Positions 1 to 64,000 of a DNA stretch of 64,000 nucleotides are shown here, piece by piece. The first letter of the stretch is position 1; each line of letters opens with the position of its first letter. A program made the translations under genes and the position numbers. Origin of the DNA: a virus; IMG/VR virus record IMGVR_UViG_3300041411_000085, positions 23,004-87,003 of that record; one strand, given 5' to 3'. The notes beneath the pieces were generated by a model that did not search any database, had not been told where the DNA came from, and saw only the letters and a list, made by a program, of their open reading frames with translations.

Positions 1-1
1 A

Positions 2-130
2 CATTTCATTGATGCTCTACAGGAGCTAGAATGTCTAGGAAGGCTTCCAAGGATTAGGCAGAATCTTGAATTTGATCTGCATGAGTTGGAAGTTTATATT
101 GAAATGATGAGGGAGATGAATAATGGGTAA
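2..130 (+). CDS. C-terminal end of unidentified protein (partial)
   Basis: An open frame enters from the left edge and stops at TAA 128-130, giving 42 residues that are acidic and leucine-rich and end in EMMREMNNG. It overlaps the start of the next gene by 8 bases, the tight packing seen throughout this block. The start lies outside the window and no family is recognised. Confidence 0.6.
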   Translation, partial: HFIDALQELECLGRLPRIRQNLEFDLHELEVYIEMMREMNNG

Positions 131-509
131 TCCATCGTTTACACCAATGAGTCAAGAACAACGAGAGGAAGTACGACTTAAGCGAATTGCAGACCAAGAA
201 TGGGCTAAAGATAATTTAAAAGATGATTTCGCCGATGAGCCTGTGTGGAGAGCACTTGGCTCAGAATATTCTGTGCGATTTCCACAAAGGCATGTTCCGG
301 GAACTGAACTTAAGTATCTGAAGCGTACATGTAAAAAGCTCGGACTAGAAATCAGCGCATTTCTTGAATCAACTGGATTCTCAACTCTTAAGCAGTTTGC
401 AGAAGCTAATAAAACATACCCAAGTTGGGCTTTTGTGGGGTTGATTTTAGAGTTTTACAATGACCATCAAATGAATCAGTACGAGTATCCTCTCAAAATC
501 GATTCATAA
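123..509 (+). CDS. Hypothetical protein, 128 aa
   Basis: Soluble, charged protein with an acidic/basic N-terminal third and a helical second half (from about residue 60, LKYLKRTCKKLGLEISAFLE). No signal peptide, membrane segment or known motif was seen. It overlaps the preceding partial gene and is followed by a 128-base gap holding a promoter. Function unknown. Confidence 0.75.
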   Translation: MGNPSFTPMSQEQREEVRLKRIADQEWAKDNLKDDFADEPVWRALGSEYSVRFPQRHVPGTELKYLKRTCKKLGLEISAFLESTGFSTLKQFAEANKTYPSWAFVGLILEFYNDHQMNQYEYPLKIDS

Positions 510-562
510 GGCACTTTCACCGAGGATTTTCACTAAAAATAGCTGCGTTCGGTAGATAAAGC

Positions 563-591
563 TTGCATAGTATGTCTGAGGTTTCTAGACT
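563..591 (+). promoter_or_regulatory. Putative sigma70 promoter
   Basis: TTGCAT at 563-568 and TAGACT at 586-591 are separated by exactly 17 bases in a gene-free gap. It would start transcription about 40 bases before the HExxH-protein gene at 638. Confidence 0.5.
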
Positions 592-637
592 CTATTTCAG
601 GGTATAAAACTCCCTACAAACATTTATGGAGAATATT

Positions 638-1093
638 ATGATTAAAAGAATTTTAGCCCTCAGATATGTGTGCAAGAAATATAACCTCAAATGCAAGCTC
701 ATATTCTTTGGTAGCGAAGGCTGGATGAGTAGGAAAGACAGGCTTATTTGTGTAAGCCTGTTCCAAAAGAACTTCTTCCAAGTGTTGTACCATGAAATTG
801 GTCATGAGGTGGCTACAAGGTCTTTGAAATTTGATAACAAATATGCAAAAGCAGCTTTTGGCTCTAGATTGAAATTCAATTACGAAGATGATATGTTTGT
901 AAGACTAGAGGAAGAAGCCAAGGCTAGTAAGTTTTCAATGAGGTTTCTGAAAGTCAAAGATAGGCAATACCTTAAAGAATGTTGGTACACATACACAAGT
1001 TCTGTTGCTAAATGTATAAATGCAAGTGAGCTTGACAGGTACATTACAACCGTTGCAAAATACAGTAAATATTTTGAGGGGAACACAAAATGA
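638..1093 (+). CDS. Putative HExxH zinc metallopeptidase-like protein
   Basis: 151 aa. The motif HEIGH near residue 53 is the HExxH zinc-binding signature of metallopeptidases, and a conserved-looking acidic stretch (RLEEEAKASKF) follows about 40 residues later, where a third ligand would be expected. The size and single catalytic motif resemble minimal ImmA/IrrE-like or phage 'HEIGH' proteins, but no family is certain. The start at 638 is chosen over the in-frame ATG at 626 because GGAG (628-631) lies 6 bases before it. The stop overlaps the next ATG (ATGA). Proteolysis of a host factor is only a guess. Confidence 0.7.
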   Translation: MIKRILALRYVCKKYNLKCKLIFFGSEGWMSRKDRLICVSLFQKNFFQVLYHEIGHEVATRSLKFDNKYAKAAFGSRLKFNYEDDMFVRLEEEAKASKFSMRFLKVKDRQYLKECWYTYTSSVAKCINASELDRYITTVAKYSKYFEGNTK

Positions 1094-1269
1094 CTTTGTT
1101 TGTCGTATATCTTATCGTTTCACTTATATTCGTCTACATCAATGCCACAGCCTGTTACATTAGAGGAATAAAATATCCTTGGAGACAAGATATTCCCCTG
1201 TGCCTTATCTGGCCTGTGACAGCACCAATCGGTATCTTAGCTATTATTGCTTCGGAGAGTCGTCCATGA
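1090..1269 (+). CDS. Small membrane protein, 59 aa
   Basis: ATG overlaps the previous stop (ATGA). Two hydrophobic segments, about residues 2-19 (LFVVYLIVSLIFVYI) and 36-54, are separated by a short basic/aromatic loop, so a two-span inner-membrane microprotein is predicted. Function unknown; it could be a lysis, exclusion or envelope-modifying protein. Confidence 0.65.
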   Translation: MTLFVVYLIVSLIFVYINATACYIRGIKYPWRQDIPLCLIWPVTAPIGILAIIASESRP

Positions 1270-1314
1270 CTCAACACAAAGATACATAAAGTGAAACTTA
1301 CTGGAGAGTAAACA

Positions 1315-1497
1315 ATGACCAAACAATATTCCCATGACAGAGAAGTGATCAAAGACTTCATTCGCTGGGCTAGCGATGAGCATAAATGTGCTGTCGTGTG
1401 TTTTCCAGATGAATTCGCAGCTAGTGCTTACGTTAATTATAAGTTCATCAACGTTTCAGAAATATTGGAAGAGTTTATTGAGGGGAGAGGACAATGA
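1315..1497 (+). CDS. Hypothetical protein, 60 aa
   Basis: Starts after GGAGAG about 7 bases upstream. Small acidic protein with a cysteine pair (KCAVVCF) and aromatic residues; no known domain. Its last codons overlap the next gene by 4 bases, so the two are probably translationally coupled. Confidence 0.65.
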   Translation: MTKQYSHDREVIKDFIRWASDEHKCAVVCFPDEFAASAYVNYKFINVSEILEEFIEGRGQ

Positions 1498-1808
1498 TTA
1501 AGTGGATTAAGGGTTTGTTTTCTTTTCAAACAGAGCAAGGGGGTTGGGAGCCTTGGTTTGAAGCCCTTGAGAAAGAAAAGGTACAAACAGATATTCACGG
1601 CCTGCCGTTTGTAAAGAATATCGTTCCTATGCCTAAAGTGAAACCAACAAAGAAGAGTGAATATAATACATTTGAGAATTGCAGGGCTTACAGTTCCGGT
1701 ACAACCGTAGAAGGTCTAAAGCTAGCACTCTCACACTGTACAAAGTATGAAGACAGGATGTTCTTGCAATTTCTTATCAATGTACACTTGAGAAATATGG
1801 GGAAATAA
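1494..1808 (+). CDS. Hypothetical protein, 104 aa
   Basis: ATGA overlap with the upstream gene and a 1-base overlap with the downstream hydrolase. Tryptophan-rich N-terminus (IKWIKGLFSFQTEQGGWEPW), then a charged region and a helical C-terminus. No recognised motif. Confidence 0.7.
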   Translation: MIKWIKGLFSFQTEQGGWEPWFEALEKEKVQTDIHGLPFVKNIVPMPKVKPTKKSEYNTFENCRAYSSGTTVEGLKLALSHCTKYEDRMFLQFLINVHLRNMGK

Positions 1809-2644
1809 TGAGCATTCAAATGCAAAACCAAACAATCATGTTGAGGAACCAATCAATCAGGGTGTCAATTAAGCCGGGAGCACCAAACAGTGTTCCTCTT
1901 CTGCTTTGTACGGGCATAGGGGCTTCTCTCGAATTGCTATTTCCTTTTGTTGAGGCTATTCACATTGCACAACCAGACTTAGAAATCATTACATTTGATT
2001 ATCCGGGAGTGGGTGGTAGTTCAACACATCTGTTACCTTATCGTTTTAGTGGCCTGTGTAGAACAATCTCAGAAATGTTGGACTTCTTAAACTACGGGCA
2101 AGTATTTGTATTGGGGTTATCATGGGGCGGATTCACCAGTCAGGAATTTGCTTACCAATATCCAAATCGTTGTAAGAAACTAATCCTAGCAGCCACTTGT
2201 GCTGGTGTTACAGCCATTCCTCCAAGTATGAAAGTGCTTAGTTTGATGTCCTCACCTAAACGCTATACAGATCCTGACTATGCAGCTTCGATTGCAGCAG
2301 ATATCTATGGAGGCCACTTTAGGGGAAATAAAGAACTGGCTATTGAACATGCTTCGCGTATGTCACAAAGCAAAGGTGAGTTTAAACATAGTCAGTTGGG
2401 TTATGCCTATCAGCAAGGTGCCTTGATGTGGTGGTCATCATTGTGGTATCTGCACAGTATTAAACAACCAACACTAGTCCTTGCAGGTGATGACGATCCT
2501 CTGATAGACTTGCGGAATATGAAAATATTAGCGAAGCTAATCCCTAATTCTGAGATGCATGTATTTGAGGGCGAAGGTCATCTCTTCCTTCTTACGAGTT
2601 TGGATGAGGTTGTTCCAATTGTTACTAAGTTTTTGGAGGGCTAA
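1808..2644 (+). CDS. Alpha/beta-hydrolase fold protein
   Basis: 278 aa, the usual size of a single-domain alpha/beta hydrolase. Nucleophile elbow GLSWGG puts Ser at about 105, the acid is in GDDDPL (about 228-230), and the histidine is in GEGHLF (about 258). The oxyanion-hole strand LLCTGIG is at 32-38 and the DYPGVGGSS loop at 64-72. This order matches esterase, lactonase, aminopeptidase and PHA-depolymerase-like members; the substrate cannot be read from sequence. It sits in a run of accessory genes and has no signal peptide, so it would act in the host cytoplasm. A full catalytic triad suggests an active enzyme. Confidence 0.85.
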   Translation: MSIQMQNQTIMLRNQSIRVSIKPGAPNSVPLLLCTGIGASLELLFPFVEAIHIAQPDLEIITFDYPGVGGSSTHLLPYRFSGLCRTISEMLDFLNYGQVFVLGLSWGGFTSQEFAYQYPNRCKKLILAATCAGVTAIPPSMKVLSLMSSPKRYTDPDYAASIAADIYGGHFRGNKELAIEHASRMSQSKGEFKHSQLGYAYQQGALMWWSSLWYLHSIKQPTLVLAGDDDPLIDLRNMKILAKLIPNSEMHVFEGEGHLFLLTSLDEVVPIVTKFLEG

Positions 2645-3031
2645 ATGTTAATTGAATATGCTAGAATACTCTCACCCCCAATGTGCAGAAGATATCCAGA
2701 TAAGATATACGTCTACGGTGACAACATGAAAGCCTTCGGTAAAGGTGGACAAGCTATCATCCGTGATGAGCCTAATGCTTTTGGTATTCCAACTAAACGA
2801 TATCCCTCTTGGGATGATTGGGCATTCTTTAGTGACCAACCAGATGAAATTGAAGCTGTAAAGATATCCCTACGTGAATTGTGGAAGGTTGCACGAAACA
2901 AAGTGATTGTATTCCCTGAAGATGGGATCGGTACAGGGAGAGCTAAGATGAAAGAGAAATCTCCTGTTGCTTATAAGATGATGTGTGATATATTGCGGGA
3001 ACATTTTGGTATTGTTAATGGAGGAAAATAA
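2645..3031 (+). CDS. Conserved phage protein with GGQA and GIGTGRA motifs
   Basis: 128 aa, starting directly after the hydrolase stop. Strand-like segment KIYVYGDNMKAFGKGGQA (21-38) followed by VIVFPEDGIGTGRA (86-99) gives glycine loops reminiscent of macro-domain or nucleotide-binding folds, possibly the group annotated DUF7831 in phages (recalled, not verified). Function unknown. TAATG-type overlap with the next gene. Confidence 0.7.
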   Translation: MLIEYARILSPPMCRRYPDKIYVYGDNMKAFGKGGQAIIRDEPNAFGIPTKRYPSWDDWAFFSDQPDEIEAVKISLRELWKVARNKVIVFPEDGIGTGRAKMKEKSPVAYKMMCDILREHFGIVNGGK

Positions 3032-3285
3032 TGACAAACCTTGAACGCTGCTCATGTGGAGCTAGGGAGAAAAATAAGTGTAGTAAGGAGAGTGCTCCAA
3101 TGAATGGAGTCCAAAGTGGGAAGATGTGTTTGAAGGATGAAGATACCCTGTTCGTTAACTTTAGAGACACCTTGAATGGTGGTTTCTGTGCTGATATTGA
3201 CTATGAATCACAAGCTTGGCAGAAAGTGCTGGGTGATTGGGAAGGGTTTAAAATTGAGGAGCAGCTATGTATTACCAAGAAGTAG
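3031..3285 (+). CDS. Hypothetical cysteine-containing protein, 84 aa
   Basis: Five cysteines, including CSCGAREKNKC near the N-terminus, suggest a metal site. It overlaps the neighbour on each side (1 base before, 19 bases after). No family recognised. Confidence 0.65.
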   Translation: MTNLERCSCGAREKNKCSKESAPMNGVQSGKMCLKDEDTLFVNFRDTLNGGFCADIDYESQAWQKVLGDWEGFKIEEQLCITKK

Positions 3286-3560
3286 GCTACAAACTACCAC
3301 CAGAATACACAAGCCTTATCTACCTGCACCAGCGTCTAGGTGATATCGATACTGTGGATGCCGCTTGTTATATCTGGAATAGGTTGCACACAGGCGACAC
3401 TCTTCGTATTAATAAAGTTGAAGAAATGCTAGGCACAATTCATCTGACAGGGAAGTGTAGTGACACGGAGGCTGCTTTGAACATTTGCAGATACCTCACG
3501 ACTATCTGTGTTGGTGTTACGTACCAGAAGACAATTATCACTGAGAGTTGGGAGATTTGA
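3267..3560 (+). CDS. Hypothetical protein, 97 aa
   Basis: Starts inside the end of the previous gene, with GAGGAG just upstream of its ATG. Mixed helical protein with cysteines spread through the chain; no known motif. Stop and next start share one base (TGATG). Confidence 0.65.
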   Translation: MYYQEVGYKLPPEYTSLIYLHQRLGDIDTVDAACYIWNRLHTGDTLRINKVEEMLGTIHLTGKCSDTEAALNICRYLTTICVGVTYQKTIITESWEI

Positions 3561-3805
3561 TGAAATATAAAATGGGTAATAAAGTCTACATCGCTTCCTC
3601 TAAGAAGACAGATGGGACACATAACAGAGGTAAGATCGTAGGTATTGAGCTTTCTTACTTTGGACTTGGGTATCTTACAGAAACTCAGTATTTTAATGAC
3701 TTTGATCATCCAAGATATAAAGTTGCCTATGTTGATTGCTTCACAAATAAAGCTAACTGTCATTGGTACTCGGAGGAAGAGCTTCAGAAGGAGAAACCTG
3801 AATGA
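3560..3805 (+). CDS. Hypothetical protein, probable SH3-like small barrel, 81 aa
   Basis: ATG 3560 is chosen over TTG 3548 because GGGAG lies 6 bases upstream and the start overlaps the previous stop. Short beta-rich pattern (MGNKVYIAS, HNRGKIVGIELSY, YKVAYVDCF) like small phage barrel proteins. Function unknown. Confidence 0.65.
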   Translation: MKYKMGNKVYIASSKKTDGTHNRGKIVGIELSYFGLGYLTETQYFNDFDHPRYKVAYVDCFTNKANCHWYSEEELQKEKPE

Positions 3806-3966
3806 ACCAAACAATTGAAGAACGCATGCAGAATATTGATAATGAACTGAAAGCACTTAGGGAAGAACTAAAAGTAGAACTTTTACCTAAATATCTTTCA
3901 CCAGAACATCAAAAGAGAGTGTTAAAAGCGTTTATGAAAGGTATTGATGACAAGGAAGAAGAGTAA
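3802..3966 (+). CDS. Coiled-coil microprotein, 54 aa
   Basis: ATGA overlap at its start and 1-base overlap at its end. The chain is almost all charged helix with heptad-like leucines (IDNELKALREELKVELL), then a basic helix and an acidic tail. No domain recognised. Confidence 0.6.
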   Translation: MNQTIEERMQNIDNELKALREELKVELLPKYLSPEHQKRVLKAFMKGIDDKEEE

Positions 3967-4463
3967 TGACTGAACTCCTCACACACGATAACCTGTGTCT
4001 GTTAGCTGAGAAGTTCTTAACTAAGAATGCATTTGGTGTTGTATTCCATGATAAGTTTAAAGCTTATACAAACACAGGTGAACAACCAGACTGTCTTGGA
4101 TTCAGAAGTGGAGTATCTTGTCTGATTGAGTGTAAAACATCTAGGTCTGATTTCTTAGTAGACAAGCGTAAGAAGTTTAGAGTTGATCCGGCACTTGGTA
4201 TGGGTGATTGGAGATTCTTTCTAACACCTACAGGACTTATTAAAGCTGAGGAGCTTCCTGCTGGATGGGGATTGTTAGAGACTGATGGGAAACGGATTAA
4301 GAAAGTATACGGATTCCCTGCAAACACAGGGTGGTTTGATAAACCATTCACCGGTAATAAACAAGCTGAGTGTGATTATATGTATTCTGCCTGTAGGCGT
4401 ATGGTCATACGAGGACACTTGAAAGAGATTTATGATGGTGTTCCTGTAAAGGAGTTTGTATAA
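3966..4463 (+). CDS. PD-(D/E)XK superfamily nuclease-like protein
   Basis: 165 aa. Asp42 (in QPDCLGF) and Glu55-x-Lys57 (in LIECKTSRSDF) reproduce the D...ExK active site of the restriction-endonuclease-like fold; SRSDF after ExK is typical of the MmcB/DUF-type DNA-repair subgroup. The C-terminal half (WRFFLTPTGLIK) matches the core of such proteins. It could act in phage DNA processing or host DNA degradation. Part of the overlapping accessory operon; 3-base overlap with the next gene. Confidence 0.75.
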   Translation: MTELLTHDNLCLLAEKFLTKNAFGVVFHDKFKAYTNTGEQPDCLGFRSGVSCLIECKTSRSDFLVDKRKKFRVDPALGMGDWRFFLTPTGLIKAEELPAGWGLLETDGKRIKKVYGFPANTGWFDKPFTGNKQAECDYMYSACRRMVIRGHLKEIYDGVPVKEFV

Positions 4464-4639
4464 TGAAACCACTAATCCTTAAAACACCAGAAGGACTGTA
4501 TGTCTGTGAAATACCTATTGAGAGTGAACCAGAAGACGGAGCATCTGATAGAGAATGGTGGATATGGGCAGCAACTGGGGGGACAAGTCCTGTAGAGGCT
4601 TATAATAATTGGCTGAAGGATTGGGAGGAGAGGGTGTGA
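4463..4639 (+). CDS. Hypothetical protein, 58 aa
   Basis: Start overlaps the previous TAA; stop overlaps the next ATG (TGATG). A tryptophan-rich segment (EWWIWAATGG) in an otherwise acidic chain. No family recognised. Confidence 0.6.
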   Translation: MKPLILKTPEGLYVCEIPIESEPEDGASDREWWIWAATGGTSPVEAYNNWLKDWEERV

Positions 4640-4866
4640 TGTCTGATTTCAAAAGTTGGTACGAAGTAGCTGAATATCTTCTATCAAACAAGTGGAACTC
4701 TATAGACGTAGACAGTACATGGTCATTCACTGAGGACAAGAGCTGGAGTAAGGTGTATCCTCCTGAAAATGCTAGTGACTATGAGCATTATAAGAATATT
4801 GGTGATGCAATAGAAGAGATGATGTATTTCTGTGATGGTGACTTAGGGAGTGTTAGTAAAGAATGA
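4639..4866 (+). CDS. Hypothetical acidic protein, 75 aa
   Basis: ATG 4639 is preferred to upstream TTG 4609: GGAGAGGG lies just before it and it overlaps the preceding stop. Acidic, tryptophan-rich (FKSWYEVAEYLLSNKWNS). Function unknown. Confidence 0.65.
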   Translation: MSDFKSWYEVAEYLLSNKWNSIDVDSTWSFTEDKSWSKVYPPENASDYEHYKNIGDAIEEMMYFCDGDLGSVSKE

Positions 4867-5039
4867 AAAGTGGAGACGTATATCTTCCAGAATCAGATGA
4901 GTATCTAGAATCAATCGAAGAAGAATATGATTGGTATTGCTGGGAGGAAGAGGATTGGTCCGAGAATAGATGTTTCTATGAGAATGATTTAGAGCATTTG
5001 GAAGAATTACCGAGTAAGGAGAAGATACATGCTAACTAA
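4863..5039 (+). CDS. Very acidic microprotein, 58 aa
   Basis: ATGA overlap with the gene before and 11-base overlap with the gene after. About one third of residues are Glu/Asp, with several Trp and Tyr (YDWYCWEEEDW). Such charge is seen in phage DNA-mimic and anti-restriction proteins, but nothing specific supports that role here. Confidence 0.6.
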   Translation: MKSGDVYLPESDEYLESIEEEYDWYCWEEEDWSENRCFYENDLEHLEELPSKEKIHAN

Positions 5040-5562
5040 AGAGGAGCTACAAGCCTTAGAGCAAAGGATTGCTCAGAATGCCAATAAACTGGTGAGTTCT
5101 GCTAAGAAGGTGGAAAGGAAAGACACAAAAGACACAAGAGGTCGTAAACCAAAGCAATTGCACAATAAGCTGCTTCCTGTATTTCAGGACTTGCGGCTTG
5201 AGTTGTTTGAGGATGACGGCAACTCTTGGCCTTTGTGGATTGATGATGTGTTGTCTGGGGTTAGTAGGCTTGATTGGTATAGACAAGGAGAACGAAGTGT
5301 CCCATTGAGTACAGGAAGTCTTAAGAGTATCTTTGAAAGCCTTGAATATATTGACTCTGTATCTATTGCTGACCTACTCTCCCTTGGAGAAAGGCAAGCT
5401 CGTAGGTATATGCAAGCCTCAATCCTCTGTTATAAATACCTTGACACTGGCTATAAAGATGTTAATATTAAAGGTCTGAAATATCCTGCACATCGCCCCG
5501 GTGTTGATAAACTAGTTATTGCTGATTTAGAACGATTAGAGCAATTATTAACTAATAAATAG
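5029..5562 (+). CDS. Putative DNA-binding protein, 177 aa
   Basis: A basic linker with an AT-hook-like RGRKP (about 37-41) precedes a helical domain; SIADLLSLGERQARRYM (about 112-128) looks like a helix-turn-helix. A regulator role is an inference from these two features. GAGGAG-type ribosome sites surround it, and it closes the overlapping run before the homing endonuclease. Confidence 0.6.
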   Translation: MLTKEELQALEQRIAQNANKLVSSAKKVERKDTKDTRGRKPKQLHNKLLPVFQDLRLELFEDDGNSWPLWIDDVLSGVSRLDWYRQGERSVPLSTGSLKSIFESLEYIDSVSIADLLSLGERQARRYMQASILCYKYLDTGYKDVNIKGLKYPAHRPGVDKLVIADLERLEQLLTNK

Positions 5563-5642
5563 GGTTATTGTGCACGTTTATTTCGGTCGCACTATATTAA
5601 AGAATAGATCAAAAGCATAATTAACCAAGTAGGAGTAACAAA

Positions 5643-6749
5643 ATGGAAGAAGAGTGGAAAGAGATACCCGGTTATCCGGGGTATGAAGCTAGCGATAAAG
5701 GTAATGTAAGACAGTTATCTGGTAAACAAGTGTTCCTCCAGATAACAGGTGAGCCTGAATACCACTATGTAAACATTGTAGATGAGTATGGTAACAGAGT
5801 CCTAAGACGTGCTCATGTCATGGTTGCGAAAGCCTTTCTTGAGAATCCATTGAACCTACCAATGGTTGACCATATTGACAGACAGAGGTTTAATAACAAC
5901 CTTGAAAATCTCCGGTGGGTAACTCGTAAAGATAATGCTAGAAATAAAGTTAATACACTCTTTACTGAATATCAAGGAAAACAAAGGGTCTTGGTTGAGC
6001 TTGTAGAGGAAATATTTGAAGATGATTATCTTGCACCATACCAAGCAATCAGGTACAGAGTATCAACTGGTATGGATTTTGATGCTGCCTTGGCATCTTA
6101 TCTGTACCTTCTAGAGCACGGAAGGTGTAAGATTAAAGTGGACTGGAATAACGAAGAAGTATTCCTCACAGTTCTTTGTAAGGACTTGAGTAAAGATTTC
6201 TTTTATGTGAGACAGAGACTTAGAGATGGTTGGTCTATTTGGAATGCTATTTACGATATTCCACACTCCCACAGTTACAGCTTCGAGGTTATTGACTCAA
6301 AAGGTGTTGGCCACTGGTATCAGAATAATGAAATGTTTGAAAAGACACACCCAACTGCAATTGGAATCTGGAAGTCCTTGTTTAGAGAAGGTAAGACATT
6401 AGATGAAATATTAGCATATGATGGTAAAGACTATTTAAGACGAACTGTAGGTAAGCACACAGGAACTTTAAAAGAGCTGTGTAAGCTTTATGGGAAGACA
6501 GAATCCTCAGTAGAAACTAGAGTAGGCAAAGGCATGTCTTTAGAGGATGCTTTAACCTCCCCTCCTGAAAGGATCAAGAAAGTCACTATTGATGGTGTAT
6601 CAGGGAGCCCTAAATATTGGTATGAGCATTACGGGCTTGTTTACAAGACTGTGAAACATAAGAAAGATAGGTTGAAGTGTTCCTTTGAGGATATCTTGAG
6701 ATACTTTGATGTAGATTTAACTGGTAAAGTTATTTCGTACACAGACTAA
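5643..6749 (+). CDS. HNH homing endonuclease with NUMOD4 domain
   Basis: 368 aa. N-terminal NUMOD4 motif (EEWKEIPGYPGYEASDKGNV, 4-23) is followed by an HNH domain: His near 59, DHIDR at 76-80, NNLENLRWVTRKDNAR to about 100. The remaining 260 residues hold about five helical repeats of similar pattern (near 131-152, 179-204, 228-257, 277-305, 328-354) that look like tandem DNA-binding helix-turn-helix modules. Free-standing homing endonucleases cut homologous sites to spread their gene. GTAGGAG precedes the start, and a strong terminator follows. It is last in the rightward block, a typical insertion place. Confidence 0.88.
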   Translation: MEEEWKEIPGYPGYEASDKGNVRQLSGKQVFLQITGEPEYHYVNIVDEYGNRVLRRAHVMVAKAFLENPLNLPMVDHIDRQRFNNNLENLRWVTRKDNARNKVNTLFTEYQGKQRVLVELVEEIFEDDYLAPYQAIRYRVSTGMDFDAALASYLYLLEHGRCKIKVDWNNEEVFLTVLCKDLSKDFFYVRQRLRDGWSIWNAIYDIPHSHSYSFEVIDSKGVGHWYQNNEMFEKTHPTAIGIWKSLFREGKTLDEILAYDGKDYLRRTVGKHTGTLKELCKLYGKTESSVETRVGKGMSLEDALTSPPERIKKVTIDGVSGSPKYWYEHYGLVYKTVKHKKDRLKCSFEDILRYFDVDLTGKVISYTD

Positions 6750-6770
6750 TTCTAAATTCCCTACAAATTT

Positions 6771-6805
6771 GAGGTCTTGCTTCTATAGAAGACCTCTTTC
6801 TTTTT
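6771..6805 (+). terminator. Rho-independent terminator
   Basis: Perfect 8-bp stem GAGGTCTT (6771-6778) / AAGACCTC (6789-6796), followed by a T-rich tail TTTCTTTTT. It closes the first rightward block 21 bases after the endonuclease stop. Confidence 0.9.
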
Positions 6806-7320
6806 GCCCAGAATATGCTGAAAGCCTTATAAACAAAGGGTTCGTACTTCTTAAAACCTTGTCGCTACCGGAGACCGTCTTAACTCGCTGGGACTGTGGC
6901 ACACCAGTGACGTGCCAGAATACAAAATATGTAGCTTCCTATCTATTAGCCTACTAATCATTATCAAGCTGTCTGCTAGTACCCTATCGATACGATCAAT
7001 TGGATGCTACCAGTCACTGCGGTATTCCAAATGGTATTCCAAGCCACTATCACTACTAGACAAATGCCTTTAGATACAACCACTTACCTCTCCGGTTCAA
7101 CTTCCTACTGGTCAACTGAACCGAGACATTGAGCATTATACTGGTCTGCACAACTAGCACACTTCACTAGCTCATGTCAAGGTATTATGAGGATTGTGTG
7201 AAAGGATTGGCTAGTAGGTGGTGGTTAGGATGGGTGTTCAACATGTGGGATGAGATAAAGCAGCGACAAGAGCGTCTGTGCTTAACTACTCACGTAGTTT
7301 CGCCCATACTTACAGATGAC

Positions 7321-7411
7321 TATAAAGTGACTAAAACACTCTTATCGGTCACATTGGAGACTAAGTAGAATAAAGCTTTGACAAGATTTGTCAGTGTTTA
7401 TAAAGTGACTA
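7321..7411. repeat. Spaced direct repeats TATAAAGTGACTA
   Basis: Two exact 13-base copies at 7321-7333 and 7399-7411; a degenerate third (GTATAAAGCCGACTAAAC) starts at 7441. Each GTGAC is followed by GTCAC downstream, so each repeat can form a hairpin (for example GTGACTA 7405-7411 with TAGTCAC 7424-7430). Confidence 0.6.
7378..7406 (+). promoter_or_regulatory. Promoter-like site with palindromic operator over the -35
   Basis: TTGACA (7378-7383), 17 bases, then TAAAGT (7401-7406); TATAAA at 7399 is an alternative -10 with a 15-base gap. The perfect inverted repeat TGACAA-GAT-TTGTCA (7379-7393) covers the -35. It points toward the 7447 hairpin, so any product would be a short RNA. Confidence 0.35.
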
Positions 7412-7442
7412 GAATTGAAGCCGTAGTCACATTTAAGACAGT

Positions 7443-7467
7443 ATAAAGCCGACTAAACAGTCGGCTT
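7443..7467 (-). terminator. Terminator of the leftward block
   Basis: AGCCGACT (7447-7454) / AGTCGGCT (7459-7466), 8-bp stem and 4-base loop, read leftward into TTTAT. It lies 26 bases after the end of the last leftward gene. Confidence 0.75.
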
Positions 7468-7492
7468 AGGATTACCCTGCTAGAATGTTTGT

Positions 7493-7700
7493 TCAGATGC
7501 CTTTATGTGTCCAGTCTTCACCAGCCCGTTTAGCATCTTCCATAGACTGATAGTTAACCACTTCAGGACTAAATCCACACCCTTTGTACCACTTAGACAG
7601 CTGATAAGTGTTGCCTACCACTGTCACTGTAGACCTTCTGAAAGAGTCTTCCCCCGTAGTGTGTGATGTAATCAAGGTATAGCTCAGACCACTTGTACAT
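7493..7700 (-). pseudogene. Frameshifted small gene (one extra base)
   Basis: A start with strong GAGGAAG lies at 7700 (MYKWSELYLDYITHYGG in frame 1), but the credible C-terminus (VVGNTYQLSKWYKGCG to EDWTHKGI, ending 7493) is in the +1 frame. The total is 208 bases, one more than a multiple of three. Removing one G from the G5 run (complement of 7651-7655) joins the halves smoothly into ITHYGEDSFRRSTV. Alternatively the second frame starts at TTG 7675, which lacks a good ribosome site. Function unknown. It is the last gene of the leftward block. Confidence 0.6.
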
Positions 7701-7711
7701 GATTTACTTCC

Positions 7712-7975
7712 TCAATCTACGTTAACAGACATTTGGAACTGAAGGTTATCAAGAGCTTCTTGTCCTTCATGGTAGTGACAAGCCCTCAAGGACACTTCAG
7801 CATTCATACCTTTACCACCACCTGTACGTTGACCTTGTTCATTAAAGTGTGCCCATTCAACAATGAAAGCCCCAGCCTCTAACATCTCATCAAGCATCTC
7901 GTAGGTTGCATAGTTAGCGAAGTTTTCAGTGTATTCAGCGCCAGTAGCAAGGTCAGTGTAGGTGATGGTTAGCAT
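7712..7975 (-). CDS. Hypothetical protein, 87 aa
   Basis: Beta-rich N-terminus (MLTITYTDLATGAEYTENF) then a glycine-rich turn (QRTGGGKG) and an acidic end. GAGAA precedes the ATG. It lies downstream of two tandem promoters (8148 and 8022). No family recognised. Confidence 0.7.
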   Translation of the reverse strand: MLTITYTDLATGAEYTENFANYATYEMLDEMLEAGAFIVEWAHFNEQGQRTGGGKGMNAEVSLRACHYHEGQEALDNLQFQMSVNVD

Positions 7976-8021
7976 GTGGGTATTCTCTGTTTAGGAAGGC
8001 TTTCTGCCTTTCGATGTGTTC

Positions 8022-8050
8022 ATTCTAATACTGTTTGATTGTTGTGTAAA
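8022..8050 (-). promoter_or_regulatory. Sigma70-type promoter (leftward)
   Basis: TTTACA (complement of 8045-8050), 17-base spacer, TAGAAT (complement of 8022-8027); 47 bases before the start at 7975. Confidence 0.65.
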
Positions 8051-8147
8051 GCCTTTTCTTAGCTCTTTTCAAAAGAATTTATAGCTGCTTTCCTATCCCC
8101 CACTCTCTCTACTTGTCTCGTGTCTTTACCTACTCACCATAGAGATT

Positions 8148-8186
8148 ATTCTACAGGCAAACAAAAGCCAGCACAAGAGGCTGGCT
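8148..8186 (-). promoter_or_regulatory. Fused terminator-promoter element
   Basis: On the leftward strand the hairpin AGCCAGC/GCTGGCT (8166-8186) with a TTTTGTTT tail is a terminator for the gene ending at 8240. The -35 TTGTGC (complement of 8171-8176) lies in its loop and 3' arm, and TAGAAT (complement of 8148-8153) follows at 17 bases. Upstream RNA ends where a new transcript begins. Confidence 0.65.
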
Positions 8187-8239
8187 AGGTTATTTCTTCT
8201 CTTACATTGTGTCTTTAGACACTCATCCGACGTTTACTA

Positions 8240-8428
8240 TTAAAGCGCTTCAAAGCGAATTGGTGTATACAAAGCATAATCATCAGACATCATCGTAAAG
8301 CTCTCATACATACCAGCATGAGCTGTATAGTATTGTGTATCCACACGGCCCCACAAGACCAGTTGAATTCCATTAATAACTTTAATGAAAGGGGCAATGA
8401 TTGGAATAGGTCTTGGAGGAGTTCTCAT
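8240..8428 (-). CDS. Hypothetical protein, 62 aa
   Basis: Proline-rich N-terminus followed by a moderately hydrophobic stretch (IIAPFIKVINGIQLVLWGRV), possibly membrane-associated. Weak GAG ribosome site. Terminated by the composite element at 8148-8186. Function unknown. Confidence 0.6.
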   Translation of the reverse strand: MRTPPRPIPIIAPFIKVINGIQLVLWGRVDTQYYTAHAGMYESFTMMSDDYALYTPIRFEAL

Positions 8429-8451
8429 TATAATTACTCACTGTTCAATCT

Positions 8452-8601
8452 TTAATAAACAACAATCTGCAAGCTCTTAGCATAGCTAGAGGCTGGATAA
8501 CCTTCCAATTCATCTTTCCATGTTTTGTGGTATGTAGGCTGAGGCTTGGATGAGTTACCTTTAAGGAGAGCTTTGTAGAGGACTATCAGAGAGATGATCA
8601 T
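8452..8601 (-). CDS. Small protein with hydrophobic N-terminus, 49 aa
   Basis: ATG 8601 is chosen because GGAG lies 7 bases upstream and the previous gene ends at 8603; the longer frame opening at 8676 would lie inside that gene. N-terminus MIISLIVLYKALLKG could insert in the membrane; the remainder is polar. Confidence 0.6.
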   Translation of the reverse strand: MIISLIVLYKALLKGNSSKPQPTYHKTWKDELEGYPASSYAKSLQIVVY

Positions 8602-8602
8602 T

Positions 8603-8845
8603 TTATTCTCCAAACAAATCATTAAGAAGGTCATCATCAGAGAGTGTATTGTCTGCTTCTGACTGATAAACGTCAATCCCTTTAGACTTAAGAAATTCAG
8701 CCTCTTGTGCTATTTCTTTCTCAATCTGTTTAATCCATACAGAACGCAGTTCGATTTCAGATTGACTCTTAGCGACAGCTAAGTATCCTTTCTCACTACT
8801 GAGGCGAATCATGAGAGCTGCGTAGTGAGAAGTATTGTAAGTCAT
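8603..8845 (-). CDS. Hypothetical helical protein, 80 aa
   Basis: Charged helix (SEIELRSVWIKQIEKEIAQE) with an acidic C-terminus (SDDDLLNDLFGE). First gene after the promoter at 8879-8907. No known motif. Confidence 0.7.
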   Translation of the reverse strand: MTYNTSHYAALMIRLSSEKGYLAVAKSQSEIELRSVWIKQIEKEIAQEAEFLKSKGIDVYQSEADNTLSDDDLLNDLFGE

Positions 8846-8878
8846 GATCTTTACTCTTCTGTTTGTTTGGTATGGCTC

Positions 8879-8907
8879 ATTATGAGGCTATCCACCTACC
8901 TGGTCAA
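8879..8907 (-). promoter_or_regulatory. Sigma70-type promoter (leftward)
   Basis: TTGACC (complement of 8902-8907), 17-base spacer, CATAAT (complement of 8879-8884), 34 bases before the start at 8845 and just after a terminator. Confidence 0.75.
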
Positions 8908-8931
8908 CAACTATATTCAGTTATTTTAGGC

Positions 8932-8959
8932 AAAAGAAAAGGAGCCCTGTGAGGCTCCT
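8932..8959 (-). terminator. Rho-independent terminator
   Basis: Leftward AGGAGCC/GGCTCCT (7-bp stem, 6-base loop; 8940-8959) followed by TTTCTTTT. It ends the methyltransferase transcript. Confidence 0.85.
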
Positions 8960-8978
8960 GGAATGTAACCTTAACTCT

Positions 8979-9170
8979 TTACTTCACCATCTGTTTAGCC
9001 GTCCCAACAGCATCTTCCAAATCATCTGTGTGATATGTGGCTTCTTTCTGGAACTTATTATCAATGTAATACCACACTTGATACTCTTCCCATTCATCAT
9101 TCCATTTGATGATAGCTTTCTTGTTGTCATTCTTATATGTGGTTGGGAATGTTTTCGATGGTTTGGTCAT
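8979..9170 (-). CDS. Hypothetical protein, 63 aa
   Basis: Lysine- and tryptophan-rich (IIKWNDEWEEYQVWYYID), probably a small beta protein. Its first 38 bases overlap the methyltransferase 3' end in another frame, so the two are likely co-translated. No family recognised. Confidence 0.65.
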   Translation of the reverse strand: MTKPSKTFPTTYKNDNKKAIIKWNDEWEEYQVWYYIDNKFQKEATYHTDDLEDAVGTAKQMVK

Positions 9171-10098
9171 GATGCTGATTCCTGGTGTATTCGTCTTGGG
9201 TTAGGTCCATTGTGAGGCTTTCACCATCTTGTGTCAACATTTCTTGTGAGATATTTTTAAGGATGTGAGCTACGGCATCCACGGTCCAGGCATTCCCAAT
9301 GCTTTTGTACCGTTCTGATGTACGAATACAATCTGTGTAGTTATCTGGCAATGTCTGTAAACGTTCGTATTCAACAGGCGTCAATCGTGTAATTTGATCA
9401 CCACGAGTGACATAGTTGCTATTCCAAGAACCATCAGAACGAGCTGTCAAGCAATTAGCTTTAATTGGATTCAATACAGCATAACGCTTATCAAAACACT
9501 GTTGCCCTTTTTCACTAGTGACCCAACGAGCACGACCCGGTGTAAGGATAGATAGTTCTGGAATACCTGGTTGTAAGATGTCTTTAAGATTAATACCTAA
9601 ATCCTGTGGTTGTTCAATGTTAGGAATGTTGGTCCAATACAAACGATCACGTTTTTGTGCACTGACCAAAGAGGAGTTAATACGAATAGGTTCAACTCCT
9701 AGTACTTTACTAATTTCATCAATAGCTTTTTTATTACCACTAACATTCTCAAGCATCCACCACTTTGGGTTTAGTTCATTTTTAATACGAACGTATTCCC
9801 AAAACAAACCACTCTTACCCTCAAGACCTGTGCCATCCCCCAGGTTTGAAATCGATTGGCAAGGTGTGCCTCCAACCAGCAAGTCAATTGCCCCGAGTTT
9901 GGATGTGTCTAGTGCACACATATCGCCAACTTGTTTAATATTAGGCCAATTGGACTGGCTAACTTTAATTGCATGCTTGTCGATCTCGGATGCGTAGTAA
10001 TTATTTACGATAATACCTGCACGTTGCAATGCAACAGCAGCACAAGAGATTCCATCACAAACTGACAAAACATTAATACCTTTATTCATAACACCCAC
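9133..10098 (-). CDS. DNA (cytosine-5)-methyltransferase
   Basis: 321 aa (from GTG 10098, placed 8 bases after AAGGAG; an in-frame ATG lies 9 bases on). Motif I LSVCDGISCA (11-20), motif IV GGTPCQS with catalytic Cys80, motif VI LENV (116-119), motif VIII-like QKRDRLYW, then a short target-recognition region with CLTARSDGSW, and motifs IX/X in RLTPVEYERLQ and YKSIGNAW. All catalytic elements are present. No partner endonuclease is adjacent, so it is probably an orphan enzyme that protects phage DNA or alters host expression. It follows a terminator and has no obvious promoter of its own. Confidence 0.93.
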   Translation of the reverse strand: MGVMNKGINVLSVCDGISCAAVALQRAGIIVNNYYASEIDKHAIKVSQSNWPNIKQVGDMCALDTSKLGAIDLLVGGTPCQSISNLGDGTGLEGKSGLFWEYVRIKNELNPKWWMLENVSGNKKAIDEISKVLGVEPIRINSSLVSAQKRDRLYWTNIPNIEQPQDLGINLKDILQPGIPELSILTPGRARWVTSEKGQQCFDKRYAVLNPIKANCLTARSDGSWNSNYVTRGDQITRLTPVEYERLQTLPDNYTDCIRTSERYKSIGNAWTVDAVAHILKNISQEMLTQDGESLTMDLTQDEYTRNQHHDQTIENIPNHI

Positions 10099-10116
10099 TT
10101 ATAAAGCTCCTTACGT

Positions 10117-10141
10117 TAAAAGCCGCTTTACGCGGCGTTTT
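10117..10141 (-). terminator. Terminator (bidirectional form)
   Basis: GCCGC (10122-10126) / GCGGC (10132-10136) with A and T runs on both sides; leftward tail CTTTTAAC. Located 26 bases after the gene ending at 10167. Confidence 0.7.
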
Positions 10142-10166
10142 TGGTTTGTGTTTAAAACTTATTAAT

Positions 10167-10412
10167 TTAGACTTTCCAGAAGTCACTCTTGTTAGCCTCA
10201 TCAGCACAAACCTGAGCAGCCTTAGCAACAAGCTTAGCCACTTGATTCACAACGTTAGGCACTTCCAAACCAAAGGCTTCAGTAGTCAGCTCAACAGTTT
10301 GCCCATTCACCTTTGCCACAAGCTTCAAAGCATCTTCCAAAGCAATCTGTACGAAAGCTGGGGAGTTCATGAAAGACATTGCTGTGTATGTGGTTTTCAC
10401 TGAAGTGGTCAT
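10167..10412 (-). CDS. Hypothetical alanine/valine-rich protein, 81 aa
   Basis: N-terminus MTTSVKTTYTAMSF; helical, Ala/Val-rich C-terminal half (VVNQVAKLVAKAAQVCADEA). The 18 bases around its start are identical to those at the start of the gene at 14107, whose product also begins MTTSV. It directly follows promoter 10447-10475. No family. Confidence 0.7.
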   Translation of the reverse strand: MTTSVKTTYTAMSFMNSPAFVQIALEDALKLVAKVNGQTVELTTEAFGLEVPNVVNQVAKLVAKAAQVCADEANKSDFWKV

Positions 10413-10446
10413 GATTGAAGTCTCTGTATTTGGTTGGTGTAGGAGA

Positions 10447-10475
10447 ATTATGGGCTCCTTTCAGAGCCCTGTCAA
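10447..10475 (-). promoter_or_regulatory. Sigma70-type promoter with hairpin spacer
   Basis: TTGACA (complement of 10470-10475) and CATAAT (complement of 10447-10452), 17 bases apart. The spacer is an inverted repeat GGGCTC...GAGCCC, which could be an operator or a weak terminator for the gene ending at 10483. Confidence 0.75.
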
Positions 10476-10482
10476 CATCTGA

Positions 10483-10749
10483 TTAGAAAGTAATTACAGA
10501 TGTTGTGTAGGCTTCACTGACTTCACCATCGCCCCAATCCATTTCAGGGTGAAACTCTTCCGTCACTACAGCCCCCGGAGTAACCTTAACGAAGTCTAGG
10601 GCTGCTGCTTTATGGTTCTTGCCGCTGATGATTACAAGATTATCATCATGACCAAAGTGAACAGCTCGTGCAACCATGATGTGGATATCAGCACCGTGGA
10701 TTTTCTTAGCAGAGGCATTAATTGCTTTGATTTCGTTGGCGATTGACAT
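10483..10749 (-). CDS. Hypothetical protein, 88 aa
   Basis: GGAAG ribosome site. Predicted alternating helices and strands (IHIMVARAVHFGHDDNLVII), with an acidic C-terminal part. Controlled by the promoter at 10796-10824. Function unknown. Confidence 0.7.
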   Translation of the reverse strand: MSIANEIKAINASAKKIHGADIHIMVARAVHFGHDDNLVIISGKNHKAAALDFVKVTPGAVVTEEFHPEMDWGDGEVSEAYTTSVITF

Positions 10750-10795
10750 GGTGTTCTTCCTAGTGGTTGGAAGCGTTCTTGCTTCCTATGAGTCC

Positions 10796-10824
10796 ATTCT
10801 AGAGAGATTTAGAAGGTACGTCAA
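10796..10824 (-). promoter_or_regulatory. Sigma70-type promoter inside a gene end
   Basis: TTGACG (complement of 10819-10824), 17 bases, TAGAAT (complement of 10796-10801). It lies in the last codons of the gene ending at 10799 and 47 bases before the start at 10749. Confidence 0.7.
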
Positions 10825-10981
10825 CAGGAGTTTGTAAAAATTCTATAAATTCTTTTTCAGGTGTGTCTGTATGATCAGACCAATCGGCGTAAAAGTGTGG
10901 TATCTCAATTGGATTGCACCAACGACCTCTAACCTTGTCGGGGCTTATCATGAATCGAAAACCTTGATCTTTGAGTGTCAT
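10799..10981 (-). CDS. Hypothetical protein, 60 aa
   Basis: TAATG overlap with the upstream gene. Aromatic and acidic (FYADWSDHTDTPEKEFIEFL); its 3' end contains a promoter for the next gene. No known motif. Confidence 0.65.
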   Translation of the reverse strand: MTLKDQGFRFMISPDKVRGRWCNPIEIPHFYADWSDHTDTPEKEFIEFLQTPVDVPSKSL

Positions 10982-11241
10982 TAGGGATAATCCACATATG
11001 TGATTTTCTTGGTTTTCTTCTTTTGTTTCTTGACAATCTGAGCTGCATCGTATTCAGCTTGCCTGATGATCCATTGATCAATGTGGCGCTGAGCTTCCTC
11101 GATTGTGCCAAACTCTGCCAATGTCTCAAGGTCAACGTGCATATTTTGCCAACCCCACAAGAAGAAACAGTTATATTGACATTGATAAGACACACTATCA
11201 CAGTCTGTTGTTATCTTAATTCGTGTTCTATCCACCTTCAA
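10981..11241 (-). CDS. Hypothetical protein, 86 aa
   Basis: N-terminal beta-like half with cysteines (CDSVSYQCQYNCFF) and a lysine-rich C-terminus ending ITYVDYP. The same YVDYP motif occurs in the 25203-25472 product, but the rest does not match. ATGA overlap with the gene upstream. Confidence 0.65.
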   Translation of the reverse strand: MKVDRTRIKITTDCDSVSYQCQYNCFFLWGWQNMHVDLETLAEFGTIEEAQRHIDQWIIRQAEYDAAQIVKKQKKKTKKITYVDYP

Positions 11242-11549
11242 TCTCCTTGCCCTATATTCCCACTATAATAACCACCCCCACTACCATTCACTGTCCTCTT
11301 GCTCCAGATGTCGTCAGCGGAGTGCTCAGAGAGGGTGTTTTCGATAGAGTCCCATGACTTGAACTTGTCATTCCATTTGTAGAGCTTATTTGTCTTAATG
11401 AAGACTTTGTAGTTATCATTCAACAGGTACGAACCTTTGCTCTTATCCTCAAAGTAAGCTTGTCCATCTTGAACAGAAATGCATTCAAGAACAACTGATT
11501 CATAGTAATTGACTTGGAGCTTGTATTTGGTGCCTTCCTTGTAGGTCAT
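11238..11549 (-). CDS. Hypothetical protein, 103 aa
   Basis: Beta-rich domain (EGTKYKLQVNYYESVVLECI, then LLNDNYKVFIKTN) with a flexible glycine-rich tail (GSGGGYYSGNIGQGD). AAGGAAG ribosome site. Function unknown. Confidence 0.7.
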   Translation of the reverse strand: MTYKEGTKYKLQVNYYESVVLECISVQDGQAYFEDKSKGSYLLNDNYKVFIKTNKLYKWNDKFKSWDSIENTLSEHSADDIWSKRTVNGSGGGYYSGNIGQGD

Positions 11550-11552
11550 AAC

Positions 11553-11741
11553 TTAATACTCCGTTTGAAGCATCTTGGCAACAGTGGTCATTCGATCTAC
11601 ACAATACTCTAGTGTTGCTGCTACCAATAGCTGATTGGTTTCAGAGTCTCGAATCTCAGCGTAAAGAGTTCGTGCATGGCCGTTCTTACCATAACGAATG
11701 TTTGTAATCACAGCTTTAATGTAGGCATCAGTCCAGCTCAT
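11553..11741 (-). CDS. Hypothetical protein, 62 aa
   Basis: ATG 11741 overlaps the previous stop (TGATG) with GGGAGC upstream, so it is preferred to the TTG 15 bases earlier. Predicted beta-strand then helix (TLYAEIRDSETNQLLVAAT). No family. Confidence 0.65.
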   Translation of the reverse strand: MSWTDAYIKAVITNIRYGKNGHARTLYAEIRDSETNQLLVAATLEYCVDRMTTVAKMLQTEY

Positions 11742-11890
11742 CACTCTTGCTCCCAATTCCGCTTAAGATTTCTCTCATTACTATAGCCTCGCTTCTTGTC
11801 TTTACCGCCTGTGTCATAGTGGTCTGCACACTTACGTTTAGAAGATTTGCGTTCATATTTCTGGAATGATTCTTGTGTGTAGGTTTTCAT
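11741..11890 (-). CDS. Basic microprotein, 49 aa
   Basis: Very lysine/arginine-rich (YERKSSKRKCADHYD, DKKRGYSNERNLKRN), so nucleic-acid binding is plausible. ATGA overlap upstream and TGATG overlap downstream support it as a gene although it is short. Confidence 0.6.
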   Translation of the reverse strand: MKTYTQESFQKYERKSSKRKCADHYDTGGKDKKRGYSNERNLKRNWEQE

Positions 11891-12117
11891 TTGATTGAGT
11901 CTCTGATAATTGGTGCTAGTTTACAAATGCTTTCAGCAAGCTGATCTTTAGTTTCATGCGCTGACCATAGCTGTACAACTCTATTTAGTAAATTCTCAAG
12001 CTCAATGTTTCGTTCTTGTGTAGCTTCAAATGCAGCATTTGCGAGCATCCACTTATCTTCTATGAGAACCTTTTGGCGGCCAACAGGAAGACTGAGCCAC
12101 CATTCATTAAAAGTCAT
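11887..12117 (-). CDS. Hypothetical helical protein, 76 aa
   Basis: All-helix pattern (ERNIELENLLNRVVQLWSAH) with an N-terminal FNEWWLSL motif. Similar 'NEWW...' starts occur in many small phage proteins of unknown role. Overlaps both neighbours by 4 bases. Confidence 0.65.
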   Translation of the reverse strand: MTFNEWWLSLPVGRQKVLIEDKWMLANAAFEATQERNIELENLLNRVVQLWSAHETKDQLAESICKLAPIIRDSIK

Positions 12118-12260
12118 TTCAACATCTCCAATTCAATCATCTGTTTTGTATTATATATTGGAACACACGTCCATTGCCCATTGTCACGACAGAGTTTAGC
12201 ATGGGTTCCTTGGGAAAGGAAGTTGTAGGCTTGTTGGAATGCTGATTGGTAGTTGTTCAT
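12114..12260 (-). CDS. Microprotein, 48 aa
   Basis: Found between two overlapping genes: ATG 12260 follows the previous gene's AAAGAGAA, and its TGA overlaps the next ATG. Helix (YQSAFQQAYNFLSQGTH) then a two-cysteine strand region. Function unknown. Confidence 0.6.
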   Translation of the reverse strand: MNNYQSAFQQAYNFLSQGTHAKLCRDNGQWTCVPIYNTKQMIELEMLK

Positions 12261-12457
12261 TTCTCTTTCCTTGCTTTGTCCCAACCTTGTAGACGTTCTA
12301 GTTTAGATCGAACATCGTTCAGCACAAGCCAATACCCTGCTGGACACACACTCAAGCTCTTATAAATTTGCTTGTAATAAGCTAAGCAGATTTTAAGCTC
12401 TTCGTCTGTCAAGTAATCAGCAGTTTTGGTGAATTTATCAAGAATTCGTTTGTCCAT
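12257..12457 (-). CDS. Hypothetical protein, 66 aa
   Basis: Helical (LTDEELKICLAYYKQIYKSL) with a lysine/arginine-rich C-terminus. One base after the upstream gene; ATGA overlap downstream. No known motif. Confidence 0.65.
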   Translation of the reverse strand: MDKRILDKFTKTADYLTDEELKICLAYYKQIYKSLSVCPAGYWLVLNDVRSKLERLQGWDKARKEK

Positions 12458-12458
12458 C

Positions 12459-13049
12459 TCACGCCGCCTTCAATTCGTTGATGTAGTTTCTTGCTTTCTG
12501 ATGCCATTCTATCGAGGTTTTCACTACCTTGCAAGACATTTTCAAGAAAGATTTGAAAGAGTTGCTAGGCGAAAGATCATCTATCCAGCTCACTCCACAA
12601 GGTGTGGCTACCTCTGTATGGGTGTAGTCTACATCAGAGCTTGAGTAGGTAGTTTCTACGCCAACTACCTCATATTCTTCCCCTGTTTTGATAGGTGTAA
12701 TAGCCTTCTTCAACAACTCTTCAGCTCTGCGTAGTTTCTTGAATGCAACCTCACGAAGTAAGGTATATTCTTCAGGACTGAACTCACCAGCTTTGAATGC
12801 TTGCTCTAATTCAATGGCTTCTGAGAGGAGCTTTTCGACACGAGCTGATTGTGGTAAGATGCGTTGTTTAAGAGGAACCTTTGTAGGCTTTTTCTCGTTA
12901 TTCTCTTCAGAGTACAAGAAAGTGTTAGCCGTTCCGTCCCTATTAAAATGCAGGCCACGAGACTGAGCAAGGCGATTCCCTATTTGTTCCCCACTCGTCT
13001 CGCTGGCGTTGTTCCAACTTTGTATGCAATACAATCGACCTGCTGTCAT
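12459..13049 (-). CDS. Hypothetical protein, 196 aa
   Basis: The frame is open to 13115, but that region is the promoter, so ATG 13049 with AGGTG upstream is the start. Lysine-rich helical middle (LLSEAIELEQAFKAGEFSPE, then RRAEELLKKA) and a C-terminal helix. One of the larger proteins of the block; no family recognised. Confidence 0.7.
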   Translation of the reverse strand: MTAGRLYCIQSWNNASETSGEQIGNRLAQSRGLHFNRDGTANTFLYSEENNEKKPTKVPLKQRILPQSARVEKLLSEAIELEQAFKAGEFSPEEYTLLREVAFKKLRRAEELLKKAITPIKTGEEYEVVGVETTYSSSDVDYTHTEVATPCGVSWIDDLSPSNSFKSFLKMSCKVVKTSIEWHQKARNYINELKAA

Positions 13050-13086
13050 GATGCACCTGCCTGATATTCCTGTTCCTGGTGTGATA

Positions 13087-13122
13087 ATTCTAACCCAATA
13101 GAAAAAGGCCGTCAAGCGGCCT
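13087..13122 (-). promoter_or_regulatory. Fused terminator-promoter element
   Basis: Leftward hairpin AGGCCG/CGGCCT (13106-13122) with a TTTTTC tail ends the gene stopping at 13145. TTGACG (complement of 13110-13115) spans its loop and 3' arm, and TAGAAT (complement of 13087-13092) lies 17 bases on, 38 bases before the next start. Same design as at 8148 and 14875. Confidence 0.75.
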
Positions 13123-13144
13123 GTATGGTTTATTTTTCATCTGT

Positions 13145-13375
13145 TTAGGTGGGTACTCTATCAATCAGTTTATACGGCTTCTCTGTTGAAAAGATTAGCA
13201 CTTCACCTTTCAAGGTCTTAGCTTCAGTGTATGCCTGACTAAATGTAGGATAGTCAGTGCTGTACCCATACTCGATAGGATCACCACACTCATCAAAGTT
13301 CCAGTACCCTTGGTCATTAACCCAAGACTCAAAAGACGTAGCTGCTCTAGCTACATAAAACTCATCAATGATCAT
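13145..13375 (-). CDS. Hypothetical protein, 76 aa
   Basis: Aromatic, acidic protein (FESWVNDQGYWNFDECGDPI). Overlaps the upstream gene by 4 bases; followed by the terminator half of the 13087-13122 element. No family. Confidence 0.7.
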   Translation of the reverse strand: MIIDEFYVARAATSFESWVNDQGYWNFDECGDPIEYGYSTDYPTFSQAYTEAKTLKGEVLIFSTEKPYKLIDRVPT

Positions 13376-13545
13376 TTATTCTTCCTCACCAACTCACGAA
13401 GCAAGGCAATCTCCTCCTCACGCATAGCAGCCTCTTTGCGTTTACGACTATTACCCGCACTTACTGCACACCCAACCCAAACAATGATCCAAGGGAAGAA
13501 CAGGACAGTCATTATCAAGTGGCATATGTGGGCGAACGCGCTCAT
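13372..13545 (-). CDS. Small single-span membrane protein, 57 aa
   Basis: Hydrophobic segment at about 10-30 (LIMTVLFFPWIIVWVGCAVS) followed by a charged helix rich in Arg, Lys and Glu. ATGA overlaps on both sides. A membrane anchor with a cytoplasmic coiled helix is predicted. Confidence 0.65.
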   Translation of the reverse strand: MSAFAHICHLIMTVLFFPWIIVWVGCAVSAGNSRKRKEAAMREEEIALLRELVRKNK

Positions 13546-13727
13546 GATTGAATTACTCCACCACTGCCCATAAACATTGGACGATTATGTTGTTGATTCC
13601 AACCACAATCTTGGTGTCCAATCTCACCAGCTTTCTGGCAGTTACAACGTTCAAGGTCATCGTCCACAGGAGGGTATCCAACAATACATTCAAACTCTTC
13701 AGCGGTCATCTCTAATTCAAGCTTCAT
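13542..13727 (-). CDS. Hypothetical cysteine-containing protein, 61 aa
   Basis: Cysteine/histidine cluster CNCQKAGEIGHQDC (about 28-41) suggests a zinc site. ATGA overlaps both neighbours. No known family. Confidence 0.65.
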   Translation of the reverse strand: MKLELEMTAEEFECIVGYPPVDDDLERCNCQKAGEIGHQDCGWNQQHNRPMFMGSGGVIQS

Positions 13728-13933
13728 ACTATCACCTCAATAAGTTCAGTTGTGTACCAATTTTGTAGCCACTTGGTGGTTCCGTCATCAAAAAGTATAG
13801 TGGCTGTTTCATTCTTTTCGCCTACATTGTTAAACGTCACTTCTTTAACTTCGCAAGCGGATTTGAACTTGCTGCCACCTACGCGGATGAACACTTTGTC
13901 ACCGGGTTTGAGTTGGCCTATGAGCTTTTTCAC
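13724..13933 (-). CDS. Hypothetical small beta-barrel protein, 69 aa
   Basis: GTG start 3 bases after the upstream stop. Pattern LKPGDKVFIRVGG, then CEVKEVTF and TATILFDDG fits a small SH3/KOW-like barrel. Function unknown. Confidence 0.6.
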   Translation of the reverse strand: MKKLIGQLKPGDKVFIRVGGSKFKSACEVKEVTFNNVGEKNETATILFDDGTTKWLQNWYTTELIEVIV

Positions 13934-13936
13934 TGC

Positions 13937-14107
13937 TCAGACCAGACGTACGATGAATCTGACAGCACCGTATTGCAAGTCCTTCTTGTTAGCGAGGTTA
14001 CGTGCAGCTTGACCTTTACCTGCTGGGTATTGCTTGATAACAGCCTTGGTCTGGATGTCTACTACTTCGTAAGCTACGTTGGTTTGAGTATTCACTGAAG
14101 TGGTCAT
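13937..14107 (-). CDS. Microprotein starting MTTSV, 56 aa
   Basis: First gene after promoter 14156-14184. Its start region (TTCACTGAAGTGGTCATG on the + strand) is identical to that of the gene at 10412. Basic C-terminal half (PAGKGQAARNLANKKDLQYG). Function unknown. Confidence 0.65.
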   Translation of the reverse strand: MTTSVNTQTNVAYEVVDIQTKAVIKQYPAGKGQAARNLANKKDLQYGAVRFIVRLV

Positions 14108-14155
14108 GTCTGTTGCTCCTGTTCGTTTAGAAGCTTTCTGCTTCCTATGTATTAG

Positions 14156-14184
14156 AGTTTAAGGTAGATAGAAAGCCCTGTCAA
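14156..14184 (-). promoter_or_regulatory. Sigma70-type promoter (leftward)
   Basis: TTGACA (complement of 14179-14184), 17 bases, TAAACT (complement of 14156-14161). It starts 3 bases after a stop codon and 49 bases before the MTTSV gene. Confidence 0.7.
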
Positions 14185-14187
14185 CAC

Positions 14188-14367
14188 CTATTTATAAATA
14201 AATTTAGCAGAAAGTAAATCATTAGCCCACTCGTACATCTCGCCTACACCAAATGCATAGGATAGGGCAATCTTTGTACGGTGCGAGCTGTTTGGGTATA
14301 CGTTGTCGCACACCATTGAGTTAATAGTGTCGCGATAGGACTGCTTGAAGCGTTTAGAAGGTTTCAT
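14188..14367 (-). CDS. Hypothetical protein, 59 aa
   Basis: ATGA overlap with the gene upstream and stop next to a promoter. Basic N-terminus (MKPSKRFKQSYRD) and aromatic C-terminal half. No recognised motif. Confidence 0.65.
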   Translation of the reverse strand: MKPSKRFKQSYRDTINSMVCDNVYPNSSHRTKIALSYAFGVGEMYEWANDLLSAKFIYK

Positions 14368-14552
14368 TTTAAACCTCTCTTACCGATCCTGTCCATCAAA
14401 GCTGACAACTGTTCGCGGTATTCGGAAGGGATTCTTGCAAACTGGTCTGGCGTCATTTGTGACGACAAAACTAAAGCTAGTTGTTCAGTCTCAAGCAGTC
14501 GCTTCTCAAGATTAGTTACAAACTTCCTTTGAACTTGAGATATTGTGGTCAT
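14364..14552 (-). CDS. Hypothetical helical protein, 62 aa
   Basis: ATG 14552 with AAGGAA 8 bases upstream is preferred over an in-frame ATG at 14603. Helical (FVTNLEKRLLETEQLALVLS). Served by the promoter at 14593-14621. Confidence 0.65.
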   Translation of the reverse strand: MTTISQVQRKFVTNLEKRLLETEQLALVLSSQMTPDQFARIPSEYREQLSALMDRIGKRGLK

Positions 14553-14592
14553 GTCATATTCCTTTGTTAGATTGTTTTGCTTTCTTGAATTG

Positions 14593-14621
14593 ATTATGGA
14601 CACCTTTCAAAGTCCTGTCAA
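14593..14621 (-). promoter_or_regulatory. Sigma70-type promoter overlapping a stop codon
   Basis: TTGACA (complement of 14616-14621) and CATAAT (complement of 14593-14598), spacer 17. The -35 shares bases with the TGA of the upstream gene. Confidence 0.75.
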
Positions 14622-14839
14622 CAACTATTTTCAGATTCTTTCTCTAACCTGTATTGACACCACGAGCTGTGGCCTTCAAGACTATAGTTAATTTCAGGTA
14701 CAGCCCTCTTGCAATGGGAGCACATCCAGTAAGGATTGTCACCACCAATAGGCTCTTTAGGGAAGTCCTCAAACCATGTTTGTTTTGGTGTTTCTGCGGC
14801 TGCCACCTTAGGTTTGAATTTCTTGAATGACTTGGACAT
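14618..14839 (-). CDS. Hypothetical zinc-finger-like protein, 73 aa
   Basis: ATG 14839 (AAGGA 8 bases upstream) is taken rather than 14875, which falls in the promoter. A basic N-terminus precedes CSHC (about 40-43) and, later, HSSWC, a Cys2-His-Cys arrangement typical of a small zinc ribbon. Function unknown. Confidence 0.65.
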   Translation of the reverse strand: MSKSFKKFKPKVAAAETPKQTWFEDFPKEPIGGDNPYWMCSHCKRAVPEINYSLEGHSSWCQYRLEKESENSC

Positions 14840-14874
14840 TTTGAAATCCTTTTGTCGTTGGGTTATGTGTGCCA

Positions 14875-14909
14875 ATTCTAAGACAACAAAAAGCCCCGGT
14901 CAAGGGGCT
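14875..14909 (-). promoter_or_regulatory. Fused terminator-promoter element
   Basis: Leftward hairpin AGCCCC/GGGGCT (14892-14909) plus a TTTTT tail ends the gene stopping at 14927. The hairpin loop is exactly TTGACC, the -35 of a promoter whose TAGAAT lies 17 bases on (complement of 14875-14880). Third and clearest example of this arrangement. Confidence 0.78.
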
Positions 14910-14926
14910 GAGGTAAATCTTTTCAC

Positions 14927-15334
14927 TTATTCATTAGGTTTTAACACCTGTTTACAGCTTTCAGAGATAACCAGCAGCTTCGAACGATTCTCAATGCTGC
15001 TTTGACTGATCACTTCAGTTATCTCTACAATCCCCTCAACCACCTCAACAAATTTCTCCAGCCTAGTTTTGAGGAAGTCGATTTCAGCCTGTTGCAAATC
15101 AAACAGTTCGTTCATTAGCTCAATACGTTCTTGTGTGTCGTCCGTAATGGGTAACGTTGTGGCTTCTTCCTTAGCAGCCTCTACCAAAGGTTCTTCCCTA
15201 TCTTCCATCAAACCAGATACTAAGGGTGTTACTTTGTAGTTTACGTCCTCAATTGCCCAAGCCTCAACCTCTTTCATAAACAAGCTGCGGCCATCTCTCT
15301 CAATCAAAAACCCTTTAACTTTTGAGTTAGTCAT
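14927..15334 (-). CDS. Hypothetical coiled-coil protein, 135 aa
   Basis: N-terminal small beta region, then a long amphipathic helix (about 67-125: RIELMNELFDLQQAEIDFLK onward) predicted to form a coiled coil. Ends in the terminator at 14892. No family recognised. Confidence 0.7.
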   Translation of the reverse strand: MTNSKVKGFLIERDGRSLFMKEVEAWAIEDVNYKVTPLVSGLMEDREEPLVEAAKEEATTLPITDDTQERIELMNELFDLQQAEIDFLKTRLEKFVEVVEGIVEITEVISQSSIENRSKLLVISESCKQVLKPNE

Positions 15335-15335
15335 T

Positions 15336-15587
15336 CTAGTTGCTCCTTGCGATAGAACGAAAAGCTTCAGCTAATGTTGGCTTAACTCTTGTTTTCCCGT
15401 CAAGGCGGGTAATCCGATACCCCTCAGAACATTTCACAATTATTCCAATGAAGTTATTACTTGCATCAAAAACTCGGCGGGTTCCGTTCCCAGCTACTGG
15501 GGAAAACGAGCCTTTTACAGATTGGGCACTTGCCATGATAATCACCTTAAGATTTATTAGGTAATAAAACCTAGAGAACCATTTCAC
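15336..15587 (-). CDS. Hypothetical protein, 66 or 83 aa
   Basis: Two starts are plausible: GTG 15587 with GGGAGG 8 bases upstream (adds a hydrophobic FSRFYYLINLKVII lead) or ATG 15536 with AAGGTG upstream (MASAQSVKGSF). The shared part is a basic beta-rich domain (NNFIGIIVKCSEGYRITRLD). Function unknown. Confidence 0.6.
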   Translation of the reverse strand: MKWFSRFYYLINLKVIIMASAQSVKGSFSPVAGNGTRRVFDASNNFIGIIVKCSEGYRITRLDGKTRVKPTLAEAFRSIARSN

Positions 15588-15660
15588 TAGGCTTGCCTCC
15601 CTGATATCGTCAGATGGCCTACTACTTAATCGCCGTCTCTTGTTGCTCCTTCATGTTCAA

Positions 15661-15689
15661 AGGATAGCGAAAGGCTTACACGAATGCAA
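15661..15689 (-). promoter_or_regulatory. Sigma70-type promoter (leftward)
   Basis: TTGCAT (complement of 15684-15689), 17 bases, TATCCT (complement of 15661-15666), with a leader of about 70 bases before the gene at 15587. Confidence 0.55.
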
Positions 15690-15707
15690 GCAACTTCTGA
15701 AAAGATT

Positions 15708-15971
15708 TTACGAATTGTAAATTAACCCTTTAGAAACAAGCACTTGCTCAATACTCCCAAGGCTGATAACATAAGCTTTAGCCTGATCTGTAGGGTATGC
15801 AACATCGAAATCAGCATCCTCAGCAAACCAAAGGTGGCTGTCTAGAAACCCTTCCAGTGTGCTAACAGGCAGATTTGAATAAGCTAGACAGTCCATTAAT
15901 GCTTCGTTGTGTACACCTTCTACTTTCAGCGAGATCAGTGTGGCCTTGATGCTGTTTTCCTGATTGTTCAT
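15708..15971 (-). CDS. Hypothetical protein, 87 aa, paralogue of 16697-16930
   Basis: Helical. Segment EALMDCLAYSNLPVSTLEGF aligns with EALSDCIYACNLGVTALEEH in the 16697-16930 product, so the two look like diverged duplicates within the operon. No domain recognised. Confidence 0.65.
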   Translation of the reverse strand: MNNQENSIKATLISLKVEGVHNEALMDCLAYSNLPVSTLEGFLDSHLWFAEDADFDVAYPTDQAKAYVISLGSIEQVLVSKGLIYNS

Positions 15972-16101
15972 TTTAGATCCCCATCTAGTTAATGTTGTGT
16001 TACAGATTCAGAGCCCGTGTAACGTTGGTGAGAGGCTCTGTTAAGGTGATGATACGCTTGTTGGATCCGATAGCAAGGGGTGTTTCACGAAATTATCACA
16101 T

Positions 16102-16650
16102 TTATTTTCCAACGATTCCTTGCAATTTCTCAGCTTGTTTCTGAAGATCCGCGATTTTTTGCACCAGAATGTCAAGCTGTTTTTGCTCTTCTGACTCAAT
16201 TTCTGGAAACTCTACAGAATCTATGACTGTCTTAAATGTAAGCTTAATTTCTTTAGCTGTGTCATGTTTAAGATCAATGCTGTCTGTGTGACAGAACGCG
16301 CCTCGCTTGTACGGGCTCAGTTTGAGGTAAAGCGAGCTTGTGTAACGTACAGAAGCGTCTTCATGGTGTTGCCACACAAACCCCTGATCAAACAGCCAGT
16401 TCTGCACGAGCCTAGAGATTTCATGAGTTGGTGTGCAGATAAACCACCTATCTTTCTTAATATCAAACACAGCCACATCCTGATTAATAATTTCTACATC
16501 ACCTTTGTCAAAATAACGGTTTACACCCGGACTACCCACCTCTTTATAATCCCAACTCCCATTCGTATTTTCAACGGCTTCAAAGACCTCACCAACCTTA
16601 TCCGCATACCAGTAGCTAGCAAATGTAGCCTTAATCACTTTAACTTTCAT
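16102..16650 (-). CDS. Hypothetical protein, 182 aa
   Basis: AGGAGAG ribosome site. Beta-rich N-terminus (MKVKVIKATFASYWYADKVG, like a small barrel), a middle with ten aromatic residues, and a C-terminal coiled coil (EEQKQLDILVQKIADLQKQA). No family recognised; about 130 bases without a clear gene follow. Confidence 0.7.
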   Translation of the reverse strand: MKVKVIKATFASYWYADKVGEVFEAVENTNGSWDYKEVGSPGVNRYFDKGDVEIINQDVAVFDIKKDRWFICTPTHEISRLVQNWLFDQGFVWQHHEDASVRYTSSLYLKLSPYKRGAFCHTDSIDLKHDTAKEIKLTFKTVIDSVEFPEIESEEQKQLDILVQKIADLQKQAEKLQGIVGK

Positions 16651-16696
16651 CTTTCTCTCCTAAACCATTAATTTAAATTATCAAAACACCAGCTAT

Positions 16697-16930
16697 TTAA
16701 AACATCCCAGTTATTTTATGCCACTGTTCTTCTACAAACGCAATGCCTCTGATGTATTCCTTGTCATCCCAAGTCGTATTAATCCACATACTAATGTGTT
16801 CTTCCAAAGCTGTGACACCTAGATTGCAAGCATAGATACAGTCAGAAAGCGCCTCTTGATAACAATCTGATTCTGTCGATTCATTTAAGACAATTTGCAA
16901 GCGTTCTTTTAGTAGATCAAGAGGGTTCAT
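16697..16930 (-). CDS. Hypothetical protein, 77 aa, paralogue of 15708-15971
   Basis: ATG 16930 overlaps the stop of the frameshifted gene upstream (ATGA) and is preferred over ATG 16945. Conserved core EALSDCIYACNLGVTALEEH followed by a Trp-rich end, shared with the 15708 product. Confidence 0.65.
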   Translation of the reverse strand: MNPLDLLKERLQIVLNESTESDCYQEALSDCIYACNLGVTALEEHISMWINTTWDDKEYIRGIAFVEEQWHKITGMF

Positions 16931-17087
16931 TTGGTTTGTTCCCATTCGTACTGTTCAAGCATCTGTTGTTGGGTAACTTCAATATGAGAGAGCCACTTTT
17001 CACTCCAAACTTCTTTGTCGGACTCTTCAAGATGATGCTGACATCATGCAACAGATCCATAATGGTTTGCATATCAATGTCGTTCAT
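16927..17087 (-). pseudogene. Frameshifted small gene (one base missing)
   Basis: ATG 17087 with GAGGA upstream opens MNDIDMQTIMDLLHDVSIIL, but the acidic C-terminus (EESDKEVWSEKWLSHIE to YEWEQTK), whose stop overlaps the next ATG, is in another frame. The length is 161 bases. Adding one G after the TTG near 17028 restores a smooth 53-residue chain. In the unshifted frame the sequence becomes unlike its neighbours and ends at 16917. Confidence 0.6.
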
Positions 17088-17238
17088 TCAAGTTTCCTCA
17101 ATTTCCATCCGTTTAACAATCTACCCAAACAATACCCCAATTTCCCTCACAAAACAACCCTTTCATGCGGCTTTTTCGTATGTTTAAGCCACGTTAGGGC
17201 TTAGTTGGTACAGCACTAGGCTGAGCGATATAGTCTGT

Positions 17239-17553
17239 TTAATTCCACTCCAAAACACTATTCTTCAATGTCTGCATCAATTCTTTATAATCCATCTCAC
17301 CGGGCTGTTGAAATTTCTTCAAGGATTCTTCCAACCACAAAGCTTCCACACCATCACATTCTATGAAATCCACAAGAGGGGTGTCTAGAATGTAGGCGTG
17401 TCCTTCATTTGTGTAGATTGTTTGCCCTGTAAGTCTACACACAAAATCTTCGTTAACTTCGATAATGGCTTCGATAATATAACAGCCATTGTGTTCCGAT
17501 AAGAGTTTACTTTGGAGGATTACTTTTTCGCCTATGCTGAAGAGGTGGTTCAT
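17239..17553 (-). CDS. Hypothetical protein, 104 aa
   Basis: SH3-like start (FSIGEKVILQSK) and beta-rich middle, then an acidic helical tail. ATGA overlap with the membrane gene upstream. Function unknown. Confidence 0.7.
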   Translation of the reverse strand: MNHLFSIGEKVILQSKLLSEHNGCYIIEAIIEVNEDFVCRLTGQTIYTNEGHAYILDTPLVDFIECDGVEALWLEESLKKFQQPGEMDYKELMQTLKNSVLEWN

Positions 17554-17735
17554 GATTTATCCTCTTTAGTGAGCACCCGTTGACTTACGTTGGATATCAG
17601 GTATCCGCTCAATATAGTCATAGTAAGAATCTGGAAATTCTCAACAGGAAGCTTGCCGATGTACAGGAATAGAAACAAGAGCATCTGCACAACGGCAGAT
17701 AGCAGAAACTTCCTAGAAATGTATTTGATATTCAT
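17550..17735 (-). CDS. Small two-span membrane protein, 61 aa
   Basis: ATG 17735 (TAATG overlap, GGAG upstream) is preferred to 17759. Hydrophobic segments at about 12-27 (SAVVQMLLFLFLYIG) and 37-52 (ILTMTILSGYLISNV). Role unknown. Confidence 0.65.
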   Translation of the reverse strand: MNIKYISRKFLLSAVVQMLLFLFLYIGKLPVENFQILTMTILSGYLISNVSQRVLTKEDKS

Positions 17736-17971
17736 TATGCAAGTTTCTCCCAATACCAACTAATAAGTTTTGATTCAGACATCGGCTCTGTTTTATCCAA
17801 AAGATCGGTGATTGCTTTCATACACTCCTGCCCATAAAGAAACCTAGCTTGTTTAAGCTCTTCACGGGCAACCACTAATTCAAGTGGGCTGTAATCAAGA
17901 GACGAATCAGCCTCTTTGTATTGCTTTTCTGCATGCTGGAGACGTTCTAGCAGTTCGGTAAGGTGGTTCAT
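17735..17971 (-). CDS. Hypothetical coiled-coil protein, 78 aa
   Basis: ATG 17971 forms an ATGA overlap with the gene upstream. Helical and charged (LLERLQHAEKQYKEADS, VVAREELKQARFLYG). No family recognised. Confidence 0.65.
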   Translation of the reverse strand: MNHLTELLERLQHAEKQYKEADSSLDYSPLELVVAREELKQARFLYGQECMKAITDLLDKTEPMSESKLISWYWEKLA

Positions 17972-18159
17972 AGGGTACACCCTTGTTGGCTCTCCAGCTG
18001 GTCAATTTTATCCAACAAGGCATGGGCAAGTTTATCACCTACAAGATCAGATGTTCTGGCTGTCCAAGGTTCTCCATTCCTGTACGCCCATAGGATATAT
18101 GTTTCCTCGCAGCGTTCAAGTCTGTATTTACCATCACCAACTTCATAAACCCTTTTCAT
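17968..18159 (-). CDS. Hypothetical protein, 63 aa
   Basis: Beta-rich start (RVYEVGDGKYRLERCEETY) then a helix. Four-base overlaps on both sides. Function unknown. Confidence 0.65.
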   Translation of the reverse strand: MKRVYEVGDGKYRLERCEETYILWAYRNGEPWTARTSDLVGDKLAHALLDKIDQLESQQGCTL

Positions 18160-18311
18160 TTCTGTACCCCAATAATCCTAGTCGTACGAGCTACACATTC
18201 CCACCCATCAAAATCTAGGAAATGATAACCTGAAGCATTACTCCACACAAGCAGAGTTTTATCTTTAATAGATTGATTTGTGTACTCTTCAAAATCTTTA
18301 ATGTTATTCAT
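18156..18311 (-). CDS. Microprotein, 51 aa
   Basis: ATGA overlaps at both ends identify it. Pattern LLVWSNASGYHFLDFDGWEC suggests a compact beta protein. No family. Confidence 0.62.
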   Translation of the reverse strand: MNNIKDFEEYTNQSIKDKTLLVWSNASGYHFLDFDGWECVARTTRIIGVQK

Positions 18312-18460
18312 TTCACCAAACCCCTTGCAAACTCCATCGCATCACTCACATTTCCAAATGTCTTAGCAGTGTTGTTAAAGATTACTGTCCATTGATTATC
18401 GCGTTTAAAGGGGAGTACACCAATGGAGTTCATGAGGGCTAGTTCATGTGAGGCATTCAT
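18308..18460 (-). CDS. Microprotein, 50 aa
   Basis: ATGA overlaps at both ends, GGAGA upstream. Contains WTVIFNNTAKTFGNVSDAME, a strand-turn-helix pattern. Function unknown. Confidence 0.62.
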   Translation of the reverse strand: MNASHELALMNSIGVLPFKRDNQWTVIFNNTAKTFGNVSDAMEFARGLVK

Positions 18461-18678
18461 TTTATATCTCCTTTCATAGCAACATCAATTGCTTTAGTGA
18501 TATGAACTTCTGAGGATTCTGTGTTCCCCGTTTCACAGTAAAAGTCTTTCCATGAATCGTTCAGATCTTCCCAAGGAATCAAACAATTCTTAACGAAAGC
18601 TTCCCAGCGTTCAGAGTTTTGAATCTGTTCGTCGGATACTTTGCGACTAACTACAGCCTTTTTCTTAGGTACGCTCAT
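18457..18678 (-). CDS. Hypothetical protein, 73 aa
   Basis: Lysine-rich N-terminus (PKKKAVVSRK), acidic Trp-rich centre. Overlaps both neighbours by 4 bases. No known motif. Confidence 0.65.
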   Translation of the reverse strand: MSVPKKKAVVSRKVSDEQIQNSERWEAFVKNCLIPWEDLNDSWKDFYCETGNTESSEVHITKAIDVAMKGDIK

Positions 18679-18890
18679 GATAGATCCTCAATCTCTTTTA
18701 AGAAGTCTTCTTTGGTCAGTTCATACACATGACCGCCTTTACACAAGGTAAAATCTTCAAAAGATTCTGTGCATTGATAAATCGTATACTCGTCATCCAT
18801 AAAGTTAAGGTGTTCAGTGATCCACACCCAAAAGAACCCGTCTGGATATTGTTTGAGGGTAAATCCCTTAGAAATCAATAACTCCTTCAT
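18675..18890 (-). CDS. Hypothetical protein, 71 aa
   Basis: AGGAGAG ribosome site; first gene after promoter 18941-18969. Aromatic strand region (YPDGFFWVWITEHLNF) with a helical end. Function unknown. Confidence 0.68.
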   Translation of the reverse strand: MKELLISKGFTLKQYPDGFFWVWITEHLNFMDDEYTIYQCTESFEDFTLCKGGHVYELTKEDFLKEIEDLS

Positions 18891-18940
18891 AACACTCTCT
18901 CCTAAATTCCTGTGATGTATTGCTGTCTTTTGATAGCCGT

Positions 18941-18969
18941 ATTGTCTCTGTTTTGGTACGGGCTGTCAA
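18941..18969 (-). promoter_or_regulatory. Sigma70-type promoter overlapping a stop codon
   Basis: TTGACA (complement of 18964-18969), 17 bases, GACAAT (complement of 18941-18946). The -35 overlaps the TGA of the cysteine-rich gene upstream. Confidence 0.65.
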
Positions 18970-19139
18970 GCGGGTTTTACAGAATTATCTACAAACCATT
19001 TACAGCCGTCATTGGGACTTTTGCAAGCTACGCACATCACCAAATACGCTTGGTACTTTGGCAGAGATTCCTGTGTGAATCTTGTGCAGGTTGACCGTCT
19101 GTCACAATCTGTTCCGTGGCATTTTACCAGATTTGTCAC
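18966..19139 (-). CDS. Cysteine-rich microprotein, 57 aa
   Basis: GTG start shares bases with the previous TGA (GTGA). Six cysteines in the pattern KCHGTDC, CT, then CVACKSPNDGC near the end, very likely a zinc-binding fold. Below 60 codons, so easily overlooked. Its stop lies in a promoter. Function unknown. Confidence 0.62.
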   Translation of the reverse strand: MTNLVKCHGTDCDRRSTCTRFTQESLPKYQAYLVMCVACKSPNDGCKWFVDNSVKPA

Positions 19140-19387
19140 ACTCTAACTCCTTCAGGAATCTCACTAAGAAATTGAGGATAGCCCCCATGATACTCAACCA
19201 CATTCTCAGTATAATCTCCATTCACTTCAAAAGACTTAGCCTCTTGGATGTGATGACTATTGATCAAGTCAAAGATGTCATGTGTAGGGATGCTGTGAGC
19301 TTCACAATACAAATCATTATCAAGATATAAACCCTCCCAGTCACCAGAACTACACTTGACTAGCGTGATGTTTTTATGTGTGATCAT
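19136..19387 (-). CDS. Hypothetical protein, 83 aa
   Basis: Mixed fold, acidic (CSSGDWEGLYLDNDLYCEAH). Overlaps its neighbours by 4 bases on both sides. No family recognised. Confidence 0.68.
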   Translation of the reverse strand: MITHKNITLVKCSSGDWEGLYLDNDLYCEAHSIPTHDIFDLINSHHIQEAKSFEVNGDYTENVVEYHGGYPQFLSEIPEGVRV

Positions 19388-19632
19388 TTTAAGTCCTCAA
19401 ATACATTATCTGGCACTATAGGTTTTTCAGTAATCAACACCCGGAAATTATCATCAGACAAATAGCTCCAACCACTACCTTCAATCCACTCGTCCGGTGC
19501 AGTTCCTCGATAATAGTTTTGCACAACAGATTGATAGGGTTGACGAACGGCTGTAGACACCCAACCTTTCCAGACAATCCAACAGTGTCCGTGGAACTTT
19601 TCAGGAAGCTCGCTTGGTTTAATCCAATTCAC
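19384..19632 (-). CDS. Hypothetical DUF551-like protein, 82 aa
   Basis: GTG start overlaps the preceding TGA. N-terminal NWIKPSELPEKFHGHCWIVW and the spaced tryptophans resemble DUF551-type small phage proteins (W...LP...VLVW), a similarity by eye only. Function unknown. Confidence 0.62.
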   Translation of the reverse strand: MNWIKPSELPEKFHGHCWIVWKGWVSTAVRQPYQSVVQNYYRGTAPDEWIEGSGWSYLSDDNFRVLITEKPIVPDNVFEDLK

Positions 19633-19785
19633 TGTTCTTCTCCCAAATCAAATTCAAGCGCTTCAATAATATTTGTAATCTCATCTGTCACAGACCAGTC
19701 ATATTCCAATTCTTTCTCCAACAAGTGTTTAGCATTTTGGGAGGAGGGTGATAGTGTTGAGAATTGTTTGTTTACGTTGGATCAT
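19629..19785 (-). pseudogene. Frameshifted small gene (one extra base)
   Basis: AGGAGG and ATG 19785 (overlapping the preceding TGA) give only 18 codons in frame 1. The +1 frame runs on as NKQFSTLSPSSQNAKHLLEK to ALEFDLGEEQ and its TGA overlaps the next GTG. The span is 157 bases, one too many. Dropping one C of ATCC directly after the start gives MINVNKQFSTLSPS, a natural reading. Start and stop coupling show that this was one gene. Confidence 0.62.
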
Positions 19786-19949
19786 ACCCACCCTCCTTTG
19801 ATTAACAAATAAGTCCACTTAGTTACCAGTACAGGCCAGAACGCAAACAACTTCAAGGTCCCTAAAGCGGAGATATTAAAGAACATTCGCCCTATGATAG
19901 CAATGATTGTACCTGTCCATAAATATAATACAACAAATGAAATAGTCAT
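19782..19949 (-). CDS. Small membrane protein, 55 aa
   Basis: ATGA overlaps on both sides. Hydrophobic from residue 2 to about 21 (ISFVVLYLWTGTIIAIIG) and again about 34-50. Its 3' end supplies the AGGAGG for the next gene. Role unknown. Confidence 0.62.
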   Translation of the reverse strand: MTISFVVLYLWTGTIIAIIGRMFFNISALGTLKLFAFWPVLVTKWTYLLIKGGWV

Positions 19950-20158
19950 TGTTTAAGTTCCGTATCAGGACGTGCTGTCCATTGCCATTCTTTACAGTTC
20001 TCTTGCCAAGCCTCTTCAAACCAATCGTTAGTATTCTCAAGACACGCCCAATACTTCCCATCACCTTCATCTTTGTAGAACCATGCTGCACAGACAAGTC
20101 CTGTAGCCGGTTGATACCATTGTGCTTCTTCTGGCGCTTTGTTCCAATCGATATTCAT
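19946..20158 (-). CDS. Hypothetical Trp-rich protein, 70 aa
   Basis: Nine tryptophans (for example EEAQWYQPATGLVCAAWF and CKEWQWTARP). Acidic. Overlaps its neighbours by 4 bases. No family. Confidence 0.66.
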   Translation of the reverse strand: MNIDWNKAPEEAQWYQPATGLVCAAWFYKDEGDGKYWACLENTNDWFEEAWQENCKEWQWTARPDTELKQ

Positions 20159-20541
20159 TTCTCATCTCCTCTCTTACTAAACGTATGCACAACTACAAGT
20201 TTCTCTTCAGAAACACAGTCTACATCATATGCGTAAGGAATCCAATCGATTGCTTCTGGTTCACCATGTTTTCCGCCACCATGCCAGTATGTGAACCCAA
20301 CCCAATCACCGTTGGGACACTGAACAGCTACAGCCTCAGATTCATAGTGTCGAGAATAGTCACAAGGGAGTCCTGTAGAAATTCCTGAACAACGAATCTC
20401 TGACTTAGCATCTTGCAAGCAATCGGCTTCGTCCCAAAAAATTTCAATATCATCTTCAGACATATTTTTAGGAAGCTTAATCTCATCCCATTCAGCTTGT
20501 AGGGCAAGGATTGCGTATTTCAGTTTGTATTCTGGTTTCAT
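20155..20541 (-). CDS. Hypothetical protein, 128 aa
   Basis: Helical N-terminus, then a Cys/His-containing beta part (CPNGDWVGFTYWHGGGKHGE). Overlaps both neighbours by 4 bases. Function unknown. Confidence 0.68.
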   Translation of the reverse strand: MKPEYKLKYAILALQAEWDEIKLPKNMSEDDIEIFWDEADCLQDAKSEIRCSGISTGLPCDYSRHYESEAVAVQCPNGDWVGFTYWHGGGKHGEPEAIDWIPYAYDVDCVSEEKLVVVHTFSKRGDEK

Positions 20542-20828
20542 TTAATATCTCCAGTAATTGGGCCAAACGATTCAAACCCACCAACACCTAAAACACAGTC
20601 GAAGTAATCGCTACCTGTTCCTGTGTATGTTGGTTGTTTCAGTTCATCTAGTCGTTCATGTACACGGTCTAGTAGTTTCTTGAGTGATAGGTTTTCTCTA
20701 ACTTGAAGTTCATACGCCTCAAATAGTTCTTCGTAGTCTTCACGTTGATACCACCAACCACTTTGATCAACGTAAGTTCCATAACCATCGCCTACTGTCC
20801 AGCAATCAGCTTTTTCAAGTTGTTTCAT
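20538..20828 (-). CDS. Hypothetical protein, 96 aa
   Basis: Aromatic N-terminus, central charged helix (LQVRENLSLKKLLDRVHERL), glycine-rich C-terminus. Overlaps both neighbours by 4 bases. No motif recognised. Confidence 0.66.
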   Translation of the reverse strand: MKQLEKADCWTVGDGYGTYVDQSGWWYQREDYEELFEAYELQVRENLSLKKLLDRVHERLDELKQPTYTGTGSDYFDCVLGVGGFESFGPITGDIK

Positions 20829-21037
20829 TCTCCAAACCCCCGAAATTCATTAACCAAAACATAACATTTACCGGTTCCCGACACGTCGCTTTTCTCCACA
20901 CCAATCACGCAGACATGCATCCCCTTACCTAGATCATCAGGACACTTTCCAACACGAATCACTAGCTCTTTTCCCGCCAAGTCTTCCCATTTGAAGATTG
21001 ATTTATCTAGGGTGTCTTTGGTGAATAGTGATGTCAT
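20825..21037 (-). CDS. Hypothetical protein, 70 aa
   Basis: Beta-rich (KELVIRVGKCPDDLGKGMHV, CYVLVNEFRGFGE). Four-base overlap downstream and 1-base contact upstream. Function unknown. Confidence 0.66.
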   Translation of the reverse strand: MTSLFTKDTLDKSIFKWEDLAGKELVIRVGKCPDDLGKGMHVCVIGVEKSDVSGTGKCYVLVNEFRGFGE

Positions 21038-21294
21038 CAGAAAACATCCTCTTCCTCATAAACCACGTTGATTCCTTTACCATACTCCTTGTAGTAACCT
21101 TTCGGGCATTTGGAATATGAATATTCTTTCCAGTCTGTAATGGTTAGCACACGCTCAGGGTAGGCTTCAATTGTAAACTTATTTCCTTCACGAATACCAT
21201 ACCAAGCACCATTGCAAACGTAATACTTGCCTGTTGATTGCTCAATTACACATAGCAGATTAGCTTCCTTTGAAAACATATAAACGTCTTTCAT
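21037..21294 (-). CDS. Hypothetical protein, 85 aa
   Basis: Beta-rich, Tyr/Cys-containing (NLLCVIEQSTGKYYVCNGAW) with an acidic tail. ATGA overlap upstream. No family. Confidence 0.66.
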   Translation of the reverse strand: MKDVYMFSKEANLLCVIEQSTGKYYVCNGAWYGIREGNKFTIEAYPERVLTITDWKEYSYSKCPKGYYKEYGKGINVVYEEEDVF

Positions 21295-21503
21295 TTAATC
21301 CTCTCCTTAGCAACCCAGACAAGTATCTCCACAGCCATCTCCTGTTGATCACTAAACTCATAGCTTCCGAAGTATTTGTAAGCTGTCTGCTCAATAGTCC
21401 ATTGTATCTCTTCCGTAGTGAAGTGTATAGCACCCTTTTGCTCAGCACTCCAAGATGTACGTTCCATGTAGAATTGATTGTATGTCCAAGTGTCGAATAT
21501 CAT
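21291..21503 (-). CDS. Hypothetical protein, 70 aa
   Basis: Aromatic-rich helical protein (FTTEEIQWTIEQTAYKYFGS). Its ATG overlaps the stop of the frameshifted gene upstream. Function unknown. Confidence 0.66.
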   Translation of the reverse strand: MIFDTWTYNQFYMERTSWSAEQKGAIHFTTEEIQWTIEQTAYKYFGSYEFSDQQEMAVEILVWVAKERIK

Positions 21504-21624
21504 TCATCTAACTCCTTAACAAACTCTATCAATCGCTGTACATCTTCTCTTGATAGGACTTTACGAGCCAGCCACCAAACACTTCTGCACGTTGGTGATA
21601 GGCATCAATTTGTTCCCATTCCAT
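21500..21624 (-). pseudogene. Frameshifted small gene (one base missing)
   Basis: ATG 21624 (TAATG overlap, GGAG upstream) opens MEWEQIDAYHQRAEVF, but the C-terminus LARKVLSREDVQRLIEFVKE, whose TGA overlaps the next ATG, is in the -1 frame. The span is 125 bases. One extra T in the TTT run (complement of 21587-21589) gives AEVFWWLARKVLSREDV, a seamless 41-residue protein. Confidence 0.58.
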
Positions 21625-21821
21625 TAGATTTGCTCCACTTCAAACTCTGCAATACCACACAGACAACGGCCGATAGATTTTAAGTATTTCTGAATATCTT
21701 CTAGTGCATTGTCTGCACACCATGAGGATTCAGTCAAATGAAAATCAACCATACTTTCATCAAAATCATCTGGATATTCAATCTCATACTCTACAGTCAT
21801 TTTAATCTTAAATTTATTCAT
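21624..21821 (-). CDS. Hypothetical protein, 65 aa
   Basis: ATG 21821 overlaps the previous TGA. N-terminal strand (FKIKMTVEYEIEYPDDFDES) and a C-terminal CLCGIAEFEVEQI. No family recognised. Confidence 0.65.
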   Translation of the reverse strand: MNKFKIKMTVEYEIEYPDDFDESMVDFHLTESSWCADNALEDIQKYLKSIGRCLCGIAEFEVEQI

Positions 21822-22045
21822 CAATACCTCTCCTTAACTCTGTAATAAGGCTTCTTAACTTCCTTCACAGGCATAGCATGCCAACTTGTATCTTCTGAAT
21901 ATTCATCAACGATGCAGATATCCGGTGCAATACCACCATACGCATCATCCTTTCCAATATACACAACCTCATGACCATCTGAAATGATCTGGTCAATGAC
22001 GAGTTGTTGTCTAGGGTCCATGTCTCCGATTACTGCGATGATCAT
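21821..22045 (-). CDS. Hypothetical Rossmann-like protein, 74 aa
   Basis: ATG 22045 with GGAGAG upstream is chosen over 22096. Strand-loop-helix start (MIIAVIGDMDPRQQLVID), then VVYIGK and ICIVDEY strands, giving an incomplete nucleotide-binding-like alpha/beta fold. Too short for a full enzyme; role unknown. Confidence 0.62.
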   Translation of the reverse strand: MIIAVIGDMDPRQQLVIDQIISDGHEVVYIGKDDAYGGIAPDICIVDEYSEDTSWHAMPVKEVKKPYYRVKERY

Positions 22046-22058
22046 TTTATCTCTCCTT

Positions 22059-23345
22059 TCACGCCAAGATTTTACTTTCTTGGAGCACATTAGCATCCTT
22101 CCAAGACATTTTCAAGGGGATTAATGATGCAATACCAAATTCCTCCCTAAAAGCGTCACCCATAGCATTCTCCAAGAGGCCCACGTCAGACATTCTGACC
22201 ACAAAACTGTCATGGATTGGCAGGATTGGCTTCATTTCATCTACAAATTTCTCAATTACTCGTTGAGCGAGGTACGAATCTGCGTTCTGTAGTGCTAGCC
22301 CAAACGAATCATCCCGGCAATAGCAAGGAATAAAGTCAGGAGTCATACTGTAAATGTGTTCGCGGGCTTTCTTACCAGTGTTTAGGCTCTTATCAATGCT
22401 CCAACCTTGAGATTTAAATTTAGTAATCTCTTTGTTGATTGCACGATCAGCGCTATCTTCAGTTTTGGAGTTAAACAGAATGTTAATAGACAATTTAATC
22501 AGTTCACGATGGTCATCATTCTGTAACCGCTCAGGTAGAATATCCATGTACACGTCAAGCGGTAGGTTCTCCATACTGATCTGTTCCATCAAGCTGGCAA
22601 GCCTGTAGTGAAGATTAGAGAAATCAATTTCCACAACCTGTTCACCATTGATAGTGATATCAAGGCGTGCCTTAGTCTTCTTGTGTTTAATCTTCAAAGC
22701 GTCAGAATGAAAGTAACGCCCACCGTGTTCAAAGTCTTTATTAAAGATACGAGAGTAGATGTTAGTCATAACATTACCTTCGCCATCTTTAATATCATGC
22801 AATTCATTAATACGGTTAAGTTTCTCTACAACCTTACGCGCAGCTTTGATATTCTTATTATCTTGATAGTCAATAGCTTTACCATACTCGTTACGGAGGA
22901 TGATTGTTTGAAGGCTGGCATTGTAAGCAGCAATAGCACTCTGAACCTCTTCATCTTTAGAACAAAATTCAGCAACAAAGGCTTCAGATGGTGTGATGTA
23001 AGACATGATTCTCTTTTCCTTATCTATATGTGCTTTGCCAATGAAATTGTGAATATATCCTATTTCTTCAAGCACTGCAATACATTTCATCAGACGATGG
23101 GCTGTTATTCCCCGTCTGTCATACTTAGTTTTGATTGGTGAGTGGTTGACCTTATCTCTTGAGTATAGAAGATTCTCATTCTTCTTAATGCAAGCAATCA
23201 GATTCATAACCACTACACCACTTAATTCCTTATCTACAATAGCTTCTATATGTCTAAGCTTATTAACTACTGACTTAGATAGATTAATACTGTAGGTAAG
23301 CAATCTACTCCTTGTATTCTTCTCTTCTCCTTCCTCTTCTATCAC
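22059..23345 (-). CDS. Polymerase-like protein with family-A-type palm motifs
   Basis: About 428 aa from GTG 23345, which has AAGGAG 7 bases upstream; an in-frame ATG at 23378 has no ribosome site (numbering below is from that ATG). Residues 90-115 (ITAHRLMKCIAVLEEIGYIH) look like a winged helix. EIDFSNLHYRL (250-260) resembles motif A of family A polymerases, RELIKLSINILFN (291-303) resembles the O-helix motif B, and LPIHDSF (386-392) resembles motif C. Aspartates 252 and 390 would bind metals. No exonuclease domain. It may be a replication or repair polymerase distinct from the family B enzyme at 27902. Assignment rests on motifs read by eye. It is the largest gene of its block, with its own promoter. 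Confidence 0.6.
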   Translation of the reverse strand: MIEEEGEEKNTRSRLLTYSINLSKSVVNKLRHIEAIVDKELSGVVVMNLIACIKKNENLLYSRDKVNHSPIKTKYDRRGITAHRLMKCIAVLEEIGYIHNFIGKAHIDKEKRIMSYITPSEAFVAEFCSKDEEVQSAIAAYNASLQTIILRNEYGKAIDYQDNKNIKAARKVVEKLNRINELHDIKDGEGNVMTNIYSRIFNKDFEHGGRYFHSDALKIKHKKTKARLDITINGEQVVEIDFSNLHYRLASLMEQISMENLPLDVYMDILPERLQNDDHRELIKLSINILFNSKTEDSADRAINKEITKFKSQGWSIDKSLNTGKKAREHIYSMTPDFIPCYCRDDSFGLALQNADSYLAQRVIEKFVDEMKPILPIHDSFVVRMSDVGLLENAMGDAFREEFGIASLIPLKMSWKDANVLQESKILA

Positions 23346-23388
23346 TATTCTACTCCTTCCTCTTCCTCTTCTGTTCATATAAGTAATT

Positions 23389-23417
23389 TAGTACTACAAA
23401 ACATAGGTTTGAGTCAA
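23389..23417 (-). promoter_or_regulatory. Putative promoter for the polymerase-like gene
   Basis: TTGACT (complement of 23412-23417), 17 bases, GTACTA (complement of 23389-23394). The -35 is good, the -10 weak. Confidence 0.45.
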
Positions 23418-23453
23418 TGTTTATAGGGGTTTGAGGCTAAATCCCATGTCACC

Positions 23454-23738
23454 CTAATCCTCAATCCCATCATCAAAATGCCTACGAATCAAATACTGTC
23501 GCCACTCTTCAGACACTTCATAATCCTTCTTTGTGTGGTTGTCAAAGAAATACATAGCCCAACCACTGCTACTAATAATCCCACCTTCTTGGATAGGTTT
23601 ACCCCAAGATTCCTCTACATTCAGCACCTCACCTTCAACGTATGTAGATGCAAGATAGCGTGATTTACTAAGGACAACTGAAGAGTATTTCTTTCCTGAG
23701 TGTAAATGTGTAACGTACCAAGCTTTAAGGTTGTTCAT
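23454..23738 (-). CDS. Hypothetical protein, 94 aa
   Basis: ATG 23738 (TAATG overlap, GGAG upstream) is preferred to 23759. Beta-rich (MNNLKAWYVTHLHSGKKYSS) with an acidic C-terminus. Function unknown. Confidence 0.66.
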   Translation of the reverse strand: MNNLKAWYVTHLHSGKKYSSVVLSKSRYLASTYVEGEVLNVEESWGKPIQEGGIISSSGWAMYFFDNHTKKDYEVSEEWRQYLIRRHFDDGIED

Positions 23739-23926
23739 TACAAACTCCACAAATAACAAGCAAGGAAACCAATGAGAAATCCTACCACAATTTGAGTGTA
23801 ATTACTTACCCTGTACTCACTACCAATCCTGTCTCCACACTCGCCAAGGTTCAACAAACCACCTACAACTAGCGTAAAAGACAGCAAGAAAAGAACTACC
23901 AATCCAATGATAGATAAGATTGTCAT
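23738..23926 (-). CDS. Small two-span membrane protein, 62 aa
   Basis: ATG 23926 with AAGGAG upstream is chosen; the frame extends to 24019 but that part overlaps another coupled gene. Spans about 2-22 (ILSIIGLVVLFLLSFTLVVG) and 44-61. Confidence 0.6.
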   Translation of the reverse strand: MTILSIIGLVVLFLLSFTLVVGGLLNLGECGDRIGSEYRVSNYTQIVVGFLIGFLACYLWSL

Positions 23927-23939
23927 AACTATTTGCTCC

Positions 23940-24041
23940 TTAAGCCCATAACGGCGTTTGAGTGTAAAGGACGGTAGTTCGTATCCCCTCACCAGTCTCT
24001 TTCTGGAGTAGGTGTACATCTTCTGCTGTGATTTGTTTCAT
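23940..24041 (-). CDS. Microprotein, 33 aa
   Basis: ATG 24041 overlaps the preceding TGA, GGAG lies 8 bases upstream, and its TAA is directly followed by the AAGGAG of the next gene. Sequence begins MKQITAEDVHLLQKETGEG. Its position between two coupled genes argues that it is translated. Confidence 0.5.
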   Translation of the reverse strand: MKQITAEDVHLLQKETGEGIRTTVLYTQTPLWA

Positions 24042-24214
24042 TTGGTGTTCTCCAATTGACTAACCCAAGATAAAAGCTCATTGTAGTCTGAGAACCACTT
24101 CAGCATACCATCAGAAACCCTGACCTTGTATGTCGGTGTGATGTTGACTACAATTTCTTGGTACTCTCTGTACCATTCGTGAGTCATGGCCCACTTAACC
24201 TGCTCTTTAGTCAC
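24038..24214 (-). CDS. Hypothetical protein, 58 aa
   Basis: GTG 24214 with GGGAG upstream is preferred; the longer frame to 24289 lies within the upstream gene. Trp-rich (VKWAMTHEWYREYQE). Function unknown. Confidence 0.6.
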   Translation of the reverse strand: MTKEQVKWAMTHEWYREYQEIVVNITPTYKVRVSDGMLKWFSDYNELLSWVSQLENTK

Positions 24215-24422
24215 CACTCTTCTCCCTTCCATTCCATTCCACATCAAACACAGGACACCCATCAGGCAGCTTCCTGACATACGTATCATAATCCATAAAA
24301 TTCCCTACAATGGAGAATATTCCCTGTGAGTTCATGGCCCATTTATGGAGTATCATCTCCTTATCTCTTAGCTTAAGCTTCTGTCCTGTGGATGTGTCAA
24401 TTATTTTGAATTTCTTTTTCAT
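24207..24422 (-). CDS. Hypothetical protein, 71 aa
   Basis: Basic N-terminus (MKKKFKIIDTSTGQKLKLRD) then a mixed domain ending in VEWNGREKSGD. Four-base overlap with the upstream gene. Confidence 0.65.
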   Translation of the reverse strand: MKKKFKIIDTSTGQKLKLRDKEMILHKWAMNSQGIFSIVGNFMDYDTYVRKLPDGCPVFDVEWNGREKSGD

Positions 24423-24580
24423 TTGTTATTCTCCTTACCATAGAGAAATGCTTGGTATGCACATTCGACAAATTCTTCTACATAGGTATGAGGGGATTCA
24501 TAATCAGGGCAGAGAAAATCATCCTCTCCGTTCTCATTCCAGCCCGATTTCCTAAACCACACTTCAAATTCTTCTTTCAT
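24419..24580 (-). CDS. Hypothetical acidic protein, 53 aa
   Basis: ATG 24580 follows AGGAGG by 7 bases. First gene of the whole leftward block, immediately downstream of the strong promoter 24608-24636, so probably among the earliest expressed. Acidic (EEFEVWFRKSGWNENGEDDF). Function unknown. Confidence 0.65.
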   Translation of the reverse strand: MKEEFEVWFRKSGWNENGEDDFLCPDYESPHTYVEEFVECAYQAFLYGKENNK

Positions 24581-24607
24581 GTTGCTTCCTCCTATTGATT
24601 TCCACAC

Positions 24608-24636
24608 AGTATGCCTCCATCACCAACCCCTGTCAA
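24608..24636 (-). promoter_or_regulatory. Leftward member of a divergent sigma70 promoter pair
   Basis: TTGACA (complement of 24631-24636), 17 bases, CATACT (complement of 24608-24613). Shares TGCTTGACAGG with its rightward partner. The 97 bases between the two -35 boxes are AT-rich. Confidence 0.75.
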
Positions 24637-24733
24637 GCACCTCTTCGAAAAATCTTCTGACAGATGCTAAATAAATTTACCCAAGGGATTTTCCCTGAAT
24701 AGGTCGCCTTAAATAATATTTTTAAATCAGTGC

Positions 24734-24762
24734 TTGACAGGTGTAGGGGTGAGGGGTAGGAT
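24734..24762 (+). promoter_or_regulatory. Rightward member of the divergent promoter pair
   Basis: TTGACA (24734-24739), 17 bases, TAGGAT (24757-24762). It drives the replication block. Confidence 0.75.
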
Positions 24763-24796
24763 TGGTGTATTGAAAGACAACTGAATGAGGTGTGAA

Positions 24797-24967
24797 ATGC
24801 TCAGCCAAGAAGCTAAGTCAGATAAAGGTGAAATCCGGTACATGTGGGAAGGTAAAAATAACACCTACTGGGCACTTATCAGCTACTGGATTGGCACAGG
24901 CTATCAGAGTGTTGAGCGTGAAGTTGTAAGAAATGTTTATGAAGGGTGGCTGATCGATAATGAATGA
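24797..24967 (+). CDS. Hypothetical protein, 56 aa
   Basis: ATG 24797 has GAGGTG upstream; an in-frame ATG at 24785 lacks a ribosome site. Aromatic (YMWEGKNNTYWALISYWIGT). First gene of the rightward replication block. Function unknown. Confidence 0.6.
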   Translation: MLSQEAKSDKGEIRYMWEGKNNTYWALISYWIGTGYQSVEREVVRNVYEGWLIDNE

Positions 24968-25181
24968 AGTCATAGAACAACTTGAGGCTGCAATTGCAGC
25001 CTCTTATGAGGAAATGATAGGGCTCGGTTGGATACCTAGAGCCGCAGTTGTCCCAAACAGGTATAGTGAAAGCTTCATAGATTTGGTATTGACAAGGCTG
25101 ACAGTGTTTAGTAAGCTTTCATTTGGTGAGGCGACAAAGTTAACCTTTGAAATTCAACAGTACTTGGCAGATAGTGCCTAA
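24960..25181 (+). CDS. Hypothetical helical protein, 73 aa
   Basis: Overlaps the previous gene by 8 bases. Helical N-terminus (VIEQLEAAIAASYEEMIGLG). No recognised motif. Confidence 0.65.
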   Translation: MNEVIEQLEAAIAASYEEMIGLGWIPRAAVVPNRYSESFIDLVLTRLTVFSKLSFGEATKLTFEIQQYLADSA

Positions 25182-25202
25182 CGGACTAAATAGGAAATTG
25201 AG

Positions 25203-25472
25203 ATGAATTTTGTAGAGCTAATCCAAGCGACGAAGGAAACACACTGCAACGATGAGCTAGTGGTAAGCCTTATGCAAAGGGCTTGGGATGAGAGCAAACA
25301 CGACAATAAACCACTTGCACAGATCAAATATGTAGATTACCCTTGCCAAGGTTGGTTTAAAAATAAATCAAAACCTTTTTACACAGTACAGAATACATCT
25401 GCTACAGTCATTCTCCAAACGCTGAGGGAGGCTGAAGATTGGGCTGTAGAAAATGGTATGAGAGCCTCTTGA
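25203..25472 (+). CDS. Hypothetical protein, 89 aa
   Basis: Helical start (LIQATKETHCNDELVVSLMQ), central QIKYVDYPCQGW, and a C-terminal helix. The YVDYP motif also ends the 10981-11241 product. Function unknown. Confidence 0.65.
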   Translation: MNFVELIQATKETHCNDELVVSLMQRAWDESKHDNKPLAQIKYVDYPCQGWFKNKSKPFYTVQNTSATVILQTLREAEDWAVENGMRAS

Positions 25473-25599
25473 CTCCTCACAAACAATGTGACAATATGCG
25501 ATGAGACTGAAGTCTCTACTGACGTAAGATGTAAGCAAATAAATTTGAATACTTATTAATGTAATACTATGCAGCGAAAGATGCTGTGGGAGAGATGGG

Positions 25600-25851
25600 A
25601 TGAGCACAGAGAAATTTAAACAGTTATTGGCTAACCTTGAATTTGTTGTAGGTGGTGAACCTTCTGAATGGTATGCTGAAAGGGAGAAATTGATTGATTA
25701 TGTCGAAGAGCTTGATGTTTGGAGTCGCTTTGCTGGATACCTTCTTGATCATTGTGAAGGTGAAACAATCTACGAAGAAAGTCTTCAGTATTGGTTGAGC
25801 GAGATGCTTAGGAAAGAAAAGGATGCAGCAGCTAAGTTAGATGGAAAATAA
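25600..25851 (+). CDS. Hypothetical protein, 83 aa
   Basis: Starts after GGGAGAG. Acidic and helical with several Trp and Tyr residues (YVEELDVWSRFAGYLLDHCE). A 127-base gap before it holds a short palindrome GAGACT-GA-AGTCTC but no clear promoter. Confidence 0.66.
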   Translation: MSTEKFKQLLANLEFVVGGEPSEWYAEREKLIDYVEELDVWSRFAGYLLDHCEGETIYEESLQYWLSEMLRKEKDAAAKLDGK

Positions 25852-25875
25852 ATTGAATGGTTGGGAGGAGTGATT

Positions 25876-26046
25876 ATGAGCAAGAAATTTGGTAAAAGTG
25901 TTATCGCAGAGCTGCAACGGATTCGTTATGTACTTGACAACATGGAAAACTGTGAGGATGGTGAAGAGATGATCCATATTGCACAAGAGATTTCAGCAGA
26001 TGTTGAGTCTCTGGAACAAGTGGTTGAAGAGAAATTTAAGCTCTGA
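25876..26046 (+). CDS. Hypothetical acidic helical protein, 56 aa
   Basis: ATG 25876 with GGAGG upstream is chosen over TTG 25861. Helical (SVIAELQRIRYVLDNMENCE). Precedes the primase-helicase; role unknown. Confidence 0.63.
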   Translation: MSKKFGKSVIAELQRIRYVLDNMENCEDGEEMIHIAQEISADVESLEQVVEEKFKL

Positions 26047-26101
26047 CATCTTGAAGCAATTTGATTAATACTCTTTGCAGGGTGTTGGAGGGGAGAAGAG
26101 C

Positions 26102-27856
26102 GTGAGTAAACAAGAGCGACCGGACGGAGAATTGTTGTACCATGCGTCCTGTATTGGAGATGACTGTTCGTCGTCAGATGGTATGGCTGTGTATCAGAAA
26201 GAAATTGATGGAAAGCATATTAACGATGCCTTCTGTTTCGTTTGCACAAATTATTTCAACCACGACCAACTTGAAGAGGTTGGTATTAAGATTAAAGAGG
26301 GGAAACATAAAGTGTCCGAAGTAGTGGATTTTACAAACATTCAAGCAATTCCATTTCGTGGTTGGAAAGAACGCGGTATTGGTCAACCCGTATCCACAAA
26401 GTATGGCGTGCACACAGAAGTTGAAAACAGCTTTGATGTGACAGCTCGTTATTACCCATCTACATCAGATGGTAAGATCGTAGGCTTTAAGAAACGTTTG
26501 AATCCTAAAGACTTCGTTGGGATTGGTAGCACTAAGGCAACTAATGAACTCTTTGGTCAGTCTGTCTTTGAAGCCGGTCAAAAGTATTTGGTAATCACCA
26601 CGGGAGAGGAAGATGCTTTGGCATTTGCCCAAGCTCTATATTCCAAAAAAGATGGAGTGGAATACTGGACACCGTGTGTTAGTGTGACTTGTGGTGATGG
26701 TAGTATTATCAAACAATTCAAGGCTAACTTTGAATATATCAACAGTTTTTCTAAGGTCATCCTGTCGTTTGATCAAGATGAATCAGCACAGAAATATGTA
26801 GAAGAGGCAGCACGTCTCCTTACTCCGGGTAAGGCGTTCATTGCAAAGCTCCCACAAGGGGTTAAAGATGCCTCGGATATGGTTAAATCTGGTCGTACAG
26901 CAGAGCTTAAACAACTCTTCTGGAAAGCCACTCCGTTCAGTCGGGTTGACGTTCTACACTTGAGTCAAATGTGGGATGACTTTGAAAGTGAAGACAATAA
27001 CGTAAAGATTCCATTTCCTTCATCTTGGGCGCACTTGAATGAAATGATGAATGGGGGTATGGAAAAGGGTGAAATTACAATCATCGGTGCATTGACATCT
27101 ATTGGTAAGAGTTCGATTGTAAACAACGTGGTATATTCGCTGATTGAGAATACACCGTTCAAAGTAGGTGCAATGTATCTGGAAGGCACCAAGCGTGAAG
27201 TTGTGCGTGACCTGTTGTCGCTTGATGCTGGTATGAACCTCCGGACAGTCAATCGTGAGAACGTAGATATTGAAGCTCTGAAGAATCGTTTCTTTGAGAA
27301 CCTTGCGAAGAAAGATCAATTCGTTTATGTTGACCATCAGGGTAGTATCTCAACCGCTGAGATTTTTGATAAACTTAATTATCTGGCGAAGGCTGAGAAC
27401 TGTGATGTAATTGTTATCGATCCTGTTCAAGCGGGTGTAAACAGTAGTGATAACGGTGCAATCATTGAGTTTATGGATACATTGTTGAAGTTCGCAAAGG
27501 AGACAGATACTTGTGTGGTTGCAATTAGTCACATGAGAAAGCCTTCTGAAGAAAACCCACACGCTGTAACCGAATACCAATTAATGGGTTCCAGTTCTTT
27601 AAATCAAATTGCATTCAATACAATTTTGATCAGCCGTGATAAGATGAACCCTTGTCCAATTAAAAAGTCAGCCACTAAGTTGCAATTGGTTAAATGTCGT
27701 CGGACTGGTAACACTGGTGATGCTGGATGGTTGCGATATGATGGAGCCACAACACATATGTTTGCGACATCTGATCCATATATTGAAGAAAGCCTAATGG
27801 ATGAGCCACCATCGGTAGAAACTCTAGAAATTCCAGCACATATGGTTGACTTTTAA
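26102..27856 (+). CDS. Primase-helicase, T7 gp4-like
   Basis: 584 aa from GTG 26102, which has GGGGAG 6 bases upstream. Order of domains: N-terminal Cys4 zinc site (C17, C22, C45, C48), RNA-polymerase/TOPRIM core (ITTGEEDALAF about 164-175, ILSFDQDES about 218), then a DnaB/RecA-like helicase with Walker A GALTSIGKSS (329-338) and Walker B VIVIDP (about 430-440). It unwinds the fork and makes primers, presumably for the polymerase 45 bases downstream. Length and layout match full-length gp4-type proteins. Confidence 0.93.
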   Translation: MSKQERPDGELLYHASCIGDDCSSSDGMAVYQKEIDGKHINDAFCFVCTNYFNHDQLEEVGIKIKEGKHKVSEVVDFTNIQAIPFRGWKERGIGQPVSTKYGVHTEVENSFDVTARYYPSTSDGKIVGFKKRLNPKDFVGIGSTKATNELFGQSVFEAGQKYLVITTGEEDALAFAQALYSKKDGVEYWTPCVSVTCGDGSIIKQFKANFEYINSFSKVILSFDQDESAQKYVEEAARLLTPGKAFIAKLPQGVKDASDMVKSGRTAELKQLFWKATPFSRVDVLHLSQMWDDFESEDNNVKIPFPSSWAHLNEMMNGGMEKGEITIIGALTSIGKSSIVNNVVYSLIENTPFKVGAMYLEGTKREVVRDLLSLDAGMNLRTVNRENVDIEALKNRFFENLAKKDQFVYVDHQGSISTAEIFDKLNYLAKAENCDVIVIDPVQAGVNSSDNGAIIEFMDTLLKFAKETDTCVVAISHMRKPSEENPHAVTEYQLMGSSSLNQIAFNTILISRDKMNPCPIKKSATKLQLVKCRRTGNTGDAGWLRYDGATTHMFATSDPYIEESLMDEPPSVETLEIPAHMVDF

Positions 27857-27901
27857 TAAAAGGAGGGCTAAAATCCTCCGTTCAATCTAGGAGATTTAGC
27901 A

Positions 27902-29614
27902 TTGGAAAAGAAATGGTTCAAAACTGACTTCATTTGGGACTTGGAAACTTTTCCAAACTGTTTTACCGCATGCTTTGTTTATGCTAATGGTCAAGGGATA
28001 CGTGTATTTGAAATCAGTGATCGAAAGGATGAGACTGAGGGGTTATTGGAGTTTTTAAGGAAGGTGAGAGCGGGTAACTATCGATTGGTAGGATTCAACT
28101 CCAATGCATTTGATTACCCTATTCTCCACCACATTCTGACAAAGGCACGTAAAGCCTTTACAGAAGGAAAGAAAGCAAAGTTTACAGCAAAGGAACTGTA
28201 TAAGGTTGCTATGGATCTTATTAATTCCATGAAAGATGAGAAGTTTGGGTCTTCGATTAAGGAGAAGGATGTAATCATCCCTCAAGTTGATCTATTCAAG
28301 GTTCACCACTTTGACAATAAAAATAGGTCAACCTCTCTAAAAATGTTGGAATATAACATGAGGTCAACTAACATTGAGGATTTACCGTTTCCTGTAGGTA
28401 CAGTGTTAACACACGTAGAAAAAGATGTATTAGTAAAATACAACAAACACGATGTCATGGAGACGCTTAAGTTCTATTGGTATTCATACGAAAACTTAAA
28501 ACTGAGGGAAGACTTGACTAAACAGTTTGGTTTTGACTGTACTAATTTCAACGATACGAAGATCGGCAAAGAACTGTTTATTCGAACACTGGAGAAAGAA
28601 AAACCGGGCTGCTGTTACGAGATTACTAAGTTTGGTCGTAAAGTTCGTCAAACCAAACGAGATCAAATTGTAATCAAAGACTGTCTTTTTCCTTACATTA
28701 AATTTGATAGACCAGAGTTTAAAGCTGTACATGAATGGTTCAAAACTCAAGTAATCACTGAAACAAAAGGTGTTTTTAGCGATCTACTGGAGCACCAGTT
28801 GGGTGATGTGGCTAAATATGCTGAGATGGTTGTTAAACGAAAGAAGCTTGGTAACGCTAACGACTGCGCTAAGTATGGATTTGATGACTTCAAAGGAACA
28901 AGAAGTAAAACATTTGTACCTACTGAAAAGCAGTTAAGTGAACTTAAACTATCACAGCCTATGGGTTGGGTTGAGGAGAAAGAACTTAAGAGCCCTAAAG
29001 GAGCTAAAAGCTATTACTGGTGTTGGAACGTAGCAGAAACCCTCAACGTGGTAATTAACGGGTTTCGTTATGACTACGGTGTAGGAGGTATTCACGGGGC
29101 TAAACAAGGGACCATTCGGAGTACGGATAAGAGAAAGATTCGTTCGTTGGACGTAAAATCTTTTTATCCAAACATGGGGATTGCAAATCAGATATACCCT
29201 CAACATCTGGGTACAACGTTTTGCAATGTTAACTCATCGTTGTATGCTGAGCGGGCAAAGACCGCTAAAGGTTCCGCTGGTAATGCTGCATTGAAACTTG
29301 CTTTGAATGGTTCGTACGGGGAAACTAACAACGAGTTTAGCCCACTCTTTGATCCGGCTTACACCATGAGTATTACTATCGGCGGCCAGCTCTCACTTTG
29401 TATGTTGATGGAGAAACTGATTGATCATTGTGATGCACAAATCGTAATGTGTAATACTGACGGATTTGAATATATGATTGATGTAGATAAGATTGGTGTG
29501 GATGACCAATGGGTTAAATGGTGGGAAAAAGAAACTAAGCTTGAAATGGAAGGGTTAAACTATTCGACTATGTTCATACGGGATGTAAATTCTTACTGCG
29601 CCGTGAAGGAGTGA
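27902..29614 (+). CDS. Family B DNA polymerase, N-terminal part (exonuclease and palm)
   Basis: 570 aa from TTG 27902, with GGAG 8 bases upstream. Exo motif I DLET (13-16) and exo II region GFNSNAFDYP (about 64-73) form the proofreading domain. Motif A SLDVKSFYP (Asp417), motif B KLALNGSYG (465-473) and motif C NTDG (518-521) complete the palm. The frame stops right after VNSYCAVKE, where related polymerases continue with the thumb. The missing part is the separate frame at 30264-30761, so this gene is split by the GIY-YIG gene at 29618. Both halves probably assemble into one enzyme. Confidence 0.92.
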   Translation: MEKKWFKTDFIWDLETFPNCFTACFVYANGQGIRVFEISDRKDETEGLLEFLRKVRAGNYRLVGFNSNAFDYPILHHILTKARKAFTEGKKAKFTAKELYKVAMDLINSMKDEKFGSSIKEKDVIIPQVDLFKVHHFDNKNRSTSLKMLEYNMRSTNIEDLPFPVGTVLTHVEKDVLVKYNKHDVMETLKFYWYSYENLKLREDLTKQFGFDCTNFNDTKIGKELFIRTLEKEKPGCCYEITKFGRKVRQTKRDQIVIKDCLFPYIKFDRPEFKAVHEWFKTQVITETKGVFSDLLEHQLGDVAKYAEMVVKRKKLGNANDCAKYGFDDFKGTRSKTFVPTEKQLSELKLSQPMGWVEEKELKSPKGAKSYYWCWNVAETLNVVINGFRYDYGVGGIHGAKQGTIRSTDKRKIRSLDVKSFYPNMGIANQIYPQHLGTTFCNVNSSLYAERAKTAKGSAGNAALKLALNGSYGETNNEFSPLFDPAYTMSITIGGQLSLCMLMEKLIDHCDAQIVMCNTDGFEYMIDVDKIGVDDQWVKWWEKETKLEMEGLNYSTMFIRDVNSYCAVKE

Positions 29615-29617
29615 TTT

Positions 29618-30277
29618 TTGGATTTAATAGATTTTAAATTTTTAGGATGTGGAGGTATTTATAAGATAACCAACACAATTAATAGCAAGTGTTATATAGG
29701 CCGAACCAAATGTTTTTATAGAAGGTGTTCTGAGTATAGAGGAGCCTACAGAAATAAAAACATAGGAAAAATCAATGAATATATGCTCAACTCTATGTTG
29801 AAGCATGGGATCGAATCTTTCACTTTTCGAATAATTGAGATGTGTGAGTATGAAGACATGTTTGAAAGAGAAAATTTTTGGATGGATTATTTTAATAGTC
29901 ATGACAAATCATTAGGATATAATCTCAGGAAAGATTCTTTGGGTGGTGGTATGGAAACACATCCGAGTACATCTAAGAAGATAACGGAACGACTTAAGAA
30001 AGAATGGTCTGAAGGTACAAGAGATGGTCATTCAGACAAGCTGAAAGCTTCTTGGGAATTCAGAGACAGAGATGCACAAGCCGATCTGATGTCAAAGAAC
30101 TTGACAAAGTGGAAGTATCTGGTATCTTTGGATGGGATCACTGAAGATCTGCTATATAAAGATTTAGCTGAGCTTGGTCTTAAGAACTGCGTCAGTACTT
30201 TCTTCCAAAAGAAGAGTGATGTTGTTCAGTTCAAAGGGTATACTATTGAGAGGATCAGATTGGATGATGTCGCATGA
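29618..30277 (+). CDS. GIY-YIG homing endonuclease inside the polymerase gene
   Basis: 219 aa from TTG 29618; its AAGGAG is the last codons of the polymerase N-part. GGIYKITNTINSKCYIGRTK (12-31) is the GIY-YIG core; the conserved Arg and Glu lie in YRRCSEYRG and MFERENFW. The C-terminal half carries NUMOD-like DNA-binding segments. Only about 5 bases before and none after it are non-coding, too little for a self-splicing intron, so it looks free-standing. It overlaps the polymerase C-part by 14 bases. Confidence 0.9.
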   Translation: MDLIDFKFLGCGGIYKITNTINSKCYIGRTKCFYRRCSEYRGAYRNKNIGKINEYMLNSMLKHGIESFTFRIIEMCEYEDMFERENFWMDYFNSHDKSLGYNLRKDSLGGGMETHPSTSKKITERLKKEWSEGTRDGHSDKLKASWEFRDRDAQADLMSKNLTKWKYLVSLDGITEDLLYKDLAELGLKNCVSTFFQKKSDVVQFKGYTIERIRLDDVA

Positions 30278-30761
30278 GGAAGAAGTTTCAGTAATTCAAA
30301 GCCTGATCAAAGACGGTAAGGTCAAGACTAAAGGTGCTTATGAAGTGATGCCTTTTGACAAGATTGGTTGGAATAAAAACCAATCAGCAATGGTTGTACC
30401 AATGGCTGCACTTTATCACCTTTTGGATATGGGTGATTACGAGGATTTTATTCGGTTACATAAAGATAAATATGACTTTCTTTTGAGGACAAAAGTCCCG
30501 AGAAGTAGTAAGCTGTTGCTCGTTACCCAAGATGGTGAAGAAATACAGCTTCAGAACATTTGTCGCTATTATCCCTCGAAAGAAGGTGGTAAACTGATTA
30601 AGGTGATGCCTCCATTGGTTGAAGGTGGTGAGTGGCGACGATTAGGTATTGACACCAGTTGGGATGTGAAACCATGTAACGACATCAAGGACTTTTCTTG
30701 GGATTTGGACTACAGATATTTTGTCCAAGAAGCAAAGGCTTTGATTGATTCTGTAAGCTGA
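30264..30761 (+). CDS. Family B DNA polymerase, C-terminal (thumb) part
   Basis: 165 aa. The segment DGKVKTKGAYEVMPF (19-33) is what normally follows the SYCAV strand of phage family B polymerases, and WNKNQSAMVV and LLRTKVPRSSKLLL match the thumb region. About 18 extra residues (MMSHEEEVSVIQSLIK) precede it, apparently acquired on splitting. ATG 30264 or 30267 is used, with GAGAGG about 10 bases upstream. With 27902-29614 it would make a polymerase of normal length. Confidence 0.88.
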   Translation: MMSHEEEVSVIQSLIKDGKVKTKGAYEVMPFDKIGWNKNQSAMVVPMAALYHLLDMGDYEDFIRLHKDKYDFLLRTKVPRSSKLLLVTQDGEEIQLQNICRYYPSKEGGKLIKVMPPLVEGGEWRRLGIDTSWDVKPCNDIKDFSWDLDYRYFVQEAKALIDSVS

Positions 30762-30844
30762 AAAGAAATTGAAAATACCGCTGTACAAACCCAGTAAATC
30801 ATGCGAGAATGGCAGTACAAATTAAATTGTAAAGGAGAGAAGAG

Positions 30845-31114
30845 ATGACAGTAGTAATTGATCGTGAATTGAATGGTGGCACTCAAGTAGTTCACCGCTT
30901 TGAGAATAACTTTGGCGCAAGTGTTGTACGCCATAATTTCTCTTATGGGGGTGAAGATGGTTTGTTTGAGTTGGCTGTACTGACCTTTGAAGGCGAAGCA
31001 AATGATTATGAGTTGACTTATAACACTGAAATTACTGATGATGTGCTTGGTCATTTGACTGAAACAGATGTAGCAGAATTGCTAACTAAAATTGAACAAC
31101 TGGAGAGTAAATAA
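30845..31114 (+). CDS. Hypothetical protein, 89 aa
   Basis: AAGGAGAG ribosome site. Beta-rich N-terminal part and an acidic helical C-terminus (LTETDVAELLTKIEQLESK). Function unknown. Confidence 0.7.
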   Translation: MTVVIDRELNGGTQVVHRFENNFGASVVRHNFSYGGEDGLFELAVLTFEGEANDYELTYNTEITDDVLGHLTETDVAELLTKIEQLESK

Positions 31115-31115
31115 C

Positions 31116-31280
31116 ATGTCTAACTTTACATATGCCGTGGTAGAAAAAGCAACTGGCCTGACCCTTGAAGCAACCACTACACGCGAAGAGGCGAGAGCCG
31201 TGAAACGTGAGTTTGAAACTTACAACTCTGGCAATCAATTTCAGATTGTACAGTTTGTTAAGTCTAAGGTAGTACGATGA
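31116..31280 (+). CDS. Hypothetical protein, 54 aa
   Basis: ATG 31116 has GGAGAG upstream (the frame is open to 31092 inside the previous gene). Compact beta-helix-beta pattern (FTYAVVEKATGLTLEATTTR). Function unknown. Confidence 0.65.
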   Translation: MSNFTYAVVEKATGLTLEATTTREEARAVKREFETYNSGNQFQIVQFVKSKVVR

Positions 31281-31483
31281 GCAAAGTAACTGTACGAGAT
31301 ATCCAAAAGATTGGTGAAGTCACAGCTACACTTGAGTACGAATTCTCCACCATTGAAGACTTCTTTAAATATGAAGATCGTAAAGTTCAGAATATTAAAG
31401 ATGCCATCAGCAGTATTTATGGTGAGAGTGAACAGTCTGCTGTAGTGGATATTAATGTGAAGAAGAAGGAGACGAAACATTGA
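31277..31483 (+). CDS. Hypothetical protein, 68 aa
   Basis: Four-base overlap with the previous gene. Beta-helix pattern ending in a lysine-rich tail (DINVKKKETKH). No family. Confidence 0.66.
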   Translation: MSKVTVRDIQKIGEVTATLEYEFSTIEDFFKYEDRKVQNIKDAISSIYGESEQSAVVDINVKKKETKH

Positions 31484-31659
31484 AATCTGAAGAAGAATTG
31501 AAAGCTATTTCTGAAGAGTGGCTAACCGGACTGATTGACACTTGGTTTTGGGAATATGGAGCTTGGGATGGCTTTGTAGAAGATGAAGAAATCACCGATG
31601 ATAAACTTGAATGGATTCAGAATAATATTCGATTCACACATCAAGCGAGTATTAAATAA
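31480..31659 (+). CDS. Hypothetical acidic protein with TTG start, 59 aa
   Basis: TTG 31480 overlaps the previous TGA (TTGA), with AAGGAG 9 bases before. Trp-rich and acidic (LIDTWFWEYGAWDGFVEDEE). Short and non-ATG, so easily missed. Confidence 0.6.
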   Translation: MKSEEELKAISEEWLTGLIDTWFWEYGAWDGFVEDEEITDDKLEWIQNNIRFTHQASIK

Positions 31660-31754
31660 AGAATTTACGGGAACGTAGATAATGATTCGTAAGAATCAAC
31701 CCCTCACAATAATGTGAACAAAACTTATACACAACTAAATAGAGAAAATTAAAT

Positions 31755-32438
31755 ATGACTAACAAAACTGAAGTGATCGTTCGTGACTTGCCTAAATCGG
31801 GTGGTCTTGAAACTGTAAATATCTATATCAAGAACGCCGTTGTATTTTATGCAGCAGTTCACGAAGCCAAGAAAAAATATCAGAGTGAATCGAAAGAGTT
31901 CAGCGCTCAAGTGTTTGTGGACGAGGAAGCTAAGGACCGTTTGCTGGATGAAGTAATGGTGAACAAGACCTTTGCCGAAGTTGGTGTAACGAAAACATCG
32001 AAACCGCCTCGGAAGATTAAATACATGACATCTGATCAAGCCGAAGAGGGTAAGGTTAACTATGACGTGGTTAAAGGTCTGTGGGGCTTCAACGTAGCAA
32101 AGCCTGAGTTCAGTAAGAAGAATAACCCGATGACTGTGAATGTTATCAATACCGAGGGTGAAGCTTTCACAGATAACATCGGCAACGGTAGTGTTGTTAA
32201 CTTGAAATTGTTTGGGTATCGGAATGTTGACAATCAAGTTGTAATTACTTTGGATACTGTTCAAGTTGTTGAACACATTCCGTTTGAAGGTCGTACAGCT
32301 TCGGATAGCGTTGATGACGATATTCTTGGTAGTTATAAAGTGAAGAAGGTTGAAGCTAAGGCTGCTGAAGAGGAAGCTCCAGCACCTACTCCGCAACCTG
32401 AACCAGAAGATGACCTCGGATCGGATTTGCCGTTCTAG
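31755..32438 (+). CDS. Single-stranded DNA-binding protein, T7 gp2.5-like
   Basis: 227 aa. Beta-rich core with GSVVNLKLFGYRNVDNQVVI (about 158-177) and a long acidic, proline-containing C-terminal tail that ends DDLGSDLPF, the aromatic-tipped acidic tail by which gp2.5 and SSB proteins bind their partners. Placement between polymerase and exonuclease supports a role in coating unwound DNA for the fork. A terminator follows. Confidence 0.85.
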   Translation: MTNKTEVIVRDLPKSGGLETVNIYIKNAVVFYAAVHEAKKKYQSESKEFSAQVFVDEEAKDRLLDEVMVNKTFAEVGVTKTSKPPRKIKYMTSDQAEEGKVNYDVVKGLWGFNVAKPEFSKKNNPMTVNVINTEGEAFTDNIGNGSVVNLKLFGYRNVDNQVVITLDTVQVVEHIPFEGRTASDSVDDDILGSYKVKKVEAKAAEEEAPAPTPQPEPEDDLGSDLPF

Positions 32439-32448
32439 GATAAATAAG

Positions 32449-32470
32449 GCTCAAGGATGAGCCATTTTCA
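32449..32470 (+). terminator. Terminator after the SSB gene
   Basis: GGCTC (32449-32453) / GAGCC (32460-32464), 6-base loop, tail ATTTTC. It may attenuate rather than stop transcription. Confidence 0.55.
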
Positions 32471-32483
32471 AACGAGAGTGTTA

Positions 32484-33059
32484 ATGAAAAAGAATAAACT
32501 TGTCTGTGGAGTTGGGGTTAATGATCTAGGCAGACCTGTGTATTGGAAAGAAAATGGAAAGTATGTTATCTGCCCAATATACCGAGTTTGGAAAAGTATG
32601 TTGGTCCGTTGTTATGATAAGAATTTCCACCATAAAGTCACATATGCTGAGTCCTATGTAGTACCTGAGTGGCTTCGGCTGAGTAATTTTGAAAAATGGA
32701 TGGAGCAGCAAGATTGGAAAGGTAAAGAATTGGACAAGGACATTCTTTTTCAGGGAAACAAGATTTACGGTCCCGAGACTTGTGTTTTTATTCCTCACGA
32801 CTTGAACGTATTCCTGATAGATAGTGCAGGCGCCCGTGGTGAATACCCTATTGGTGTTTCTTTTCATAAAAACAGTGGTCAATTGCAAGTAGATTGCGGT
32901 AATCCGTTTACACGTAAGAGAGAATATCTAGGTCTTTTTAAGGATGTACAAGAGGCACACTTAACATGGAAAGCAAAGAAACATCAACATGCACTAACTT
33001 ACGCAGAGCAACAAACAGATCCACGAATAGCTGAAGCGCTTCGCACACGCTATCTGTAA
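32484..33059 (+). CDS. HNH/AP2-type homing endonuclease
   Basis: 191 aa from ATG 32484 (GAGAG upstream; the earlier in-frame ATG 32457 lies in the terminator loop). VWKSMLVRCYDKNFHHK, LDKDILFQGNKIYGPETC and a C-terminal YPIGVSFHKNSGQL/LGLFKDVQEAH segment match the phage HNH family with an AP2-like DNA-binding end. Same family as the pseudogene at 36094. Inserted between SSB and downstream replication genes. Confidence 0.8.
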   Translation: MKKNKLVCGVGVNDLGRPVYWKENGKYVICPIYRVWKSMLVRCYDKNFHHKVTYAESYVVPEWLRLSNFEKWMEQQDWKGKELDKDILFQGNKIYGPETCVFIPHDLNVFLIDSAGARGEYPIGVSFHKNSGQLQVDCGNPFTRKREYLGLFKDVQEAHLTWKAKKHQHALTYAEQQTDPRIAEALRTRYL

Positions 33060-33078
33060 TTTAACTAGGAGAAACACT

Positions 33079-33213
33079 ATGACTGTAGAAATCGTCAACA
33101 CAGAAGCACAAACACTGAGCAAACTTTATGCAGCACTTGATTCAGCTATTGATAAAGGACAAGCTGACTTGATTAATGTACTGAGTTCTGCAATTCAACG
33201 ACTGACACGATAA
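33079..33213 (+). CDS. Microprotein, 44 aa
   Basis: AGGAGA 7 bases before the ATG. Single predicted helix pair (LSKLYAALDSAIDKGQADLI). Ends 10 bases before the next gene. Function unknown. Confidence 0.6.
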   Translation: MTVEIVNTEAQTLSKLYAALDSAIDKGQADLINVLSSAIQRLTR

Positions 33214-33223
33214 GGGGAATAAT

Positions 33224-33475
33224 ATGAAAGAGAAACAAGCGCTGTTTGATCGTAGCTATCAACTGGAACAAGAAATCCTCACTCTACAAGAGGATCTGAA
33301 AGAGTTGAAGTCAGAATTCACTTATGAAAAAGAATATAATACTGACGGTTTCCCAAAAGCTGATGTTGCAGATATTATGAAAGCAGCAAAAGCCAAAGTG
33401 AAACAAGATGACTTGAAAGCTAAGGCAGAAGAATTTAGTAAGCTGCAAGAGATTCAGGATTTGTATTCTAAGTAA
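33224..33475 (+). CDS. Coiled-coil protein, 83 aa
   Basis: GGGGAAT upstream. Long charged helix (SYQLEQEILTLQEDLKELKS) followed by a turn with GFPKADV and another basic helix. The layout recalls GapR/DUF2312-type DNA-binding coiled coils, but this is only a resemblance. A strong terminator follows. Confidence 0.65.
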   Translation: MKEKQALFDRSYQLEQEILTLQEDLKELKSEFTYEKEYNTDGFPKADVADIMKAAKAKVKQDDLKAKAEEFSKLQEIQDLYSK

Positions 33476-33484
33476 ATTGTTAAC

Positions 33485-33505
33485 AGGGGCGAAAGCCCCT
33501 TTCTT
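33485..33505 (+). terminator. Rho-independent terminator
   Basis: AGGGGC-GAAA-GCCCCT (33485-33500), stable tetraloop, tail TTCTT. Confidence 0.85.
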
Positions 33506-33520
33506 GTAAAGGAGAAAGGA

Positions 33521-34465
33521 ATGAGCCTCGTTGTGATTGATGGAGATTTGATCAGCTACAAAGCCTCGGCAGCAAGTGAAACACGAACTATCTTAGTTAC
33601 AAACAATTCAAGTAAAGCAAAGAAAGAGTTTGCTAATCGGACAGAGTTTAAAGCTTGGTTAAAAGAGTCTGAGAAGAACATTGAAGATTATTCAATTACA
33701 GATGTGCAAACTCCTGAGCCTTTAGAGAATTGTTTACACACTGTTAAAATGATTCTACAAGGTATTCACGAAGCATCGGGCTGTGATGAAATGAAAGTGG
33801 TGGTTCAGGGAGAGGGTAATTTCCGTGACAGCTTACTACTTCCGACTAAATATAAGTCTAACCGTACAGACACACAGAAACCTATTCATTTGTCCGAGGC
33901 AAGAGGCTATTTGTTGGGGAAATACAAGGCTGAAGAGGCGAATGGTTGGGAAACTGATGACGTACTAGCCCAATATGCTTACAAAGGTTTTACTACCAAA
34001 AAACGCATTGTACAAGCCACAATCGACAAAGACGCGAATCAGTGCGCCGGTTGGTTATTCAACTGGGATAAGATGCAGAAGCCTCAATTCATTTCAGGAT
34101 TAGGTAACTTCGATAAAGAGGGTAAAGGATTTGGTCGTAAGTTTCTCTACTATCAAATTGTTGTTGGTGATCCTTCTGACTGCTACAAACCTACAGAACT
34201 TGTAAAGGCTAAGTATGGTGCAGCGTCAGCATTCAAAGACTTTGGTGAACTTACCACTGACAAAGAATGTTGGGCTAAGATGAAAGAGCTTTATCAAACT
34301 TGGTATCCTGAAGAGTTTGTGTACACAGCTTGGAATGGTGAGGAAGTGAATGGTAGTTGGTTACAGATGATGCAACTTTACGCTGACTGTGCGCATATGA
34401 AACGGTTTGTTGGTGATAGACTGGATGTGAGTACAACACTTGATAAGATGGGGTTGATTGAATGA
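33521..34465 (+). CDS. 5'-3' exonuclease (flap-nuclease family)
   Basis: 314 aa. VIDGDLISY (5-13) gives the first metal-binding Asp; KYKSNRTD (about 113-120), WETDDVLA (about 145-152) and TIDKDANQ (about 167-174) supply the rest of the acidic cluster; GDPSDCYKP (about 218-226) is the H3TH DNA-binding loop. Similar to T7 gp6-type and RNase H-like phage enzymes that remove primers or resect ends. Four-base overlap with the HNH gene downstream. Confidence 0.88.
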   Translation: MSLVVIDGDLISYKASAASETRTILVTNNSSKAKKEFANRTEFKAWLKESEKNIEDYSITDVQTPEPLENCLHTVKMILQGIHEASGCDEMKVVVQGEGNFRDSLLLPTKYKSNRTDTQKPIHLSEARGYLLGKYKAEEANGWETDDVLAQYAYKGFTTKKRIVQATIDKDANQCAGWLFNWDKMQKPQFISGLGNFDKEGKGFGRKFLYYQIVVGDPSDCYKPTELVKAKYGAASAFKDFGELTTDKECWAKMKELYQTWYPEEFVYTAWNGEEVNGSWLQMMQLYADCAHMKRFVGDRLDVSTTLDKMGLIE

Positions 34466-35046
34466 CTGTCCCATCACAAGCAGACATTGCTAAACGTAAG
34501 GCTAACCTTGAAAAGTTCTTAAAAGAAATTGATCCCTTGACAGGTAAAGCAATTGAGTCTAAGATGGTAGGTGTAGTTCGTTCTGCAATTCGTAAGAGTT
34601 GGATGAGAAGTCCTACTAAGTTAGCTTTCCTCTATATGAATACCGTCCCAGACATGGACGACACAACACGCACTAAATGGAAGATTCAGTGTCAATGCTG
34701 TAAGAAATGGTTTAAGATAGATCAGGTAGAATGTGACCATATATCCGGCCACAATACATTCACTAAGTCTTCTGACTTCCAATCTTACTTTGATAGTATC
34801 TTGATGGTTGGGTTTGATGGATTGCAAATCCTGTGTTCTGCTGATTGCCATCCGTGCAAAACCCTTTCTGAGAAGTTGGGTATTACCTTTGACGAAGCTG
34901 TTGTGGAACGTGAAGTGATTAAGATTTGTAAACTAAAAGCTGCACAGATTGATAAATGGCTTAGTGATCGAGGAGTTAAGGTTGCTAAAAATCCACAGGC
35001 ACGAAGGGATGCTGTAAGGGAGGCATTGAAGAATGAGCACAAATGA
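34462..35046 (+). CDS. HNH nuclease, possible structure-specific endonuclease
   Basis: 194 aa. Zinc-framed HNH: CQCCKKWF (about 74-81), ECDHISGHN (about 89-97), LCSADCHPCK (about 125-134), as in endonuclease-VII-like proteins. Its place right after the exonuclease is where T7-like phages keep a junction resolvase, so this may resolve branched DNA. A homing role is less likely because it has no DNA-recognition repeats. Confidence 0.75.
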   Translation: MTVPSQADIAKRKANLEKFLKEIDPLTGKAIESKMVGVVRSAIRKSWMRSPTKLAFLYMNTVPDMDDTTRTKWKIQCQCCKKWFKIDQVECDHISGHNTFTKSSDFQSYFDSILMVGFDGLQILCSADCHPCKTLSEKLGITFDEAVVEREVIKICKLKAAQIDKWLSDRGVKVAKNPQARRDAVREALKNEHK

Positions 35047-35365
35047 ATACCTAGACAAACTAACCCTTGACCAACTACGTTATGCTCGTGATGAAGCTGA
35101 TCGTCGGGTAAAGAAAGCTGAGCAAGGTCCGAAGAAGATTGTTTGGGTTGTCACTAACGGGATGTGTAATGTTAGCTGGCACCGTGAAGAAGATTATCAG
35201 AAGGCCATCCAATCTTACGTGAACGTTATGCAACGTGAAGGAGTTGTAGAAACTTTCACAGACATGATTGAAGATCGTTCCAGTGTGTATGACTTCAAAC
35301 AGTGGCTTCCTGAGATTACTGCTTACTATCAAAATGAAACTGAGTACGAGGAGTGGTTTAAATGA
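35033..35365 (+). CDS. Hypothetical protein, 110 aa
   Basis: Starts inside the previous gene. N-terminal helix (LTLDQLRYARDEADRRVKKA), then a beta/helix domain with WHREEDYQKAIQ. Function unknown. Confidence 0.68.
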   Translation: MSTNEYLDKLTLDQLRYARDEADRRVKKAEQGPKKIVWVVTNGMCNVSWHREEDYQKAIQSYVNVMQREGVVETFTDMIEDRSSVYDFKQWLPEITAYYQNETEYEEWFK

Positions 35366-35553
35366 CCGATAAAACTAAGATGTCCAACCTTGAATCCTAT
35401 CAGGAACTAACTATTCAAATTTCTACTCTTAATCTTAAGCTTGATAAAATTCTAAGTTTGCTAAATAAACCAAACGAAGTTGTAAACATTATTGGTGTTA
35501 CTGTCACAGGTAATCTGTCAATTGACGAAGAATTCTTGGAGAACTTCAAATGA
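35362..35553 (+). CDS. Hypothetical protein, 63 aa
   Basis: ATGA overlap upstream. Helical heptad-like region (IQISTLNLKLDKILSLLNK), then a short strand. No family. Confidence 0.62.
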   Translation: MTDKTKMSNLESYQELTIQISTLNLKLDKILSLLNKPNEVVNIIGVTVTGNLSIDEEFLENFK

Positions 35554-35642
35554 TTAAAGACTATTGGACAGCAATCTTCTGGTGTGAGTTTGTTCAGTTT
35601 AGTGTTTATTTCAATGTGTGGTGCTCAGTCTTGGGGGTTTAG
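35550..35642 (+). CDS. Aromatic microprotein, 30 aa
   Basis: ATGA overlap with the gene before it, and its end carries the GGGGG used by the next gene. Hydrophobic and aromatic (YWTAIFWCEFVQFSVYFNVW), so probably membrane-inserted. Very short; could be only a coupling leader. Confidence 0.45.
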   Translation: MIKDYWTAIFWCEFVQFSVYFNVWCSVLGV

Positions 35643-35644
35643 AT

Positions 35645-35875
35645 ATGACTACTAGTAAATTTAAGATTAAAGTTTATATAGATAACGGTCTTATCTACAG
35701 TTATGATGTAGACTCTCAGGAATCTGCACGGGAGCATTCAGCGGCTATTGTGCAGTCAGGTTATCGACATGTTGGGGTTGGTAGCTTTACACACTTTCCT
35801 CCACACAGGCTTCTCAAAGTAAAAGTTGTAGGAGATATTACAACCAACTTTCCAGACACCGTCGAAGGTACTTGA
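35645..35875 (+). CDS. Hypothetical protein, 76 aa
   Basis: ATG 35645 with GGGGG upstream; the longer frame from 35618 overlaps the microprotein. Ferredoxin-like pattern (KFKIKVYIDNGLIYSYDVDS, then LLKVKVVGD). Function unknown. Confidence 0.65.
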   Translation: MTTSKFKIKVYIDNGLIYSYDVDSQESAREHSAAIVQSGYRHVGVGSFTHFPPHRLLKVKVVGDITTNFPDTVEGT

Positions 35876-35876
35876 T

Positions 35877-36101
35877 ATGGGAAGTGTTATAGATATGTTT
35901 CCGAAGAAGCCTATTAGCGAAAGTATTACTGTGAAAGTTGATGTGCTGGAATACTGGCGAATTAGGAATGAATTGATTTCTGATGAATTCTCGCTTTATA
36001 ATGCTTACCAGAAACAAGAGATACTCGACACGGTGCTCAATATGAATTACGAATTATATGAGCTTGTAGTTAAGTTAAAGGAAAGACTTAGGGATGAATA
36101 G
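35877..36101 (+). CDS. Hypothetical protein, 74 aa
   Basis: Small helical protein (VDVLEYWRIRNELISDEFSL). One base after the previous stop; 8-base overlap with the HNH pseudogene. Confidence 0.65.
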   Translation: MGSVIDMFPKKPISESITVKVDVLEYWRIRNELISDEFSLYNAYQKQEILDTVLNMNYELYELVVKLKERLRDE

Positions 36102-36877
36102 GTATAATAAAGCAACAGTTGTGGCAAAACATAGGGAGGAGAATATAGGTAAGATATTTGAAACGGTAAATTTCGGCCCTTTGATCATAGTAGGGTATGA
36201 AGGCGCATATCATGTGAGTGTCGAATTCCTCAATACTGGAACTTTGGTAACTGGTGCCCAAATGGCCCATATTAAGAGGGGTTTGGTAAGAGATGATAAT
36301 TTACCAATACTCTACGAGAAATGCTTTTTGGGCACTGGTAAATACAAATCAAAACGTGACGGAAAGGACGCAATAGAATACACTGTGTGGAAACAGATAC
36401 TAGAGAGGTGTTTCTTTTTATAATTATCATTGAAACACCCTACCTATCAGGACTGCATATTGAATGATCACTGGAGAAATTTTCAGAATTTTGCAGAGTG
36501 GTATTGGACTCAGAAGGGGTCTGGAAACAAAGTTTGGCACATAGATAAAGATTTACTTAGAAAAGGCAACAAAGAATATGGACCAGATACATGCTGCTTG
36601 ATACCACCGGATTTAAATAAGGCACTTAAGTTAAGTAAAACCAGTACTAAAAGTACCCCGGTAGGAACTCATCAAAGGCCTAATGGTGTGTTTGTTGTGG
36701 GAGTTGTTGGAGATTCTTCTAAATATGTTGTAGGCATTAAATGCATCAAAGGCATTTAATGCCTACAAGCTTGCGAAAGAAAACCACCTAAAATCTTTAG
36801 CTGAGAAGTATAAAGAAGTCATAGAAGTAAAAGTTTATGAAGCGGTTTACAACTTTAAAATAGAAATTACAGACTAA
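36094..36877 (+). pseudogene. Degenerate HNH/AP2-type homing endonuclease
   Basis: Full-length family features are present in pieces: N-terminal GKIFETVNFGPLIIVGYEG, then VWKQILERCFFL interrupted by TAA at 36421, then HPTYQDCILNDHW and IDKDLLRKGNKEYGPDTCCL in the same frame, and finally SKAFNAYKLAKENHLKSLAE in the +1 frame, ending at 36877. The span is one base more than a multiple of three. The frame change sits in a 15-bp perfect inverted repeat (36730-36744 / 36752-36766). Two lesions make it a pseudogene, though suppression cannot be excluded. Confidence 0.82.
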
Positions 36878-36890
36878 TTGGAGAAAGAAA

Positions 36891-37664
36891 TTGAGTTCAC
36901 GTATTCTAGTAATTCCAGATGCACAAGTAAAAGATGGTGTAGACATTGAACACCTCAAGTGGTGTGGTGAATATCTTGTAGAAAAGAAACCGGACACTGT
37001 TGTTTGTTTGGGAGATTTCTGGGATTTTGAGAGTCTTTCCTTCTACGACAAGGGTACACTTTCTTTTGAAGGTCGTCGTCTTAAGAAAGATATCGATGTT
37101 GGTAAAGAAGCAATGGAGTTGATGCTTAAGCCTCTGAAAGATTTGCAAGAACGACAACGAGCAAATAAGAAGAAGGTTTATGAGCCGCGTCTTGTTTTCA
37201 CTCTTGGTAATCACTGTGAACGCTTGATGCGTATTCCTAAAAGCTCCCCTGAATTCTCTGGCTTTATTGGTTACGAACTGCTAGACTTGGAGCGTCATGG
37301 ATGGGAAGTTTATGACTTTCTTCTCCCGGTGGAAATTGAAGGTATTTACTTTGTACACTTCTTGGCTAACCCAATGACTGGTAAGCCTTATGGTGGTACA
37401 GCAACAAGTATGCTGAAGAACGTAGGTAAGAGTTTTGTTCAAGGTCATAAACAAACTCTAGATATCGCTGTACGCCCTACAATTGATGGTAAGATGCAGA
37501 TCGGCATTATTGCTGGGGCGTTCTATCAACACGAAGAAGCCTATAAGGGTTATACCGGAAACAACCATTGGCGTGGCATGGTTATGCTAAATAATGCTAA
37601 GGATGGTTATGCTGACCCTTGCTTTATTTCCATTGATTACTTGAAGAAGAAATACGGAGAATAA
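36891..37664 (+). CDS. Calcineurin-like metallophosphoesterase
   Basis: 257 aa from TTG 36891, with GGAGAAAG upstream. Metal-ligand motifs in order: PDAQ (9-12), GDFWD (about 41-45), GNHCER (about 103-108), and GHKQT (about 184-188). The second motif normally reads GDxxD and the third GNH(E/D), so the active site is complete. Possibly a nuclease or nucleotide/phosphoprotein phosphatase. Part of the replication/nucleotide block. Confidence 0.82.
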   Translation: MSSRILVIPDAQVKDGVDIEHLKWCGEYLVEKKPDTVVCLGDFWDFESLSFYDKGTLSFEGRRLKKDIDVGKEAMELMLKPLKDLQERQRANKKKVYEPRLVFTLGNHCERLMRIPKSSPEFSGFIGYELLDLERHGWEVYDFLLPVEIEGIYFVHFLANPMTGKPYGGTATSMLKNVGKSFVQGHKQTLDIAVRPTIDGKMQIGIIAGAFYQHEEAYKGYTGNNHWRGMVMLNNAKDGYADPCFISIDYLKKKYGE

Positions 37665-37820
37665 GTGGAAGACTACAAACTAAAGAACACTGTCAATCGC
37701 TTGGAGAATTCGGTTGACAGCTTGACTAAAGAAATCTATAATCTTAAGCAGCAACAGAAAGATATGCTTGATCAGATTAGACGCCTGAAGGAGATGAATA
37801 ATGACGGTAGCGGAAAGTGA
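37665..37820 (+). CDS. Coiled-coil microprotein, 51 aa
   Basis: GTG directly follows the previous TAA, with GGAG 5 bases upstream. Continuous charged helix (NRLENSVDSLTKEIYNLKQQ). Overlaps the next gene by 20 bases. Function unknown. Confidence 0.58.
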   Translation: MEDYKLKNTVNRLENSVDSLTKEIYNLKQQQKDMLDQIRRLKEMNNDGSGK

Positions 37821-38382
37821 ATTTAAAATCGGGGATCGAGTTGAACTATCTCCATTCGGTATTGATACATTTAAACAAGACGGTTGGGCAGATTATCGAC
37901 TACCCTTGATTATTTATGGTGGTGCTCTTGCAAACGTATTTAAAATTGAAGGTGACAAGGTTTGGGTGAAAGTTCATGGAGAAGGTACTGCATTCTTTTA
38001 TGAGGATCATTTGAAATTGTTTGGTACTAAAGTAGAGTCCTCAATTGCCCGTCCAATCCTTACAGAACGTAAAGTTGGCAAAGTTCAGATGGACTTGTTC
38101 GATTCAGGCTTCCCAAACGCTGTAATGGAAGTTGCAAAGGTAATGACATGGGCTGCTGAGAACAAAGGCTATAAACCTCACGATTGGATTAATCTTCCTG
38201 ACGCTGAGACTTCTTTCCCATCAGCAGCTAGTCGTCATCGGGTTAAAAGTTTGATTCAGAAGGTTGAAGGATTACCTGTAAGAGAGCGTGTAGATGAAGA
38301 GTCTGCAATCTTGCATAAAGCTCACGAGGCTTTCAACATCTTTGCTGAACTGGAGTTGATGCTACGAGGAAAGATTAAATGA
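37801..38382 (+). CDS. DUF5664-like protein (dNTP diphosphohydrolase-related domain)
   Basis: 193 aa. N-terminal small barrel (FKIGDRVELSPFG, VWVKVHGEG). The C-terminal part (about 105-193) contains GYKPHDWINL, SAASRHRVK and an acidic helix with AHEAFNIFAELEL, the pattern of the DUF5664 / 'dATP/dGTP diphosphohydrolase N-terminal' group of phages (recalled). Together with the MazG-like gene and ThyX it suggests dNTP-pool control. Enzyme activity is inferred. Confidence 0.65.
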   Translation: MTVAESEFKIGDRVELSPFGIDTFKQDGWADYRLPLIIYGGALANVFKIEGDKVWVKVHGEGTAFFYEDHLKLFGTKVESSIARPILTERKVGKVQMDLFDSGFPNAVMEVAKVMTWAAENKGYKPHDWINLPDAETSFPSAASRHRVKSLIQKVEGLPVRERVDEESAILHKAHEAFNIFAELELMLRGKIK

Positions 38383-38819
38383 GACTTTTAGGCATTGATG
38401 TTGACGGCGTAGTAGTAGACACACTTACTCTGTACAAACAAGCTTCACTTCACTTGGAAGATCCTCTAGACTTCTGGCGAGATGAAAACCTTTATGATAA
38501 TCTTGTCCCAATGGAAGGTGCGGTAGAGAAACTTGAGCAACTTAGTAGATATTTTGGTATAGTGTTTGTAAGTCGGCTGAAGGGGAATCATCACAGATCG
38601 AAGGTTTATTTCCTAAAGAAATACTTTCCGTTTATGACTGGCTTTATCGGTACTCACGAGAAGTACCTTTTGAATGATTCTCTTGTTGCAATGGTAGATG
38701 ACTTAGAGGATAATCTCTCCAAGTTTGAAGCTCACAAGAGGATTCATTTCGGACAAGGTGAATATAAAGATTGGAATACGTTTGATGTTCCTAAGTTTTG
38801 TAAAGAATACTTAAAATAA
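38379..38819 (+). CDS. HAD-like 5'-nucleotidase / phosphatase
   Basis: 146 aa. Motif I DVDGVVVD (7-14) has the two catalytic aspartates; FVSRL (about 66-70) is motif II; MVDDLEDN (about 107-114) is motif IV. Small HAD enzymes of this form in phages are usually deoxyribonucleotidases. ATGA overlap with the gene upstream. Confidence 0.8.
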   Translation: MRLLGIDVDGVVVDTLTLYKQASLHLEDPLDFWRDENLYDNLVPMEGAVEKLEQLSRYFGIVFVSRLKGNHHRSKVYFLKKYFPFMTGFIGTHEKYLLNDSLVAMVDDLEDNLSKFEAHKRIHFGQGEYKDWNTFDVPKFCKEYLK

Positions 38820-38834
38820 TTAAGGAGAGTTTTG

Positions 38835-39320
38835 GTGTCAAAGAAAGAATGTATCAAGTTCGGTTATGCAATCGGTAATCAACCAGCCATGGGCGATCAT
38901 TGGGAAGTTTGGAAACAAGTAAAAGCCCAATCCAAACTTATCCTAGAAGAAGTGAATGAACTTGAGGATGCTTGTTCAGAAGAAGACCTTCTAGAAGTGT
39001 TGGACGCTGTAATGGATATTAAATATCTGAACACATATCTTGAACATCTACTGGAAGCTTACGGTTGTAAAACAAAGCTTGCTTGGGAGACAGTGTGTTC
39101 AAACAATGCTCAGAAGATTACAACTAGCTACACCTACGCACAAAGCAGTAAAGAATACTTGGAATCTCGTGAAGATGGTGAATTCTATATTGATGAAACT
39201 TTGTTTGAAGGTGAACGTCTTTATACGGTTAAACGAGTTAGTGATCAGAAAGTAATGAAACTGAAGAGTCATCAGCGACCAGAACTTGATACTTGTATTC
39301 CTGAAGAGTTCCGAGTATGA
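38835..39320 (+). CDS. MazG-like nucleotide pyrophosphohydrolase
   Basis: 161 aa from GTG 38835 (AAGGAG 7 bases upstream). Helical EEVNELEDA (38-46) and LLEVLDAVMDIKYL (about 52-65) make the ExxE...ExxD metal-binding pattern of the all-alpha NTP-pyrophosphatase superfamily. The C-terminal third is extra and unassigned. May remove non-canonical dNTPs or (p)ppGpp. Confidence 0.75.
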   Translation: MSKKECIKFGYAIGNQPAMGDHWEVWKQVKAQSKLILEEVNELEDACSEEDLLEVLDAVMDIKYLNTYLEHLLEAYGCKTKLAWETVCSNNAQKITTSYTYAQSSKEYLESREDGEFYIDETLFEGERLYTVKRVSDQKVMKLKSHQRPELDTCIPEEFRV

Positions 39321-39502
39321 TTCACGCAAGCACACAAACAGCCCGTCCTAAGCTTCACTGGACAGAAGTTGTAAAAACAGAAATGGATTACAAATCAATT
39401 GTTGCAACAGGATTGGAGAATGTCCTATTTGATTCGTTTCCAAGTGAAGAAGAGTTTTTTGATTATTTGATGGGTAAGGAAGAGGAGAAGGGGAATGTCT
39501 AA
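39317..39502 (+). CDS. Hypothetical protein, 61 aa
   Basis: ATGA overlap upstream and 8-base overlap with thyX. Acidic (FPSEEEFFDYLMGKEEEKGN). Unknown function. Confidence 0.62.
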   Translation: MIHASTQTARPKLHWTEVVKTEMDYKSIVATGLENVLFDSFPSEEEFFDYLMGKEEEKGNV

Positions 39503-40199
39503 GATTAAAGTAGAATATATTGATCATCTTGGGGATGACTTGCGAGTAGCGAATATTGCACGAGTGAGTTTCGGTAAATGGAAAGAAGAGATTGATGAAA
39601 AAGATATTAAGCTGATTAAGTATCTTGCAGACCATGAACACAACAGCCCATTCCGCCATGTTCAAGTAAGTGTACGTTGTAAAGCTCCAGTGTTCCTTGC
39701 CCGACAACTTGTAAAGCATTGCGTAGGACTTAGTTGGAACGAAATTAGTCGTCGCTATGTGGACACGGATTTTGAGTTCTACCATCCTGAAGAGTGGCGT
39801 AGTCGCCCAGAAGGTAGTGTTAAACAAGGAAGTGGTGGTAAAGTTATTGACCAACTTAAAGTTGCTTTCATGTGGGATGAAAAAGAAGGCGAGCAAGAGT
39901 GTATTGGTACACAATCCATACATGATGCTTATCAGGATCTTGTAAGTTATACAGTTGAGTTTTATGAGCTTCTGATTAAGAATGGTGTAGCGCCAGAAAT
40001 GGCAAGGATGTCTCTTCCTCAATCTATGATGGTTGATTGGGTATGGACAGGTAGCCTTGAAGCGTTCTATAATGTTCACCGGTTGCGGTCTGGTGAAGGC
40101 GCTCAAGAAGAAGCTAAAGATTTCTCAGAACAACTTAAACAAGTAATTGAACCAATCTTTCCAAATGCTTGGAAGGCTCTTGAAGGAGTAGCAAAATGA
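39495..40199 (+). CDS. thyX: FAD-dependent thymidylate synthase ThyX
   Basis: 234 aa, the usual length. SPFRHVQVSVRCKAPVFLAR (51-70) and QLVKHCVGLSWNEISRRY (71-88) are the flavin/substrate regions; ARMSLPQSMM and RLRSGEGAQEEAK are the C-terminal dUMP-binding parts. It makes dTMP from dUMP using FAD and methylene-folate. The signature reads KHC...SWNEIS where RHR...S is usual. GGGGAA lies 8 bases upstream. Confidence 0.92.
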   Translation: MSKIKVEYIDHLGDDLRVANIARVSFGKWKEEIDEKDIKLIKYLADHEHNSPFRHVQVSVRCKAPVFLARQLVKHCVGLSWNEISRRYVDTDFEFYHPEEWRSRPEGSVKQGSGGKVIDQLKVAFMWDEKEGEQECIGTQSIHDAYQDLVSYTVEFYELLIKNGVAPEMARMSLPQSMMVDWVWTGSLEAFYNVHRLRSGEGAQEEAKDFSEQLKQVIEPIFPNAWKALEGVAK

Positions 40200-40390
40200 A
40201 AGACATTAAATTTAGTGACTACACCTTTGAACTCGTAAACTATTACAAAGTTCTTGGTGGCATGACAGGTGATCAGGCTCGACGTTACGTATTGGATATT
40301 GTTGATGATGTCCTTGAAAGCTACAACGGTGGATACTCCGCACATAGTATTTTCTCTGATGATGTAAATAATAATTGGGCTGGGGAGTAA
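40196..40390 (+). CDS. Hypothetical protein, 64 aa
   Basis: ATGA overlap with thyX. Acidic, helical (GDQARRYVLDIVDDVLESYN). Unknown function. Confidence 0.65.
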   Translation: MKDIKFSDYTFELVNYYKVLGGMTGDQARRYVLDIVDDVLESYNGGYSAHSIFSDDVNNNWAGE

Positions 40391-40393
40391 TAT

Positions 40394-40756
40394 ATGTCTG
40401 TAGGTTTTAATCTTTCACTTTCCGATTTGCTTCTGGTACATGGATTTGCTCAGGCATTCGGAGAAGATAATAAAGAAGCAATCAATAAGTTCCTAGAACA
40501 GAACGGGATGGATACCAGCCAAGAAATTGATGAGGTAGTTTGCAAGCATCGTAATCTTCGTGGTCAAGTAGTTGATTGTTTGATGTATCAAGGTCATGAA
40601 CTTGAAACTAAAGCTTGGCTAGCCAGTGGTGCAGCATCGTGGGATTGTGTCGTAGATAATTGTGACCTAGATCTTCGGATTGCACTTAAGACGATGGGTA
40701 AGTCATATAATAATTCTGGTCATATTATTTCTGAACTAGAACGACATAGTAATTAA
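40394..40756 (+). CDS. Hypothetical protein, 120 aa
   Basis: Helical protein with three cysteines (VVCKHRNLRGQVVDCLMYQG). Sits between thyX and the reductase; no known domain. Confidence 0.68.
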   Translation: MSVGFNLSLSDLLLVHGFAQAFGEDNKEAINKFLEQNGMDTSQEIDEVVCKHRNLRGQVVDCLMYQGHELETKAWLASGAASWDCVVDNCDLDLRIALKTMGKSYNNSGHIISELERHSN

Positions 40757-40805
40757 ATAAGTAAATTTAAAGAATAAAGTATTAATTTTAAATCTAAGGA
40801 GTTGT

Positions 40806-43028
40806 ATGAATACCGCTGGCAAAAATATGATGTCGTCTTCGAAATTTTATATGGGATATTCTCGTTGGGATGAAGTGAAGGGGGGTTATGAAACTTGGGA
40901 AGAATCAGTTTCCCGTGTAATGAATATGCACCGACAGAAATATGCTTCTGTAATGACACCAGAACTTGAAGAATATATTGCTTTTGCAGAGCAAGCTTAT
41001 AAAGATAAAGCTGTATTGGGGGCACAACGAGCATTACAGTTTGGTGGCGAACAACTATTTAAACACGAAGCTCGTATGTACAACTGCTCTGTATCTCACT
41101 GTGATCGAGCAACATTCTTTCAGGAATGTATGTACCTTCTGTTGTGTGGTTGTGGTGTAGGTTTCTCTGTTCAATCTCATCACATTGCAAAGCTTCCAAA
41201 AGTTCACAAGCGTTATGAAAAGAAAGTAAAAGTATTCCAAGTTCCAGATACAATTGAAGGTTGGGCTGATGCATTTGGCGTATTGTTCAGCAGCTACTTT
41301 GTAGATGGTGGAAGCTTCCCTGAATACAAAGGTTGCCAAGTACACTTTGACTTCAACAAGATTCGTCCTAAAGGTGCTTTGATTTCTGGTGGTTTTAAAG
41401 CTCCCGGTCCAGATGGTTTGCGTAGTGCGTTGGTCAAGTGTGAAGCTCTACTAGAAGGCTTAATTGAGGGAAAAACAGAGGCTGTCAGCGTTCCTACCAT
41501 CACAGCCTATGACTTTGTTATGCACATGTCTGACGCTGTTTTGAGTGGTGGTGTTCGTCGGTCTGCAACCATCTGTATGTTTGATAAAGATGACGAGTTG
41601 ATGTTGAAAGCCAAGACTGGTGACTGGTTTGTTGATAACCCACAACGTGGACGCAGCAACAACAGCGTTATGCTTGTACGTGATGAACTGAGCCGTGAAG
41701 AGTGGGCTAACATTATGAAGTCTGTTAAAGACTTTGGTGAACCCGGTTTTATCTTCACAGAGAATAAAGAGTTTTGTTTTAACCCCTGTGTCGAAATTGG
41801 CATGTTGCCAAAGACAGAGGATGGGGAATCAGGCTTTCAATTCTGTAATCTTGTCGAATGTAATGGTAGTCAGTGTGTAGATAAAGCTTCATTGTTGCGT
41901 GCTGCTAAAGCAGGCGCAATTCTTGGTACATTGCAAGCTGGATACACAAACTTTAAGTATCTTTCAGATGCTACACGTAAGATTACAGAAAAAGAAGCAT
42001 TGCTTGGTGTGAGTATTACGGGTTGGATGAATAACCCAGACGTACTGTTTGACCAGCAGAATATGATTGATGCTGCTACTGAAGTAAAATCAATCAACAA
42101 AGTAGTTGCGAAAATACTGGGTATTAACCAATCTGCACGCACAACAGCAGTTAAACCAAGTGGTAATGCTTCTGTTGTTCTTGGTACAGCTTCCGGTATT
42201 CATGGGGAACACAGCCCTAAATACCTTCGTAATGTGCAAATGAATGTCGGAGATGAAGTTACTCGTATCATCACTAAGACCAACCCTAAAATGGTTGAAC
42301 CTTCAGTGTGGAGCAGTAATGGGACAGATGTTGTAGTTAGCTTCCCTGTTGAAAGTAAGGAAGGTAGTATTTACAAATCAGATTTGATGGGCGTAAAGCA
42401 GCTTGAATATGTAAAAACTGCTCAGCAATACTGGATTGAACATGGCACTAACTATGAACTTTGTGTTGATCCCGATCTTCGTCACAACGTAAGTAATACT
42501 ATTACAGTTGATGATTGGGATGAAGTTGAGGAATATATTTACAACAACCGTAAATGGTTTGCTGGTATCTCACTTCTCAGCTCTATGGGTGATCGTGCAT
42601 ATGCTCAAGCTCCATTCACTGAAGTGTTTACTGCACAACAGATTGTAGATATGTATGGTGATAGCTCAATGTTTGCATCTGGTTTGATTGTTGGAGCATT
42701 GCAAGCATTTGGTAATAATTTGTGGATGGCATGTGATACAGCACTTGGTTATGGGTTGAAGCTTGACCCTGAAGACTCTAGTGATCTGTTGAAGCGTGAT
42801 TGGGTACGTCGAGTCAAGAAGTTTGCAGAACGAAACTTTAATGGGGATGTTATGAAACTTACCTTTATGCTCAAGGATTGTCACAACCTTCATAAATGGG
42901 TGGGTATCAATAGTAACTTCGTTGATGTGGATTTCTCTACAGATCTTTCTCAGCAGAGCTACACAGAAGTTGACACAATGGGTAGTGCTGGATGTGCAGG
43001 CGGAACTTGTGAAATTAGCTGGGCGTGA
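40806..43028 (+). CDS. nrdJ: Class II (adenosylcobalamin) ribonucleotide reductase
   Basis: 740 aa, single chain like the Lactobacillus-type monomeric triphosphate reductase. Cys94 in YNCSVSHC and Cys347 in FQFCNLVEC are the likely redox pair; NPCVE (326-330) carries the radical Cys328 and Glu330. VLSGGVRRSATI (245-256) is the substrate loop, and C730/C735 in GCAGGTCEISWA form the C-terminal thiol relay. It needs no separate small subunit or oxygen but needs host B12. AAGGAG 7 bases upstream. Confidence 0.95.
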   Translation: MNTAGKNMMSSSKFYMGYSRWDEVKGGYETWEESVSRVMNMHRQKYASVMTPELEEYIAFAEQAYKDKAVLGAQRALQFGGEQLFKHEARMYNCSVSHCDRATFFQECMYLLLCGCGVGFSVQSHHIAKLPKVHKRYEKKVKVFQVPDTIEGWADAFGVLFSSYFVDGGSFPEYKGCQVHFDFNKIRPKGALISGGFKAPGPDGLRSALVKCEALLEGLIEGKTEAVSVPTITAYDFVMHMSDAVLSGGVRRSATICMFDKDDELMLKAKTGDWFVDNPQRGRSNNSVMLVRDELSREEWANIMKSVKDFGEPGFIFTENKEFCFNPCVEIGMLPKTEDGESGFQFCNLVECNGSQCVDKASLLRAAKAGAILGTLQAGYTNFKYLSDATRKITEKEALLGVSITGWMNNPDVLFDQQNMIDAATEVKSINKVVAKILGINQSARTTAVKPSGNASVVLGTASGIHGEHSPKYLRNVQMNVGDEVTRIITKTNPKMVEPSVWSSNGTDVVVSFPVESKEGSIYKSDLMGVKQLEYVKTAQQYWIEHGTNYELCVDPDLRHNVSNTITVDDWDEVEEYIYNNRKWFAGISLLSSMGDRAYAQAPFTEVFTAQQIVDMYGDSSMFASGLIVGALQAFGNNLWMACDTALGYGLKLDPEDSSDLLKRDWVRRVKKFAERNFNGDVMKLTFMLKDCHNLHKWVGINSNFVDVDFSTDLSQQSYTEVDTMGSAGCAGGTCEISWA

Positions 43029-43030
43029 TA

Positions 43031-43222
43031 ATGGACTACATCGAACTAATGGAAAAGGTTGGTACACAATCAAACGTAACTCACTCTTGTCCACATTGTG
43101 AAATGCCAGTTAAATGCGACATTTCACTAGGTAAAAACGTTTGTTGGTGCTTTAGTGTACAGAGCAAAGGACTGGAACTGAACGACGTTTGTATGTGTAA
43201 AAACTGCCTTAACAAAGCTTGA
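43031..43222 (+). CDS. Cysteine-rich CWC-type small protein
   Basis: 63 aa. CPHCEMPVKC (about 20-29), CWC (about 37-39), then CMCKNC near the end fits the 'Cys-rich CWC' zinc-protein pattern. It directly follows the reductase by 3 bases. Role unknown; possibly a metal or redox helper. The stop overlaps a strong promoter. Confidence 0.75.
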   Translation: MDYIELMEKVGTQSNVTHSCPHCEMPVKCDISLGKNVCWCFSVQSKGLELNDVCMCKNCLNKA

Positions 43223-43248
43223 CAAGGGTTTGAAAGAAGCCTAAACTA
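43220..43248 (+). promoter_or_regulatory. Near-consensus sigma70 promoter
   Basis: TTGACA (43220-43225), 17 bases, TAAACT (43243-43248). The transcript would start near 43255, within the 5' arm of the next hairpin. Confidence 0.75.
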
Positions 43249-43282
43249 AGGGTCAAGGCGAAAGCTCTGGCCCTTTTCTTTT
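43249..43282 (+). terminator. Rho-independent terminator
   Basis: AAGGGTCA (43249-43256) / TGGCCCTT (43268-43275), one G-T pair, tail TTCTTTT. It ends transcripts from the reductase operon. RNA from the promoter just upstream lacks most of the 5' arm. Confidence 0.85.
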
Positions 43283-43298
43283 AATTGGAGATTTATAA

Positions 43299-43505
43299 AT
43301 GACACGTCAAGAATTCGATTATCAATTGCTCGTAGTTGCTGACATTCAGCGCCGTGAAGGTTGGAGTGAAAGAAGTATTGGTTTATATGAAGAAGAGATT
43401 CGTGCTCTTACACCAGATGAATGTCTACCATGTACACTCATGATTGGCGCTGATTTGGCTCAAGATAATTCTCGTTTTGGTGTTTACTGTAAAACAGCTT
43501 ATTAA
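43299..43505 (+). CDS. Hypothetical protein, 68 aa
   Basis: GGAG 10 bases upstream. Helical, acidic with two cysteines (LTPDECLPCTLMIGADLAQD). First gene after the promoter at 43220. Confidence 0.68.
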   Translation: MTRQEFDYQLLVVADIQRREGWSERSIGLYEEEIRALTPDECLPCTLMIGADLAQDNSRFGVYCKTAY

Positions 43506-43519
43506 CTAGGAGAATTTAA

Positions 43520-44146
43520 ATGTTCCGCATACACAAACGTACACGTCTATCATACTGGTCCCTCAGCCCACTAGCAAATAAACTACGCTCCTCTGTAGGT
43601 ATCACCAATCCCACCTCTCTTACATGGGAGCAATGGACTGAACACCACAAGGTAAGTAGTGCTAAAGCTCCTTTCACCTATTGGCTCACAAAGAAGTTCT
43701 TCAACCGAGTACAAAACTTCATCATCTGGCCTTCTGACTTTAGCTACTCCATAAAAGTATTCTATAAAAACTGGAAAGGAAAGAGTCACGTCATTGATTG
43801 TAATCTTCCAGTGGGGCAGTGGTGTGACCTTACACACAGAATCTTCATTGGCCCTTTCACAGAGCTTGTGAAGTATGTTGAGATTGAGAAAGGACTTGAA
43901 ACTCTTGAATGGGAATTAGGTTTAGTTCTTGATGAAGATTGGGGAGTGAAACCAGAAGATCCTGAATATGGACAGCCTAGTCACCAAGCCATTAGTGCTA
44001 AGGAACAAAAAGAACTTTACATATGGTTCAAAGAAGAGTATCTTACACGGACAGATGAAGATTATAGTAAAGAAGATGAATGGTTTGAGAAAGATACAGA
44101 AATGTTGGTACGTCTTGTACGAATCCGTTCTGGCTTGTGGACTTAA
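43520..44146 (+). CDS. Hypothetical protein, 208 aa
   Basis: AGGAG upstream. Basic aromatic N-terminus (about 1-110) with IKVFYKNWKGKSHVIDCNLP, then an acidic helical C-terminus (EEYLTRTDEDYSKEDEWFEK). No known domain; size and context suggest a conserved phage gene. Confidence 0.7.
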   Translation: MFRIHKRTRLSYWSLSPLANKLRSSVGITNPTSLTWEQWTEHHKVSSAKAPFTYWLTKKFFNRVQNFIIWPSDFSYSIKVFYKNWKGKSHVIDCNLPVGQWCDLTHRIFIGPFTELVKYVEIEKGLETLEWELGLVLDEDWGVKPEDPEYGQPSHQAISAKEQKELYIWFKEEYLTRTDEDYSKEDEWFEKDTEMLVRLVRIRSGLWT

Positions 44147-44166
44147 ATTAAAATAGGAGAAATATT

Positions 44167-45093
44167 ATGGAATTCAAAAAGTTCAGTTCGTTGGAAAACA
44201 CATACAGAGCCAACCTCATCGACAAAACTCAATACGAGGGTAAAGATGGTGGCTTGTGGATTGCAACAGAAAAACTACACGGGGCTAACTTCAGCTTTTG
44301 GTGTGACGGTAATGAAGTAAAGGTTGCATCACGTTCACAATTTGTTGACGGTACATTCTATAACTGTCAGGCTGTAATCAACAAGTATTCAGATTCTGTG
44401 ATGTCCTTGTTCAAATTGCTTAATGGTGAACACAAAGAACTTGTTATCTACGGTGAACTGTTTGGTGGTAATGTACAGAAAGAAGTAGAGTATGGAGAGA
44501 AAGATTTCCGTGCTTTTGATCTTACACTTGACGGTATTGTTCAATCTAAACTTAATCAACGTGCATGGTGTGAAGGTGTTGGTATCCTCAGTGCTCCTCT
44601 TATTGCAAGTGGTACTTTCTCCGAATGTTTAGCCCTATCAAACACTTTTAAGTCTACACTGACACCAGAAGGTTACACTAAAGAGAACACGTCTGAAGGC
44701 TTGGTAATTGAGCCTGTAGAACCTAATTGGTTTAATAATGGAAGTCGTATCTACTTCAAGAATAAGACTGAAAGCTTTAGTGAACGACAAGCTAAACCAA
44801 AGCAAGTGTTTGAGCTGTCTGATGAAGAATCTGAGTTGCTGAATGAGATGCTTGAATACAACACACCACAGCGTGTATCTAATGTAATTAGTAAGATTGG
44901 TGCTGTCACTAATAAAGACTTTGGTAAGATTCTTGGTCTTACCACACAAGACTTGCTTGAAGAATACACGAAGGAAACTGAACGTGATCCTAAAATGATT
45001 GCAGAAAGTAATTGGAAAGCTTTCTTGAAGCTGCTACAATCAGAAGTAGGCAAAGAGGTTCGTAGTCAATTTGTCGTAGCTTTGGAGGATTAA
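44167..45093 (+). CDS. RNA ligase, T4 Rnl2 family
   Basis: 308 aa, close to T4 Rnl2 in length. Motif I TEKLHGANF gives adenylated Lys36; SRSQFVDG follows; IYGELFGG (about 98-105) is motif III; EGLVIEP (about 178-184) motif IV; RIYFKNKTESFSE (about 195-207) motif V. It seals nicks in RNA, probably repairing host tRNAs cut during infection. AGGAGA ribosome site. No kinase/phosphatase partner is visible. Confidence 0.9.
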   Translation: MEFKKFSSLENTYRANLIDKTQYEGKDGGLWIATEKLHGANFSFWCDGNEVKVASRSQFVDGTFYNCQAVINKYSDSVMSLFKLLNGEHKELVIYGELFGGNVQKEVEYGEKDFRAFDLTLDGIVQSKLNQRAWCEGVGILSAPLIASGTFSECLALSNTFKSTLTPEGYTKENTSEGLVIEPVEPNWFNNGSRIYFKNKTESFSERQAKPKQVFELSDEESELLNEMLEYNTPQRVSNVISKIGAVTNKDFGKILGLTTQDLLEEYTKETERDPKMIAESNWKAFLKLLQSEVGKEVRSQFVVALED

Positions 45094-45094
45094 A

Positions 45095-45283
45095 ATGAAA
45101 TCACCACTCGTTGACGTAACTGCCATCTTAATGTTTGCACTCCTTATAGTGCTAGTTGGTCAATACTATATCCACAAGAAGCAGAATGAAGTGTTTCAGA
45201 TTCCTGTCAAGTTGATGGAGGAACCAGTTAAGCCTAGGGTTGATATGAGTAAGTTTCAAAGTGCTGTAAAACATACTGAGTAG
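45095..45283 (+). CDS. Small single-span membrane protein, 62 aa
   Basis: Hydrophobic segment at about 8-26 (VTAILMFALLIVLVGQYYI) with a short basic stop (HKKQNE) and a soluble tail. Last gene of the rightward block, 1 base after the ligase stop region. Role unknown. Confidence 0.65.
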   Translation: MKSPLVDVTAILMFALLIVLVGQYYIHKKQNEVFQIPVKLMEEPVKPRVDMSKFQSAVKHTE

Positions 45284-45302
45284 CTTTATTATAGACAAAA
45301 GA

Positions 45303-45331
45303 AAGCCCGAGAGACTCACGTCCTCGGGCTT
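45303..45331 (-). terminator. Terminator at the convergent block boundary
   Basis: AAGCCCGAG (45303-45311) / CTCGGGCTT (45323-45331), 9-bp perfect stem. The leftward reading ends in TTTCTTTTG, so it mainly stops the lysis operon; a second leftward hairpin AGGCTA/TAGCCT (45348-45365) precedes it. Confidence 0.85.
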
Positions 45332-45394
45332 AAGCATATCTGAAATAAGGCTAATGGCGTAGCCTATGTGCCTAGTGGCTTCTTATTCTTAGCT

Positions 45395-45742
45395 TTAATT
45401 ATTTGTATTGTTCTGTGTCTGGATATTATTTTGAATCACTTTCTGATTCTGTTTCTTATCAGCCTGTAGCTGAACCATTCGTTGTTCAAGTATATAAACT
45501 CTTTGATCTGTGCTTACTTGATAATCATCTTGTCTTTCTGAAACACCATTCAATCTTTGCTCAAGATAATCTGTATTGTTAGCTATTACTTTCAAAACTT
45601 CTTGGTGTACTAACGTAAGCTTCTGTCCGTAGTTATTAACGTTAGCACTCTCGCTGGAGTTAGACATCAATATTGCTATCAGAATTGTAGACAAAATAAG
45701 ATAAGCTACAGTTGCTGTTCGATCCAATACCTGCCAGATCAT
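45395..45742 (-). CDS. Membrane-anchored coiled-coil protein, 115 aa
   Basis: N-terminal membrane segment (ATVAYLILSTILIAILMS, 9-26), then heptads to about residue 95 (LEQRMVQLQADKKQNQKVIQ) and an Asn-rich tail. The N-in/C-out topology and position behind the spanins suggest a lysis or envelope accessory role; no family is certain. Confidence 0.68.
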   Translation of the reverse strand: MIWQVLDRTATVAYLILSTILIAILMSNSSESANVNNYGQKLTLVHQEVLKVIANNTDYLEQRLNGVSERQDDYQVSTDQRVYILEQRMVQLQADKKQNQKVIQNNIQTQNNTNN

Positions 45743-45754
45743 TGGACCTCCGAG

Positions 45755-46036
45755 TTACTTCCGTGATTTTAAACTTCCGAAGTATAAATCGAGTCTAGCC
45801 AATAGGTCAGACCGCATACCTTCAATGTTAGTAACTAATCGCTGCTCTGTATCCTTGAGTTGCTGATTACTCACCTTGTCTGTGTAGAGGAATAACACCC
45901 TACTCTCAAGCTCTTTGTTCTGTGTTCGGATATCTTGGATTACAAGCATACCAAGAGCCATTACTAGAGAAAGAAGTCCAAGTGCAAACTTTTCCCATGT
46001 AGCTGAAATACGACTATTAGCAGAGTCATTTGACAT
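45755..46036 (-). CDS. Membrane-anchored coiled-coil protein, 93 aa
   Basis: Span at about 18-36 (LGLLSLVMALGMLVI) and a periplasmic coiled coil (TQNKELESRVLFLYTDKVSN). Overlaps the lipoprotein gene by 11 bases. Resembles the previous gene in layout but not in sequence. A second holin or spanin-like role is possible. Confidence 0.68.
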   Translation of the reverse strand: MSNDSANSRISATWEKFALGLLSLVMALGMLVIQDIRTQNKELESRVLFLYTDKVSNQQLKDTEQRLVTNIEGMRSDLLARLDLYFGSLKSRK

Positions 46037-46307
46037 TCTTATACAACTCCACTTGATCAGCCTTATTCTTACGAAGCTTATTCATCTGCTTTTCCCACTT
46101 ACCGATACAACCAACGTTAGTGTTCTGAGCAATAGCTAGATCAATAAGACTCTCACCAGCAGGAGTTGGTTTACAGGGACTTACTAGGAGATTGTCCGGT
46201 GGAAAGACATTGGCCACTGTCGGGGTAGACACTACACCAGCCGTTGCGAAGCAGCCCTGTAACATTAGGACTAAGAAGCCCATCATCAGGCAAGAAATTA
46301 CTTTCAT
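46026..46307 (-). CDS. Outer-membrane lipoprotein, probable o-spanin (Rz1-like)
   Basis: 93 aa from ATG 46307. Signal peptide with lipobox LMLQGC (lipidated Cys19). Proline-rich start VFPPDNLLVSPCKPTPAG and DLAIAQ...CIGKWEKQM are typical of phage Rz1-like proteins. Its first 137 bases lie inside the gene at 46171-46650 in another frame, the classic overlapping spanin arrangement. Confidence 0.8.
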   Translation of the reverse strand: MKVISCLMMGFLVLMLQGCFATAGVVSTPTVANVFPPDNLLVSPCKPTPAGESLIDLAIAQNTNVGCIGKWEKQMNKLRKNKADQVELYKNVK

Positions 46308-46650
46308 CTTTAATAGTCTCGTTTTGTTTAGGTGCCACAACAGTGACAGCTTTACTTGGTGTTTTCTTCACTGTAGCCAATTCTTTAAGTTGACTATTTA
46401 CAGGAGAAATACCTTCATCAATCTTATTCTTCTCAGCTACAAGCTCAGCACCAGAAGAAGCATCAATCTTACAGCTCAATCCCTTTAAGTTAAGGGACTT
46501 TTGCATACCAGAATTGACGTTAATAGCTACCACTAGTGCTTGCTCAGCTATCACCTTATCGTCGTGTAGAGATAGAGAAAGCCAGCCTAAACCAATAGTG
46601 CTTGCAGACAGTCCAAGGATAATGTAGAACATCCAGCTATTGAACATCAT
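46171..46650 (-). CDS. Probable inner-membrane spanin (Rz-like)
   Basis: 159 aa. N-terminal signal anchor (FYIILGLSASTIGLGWLSLS, about 8-27), periplasmic helical region with a Cys, and a low-complexity C-terminus. Overlaps the o-spanin gene, which supports the pair assignment; together they would fuse inner and outer membranes at lysis. GAGG 6 bases upstream; 14-base overlap with the holin-like gene. Confidence 0.68.
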   Translation of the reverse strand: MMFNSWMFYIILGLSASTIGLGWLSLSLHDDKVIAEQALVVAINVNSGMQKSLNLKGLSCKIDASSGAELVAEKNKIDEGISPVNSQLKELATVKKTPSKAVTVVAPKQNETIKDESNFLPDDGLLSPNVTGLLRNGWCSVYPDSGQCLSTGQSPSKSL

Positions 46651-46885
46651 CTTCTTCCTCTTTCTGTGAGGTTTGCTTTATGAACTTACCGAAGCTACCT
46701 AGAGCTGCTACAAACCCCATTGCTAGAATAATGTATGTGGGGCTCAATGAAACAAGTCCCATACCAAAAGCCAGACTAAGGCCATATGCAACACTAATAA
46801 GCACAGTGCCGACTAAGGACAGGAAGGAGTAAGACTTCAAATGAGCAAGGGGATTATCAATTAACTTTGGTTTTGTTAGCTTCAT
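46637..46885 (-). CDS. Holin-like membrane protein, 82 aa
   Basis: ATG 46885 with GGAGG upstream is preferred over 46918. Two spans (about 18-37, FLSLVGTVLISVAYGLSLAF, and 44-60) between a basic N-terminus and an acidic tail EEEDDVQ. Position between endolysin and spanin genes fits a holin of the two-span type; function is inferred from context. Confidence 0.72.
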   Translation of the reverse strand: MKLTKPKLIDNPLAHLKSYSFLSLVGTVLISVAYGLSLAFGMGLVSLSPTYIILAMGFVAALGSFGKFIKQTSQKEEEDDVQ

Positions 46886-47396
46886 TAACAACCTCCTGAA
46901 CATCCAAAGGAATTTCATTCATGCAAAACTGATACTCTTTTGTACGTCTAGTTACAAGCCCGTTCAATTTCTTTCCTTTCGCATAAATCCAGCGTGTCAG
47001 CTCTAGACAAGCTCCACCATAATTCCCGGCATTCAACCTCTTAAGCATAGTGCTAGATGAGAAGTTACCAATCCCAACATTATAAACAAATGAAAGCATT
47101 GCAGCGTGTTGGTAATCAGACTTAAAAGGAACTTTCACAACAGACATAAGTTGCTTGTCGTGTTTGATAAGATCATCAGCAAACACTTTATCACATTGGT
47201 CAACTGTAAAGGTTTGTTCAAGCTTAAGTTCTGGTCCTGTATGCCCTCGACATGAAGTTACGATGTGTACAGGGTCTAGGTAAGTCTTAGTAACCAAGCC
47301 CTCAGAAGGGCTTATTAGGAAAGCCCCACTAAGTGCGAGTGCAGAACCAAGACCAACCCCAAGAAGCTTTTTATACAAATTAGAGTTGGTACTCAT
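46857..47396 (-). CDS. SAR endolysin, lysozyme family (GH24)
   Basis: 179 aa from ATG 47396. N-terminal weakly hydrophobic SAR segment (LLGVGLGSALALSGAFLIS, 11-29), then the catalytic triad pattern E-8-D-5-T: Glu32, Asp41, Thr47 in SEGLVTKTYLDPVHIVT. GHTG follows. The C-terminal core AMLSFVYNVGIGNFSSST is typical of T4-lysozyme relatives. The SAR anchor lets it cross by the host Sec route and be released when the membrane depolarises. Confidence 0.88.
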   Translation of the reverse strand: MSTNSNLYKKLLGVGLGSALALSGAFLISPSEGLVTKTYLDPVHIVTSCRGHTGPELKLEQTFTVDQCDKVFADDLIKHDKQLMSVVKVPFKSDYQHAAMLSFVYNVGIGNFSSSTMLKRLNAGNYGGACLELTRWIYAKGKKLNGLVTRRTKEYQFCMNEIPLDVQEVVNEANKTKVN

Positions 47397-47406
47397 GTAA
47401 TATCCT

Positions 47407-47892
47407 TTAAACAGTTTCAGGTGGGATTGGCCACTCTGGGTTGGCAACACTCACATCAATATCACGAAGTGCCCGGTAATAGTCCTGCCACTGTTTAGCC
47501 ACAATACTTTCTTGATCTGTAGCCTCCCCAAGTTGAAGTGAAAGCAATACAGGTGTCATCGACAAAGACGCCGCTGACATGAGCTGGTCCCGTTGTACCT
47601 TATTGATTGCTTCAAAGTCCTGACTTGGGTCATATGGAGCAGTGAAAACGCCGTCAGCATAAGTCCAACGCTGATCAGGTTGTGGAACTACATCAGTGAT
47701 ATCCACCATGTTCAAAACAAAGTCAGGGTGGAAACGTTCCTCGATTGGGATTTCCAATCCAACCCTTGCAACTAACATTCCCCACAGCTCAGGTCCAAAT
47801 TGCTCCTCAAGGGCTGGGTCTGGAACGTCGTAAGTCCTCGGGGGAACTATCTCCTGAACTTCACCGTTGATTACAAAAGCGTAAGTCTTCAT
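47407..47892 (-). CDS. Tail fibre assembly protein
   Basis: 161 aa. N-terminus MKTYAFVINGEVQEIVPPRT and the ending DYYRALRDIDVSVANPEWPI match the tail-fibre-assembly (TAP/gp38-like) family. It follows the fibre gene by one base, as usual for its chaperone role. Confidence 0.82.
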   Translation of the reverse strand: MKTYAFVINGEVQEIVPPRTYDVPDPALEEQFGPELWGMLVARVGLEIPIEERFHPDFVLNMVDITDVVPQPDQRWTYADGVFTAPYDPSQDFEAINKVQRDQLMSAASLSMTPVLLSLQLGEATDQESIVAKQWQDYYRALRDIDVSVANPEWPIPPETV

Positions 47893-48933
47893 TTATGCAT
47901 ACTCTCTGATGATTAAAACACCAGCAGCACCGGCTGCTCCCGATACTGCTGCCTGACTCGGGCCTGCTGCCGAACCGCCAGCGCCGCCGCCAGCAGATTG
48001 GCCAGTAACACCAATAGCAGCACCACCACCCGCTAACGCTGGACCGCCGCCCGGTCCAAAATAAGATCCGCCGCCCTGACCGCCTATGAATGCGGTTAAG
48101 GATATTCCATAAAAACCGTATCCACCAATTGAAGATGTAACGTTTGCCCCCGAGACTGTTTTGGTTGGCTGTGCACCGCCAAAAACAGTGTTACCAGTTT
48201 GGGCGGTCGAGCCGGGCGACCCAGTGCCTCCGTTTACAGAAAGGAGTACTCCAAGATTTGTTGCTCCTCCTGTACCACCATTGCCACCGGGAGCAACACC
48301 CGCTACGCCCCCAGCGCCAATAGCCACAGATGCAGCCACTACGGGTGCTGCATACTCACCCATACCATAGGAACCACCGCAACCGCCACCTGTTACAGAA
48401 AAGTTAGATGCTCCCGTGGCGGTTGTAGCGCCTGAACCACCACCACCGCCACATGCCTCTGCGATTAATTTGGATGTGTTAGATAGTGTAGAAAAGGCAC
48501 TAGCACCTGTTGTGGTGAAGGCACCACCGTTCACAGAAACATTCTGGACTCCGGCGATCAAGGTGTAGACGCTAGTGCGTAACAATCTCCCAGTGATTGG
48601 AAACGCAAGCTTCCAGTATGTTGTTGCTGTAGTGGGGTCTTGATTCAAACTGTCTTGAAGGGCTACATAAACATTACCGTCACTGCCTTGAACATACGAA
48701 CGTACACCAGAAGTTGTAAAATAATAGTTAGACGCGGCATCCCACTCACTAATACCTTTCTGGAACAAATGGAGGATTGCATTATCTTGACGATTCTGTG
48801 ACCAATTCTCCCACTGGAAGGGTGGAACTTCTGCTGTCCACCCTGTTTGAATCTTTACATTACTCGGGGCGACGATGGAGCCCCCCGAAGACCACTGGTA
48901 GGAGAAGTCTGGTTTTACTACTTCATTTGCCAT
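47893..48933 (-). CDS. Tail fibre / receptor-binding protein with Gly-rich C-terminus
   Basis: 346 aa. N-terminal virion-attachment-like part, then about 170-345 is extremely glycine-rich (CGGGGGSGATTATG, GGQGGGSYFGPGGG), ending in VLIIREYA as in Gly-rich phage adhesins. These sandwiches of polyglycine-II helices carry variable receptor loops. Placed between baseplate genes and the fibre chaperone. Confidence 0.82.
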   Translation of the reverse strand: MANEVVKPDFSYQWSSGGSIVAPSNVKIQTGWTAEVPPFQWENWSQNRQDNAILHLFQKGISEWDAASNYYFTTSGVRSYVQGSDGNVYVALQDSLNQDPTTATTYWKLAFPITGRLLRTSVYTLIAGVQNVSVNGGAFTTTGASAFSTLSNTSKLIAEACGGGGGSGATTATGASNFSVTGGGCGGSYGMGEYAAPVVAASVAIGAGGVAGVAPGGNGGTGGATNLGVLLSVNGGTGSPGSTAQTGNTVFGGAQPTKTVSGANVTSSIGGYGFYGISLTAFIGGQGGGSYFGPGGGPALAGGGAAIGVTGQSAGGGAGGSAAGPSQAAVSGAAGAAGVLIIREYA

Positions 48934-48946
48934 TTAATAATTTCCT

Positions 48947-49711
48947 TTAAAGAAGCTGACCATATTGTCCGCCCAACGATAAATCACTTAAATCTCCGTA
49001 GCCTCTGGCGTTAGGAGCACCTTGAAAACCAAAGGGGTTCTCAGCTATAAATTCACCAAAGTTAACTCTCACACCAATTGGCTTTGGGACAAACCTTGAA
49101 GGATATCCTGAAGAGTATGATGTATAGTTCAACAAAACCTTCTCAAATGAAGTTAATTGCCTTCCCATCATTAAAGTGAACTCAGCATTTCCTTCAGCAA
49201 CCACTAAGTTAATATCAATACCAAATACAAACTGCATGAACTCTATAAATTGGTTTGGAGTGGCGTTAGTATTATTCTTAATAATCTTAGCTTTGATGAA
49301 CAATCGATATTGTTCATCTGTAAGAAGGGTATTGCCAGCTAGAGGATTGTTGATATCGTAATAAGGTCCACCAAGAGATGGGTTGTCCAAATCACCATAA
49401 GACTGTGCGTCTGGATAACCTTGGAAGGCAAAGAACACAAGGAGTGCTGTATCAATAAGCTCTCTAGGTTGACCTACAATATCTCCGATGATGTCTAGTT
49501 GAGCCCCCGTAGCAGTGTCGATAGATCGCTCTTGCATCAGTTGACGGAAGACTTCTTGAAGCTCTATCTTCCCGCCGAGTAGGAGTTGGAGATATTTGTC
49601 GAATATAATCCCACCAGATTGTCCATCTTCATCTAAGCGAAATTGTTCAGTCACTCGTGATCTGGCAATAGAGAGGTAGTCTTCAATATTGAAAATGTTT
49701 AATTCAGACAT
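48947..49711 (-). CDS. Baseplate protein, DUF2612 family
   Basis: 254 aa. QLDIIGDIVGQPRELID (about 78-94), FAFQGYPDAQSYGDL and the ATPNQFIEFMQFVFG region are characteristic of DUF2612, the tail protein I / gp48-like wedge of contractile tails. It links baseplate and fibre, consistent with its position. Confidence 0.85.
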   Translation of the reverse strand: MSELNIFNIEDYLSIARSRVTEQFRLDEDGQSGGIIFDKYLQLLLGGKIELQEVFRQLMQERSIDTATGAQLDIIGDIVGQPRELIDTALLVFFAFQGYPDAQSYGDLDNPSLGGPYYDINNPLAGNTLLTDEQYRLFIKAKIIKNNTNATPNQFIEFMQFVFGIDINLVVAEGNAEFTLMMGRQLTSFEKVLLNYTSYSSGYPSRFVPKPIGVRVNFGEFIAENPFGFQGAPNARGYGDLSDLSLGGQYGQLL

Positions 49712-49720
49712 GCTCCCTCC

Positions 49721-51160
49721 TTATGTGATCACGATGTTGACGCTTGATATGGACGCAATCTGATCAAAGCTCACTGGTACATTAACTACACCAGCAGGAC
49801 TCGGTGAGGTGCCAACAGTCAGTGTGTTAACTTGGTGACCCGGTACAGCATTCACTGGAGTATACAAACGGCTGTAAACAACATCATCACCAGTACCAAG
49901 ATTATCGGCAAAGTATTGGATGATATTACTTTTGATTAAATCATTTCCGTTAGCTGGGAAATTAACGTCTGTAGTGATGTCCATGCTGATATATATGACA
50001 AGAGCATTAGGTCGTGAAAAACTTACGTTATGAGCAAAACCTTGTACATCGTTGATACTTACAGTGGTGTTACCATAACTCAAAATACCAATTGGCTTGT
50101 TATCCCAAATAGCATTAGCAATATCTGTAGACAACCCACCAGAAACAATAGGAAGAAAGCTGTGTGCAGGAACGCCATTACCGTCTACAACAGATGTGTC
50201 ATTCTCGTAGATAGTCACTTCACTGACATTATCCAAATTGATAAGGGCAGAGTAAATAGCATCTAGTGTGTTAGTTGCACGATCAAACTTACCATTACGA
50301 AAGCGTAGTCTGAGTTGCTCATCGGTTTCACGATCTTCGCCGGGAGTTGCAGCAACGGGGTTGACAGCACTGTCCCAACCAAGCATTGGTGTGAGGATTG
50401 TATCAATAGTGTTTGCAGGTTGTTCAATGATGCCAGATTCTACAGCAACCACCTCACCAACAGTACGTACTTTATTAATACCAAGATTAACAGACGTGGT
50501 GAAGTTTACTGTCTGGAAGATATCGTTGCGATCAATTACTAAAGTGGTGCCGACTACAGAGGAAGTCAGTGTAGGATGAGCACCAGCAATAACACCTTGC
50601 AATCCAGCCAAGATTTCAGCAACAGTAGCACTAGCATCAGACGTATACGTTATGGTGTTAGAGGTTGTTGTATTGGCATAAGTGATGGTGTAAGCTGTGC
50701 TATCCTGTAGGGTGACTACTGATACGGTGATACCACTAGCGTTGCTCGGGGATAGAGAAATAGCGCCAACTGTAGTGAATTGCTCGCCAGTTGTAGAGCT
50801 ACTTACAGTTTGTCCAACAGGGATTAGCGTGTTAGTGTCGCCAGCAACTAGGATAGAGGATGTGGTGAAGGTTTGTTCTTTGCGGGTAATGCCCGCATAT
50901 GCCACAAGGTTGTCAAGAGCAATGCCAGTTGCAGAGTTTGGGTCAAAGGCTGCATAGACTTCTTGGGCAGCTTCCCATAGGTCAGCTTCAGAGGGAGCTG
51001 CTAGGGAGATAAGGCGACCTAGTGCAGAAGAGTCTGATACATCGACTGTATCGGAAGGTTGAACAAGGTCTTGGAACAACTGCACAGCTAAGGCACGATC
51101 ATCGGCCAGAATATCGGCTAAACGTTTAATGATGAATCCCGCGTCTGTTACGCCTGCCAT
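49721..51160 (-). CDS. Baseplate J-like protein
   Basis: 479 aa. N-terminal helical part, ALDNLVAYAGITRK (81-94) and C-terminal DDVVYSRLYTPVNAVPGHQV match the baseplate J (wedge gp6-like) family. Residues about 145-230 form an insertion (LQDSTAYTITY, SATVAEILAGLQGVIAG) similar to one in the tail sheath. Confidence 0.88.
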   Translation of the reverse strand: MAGVTDAGFIIKRLADILADDRALAVQLFQDLVQPSDTVDVSDSSALGRLISLAAPSEADLWEAAQEVYAAFDPNSATGIALDNLVAYAGITRKEQTFTTSSILVAGDTNTLIPVGQTVSSSTTGEQFTTVGAISLSPSNASGITVSVVTLQDSTAYTITYANTTTSNTITYTSDASATVAEILAGLQGVIAGAHPTLTSSVVGTTLVIDRNDIFQTVNFTTSVNLGINKVRTVGEVVAVESGIIEQPANTIDTILTPMLGWDSAVNPVAATPGEDRETDEQLRLRFRNGKFDRATNTLDAIYSALINLDNVSEVTIYENDTSVVDGNGVPAHSFLPIVSGGLSTDIANAIWDNKPIGILSYGNTTVSINDVQGFAHNVSFSRPNALVIYISMDITTDVNFPANGNDLIKSNIIQYFADNLGTGDDVVYSRLYTPVNAVPGHQVNTLTVGTSPSPAGVVNVPVSFDQIASISSVNIVIT

Positions 51161-51173
51161 AAATTAGAGTCCT

Positions 51174-51548
51174 TTAGTTCAGGGGGTTAATTACAATTGG
51201 GGCTGAAACTTCCCCTGTTACTACTCTAACTTTGAATGTTAGGGAATATTGGCGGTTCACAAATGTAGAATCAAAACTTATAATTTCTTTTACGCCATCT
51301 TCAGCAAGAATCTGTTGTTGAAATATGAGGTCGGCAGCAGCCTTGGAAGTTTGCTTGATACCTAACAACCGTTGCCAATAAGGGACGCCGTAGACAGTGT
51401 TAATAAACCACTCCCCGTAAAAAGTTAGGAGTCTGATCTTTAATCTTTGCCCAACAGTTTCGGTAAGGGGTTGAGTTGTATCCGCTGCAACTAATGGCCC
51501 ATTGTGCCAAATGATATCCCAAGATGTGGGATCAAGTTTGAAGTCCAA
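51174..51548 (-). CDS. Baseplate wedge protein, gp25/Mu gp46-like
   Basis: 124 aa from TTG 51548, with AAGGAG 6 bases upstream; the frame continues upstream but lies in the spike gene. WDIIWHNGPLVAADTTQPLT, QRLKIRLLTFYGEWF and LLGIKQ give the lysozyme-like (non-enzymatic) gp25 pattern. Position between spike and baseplate J is conserved in contractile tails. Confidence 0.75.
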   Translation of the reverse strand: MDFKLDPTSWDIIWHNGPLVAADTTQPLTETVGQRLKIRLLTFYGEWFINTVYGVPYWQRLLGIKQTSKAAADLIFQQQILAEDGVKEIISFDSTFVNRQYSLTFKVRVVTGEVSAPIVINPLN

Positions 51549-51558
51549 AAGTATCTCC

Positions 51559-52344
51559 TTATGCTGTAGGAGTACCAGAAGTACCGCCACCAACTGTAAC
51601 GCCAATGTGTTTGTGGGTAGAGAAAGGAATTCCGTTAAAGGTTGCAACTCCAGTGATTGTATAATTACCAATCTGCACTAGATTTCCTTGTAGATTGATA
51701 TTCCCAATCCACGTTGTAACGTCTGCATCAACTATCATGCTTGGAGTATTCAAATTAATGCTGGTTGCAGCATTAATAGTAACGTCAGAGCCTTCAATAA
51801 CAATTGGCATGTTACTTGTTGTAATCCCAATACTACCATCAACTTTAATTCTAACTTCAGCCTCAACGCCACCTAAGTTACCAAAGATTACAGTGTCCTT
51901 TGGGTCATGCGTAAGCACATGTTTTGCTGGGTTATTGACTGCAACACCGGGGGGCTGAATACCCGGAAGAAAGATGGCGTCACTTTTATCCATCTTGGCG
52001 AAGTTCATTGGGCTCGCTGGCCTGCCATTCCCAGCCTTCCAACCGTCCATATTCCTCATAGAGAACATTGCTGTACCAGTATCACCAACTTCAATTGGAA
52101 AAGTGAAGCCAGCTTTCTTGGACACTTGGAAAGATACAGGTACGCCGCCAATAGTTGGTCTTTCTGCTACTGTACCATCTTGTTGTTTTTGATTAATGGT
52201 TGGCTGGATATCTACCATTTGTCCATTAAGTCCATCACGAACAGCAACAACGATACAAGGGATGATGGTGTAGAGGTTATTAATCTGACTATCAAAAGCA
52301 CTTACCATTGTACTTTGAATAGCTGCTACAGCTTCTGAACTCAT
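51559..52344 (-). CDS. Baseplate spike protein, Gp138-like
   Basis: 261 aa. OB-fold N-terminus (IIPCIVVAVRDGLNGQMVDI), repeat beta-helix region (VTINAATSINLNTPSMIVDA), and a C-terminal apex with HKHIG, the HxH iron-binding tip of central spikes. It pierces the outer membrane during injection. Confidence 0.85.
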   Translation of the reverse strand: MSSEAVAAIQSTMVSAFDSQINNLYTIIPCIVVAVRDGLNGQMVDIQPTINQKQQDGTVAERPTIGGVPVSFQVSKKAGFTFPIEVGDTGTAMFSMRNMDGWKAGNGRPASPMNFAKMDKSDAIFLPGIQPPGVAVNNPAKHVLTHDPKDTVIFGNLGGVEAEVRIKVDGSIGITTSNMPIVIEGSDVTINAATSINLNTPSMIVDADVTTWIGNINLQGNLVQIGNYTITGVATFNGIPFSTHKHIGVTVGGGTSGTPTA

Positions 52345-53240
52345 GAACCACCACCTTTTTGAACAACCTTCTCTAGACTAGTTGCTTTGATATCCGTGTA
52401 CCAGCCCGGAGAACGCCAGCCACCATAATGTCTAAGTGACTCTACTTTAAACCAGCCGGTGATAAGAGTATCTTCTAGGCGGATAATGTCCCCAGCACGA
52501 ATATCAGAATTCAAAAGGATTTTCATCTGTATTCCGGGCTTCTTAACTTTATCTTTCTTCGAACGTTGGCGATCACCTGACACCCTGTAAGCACTTTCAA
52601 TAAGACCCGTATACTTGGAGATAACATAGGCCTGTTGAAAGTTCTCTGTGTTACCCCTATCATTGTCATGGATGTAGGCAACACCGTCATCTAACTGCCA
52701 GTTACAAGCATACTTCTCACAAATCTCATCCAACATCTCTTTAGGTGTTCCGCTAAGCGGATATCCATATATGAGGGGATTGTTTAAGTTGGTGCCGTTG
52801 AAAACCCCTCTGTCCGCTCCGATAGCGCGAATAAGCCTTTCGGCAGCTAGTCTTGGGGGTTGTCCTTCTGGAACAAATTCAGACAATACTTGATGGTTCA
52901 GCTCTGTATAACCTGTGCCTAAAGTAATCTGTGTAACTCGTTCAGTGCCTGATTTACGAGTGGTTACGTGGATAACCTGACCAGAGAACAAACGTTTTGG
53001 ACCACCTGTGTCTAAATAACCGGCTGAAAACACTGCTGCTGGATAATCCGCATCAAGAAGCCTAATGTGATCTTCTGATAGGTTATAAATTTCAATAGCG
53101 GCACTATTAGTTTTCTTTTTATTATCAGAACTCTTACTAATATCAAACGTAACTTGAAGGTCAGTAATTTCTAATGCCTCGCCAGAGTTATAGTCACCAA
53201 TGATTAGTCTATACTGGCGGTTTCTCTGGATAAGCTCCAT
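52341..53240 (-). CDS. Baseplate hub protein
   Basis: 299 aa. LIQRNRQYRLIIGDYNSGEA start, and PKEMLDEICEKYACNWQL are typical of the gp27/late-control-D-like hub that connects tube and spike. ATGA overlap with the spike gene. Confidence 0.8.
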   Translation of the reverse strand: MELIQRNRQYRLIIGDYNSGEALEITDLQVTFDISKSSDNKKKTNSAAIEIYNLSEDHIRLLDADYPAAVFSAGYLDTGGPKRLFSGQVIHVTTRKSGTERVTQITLGTGYTELNHQVLSEFVPEGQPPRLAAERLIRAIGADRGVFNGTNLNNPLIYGYPLSGTPKEMLDEICEKYACNWQLDDGVAYIHDNDRGNTENFQQAYVISKYTGLIESAYRVSGDRQRSKKDKVKKPGIQMKILLNSDIRAGDIIRLEDTLITGWFKVESLRHYGGWRSPGWYTDIKATSLEKVVQKGGGS

Positions 53241-53575
53241 TAGTCTTCCTCTGTATAGATATAGAAAAGGTTGTAATATTGATCAATAGAATCAGGATAA
53301 ACTTTATAAGGTTCACTGATAATATCTGCTTTCTCTTCCATCCAGATAAACCCCGTAAGGGGAAAGATTGCATAATCTAAGAATAGGGGATAATTAGGAA
53401 CTAAAGCTTCACCCAACACAATAGGGTTGTTATCTGCATCATAAAGATTGATGAAGTATAACTGAGCCCTTTCATTATAGATAAACTCAAAGATATATGA
53501 GTCACCTTGAAAGGCTATGGTGTAAGTGTAGTACACATCACTGAACAAAGGCATTGCTATGTATTTATCAGCCAT
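53240..53575 (-). CDS. Baseplate plug-like protein, Pam3 gp18-type
   Basis: 111 aa, beta-rich and aromatic (YYTYTIAFQGDSYIFEFIYN). Length, pattern and place between hub and LysM/Dit-type gene agree with the plug protein of cyanophage Pam3 and relatives. Family assignment recalled, not searched. Confidence 0.68.
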   Translation of the reverse strand: MADKYIAMPLFSDVYYTYTIAFQGDSYIFEFIYNERAQLYFINLYDADNNPIVLGEALVPNYPLFLDYAIFPLTGFIWMEEKADIISEPYKVYPDSIDQYYNLFYIYTEED

Positions 53576-54365
53576 TTTCCCTTGCCTGTCTTAGTGGGTC
53601 TGTGTCTTTGGGGGCATTACTTCCTGCGGCTGCTCCATCAACATTCTGAGGGGTGCTGTCTTGTTTACCTTTAGATGCTTTACTTGAAGCTTTCTTTTTA
53701 AGAGAGTCTTGTACGTCTTTTGGGATAGTAGTTTTCTTCAAGAAAGCAAAAGTAACTTGTTCGAATGTGATATCACAATACAAGCCATATCCAGTGTTTG
53801 GATCTTCCTTGAAAGTAATCTTTGTCATTACAAGATTGTTGATTACTTTACGCAAAAGTGTATTGTCATATTCAAACAAACGAACAAGTTGAATACTTGG
53901 ATCAAAGTTGCCAGTCTTATCGTTGAAGACAACACCAACAGTAAGATCAATCAGAGCTTGTCTAATTTGCTCAAGAAGATCAGCACGTCTACTATCAACT
54001 ACAACCTCTGGTGTACTGTCTGATAAGAACTGCCCAATGCTGTCGGGAATAAACTTCTTCAAAACACTTTGGTCTGTAGAGTTTACACTAACAGCATTAG
54101 GGGCTTGATTGCTATTGTATGGAGAGTTACCATCTAAGTCCTGAATAAGGTAAGTACCAGTAGAAATATCAACACCAGTAATTACTGCCCCAATTGTTAT
54201 GACAGGATTATTACGAACAAAGTGGTCCGTAATATTTCCTCCTTGGTCCACCGGGTGCTTCGTTACACTACCACCATAGTTTTGTGTGTAAGCTGTTACA
54301 GCCGATAAATAGATGAATCCACCATCTTGAACAGAGGAGTCGCCCCACTCGATTGCCAGCGACAT
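53568..54365 (-). CDS. Dit-like / distal tail baseplate protein
   Basis: 265 aa. N-terminus with SVTKHPVDQGGNITDHFVRN and VITIGAVITG is the hallmark of the Dit-like N-terminal domain. A Lys/Ala-rich disordered C-terminus (KKKASSKASKGKQD) follows. It lies directly after the tape measure gene. Confidence 0.75.
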   Translation of the reverse strand: MSLAIEWGDSSVQDGGFIYLSAVTAYTQNYGGSVTKHPVDQGGNITDHFVRNNPVITIGAVITGVDISTGTYLIQDLDGNSPYNSNQAPNAVSVNSTDQSVLKKFIPDSIGQFLSDSTPEVVVDSRRADLLEQIRQALIDLTVGVVFNDKTGNFDPSIQLVRLFEYDNTLLRKVINNLVMTKITFKEDPNTGYGLYCDITFEQVTFAFLKKTTIPKDVQDSLKKKASSKASKGKQDSTPQNVDGAAAGSNAPKDTDPLRQARENG

Positions 54366-54374
54366 AGGCGCTCC

Positions 54375-56243
54375 TTATTGTTTTATAGGGAATTGGACAT
54401 TCACTTGATCAAAAGACTGAACAAACATATTTGCTACAGCTTCACCAATCGCTTGAGCTTGTGCATTTGCATCCATACCTTGGAGGGTAGAGCCATCAAC
54501 ATTAACTTCAATATTGATTTCATTACTATTGTTATTCACAATACCCACTGCTTTATCTTCAGCAGCAGCTTTAGCCATCTCTGCTTGTTGGTCATCATAC
54601 CCAGCAGCGTCTTGGTAATAGAGAGAGGTTGGATCATCATAAACTGCACGCCCTCTCTCACGGGCCTTGTTCATGTTAAAGCCAGTGTTGTTTATAATGT
54701 CGCCAACAATGGCTGCTGGTGAAGCATATTCCAGACCAAACAAATTAGCTTTTTCAGTGGAACTATTATTGGTTTCAGTGGTGGGCAATGTTCCACTCTT
54801 GAATTTCTGGAACTCTGCAATAGCATTGAAAATTCCAGCAATCTCTTTAGCTGTAGCTTCTAGGGTTGGCAGAAAGTCAAACTTGATAGTAGAAATATCG
54901 GTGAAGATTTGTTTAATATCAGACCAATCTTTTCTAAGTTGCTGAGTCTTGTCTATGCCAAGAAAATCACCAACAAGGCTGTCTTTTCCTTCTAATGCCC
55001 TGATAAATGATTGCGGGAAAAGGAGAAGATCATCTGCAAATTTAGTGGCTTTATTGAACTGCTCTGACAAGGTTCTTACTAACCCACCACTTTCACTCAA
55101 GCCAGCGTTTAGTGTGCGAAATATACGAGCAAAACCCTCTTCGATGCCAGAGTTTGATGCAACTACAGCAAGGTCATTCACAGAGTTCTGGTAACGGGCC
55201 TGTTCAGCTTGAGATGCAGTTGAAGCAGCACCCAAGGCGCCACCAGCATTAGCTCGTTGGGAAGCAGCAGCGCCCGCATAAGTCAGGATGTCACTAGTCA
55301 CCTTGCCTTTTTTCATATCAGCAAGCAGTTGCTGGATGGCTTCGGCACCAGTTTTGTTGCCACCAATTTGTTTCTGGTAAGCCTCAGCGAACAACGCAGT
55401 ACCGCCCGGCAGTGCTTCTGCTATTTGGCCAGTTAATTCTTCAGATTGAAGTTTACCTTTACCAGCAACTTGAGACAATGCTCGGAACAAACGGTTCTGA
55501 GTTGTCTTGTCAAGTTTATTTACACGGGCGAGTTCTGCAAAACCAGAGAATACTTTCTGGCTTTCACCAAGACCAACACCAGAGCCTGTCAGACCTGAAA
55601 TTAACTTATTATAGTCACCTGAAGCGTCAAGAAAATTGAATCCTACGCGGTTCGCTTCCGATCTTAAATACTGAAAAGAATCTGCACCTTGCTGAGCACT
55701 ACCACCAGCTTGTTGAACGACAGCGGATGTTTGGAGCTGTGCAGATACAACTTGTTGATTGCGTTGGTTTAGATTGGAAAGCCCATATCCGCCAAGACCT
55801 AGTGCTAATGCTGGACCAAACAGATTAGGCATACCGCGAAGTCCACCAACACCCCCCGCTACAGCACCAGCAGCTATTGCTTGGCGTGCTCCACCAGTTC
55901 CAGCGTGTACATTAGGTCTGATTGTAGCAGCCTGTCCAGCAACACGAGAAGCTTGAATAGTGGCTGCTGTCATTACACGATTTAGATGCATCTGATCTAC
56001 AGCAAATCTGCTGATTTCAAACACTAATCGAGAAGATGCAATATCTAGTGCTGTTCCTAGTGCAACATTCAACTTACGCTGATCAACATCAAAACTGCCA
56101 ATATTTAGTACAATTGGTTTATTAGCAAAAGTACCAAGACGCTTTAGTCGATTTTCAACATGGTTTAAAGCATTATCAACTTTCTTGACGGAGCCTTTAT
56201 CGACTTCAATGCTGAGTGAAGCAAAATATTTGGAAATTTGCAC
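54375..56243 (-). CDS. Tape measure protein
   Basis: 622 aa. Gly/Ala-rich segments (AAGAVAGGVGGLRGMPNLFG), glutamine-rich helices, and the conserved FLDASGDYNKLISGLTG region. Length sets tail length; at about 0.15 nm per residue this suggests a tail near 90 nm (inference). Largest structural gene of the window. Confidence 0.88.
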   Translation of the reverse strand: MQISKYFASLSIEVDKGSVKKVDNALNHVENRLKRLGTFANKPIVLNIGSFDVDQRKLNVALGTALDIASSRLVFEISRFAVDQMHLNRVMTAATIQASRVAGQAATIRPNVHAGTGGARQAIAAGAVAGGVGGLRGMPNLFGPALALGLGGYGLSNLNQRNQQVVSAQLQTSAVVQQAGGSAQQGADSFQYLRSEANRVGFNFLDASGDYNKLISGLTGSGVGLGESQKVFSGFAELARVNKLDKTTQNRLFRALSQVAGKGKLQSEELTGQIAEALPGGTALFAEAYQKQIGGNKTGAEAIQQLLADMKKGKVTSDILTYAGAAASQRANAGGALGAASTASQAEQARYQNSVNDLAVVASNSGIEEGFARIFRTLNAGLSESGGLVRTLSEQFNKATKFADDLLLFPQSFIRALEGKDSLVGDFLGIDKTQQLRKDWSDIKQIFTDISTIKFDFLPTLEATAKEIAGIFNAIAEFQKFKSGTLPTTETNNSSTEKANLFGLEYASPAAIVGDIINNTGFNMNKARERGRAVYDDPTSLYYQDAAGYDDQQAEMAKAAAEDKAVGIVNNNSNEINIEVNVDGSTLQGMDANAQAQAIGEAVANMFVQSFDQVNVQFPIKQ

Positions 56244-56256
56244 TAATCATGCTCCG

Positions 56257-56481
56257 TCACTTTGGTTTATTTTTATCAGCTTTAGCTTTATCTACAGCTT
56301 GCTTATTTAAAGCATCGTACACGTCAAGAAATTCAAGGAGTTTCAAAAGCTGTCTAGTAGAGTATTTCCATTCCATTTCAGCAGCTAAAGCTAATCCACC
56401 CTTCTCATGCATAGCAATCCTATAGATGCTCCAGTGCTGAGAAAATGTCTTATCAATTTCTTTTTCTAGTTGTGTAGCCAA
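56257..56481 (-). CDS. Tail assembly chaperone, downstream (T) frame
   Basis: 74 aa from TTG 56481, helical. It lies in the -1 frame relative to the gene at 56505-56825, and that frame stays open upstream to a TAA before the U5 run near 56545. This is the usual G/GT position before the tape measure. A ribosomal -1 shift could fuse them, but no canonical slippery heptamer is present, and a weak independent start is also possible. Confidence 0.68.
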   Translation of the reverse strand: MATQLEKEIDKTFSQHWSIYRIAMHEKGGLALAAEMEWKYSTRQLLKLLEFLDVYDALNKQAVDKAKADKNKPK

Positions 56482-56504
56482 TCTTCCCGACTCAGACTTT
56501 TCAG

Positions 56505-56825
56505 TTACTCTTCTGAATCGGGTGCCTGAAAAAGCTCTTCGAAATTAAAATTCAGCACCTCTTTATAGAGTTTATTGAGGTGTGCATACTTACGAGAGAA
56601 GGAGACGTCAAAAGACTTTTCAGTAATCTGCATGTTCTCTTTGGAGACATAGTTACAAATGATTTGTTTCATCTGACTAAGATCAGCCTTACCTTCATCA
56701 ATAGCTGCCTGATGCTTTTCAATAAACATCAAACCCTTAGTTGCAGGCATTGCTGTTACAAGATATTCAATATCATCAACTGTAATAGTTGTTTGTTCAA
56801 GTACTTCAAATTTTGGAGCTGCCAT
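56505..56825 (-). CDS. Tail assembly chaperone, upstream (G) frame
   Basis: 106 aa. MAAPKFEVLEQTTITVDDIE then a helical part ending in ELFQAPDSEE. Size and position between tube and tape measure genes fit tail assembly chaperone G. Possible frameshift partner described for 56257-56481. Confidence 0.75.
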   Translation of the reverse strand: MAAPKFEVLEQTTITVDDIEYLVTAMPATKGLMFIEKHQAAIDEGKADLSQMKQIICNYVSKENMQITEKSFDVSFSRKYAHLNKLYKEVLNFNFEELFQAPDSEE

Positions 56826-56846
56826 TTATTTTATCTCAGAATTAAA

Positions 56847-57344
56847 TTAAAACAAACCTTCAACAAAGCTAGTAGCTTCTTTCAAGGCGCCGTCAAACAA
56901 CGAAGTACTAGGCCGGGAGTTCCCGTAAACCTTGAACGTATCAGTTGTTTGACAAAAGATTTCCCAGTTTCTGTATTCGAACTGTCCAGAAAAGGTGGCT
57001 GAAGGGTAGCCAGTAATAAAAGCTTCATTGGAGTTGAATACAGAACGACCTGAGTTATCCTTAAGAGTCAGTGCAATCCTTGCAGTTCCTTCTTCTAGGT
57101 CAAGCTCGTGAATATACGAAAGTACATCATTGCTTTGCGAGGATTGAAGAATTGGGAAAGTAAGTGTTGCAGAGGTGTCACGATTAGGTACACGAGTATT
57201 TTTACCTCGGATACCCCTTATAGGAGTAAAACCTTTTACAGACCTTGTAATACTAATTGACTGCCAGCCAGTAACTTGATACCCACCTATGATCAGCACA
57301 ACATCTTTTGGACTGTAGGTCTTAACATCAAAAGTATTAGCCAT
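56847..57344 (-). CDS. Tail tube-like protein, DUF3277 family (copy 1)
   Basis: 165 aa. Shares with the two following copies the N-terminal YSPKDVVLIIGGYQVTGWQ start and the core ATLTFPILQSSQSNDVLSYI, the DUF3277 tube pattern. One of three tandem paralogues. Confidence 0.78.
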   Translation of the reverse strand: MANTFDVKTYSPKDVVLIIGGYQVTGWQSISITRSVKGFTPIRGIRGKNTRVPNRDTSATLTFPILQSSQSNDVLSYIHELDLEEGTARIALTLKDNSGRSVFNSNEAFITGYPSATFSGQFEYRNWEIFCQTTDTFKVYGNSRPSTSLFDGALKEATSFVEGLF

Positions 57345-57847
57345 TAGATAATACCTTCAATAGTTGGGATGGCTGAAATGGCAAGGTTAACAAGACTACC
57401 AAGAATAGACGAGGCGTCTCCATTCCCGCCAATGTTGATAATTGCTTGTGAAGATCTTAACACCCAAGTTCTGCTATCAAAGTTATTACTTTTAACAATC
57501 GAGGCAGGAGATTCAATCCACGTGGTAGTTGAGAAGAACATATCACTACCACTAGAATCACGAATCATAAGAGGAAACTTACCACGTTGGGTAATCTCAT
57601 CTAACTGCCAGAATTTAGTTAATACATCATTCGAGTCACTACCACTGTAAAGCGTTAGTGTAATTGTATATGTTTGATCATTGTTATAAAGGCGTGCAAC
57701 CGTTCCGTCTGGTGTTCTAGTTGAACTGAATGGTATGATATCTTTTCTTACTTCTAAGAAGGTTCCATCCACAAAACCAGATATTGGAAGTAACCCACCA
57801 ATCAGAACGTTAACTTCCTCTGGAATATAAGTAGCTAATTGAGTCAT
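57344..57847 (-). CDS. Tail tube-like protein, DUF3277 family (copy 2)
   Basis: 167 aa. IPEEVNVLIGGLLPISGFVD and TITLTLYSGSDSNDVLTKF match copies 1 and 3 position by position. Overlaps copy 1 by one base. Probably a tube or tube-adaptor variant. Confidence 0.78.
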   Translation of the reverse strand: MTQLATYIPEEVNVLIGGLLPISGFVDGTFLEVRKDIIPFSSTRTPDGTVARLYNNDQTYTITLTLYSGSDSNDVLTKFWQLDEITQRGKFPLMIRDSSGSDMFFSTTTWIESPASIVKSNNFDSRTWVLRSSQAIINIGGNGDASSILGSLVNLAISAIPTIEGII

Positions 57848-57899
57848 TTAATATTCCTTGGTGGAAAGAGGGTAAGTTCATTACCCTCAGTATAATTAC

Positions 57900-58421
57900 T
57901 TACAACTGCCAACGAGCAGGTACTTCAGCACCAAGAGCTTCCATTGCAGCGACTTCAGCAGAGTCGAAGCGGGTATTGCTGCCGACGTTATAACTCAAGC
58001 TTACAGCTTGAAGTACCCAATCACGAGTCTCGGTAGTACTCGACAAAGTGGTGTCTGGAACTGTTGCCACGAAAGCTTGATTACTGGAGAACAAAGTTGT
58101 ACCACTTGTATCTTTTGCGGTAAGTGCCACAACCCAATTATCAGAATCATCTTCTTCATCAGCACGTTGCAGAGCTTGCAACACAGCATTAGAAGGACTA
58201 AATTGATGCAGAGTTAGTGTAATAGTTGCAGCTTTATTACGACGTTTAACACGACCTGCCGAAAGATCAGATCCTACATACAGCTCTGAAGCGGGTGTGA
58301 TTCGACTGACGTTTAGGAAAGTGCCATCCGCATACCCTTGAATAGTATGGACAAATTCACCCTTACTCAAAACAATTACAACAGACTCTGGGCTATAGTT
58401 ACCTAAGAGAGCATCTGCCAT
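57900..58421 (-). CDS. Tail tube-like protein, DUF3277 family (copy 3)
   Basis: 173 aa. YSPESVVIVLSKGEFVHTIQ and TITLTLHQFSPSNAVLQALQ align with copies 1 and 2. It is the copy nearest the sheath gene, from which it is separated only by an inserted homing endonuclease, so it is the best candidate for the main tube protein. Confidence 0.8.
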   Translation of the reverse strand: MADALLGNYSPESVVIVLSKGEFVHTIQGYADGTFLNVSRITPASELYVGSDLSAGRVKRRNKAATITLTLHQFSPSNAVLQALQRADEEDDSDNWVVALTAKDTSGTTLFSSNQAFVATVPDTTLSSTTETRDWVLQAVSLSYNVGSNTRFDSAEVAAMEALGAEVPARWQL

Positions 58422-59234
58422 TTAAACCTCTATATTTTCATTAATTTTATAAGAAAATCTAGGGTCTTTATTTTTAAGTCCTCTAGATATTGTGCATGCC
58501 GAATAATTTGAAAACTCTCCGGCCAGTTTAAGTGAATCATAAAGCATATCATCTACATAAACAGCTTTTGAATTTGGACAAAGAGCACCTGTTTTCCCCG
58601 TTGTTGGGTGATCTAAACCGCAGGTTTCAGGTTTGCCCTGTTGTTCAATAAAACCGTCATATATTCTTTTTCTTAGTGCAGGTATTGTCTTATTTAATAT
58701 TTCAGAGGCAGTTTTAAAATTATCAAACCAAAAACCTGCAATATAAACAGGTTTATCAATTAAATACTTAACCTTACTCTTACTAATATAATCCCCAGCT
58801 CGACCTTCCCTGATCATTGCGTAAAGTCCGCCTTTGGATATTGAAACATATCTTAGGCAAGTTCTAGCATTTGGAAACCAAAACCCCATTACATATAAAG
58901 GAGTATCGTCACTTCTGCTTGCAACCTTATGGCCGGAACCGCCCTCACCACCTGAGCGTATGTTGTAACCATTATTTATAGAGTCATAAGCTATAATAGC
59001 TTTCTTTTCTAGTTCAATAATATACTCACGAGATCCTTCACAAAGAACTATCAGTTCAAAGTTTTCAGGGTCGTGTTTATCAATAGCCAATTGTATAATA
59101 GAAATAGTCTTCTTGGATCTATGTTTGTAGTGCTGATACTTTCGCTTTTCAACATCCCCAGTCATTCCAATGTAAACTTTATCATTAACACTATTTACAA
59201 TTTTATAAAGATAGTAAGATTTAACAGAATTCAT
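58422..59234 (-). CDS. GIY-YIG homing endonuclease
   Basis: 270 aa. YYLYKIVNSVNDKVYIGMTG (7-26) is the GIY-YIG core; the catalytic Arg lies in KRKYQHYKH and Glu in IIELEKKAI. The C-terminal half has repeated NUMOD/IENR-like helices (for example FKTASEILNKTIPALRKRIY). It sits directly between sheath and tube genes, which are otherwise adjacent. Its AGGAGG is paired in an inverted repeat. Confidence 0.88.
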   Translation of the reverse strand: MNSVKSYYLYKIVNSVNDKVYIGMTGDVEKRKYQHYKHRSKKTISIIQLAIDKHDPENFELIVLCEGSREYIIELEKKAIIAYDSINNGYNIRSGGEGGSGHKVASRSDDTPLYVMGFWFPNARTCLRYVSISKGGLYAMIREGRAGDYISKSKVKYLIDKPVYIAGFWFDNFKTASEILNKTIPALRKRIYDGFIEQQGKPETCGLDHPTTGKTGALCPNSKAVYVDDMLYDSLKLAGEFSNYSACTISRGLKNKDPRFSYKINENIEV

Positions 59235-59284
59235 GCAGCCTCCTAGATAATTTGACCGACTAGTCTATCATATAAAAGGCTGCA
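59234..59284 (-). promoter_or_regulatory. Hairpin hiding the endonuclease ribosome site
   Basis: AGGCTGCA at the start codon side (complement of 59234-59241) pairs with TGCAGCCT (complement of 59277-59284), an 8-bp perfect stem with a 35-base loop. It covers part of AGGAGG and reaches the ATG, so translation from read-through late mRNA would be blocked. Confidence 0.6.
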
Positions 59285-59294
59285 ATTCAATAGG

Positions 59295-60578
59295 TCAAAC
59301 TGCTAAGAACCCGTTGATGATTACTTTTCTGATGGACCCTGCCAAGCGGACGCGGAACTGGAATACACCAGCGGTACGCAACGCACGGAGGTTAGCTGGG
59401 ATATCCAATACGTCAGGAACGGTGACGCTCCAACCTCGATCAATAGCCCCGTTCGCTTCAGCTTGAGACAAAACAGAACGGATCTCATTTTCGATAATTA
59501 CCAAACCTGCGTTTGTCATCGGAATTTTAAGGGTATTTACTAGGCGGAAATAAATTTGTTCCTGAAGGCGGGCATAAAGCCAATCTTCAATGATTACTTG
59601 GTCAATCGGTGTGCCATCAAACATGTTACCATCTTGGAAGACGTTTACACCACCAACAGTGGTATACATGTTCATATTCTTAGCACGGAGATTTACACGA
59701 GCAGTGTCATTCAGTTTACTTACAGTTGCACCAACACCACGCTTGAAGTCCCAATCATTGGAACCGGGAGTGTAAGCCAGTTGACTACCCATCCAAACAG
59801 CTTCTGGATATTCAGCGTCTGCTGTAGGAAGGTAAACACCGTAAGTACGCCCGGCACTAATAGAGTCTAGAATATAGGCAATGTCAGTAGTACCAGTTGT
59901 AGGAACCACTGTATCTTGGCTAGAAGTACCGAAGATTTTACGACGTGCTTGAATAGCTGCACTGAGTGCCTGTACATCAGCAGAAGTATGGGTTTCAGTA
60001 ACCAAGGCATACCAAACATCATTGTCATCGCTAACTGCTGTAAGTGCGTCTGCCCAAGTCTCAGTTGGTGCAGCGTTTACAGCTACGAGGTTAACAGATG
60101 CAATAACACTCCAAGCAGTGCCTGCAACAGTTGCGGCAAGTGTCAGAGTAGTGGTGCCAGTAACAGTAATACCAGTTGGGCTACCAATGGCTGCTTTAAG
60201 ACCCGTTACAATAGTGGTTGCTGTTGCACCAACACCAGAGGTAAAGGTATAAACAATACCATTAAGAGTAACGGTATAGGCAGTGCTATCAGCGACAGTT
60301 GGTGTAAAGGTTACGCTATCAACTTGTCTACGCCCAATTACAATACTTGGAGGAACTGCACCAACAGTGGACTGACCAAACAGTTTCTGAGCAATGGTGT
60401 ATACTTTGTCAGTAGAACTGAAATCATCAGTTACAGCATCGAAATCTGTATAGGTACGGGTGCGTTCAGAGAAGTTCGTGAAGGCTGCAAGAATCAAAGG
60501 AATCTGGAAAGAAGCAGTTGCCACTGGAGTGGACTCACGGGTCAACGTGATTTGGATAATCTGGTCAAGCTCGCTCAT
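59295..60578 (-). CDS. Tail sheath protein, DUF3383 family
   Basis: 427 aa. N-terminal QIIQITLTRESTPVATASF and the C-terminal SVTVPDVLDIPANLRALRTA match the DUF3383 sheath of AP22/Pam3-type contractile tails. Residues about 89-172 hold an inserted beta domain also seen in the baseplate J-like protein. GAGG 7 bases upstream; start coupled to a 10-codon leader. Confidence 0.85.
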   Translation of the reverse strand: MSELDQIIQITLTRESTPVATASFQIPLILAAFTNFSERTRTYTDFDAVTDDFSSTDKVYTIAQKLFGQSTVGAVPPSIVIGRRQVDSVTFTPTVADSTAYTVTLNGIVYTFTSGVGATATTIVTGLKAAIGSPTGITVTGTTTLTLAATVAGTAWSVIASVNLVAVNAAPTETWADALTAVSDDNDVWYALVTETHTSADVQALSAAIQARRKIFGTSSQDTVVPTTGTTDIAYILDSISAGRTYGVYLPTADAEYPEAVWMGSQLAYTPGSNDWDFKRGVGATVSKLNDTARVNLRAKNMNMYTTVGGVNVFQDGNMFDGTPIDQVIIEDWLYARLQEQIYFRLVNTLKIPMTNAGLVIIENEIRSVLSQAEANGAIDRGWSVTVPDVLDIPANLRALRTAGVFQFRVRLAGSIRKVIINGFLAV

Positions 60579-60607
60579 GCGGCTACCTCACTTTGTTGAA
60601 AAGACAT
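60575..60607 (-). CDS. Possible 10-codon leader peptide of the sheath gene
   Basis: MSFQQSEVAA, ATG 60607 with AAGGA 7 bases upstream, and TGA overlapping the sheath ATG (ATGA). It could couple ribosome supply to the sheath. Very short; could be chance. Confidence 0.3.
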   Translation of the reverse strand: MSFQQSEVAA

Positions 60608-60664
60608 TCGTTAATCCTTAATTAGACTTTATTTATATTGCGGCATACGAATGCCTTCTGTTAC

Positions 60665-61204
60665 TTAATACGGAGGAATTGGACCTTCTGGAACTCTAAA
60701 GATACTAGGTTCAGCTAGGTTCTCAACAATTACAGCTTCAATCAAATCTATAACTTGAGTGCTACAGACTGTGTAGGAAAATGTCACGTCGATATTGTGA
60801 TATTCAACCCACTTAGTATCTCGTTTCTGTGGGGCTCTGCGGATCTGACTTTTCCTCATAACTCCAAGTTTGTTTCTTCCAAGTTCTTCGAAGACAAGGC
60901 AGTTATTATTTATACGCTGAGTAAAACTTTGAGACATATCACCCGACAAACTACCAACAAAACTGAATTGGGCCATTACTTCGTAACTGGCTTGTATAGT
61001 TTGTGTCTCTGTATTTTCATTCAATCGAGTAGAAGTACTATGGTGGCCCTGCTGTTCAATATTGAGAATGTTCACAACAACATAACTCTCAGCAGGTTCT
61101 GCACCATTTCCGTGACTGAAAATCACTTGTGGGTTTGTAAATTCTGAAAGGGCTGCTAAAGCACCTTTACGTATGCTAGCCCGTACATCACTGTAGACTG
61201 ACAT
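60665..61204 (-). CDS. Tail terminator / neck protein
   Basis: 179 aa. Central beta-rich part (ESYVVVNILNIEQQGHHSTS), NNCLVFEELGRNKLGVMRKS, and VTFSYTVCS match the neck terminator family placed between sheath and head-completion genes. Function by family pattern and order. Confidence 0.75.
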   Translation of the reverse strand: MSVYSDVRASIRKGALAALSEFTNPQVIFSHGNGAEPAESYVVVNILNIEQQGHHSTSTRLNENTETQTIQASYEVMAQFSFVGSLSGDMSQSFTQRINNNCLVFEELGRNKLGVMRKSQIRRAPQKRDTKWVEYHNIDVTFSYTVCSTQVIDLIEAVIVENLAEPSIFRVPEGPIPPY

Positions 61205-61695
61205 CAGTTAACACCTTTCTTATCTACTTTAAAATCAATAGACTCATAAAGAAGTCCACTGTCAATCAGTGGGTTGTCAAACCCTTTAAGGTCAATCGTA
61301 TACGGGCTGTTACGTGGTGAATCCCACATCTCAACAGCTTCTTTCAAGTCAACCCTAGCCATGGCACCAATCCTTATGTACTCTTGTTTGAAGGTGCTTT
61401 TTCCCTCGGCAATACGCTGAATGCTTTCAACAAAATAAGAGTCGTAAAGTCCTTTTTTAATCGGAGCCATAAAGCCAACTCTAATAGCTGGTCGTGTCGG
61501 GATATTCTGAGCTGGTACGCCCTCCTCTTGCCATTGCCAAACTTGAGCAACAGAGAGGTTATCGTTATCACTTCCGTAATAGGTGGGTTCAACAATACCA
61601 ACTTGAACTTCTAATTGACTGCCCTTGAGAAGTTCCTTTTTCATTTTCTCCCAGCCAGACTTATCAACCTTCAACTTAAAAGACATTTTTGCCAT
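61204..61695 (-). CDS. Head-tail connector / tail completion protein (gp10-like)
   Basis: 163 aa. Lysine-rich start, WQEEGVPAQNIPTRPAIRVG (about 66-85) and FDNPLIDSGLLYESI are the conserved segments of HK97 gp10-like virion morphogenesis proteins. One-base overlap with the terminator gene. Confidence 0.75.
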   Translation of the reverse strand: MAKMSFKLKVDKSGWEKMKKELLKGSQLEVQVGIVEPTYYGSDNDNLSVAQVWQWQEEGVPAQNIPTRPAIRVGFMAPIKKGLYDSYFVESIQRIAEGKSTFKQEYIRIGAMARVDLKEAVEMWDSPRNSPYTIDLKGFDNPLIDSGLLYESIDFKVDKKGVN

Positions 61696-61699
61696 CCTT

Positions 61700-62074
61700 T
61701 TAGTTTGGGGTTAGTTCTATGCGAGCTGCTTGAATTTTAACGTGCTCAAGAATTCCCATTCCGTTGGTCCAATCATCAACCTTCATAATCTTATAACGAT
61801 CATTCTTCCAAATGAACTCATCAGCATCCCAGCCTGAAGTTCCCTCTTTAAGAGTACGGGCATAATCAGCAGAGTAAAACTTAACCCAAACTCTTGTCCT
61901 GTCAGCTTCAGGAAGCATCATGATTTCATAAGGTTTCAGCGGTTGGATATTTACTTGAAGAGGTACTTCAGTAACAGTGCCCTCGACCCAATCACCATCA
62001 ACAAATGAGCCAGATGTTTGTCTGTAGATTGTCAGAGGAATCTTATGCGTTAAAAGGAATTGTGGTTTTAGCAT
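61700..62074 (-). CDS. Head closure / neck protein
   Basis: 124 aa beta-rich protein (IPLTIYRQTSGSFVDGDWVE, LQVNIQPLKPYEIM, IWKNDRYKIMKVDDW), the pattern of stopper/head-closure proteins in the same genomic slot. Confidence 0.7.
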   Translation of the reverse strand: MLKPQFLLTHKIPLTIYRQTSGSFVDGDWVEGTVTEVPLQVNIQPLKPYEIMMLPEADRTRVWVKFYSADYARTLKEGTSGWDADEFIWKNDRYKIMKVDDWTNGMGILEHVKIQAARIELTPN

Positions 62075-62082
62075 ATCAACTC

Positions 62083-62523
62083 CTAATAAACAAAAGTATC
62101 ACCAGCAGCATGACAACTATCACATCCACATCCTGTTTCACAACAAACTGCTTCCCTGCAATTATCGCCATCACAAACTTCAATGTTCATGAGTTTACTT
62201 GGGCAACTGTTAGCAGACCAAGGCATCAAACCCATTGGAATCAATACTGTAGGATTATTAATGAAGTTACCAAGAGCAGCTAAGTAGTTCTTAGCGTAGT
62301 CAGACCAAACTTCAATGTCACCAGTCCTTTCCCTCGTACTGTAACCGGCAATCGTAAACGATGCAGAGATAGCAGCCATTCGGGCAGCCTGATATACATT
62401 CTGATTATTCAGATCAAGAAACTGTTGAATTTCTACATCTGAGAAAATAGGGTAAAACGGATTACTTGGAACGTTACCAATCAAAAGATTAACTTGTTCC
62501 ACAGGGGTCATAGCCATAGCCAC
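62083..62523 (-). CDS. Head-tail adaptor with Cys-rich C-terminus
   Basis: 146 aa. Helical N-terminal adaptor part (FSDVEIQQFLDLNNQNVYQA, then AARMAAISASFTIAG). The C-terminal 40 residues hold nine cysteines (CDGDNC, CCETGCGCDSC) and an HAAGD end, unusual for a virion protein; metal or disulphide linked. Confidence 0.72.
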   Translation of the reverse strand: MAMAMTPVEQVNLLIGNVPSNPFYPIFSDVEIQQFLDLNNQNVYQAARMAAISASFTIAGYSTRERTGDIEVWSDYAKNYLAALGNFINNPTVLIPMGLMPWSANSCPSKLMNIEVCDGDNCREAVCCETGCGCDSCHAAGDTFVY

Positions 62524-62566
62524 TCCTTATTTATTAAAGGAGGGCAGAATTAACCGCCCTTTATAC

Positions 62567-62794
62567 TTAAGCAGCAGGCATAATACCGGCAGCAATCAAT
62601 TTAGTAAGCAGTGCATTATAAGCAGCAGTTGCAGCAGCAAGGTTTGCAAATTCAGCAGCCTGTGCAGTGAAAGTAATTTGTTTTACTTTACCAGCCAGTG
62701 CAGTTGTTGCAGCGGGAACCAGAGCACCAGTTGCTACTTTTGCATCCATCTCTTGTGCAGCAAAGATCCAACCATTTTTAGTTGTTACAGCCAT
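62567..62794 (-). CDS. Small Ala-rich capsid-proximal protein, 75 aa
   Basis: Ala-rich (ATAAYNALLTKLIAAGIMPA) with a beta-like N-terminus. Placed right after the capsid gene; probably a decoration or stabilising protein, judged from position only. A weak hairpin with CCTTTAA tail follows. Confidence 0.6.
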   Translation of the reverse strand: MAVTTKNGWIFAAQEMDAKVATGALVPAATTALAGKVKQITFTAQAAEFANLAAATAAYNALLTKLIAAGIMPAA

Positions 62795-62820
62795 ATTCTT
62801 TTACTCCGTCAATAAGGGGA

Positions 62821-62837
62821 GGGGACACTACGTCCCC
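62821..62837 (-). terminator. Strong hairpin after the capsid gene
   Basis: GGGGAC/GTCCCC perfect 6-bp GC-rich stem, loop 5, 16 bases after the capsid stop. The leftward tail (TCCCCTTATT) is only partly T-rich, so it may stabilise or process mRNA, or terminate partially. Confidence 0.55.
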
Positions 62838-62852
62838 ATCTCCATTTGATTC

Positions 62853-63920
62853 TTAGGTCAACGACAGACGCACGATAGCTTCTGGATTCAAGCAAGCGTT
62901 CAAGAAGTTCTGTTCAGTCATGATTTCGATCTGATCATCTTTCTCGTTCAGGTATTCGAAGAAATAGCTACCCTGAGCACGACGGTTGATACTGCCAAAA
63001 CGGTTAGCCGGAGCGTAGTAGGTTTTGAGGAAGTTACGGACACCAACAGGCATCATGTAAGCATCACCTTCTGGAATGAACGGTACGAAAGTACCAGCAG
63101 CATTCTCATAACCAGCAGCGCCAGCATTGATAAAGGTCATGCCAAATACGCTCATCATTTCAAAGCGAGCATCCAGACCCGGTACATCAACACCACCAGC
63201 ACCCAACAGGATACGGGTAGCTTGACCTTGATCTACATACTTGAATGCGTCAGTTACATAAGCATTCTGTTGAACAGCGTTGTAGTACGAATCAGAGCAC
63301 AGGACAACGAACGAACGTACAGTACCAGCTTGACCATCACGCAATGCGTTACGGGTAGCTTTCTTAGCATCATTGAAGTCTGCACGAGGATCTGTAGCCG
63401 AGGACAGGTCGGTAACAATCTCAATACGGGTAACACCAAATTCAGTGTAGAAGTTGGTAACTACAGTGGCACGAGGTGCATACACAGTACCAGTGGTGAT
63501 CAACTGCATACGAGCAGCTTCTTTGGTAAGTGCGTGAGCTTCACGAACATCAATCATCTTGTCAGCGCGAACCGACGCAACAGTTTCCAGTTCAGCAAAC
63601 TCTGCCAGCGAACCAGCCTGTACAATGCCATCGACATCGTTAGGGGTGATTGCATCGTCCAGTGGGAAGTGAGGGATTTTCAGCAGCAGGGAATCTTGTT
63701 CACGACCAGCGATAGTTTGGTTACGCTCATCCCAGTTACGATCTTCCAGCAGATGGGATTTACGGGTACTACGAGTAATCTCGATAGTTTTCTGGGTGGA
63801 GTATACATCTTCAAACAGACCCAGTGCATTGGTGATACCAACGGTGTTGGGGATTACAATCAGCGAATCGGTACGGTCAACAACTTTACCGAGGTTCTGA
63901 CGATCTAGTACAATAGCCAT
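62853..63920 (-). CDS. Major capsid protein, lambda gpE family
   Basis: 355 aa. N-terminal FEDVYSTQKTIEITRSTRKS, the long helix and beta core with SFVVLCSDSYYNAVQQN and the ending FFEYLNEKDDQIEIMTEQNF match the phage major capsid protein E family. Length agrees with the family. AAGGAAA lies 11 bases upstream, in the end of the preceding gene. Confidence 0.93.
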   Translation of the reverse strand: MAIVLDRQNLGKVVDRTDSLIVIPNTVGITNALGLFEDVYSTQKTIEITRSTRKSHLLEDRNWDERNQTIAGREQDSLLLKIPHFPLDDAITPNDVDGIVQAGSLAEFAELETVASVRADKMIDVREAHALTKEAARMQLITTGTVYAPRATVVTNFYTEFGVTRIEIVTDLSSATDPRADFNDAKKATRNALRDGQAGTVRSFVVLCSDSYYNAVQQNAYVTDAFKYVDQGQATRILLGAGGVDVPGLDARFEMMSVFGMTFINAGAAGYENAAGTFVPFIPEGDAYMMPVGVRNFLKTYYAPANRFGSINRRAQGSYFFEYLNEKDDQIEIMTEQNFLNACLNPEAIVRLSLT

Positions 63921-63925
63921 ATTAT

Positions 63926-64000
63926 TTATATTTCCTTAGCTTGGAGAGTTTGTTTAAACAGTCGCTTAAACTGTTTTAAGTACTTGGATGCCTTGTTGTT
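63926..64000 (-). CDS. C-terminal end of the gene before the capsid (partial)
   Basis: 24 codons open from the right edge, ending at TAA (complement of 63926-63928). Basic, helical residues (KYLKQFKRLFKQTLQAKEI). The other two leftward frames are closed. By position it could be a scaffold, protease or decoration gene. Confidence 0.5.
   Translation of the reverse strand, partial: NNKASKYLKQFKRLFKQTLQAKEI

Follow-up and report, generated by a model that had tools for sequence, protein, structure and literature searches.

The stretch of DNA analysed here, hereafter the window, comprises 64,000 nucleotides of an 87,003-base virus record, and the phage it belongs to is known only as an uncultivated-virus contig. 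Downstream of a DnaB-like primase-helicase gene, the window holds a run of three genes in which the two halves of a family B DNA polymerase gene (polB) flank a homing endonuclease gene. The features of this locus are as follows:

26075-27856: DnaB-like primase-helicase gene, upstream of the polymerase N-half
27902-29614 (+): polB N-half, 570 aa, TTG start; 3'-5' exonuclease, palm and fingers, up to the first strand of the palm/thumb hairpin
29606-29611 (+): Shine-Dalgarno-like AAGGAG, identical with the last two N-half codons (Lys-Glu), 6 nt before the nuclease start
29618-30277 (+): free-standing GIY-YIG homing endonuclease gene, 219 aa, TTG start
30249-30254 (+): Shine-Dalgarno-like AGAGGA, ahead of the C-half and within the nuclease gene
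30264-30761 (+): polB C-half, ATG at 30264 or 30267, 164-165 aa; second strand of the hairpin and thumb
30267-30314 (+): N-terminal extension of the C-half, MSHEEEVSVIQSLIKD, 16 residues, predicted helix

A preliminary description, made from the DNA letters alone, had proposed a family B polymerase gene cut in two with a GIY-YIG gene in between, and this layout is confirmed by the open reading frames and by Pfam and PHROG matches. The N-half contains the exonuclease and palm motifs DLETFP, NSNAFDYP, LDVKSFYPN, KLALNGSYG, and CNTDGFE and ends in ...DVNSYCAVKE*, whereas the C-half is read in a frame that differs from those of the N-half and the nuclease, so that the motifs up to VNSYCAVKE and the subsequent change of frame are likewise as first described. 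The assignment to family B is based on the exonuclease motif, palm motifs A and C, and a profile match to archaeal PolB (E=3e-10), and the fold agrees, as a model of an unsplit relative compared with PolB structures matches 9N polymerase with E=9e-15. Since the DNA polymerase profile phrog_1252 covers the N-half as far as model position 508 and resumes in the C-half at that same position, the halves abut and nothing is missing between them. The middle gene is a GIY-YIG homing endonuclease according to both Pfam (PF01541, E=6e-8, above the cut-off) and PHROG (homing endonuclease, E=1e-27), and its product is 63% and 47% identical to the same-site nucleases of locus L015 and Acinetobacter phage phiAB441, respectively. 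The spacers were given as about 5 bases before the nuclease gene and none after it; there are in fact 3 (TTT) before it, and indeed none after, as the nuclease gene and the start of the C-half share 11-14 bases. Of the two candidate starts of the C-half, the ATG at 30267 is the one that matches relatives. Elsewhere in the window, a second GIY-YIG gene (58422-59234, -, PF01541 E=1.4e-8) lies between tail-type structural genes and a NUMOD4 plus HNH_3 homing endonuclease gene is found at 5643-6749 (+), so that the phage has at least three homing-type nucleases.

The AAGGAG motif agrees with the proposal that the end of the N-half doubles as the ribosome site of the endonuclease. Such a Shine-Dalgarno-like motif is present in the last N-half codons of nine of the ten first-collected split loci (read by eye), compared to one of 76 unsplit loci. 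Together with the short overlaps, these sequence motifs suggest translational coupling. An RNA hairpin of the Aeh1 mobE type, hiding the ribosome site of the nuclease or the C-half, was sought, and the folding was no better than that of shuffled sequences.

Unsplit relatives were sought among phages and viral contigs, and both halves were found in one open frame across the split point at 114 loci, corresponding to ~96 distinct contigs or phages when contigs fetched twice are counted once. It follows that the split layout is not due to chance. The N-halves of the nearest unsplit relatives are 73-79% identical to that of the window, and an example of the uninterrupted sequence is DVNNYISVTESGKVKLKGAYEF. 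When an unsplit relative was modelled with AlphaFold2 (45 sequences, pLDDT 90), the split fell in a four-residue turn between strands 553-558 and 563-566, and alignment to an archaeal polymerase places it at KKKYAVIDEE|GKITTRG. As modelled, the split site is the tip of a single β-hairpin at the palm/thumb boundary, after motif C, and it is plausible that this turn is a place where an interruption could be tolerated. No relatives of the C-half were found in bacterial and archaeal genomes, and a fold search using the C-half alone gave no match.

The window is one of 15 phages and contigs with a polymerase split at this same β-turn. The slot between the halves contains a GIY-YIG gene in ten of them, one with an internal stop, an HNH gene in four, and no endonuclease in one:

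GIY-YIG in the slot: the window, L015, L147, L148, L157, L174, L229, Acinetobacter phage phiAB441, Klebsiella phages KpTRp1 and KpTDp1
HNH in the slot: L095, L112, Klebsiella phages RCIP0047 and cmc20193
No endonuclease in the slot: Pseudomonas phage phiPMW, with two unrelated small ORFs instead
Empty site in Jedunavirus: KpV52, RCIP0080, RCIP0113, KpPS2

Relatives thus have this site both filled and empty, as seen among the unsplit polymerases at large and in the alleles of the Klebsiella genus Jedunavirus, which displays all three states (empty, GIY-YIG, and HNH). The HNH gene of L095 matches PF13392 and, weakly, AP2, and the Klebsiella HNH genes are 38% identical to it. The internal stop is an in-frame TGA within the GIY-YIG gene of L147, where both polymerase halves are open. 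Because the slot is occupied by HNH genes in near relatives and is devoid of an endonuclease in phiPMW, the split can be told apart from any particular nuclease, and the GIY-YIG gene, although correctly recognized in the split from the outset, is best regarded as the present occupant of the slot and not necessarily as the maker of the split. The two small ORFs of phiPMW (L001, 3099-3514) are of equal length, and the first has no homologue outside phiPMW in the phage collection. In L174, the slot gene (3072-3995) is longer and divergent but GIY-YIG-like (307 aa), which suggests an independent nuclease replacement. In phiAB441 (L006), a frameshift interrupts the N-half between its exonuclease and palm parts (3187-3310), and this copy may be broken, mis-sequenced, or further split.

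The C-half was described as having gained about 18 new N-terminal residues; the gain is real, and the count from the ATG at 30267 is 16. The extension MSHEEEVSVIQSLIKD is absent from unsplit homologues and is common to eight split C-halves (the window and seven others) irrespective of what fills the slot, and it looks homologous among the splits of this type. L148 has a shorter extension, and the C-halves of phiAB441, L229, and Jedunavirus have none. Constraint on the extension is moderate, with pN/pS of 0.56 against 0.24 in the following codons (synonymous sites being near saturation), and this, together with its absence from the Klebsiella phages, phiAB441, and L229, indicates that it is not essential to being split. 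It forms a helix in a model of the C-half alone, which leads us to infer that it may help the halves to dock.

The phylogenies point to repeated exchange at this site. In the N-half tree, splits are scattered among unsplit polymerases with 7 changes, and a single split clade is rejected (p=3e-31). The C-half tree, on the other hand, unites the window, L095, L112, and L015 (98/91) despite their two unrelated nucleases. A single origin of all extension-type splits was also considered, and is rejected by the N-halves and, less strongly, by the C-halves (p=0.005). For the C-halves of phiPMW and L174, a position apart from their N-half relatives is not significant (p=0.2).

The clearest mosaic is L095, whose N-half DNA is mostly 93-97% identical to that of the unsplit locus L107, while its C-half DNA is only 60-73% identical to L107 but 83-94% identical to that of the split locus L112. 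The switch in identity occurs within ~60 bases upstream of the insertion, and a tree that puts the L095 C-half among the unsplit sequences is rejected (p=5e-8). Beyond the C-half, similarity to an unsplit locus returns briefly, with 97% identity to L105 over 5065-5144. We read this as the transfer of a ~1.1-kb cassette, consisting of the end of the N-half, the HNH nuclease gene, and the C-half, and take it as evidence from sequence comparison that the cassette moves. Within a patch of the L095 N-half (~3234-3500), identity falls to 69-85%, no closer to L107 than to L112, pointing to a history of more than one exchange. A clade of the window, L112, and L095 is not rejected in the N-half tree (p=0.38); it is DNA identity and the C-half tree that support the mosaic. 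The mosaic in Jedunavirus runs in the reverse direction, as split and unsplit phages are 82-95% identical in DNA from the C-half onward, compared to ~30-50% protein identity in the palm part of the N-half. A homing endonuclease of this kind would be expected to cleave alleles that lack the insertion and to be over-inherited when phages co-infect; the L095 mosaic, whose cassette contains the HNH gene, bears on this only indirectly.

Were the nuclease gene located within a self-splicing group I intron, the polymerase would be restored in the RNA, and related GIY-YIG nucleases do occupy group I introns ~8 codons upstream in other phage polymerases. The polymerase genes of L228, L230, and L231 are interrupted there, at DV|NNY, by nucleases ~40-45% identical to the GIY-YIG nuclease of L157, and the crAss-like loci L219 and L220 have a more distant GIY-YIG nuclease at the same place. 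All five intron loci contain the element AAGATATAGTC, and L228 has Rfam RF00028 matches on both sides of its nuclease gene (E=1.4e-9 and 0.009). The polymerase gene of L228 also contains a separate second group I intron near motif A (2917-3288, RF00028 E=2.4e-18). In the window, however, the nuclease ORF has only the three bases before it and none after, and the C-halves have start codons of their own. Rfam, run at gathering and relaxed thresholds with L228 as a working positive control, found no group I intron in window positions 29400-30500, even at E-values as high as 5, nor any that reached the gathering score among ten further split loci; it does not detect the crAss-like introns, and its negative is weak by itself. 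The AAGATATAGTC element, too, is missing from the window and from ten other split loci, and the HNH locus L225 has only a match with one mismatch, at 2122 within the N-half. We therefore consider an intron very improbable, in line with the early judgement that the room is too small for one. In a nuclease tree computed without L174, 13 polymerase-associated GIY-YIG nucleases form one clade (99/99), within which the free-standing ones do not form a clade of their own (p=0.02), suggesting, with modest support, that these nucleases have switched between intron-borne and free-standing life.

The halves could also be rejoined at the protein level. In phage MIJ3, PolB is reported to be cut by an HNH gene and to carry a split intein, with protein trans-splicing proposed (PMC6892783), so that an arrangement of this type can have such an origin; here, however, the N-half adds nothing past the polymerase and the C-half only 16 residues, leaving no room for intein blocks of the MIJ3 type, and none of the three proteins matches an intein family, which makes this the least probable of the alternatives. 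Only marginally better placed is the idea that stop-codon readthrough and frameshifting produce the real polymerase, in small quantity, as a three-part fusion. The nuclease of the window is indeed in the frame of the N-half, with only TGA TTT between them, but this relation is not conserved (the nuclease is out of the N-half frame in L015, L095, L112, and phiAB441), the C-half of the window is in yet another frame, and the phiPMW slot contains two unrelated small ORFs. Finally, the polymerase gene might be a decaying remnant in a phage that replicates with another polymerase. Broken genes do occur, as illustrated by the phiAB441 C-half with its frameshifted partner, and decay is perhaps the least remote of these alternatives, yet it remains improbable: the window halves retain 94 of the 96 residues that are invariant in unsplit relatives, the C-half is under strong purifying selection (dN/dS of 0.07-0.09 relative to its relatives), and both halves are open in 13 of the 15 splits, the exceptions being phiAB441 and L229, whose N-half is cut by the contig end. 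Moreover, the same split is carried by sequenced isolates, namely phiPMW and several Klebsiella Jedunavirus phages, so a split polymerase appears to be workable.

The strong selection and these isolates argue for an enzyme of two polypeptides, as the preliminary description had implied, and, considering also the conserved residues, the products of the N-half and the C-half most likely assemble into a two-chain polymerase. In the model of the C-half alone, the first strand is disordered (residues 22-38, pLDDT<50), as expected if the C-half needs the N-half. The role of the split polymerase as the replicative enzyme is suggested by its family and gene context.

Our preferred account, to which we assign a probability of roughly 0.86, is that a free-standing homing endonuclease gene entered an ancestral phage gene for a single-chain family B polymerase at the hairpin tip, resulting in two cistrons whose products would most likely form a two-chain enzyme. 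Translation of the three genes is probably coupled, since the N-half ends in the Shine-Dalgarno-like site of the nuclease, and the nuclease end overlaps the start of the C-half. The nuclease would cut the uninterrupted hairpin sequence, and repair of the break would copy the nuclease gene and flanking polymerase sequence into unsplit rivals. The chains would then assemble into an active enzyme, with the helical extension of the C-half aiding docking. In many related viruses, selfish genes of two unrelated kinds have interrupted the polymerase at this turn, and the enzyme has apparently been retained. More tentatively, and at somewhat less than even odds, the palm/thumb hairpin may be a standing target for selfish genes, invaded repeatedly by two nuclease families and by adjacent group I introns, with a nuclease and one polymerase half acting as a mobile cassette that turns single-chain replicative polymerases into two-subunit ones, and with the C-half of one lineage having evolved a helical docking element after the split.

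On this account, a replicative enzyme that began as a single chain can become multi-subunit through a selfish gene. The case is of interest because two nuclease families have repeatedly used one turn and because of the natural conversion in L095. A single polymerase family includes unoccupied sites, invaders of two kinds, an invader in decay, a nuclease-free split, and a natural conversion from unsplit to split, so that sequenced phages allow direct tests of how new protein subunits arise and of what it costs to split a polymerase.

Our literature search, which mostly covered journals outside subscription, found no paper on a split at the palm/thumb site, but several related systems are known. 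The intron-borne GIY-YIG nucleases of L228, L230, L231, L219, and L220 belong to the same clade as those described here, but there the polymerase can be respliced, whereas it is permanently two genes at the split loci. The OM43 phages MEP401 and MEP402 have a split DNA polymerase with a small inserted ORF, of unknown cause (PMC10580990); by its description, that ORF differs from the nuclease here in lacking known homologues. PolB of Methanothermobacter thermautotrophicus is naturally made of two polypeptides, according to PMC7776575, which cites Kelman et al. 1999. It is likewise a two-polypeptide family B polymerase, but a cellular one. To our knowledge, no endonuclease lies between its genes. 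In phage Aeh1, nrdA is split by mobE and the enzyme still works, as stated in PMC2988022. That case shares with the present one a free-standing homing endonuclease that splits an essential enzyme, but the enzyme is a ribonucleotide reductase and the nuclease is of the HNH type only. The preliminary description noted this likeness, with the difference that the replicative polymerase is affected here; a closer precedent, itself a polymerase, exists in gene 43A/43B with seg43 of Aeromonas phage 25 (PMC2988022). In certain Aeromonas phages, T4-like gene 43 exists as separate 43A and 43B genes, accompanied in phage 25 by seg43 and in 44RR by no more than an untranslated spacer, and gp43A and gp43B are reported to co-purify and be active (Edgell, Gibb and Belfort, PMC2988022). 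The HNH alternative found in the slot here is not mentioned there. Both systems comprise a two-cistron family B replicative polymerase, a GIY-YIG gene (of seg type in phage 25), and a nuclease-free split (in 44RR), but the polymerase is T4-type in one and of phrog_1252 in the other. In 44RR, 43A and 43B meet at RB69 residues 511/519, which we take to lie in the fingers, whereas the split described here is in the palm/thumb hairpin. The gp43A/gp43B system with seg43 is thus the nearest precedent and lowers the novelty of the present case, from which it differs in polymerase family and in site.
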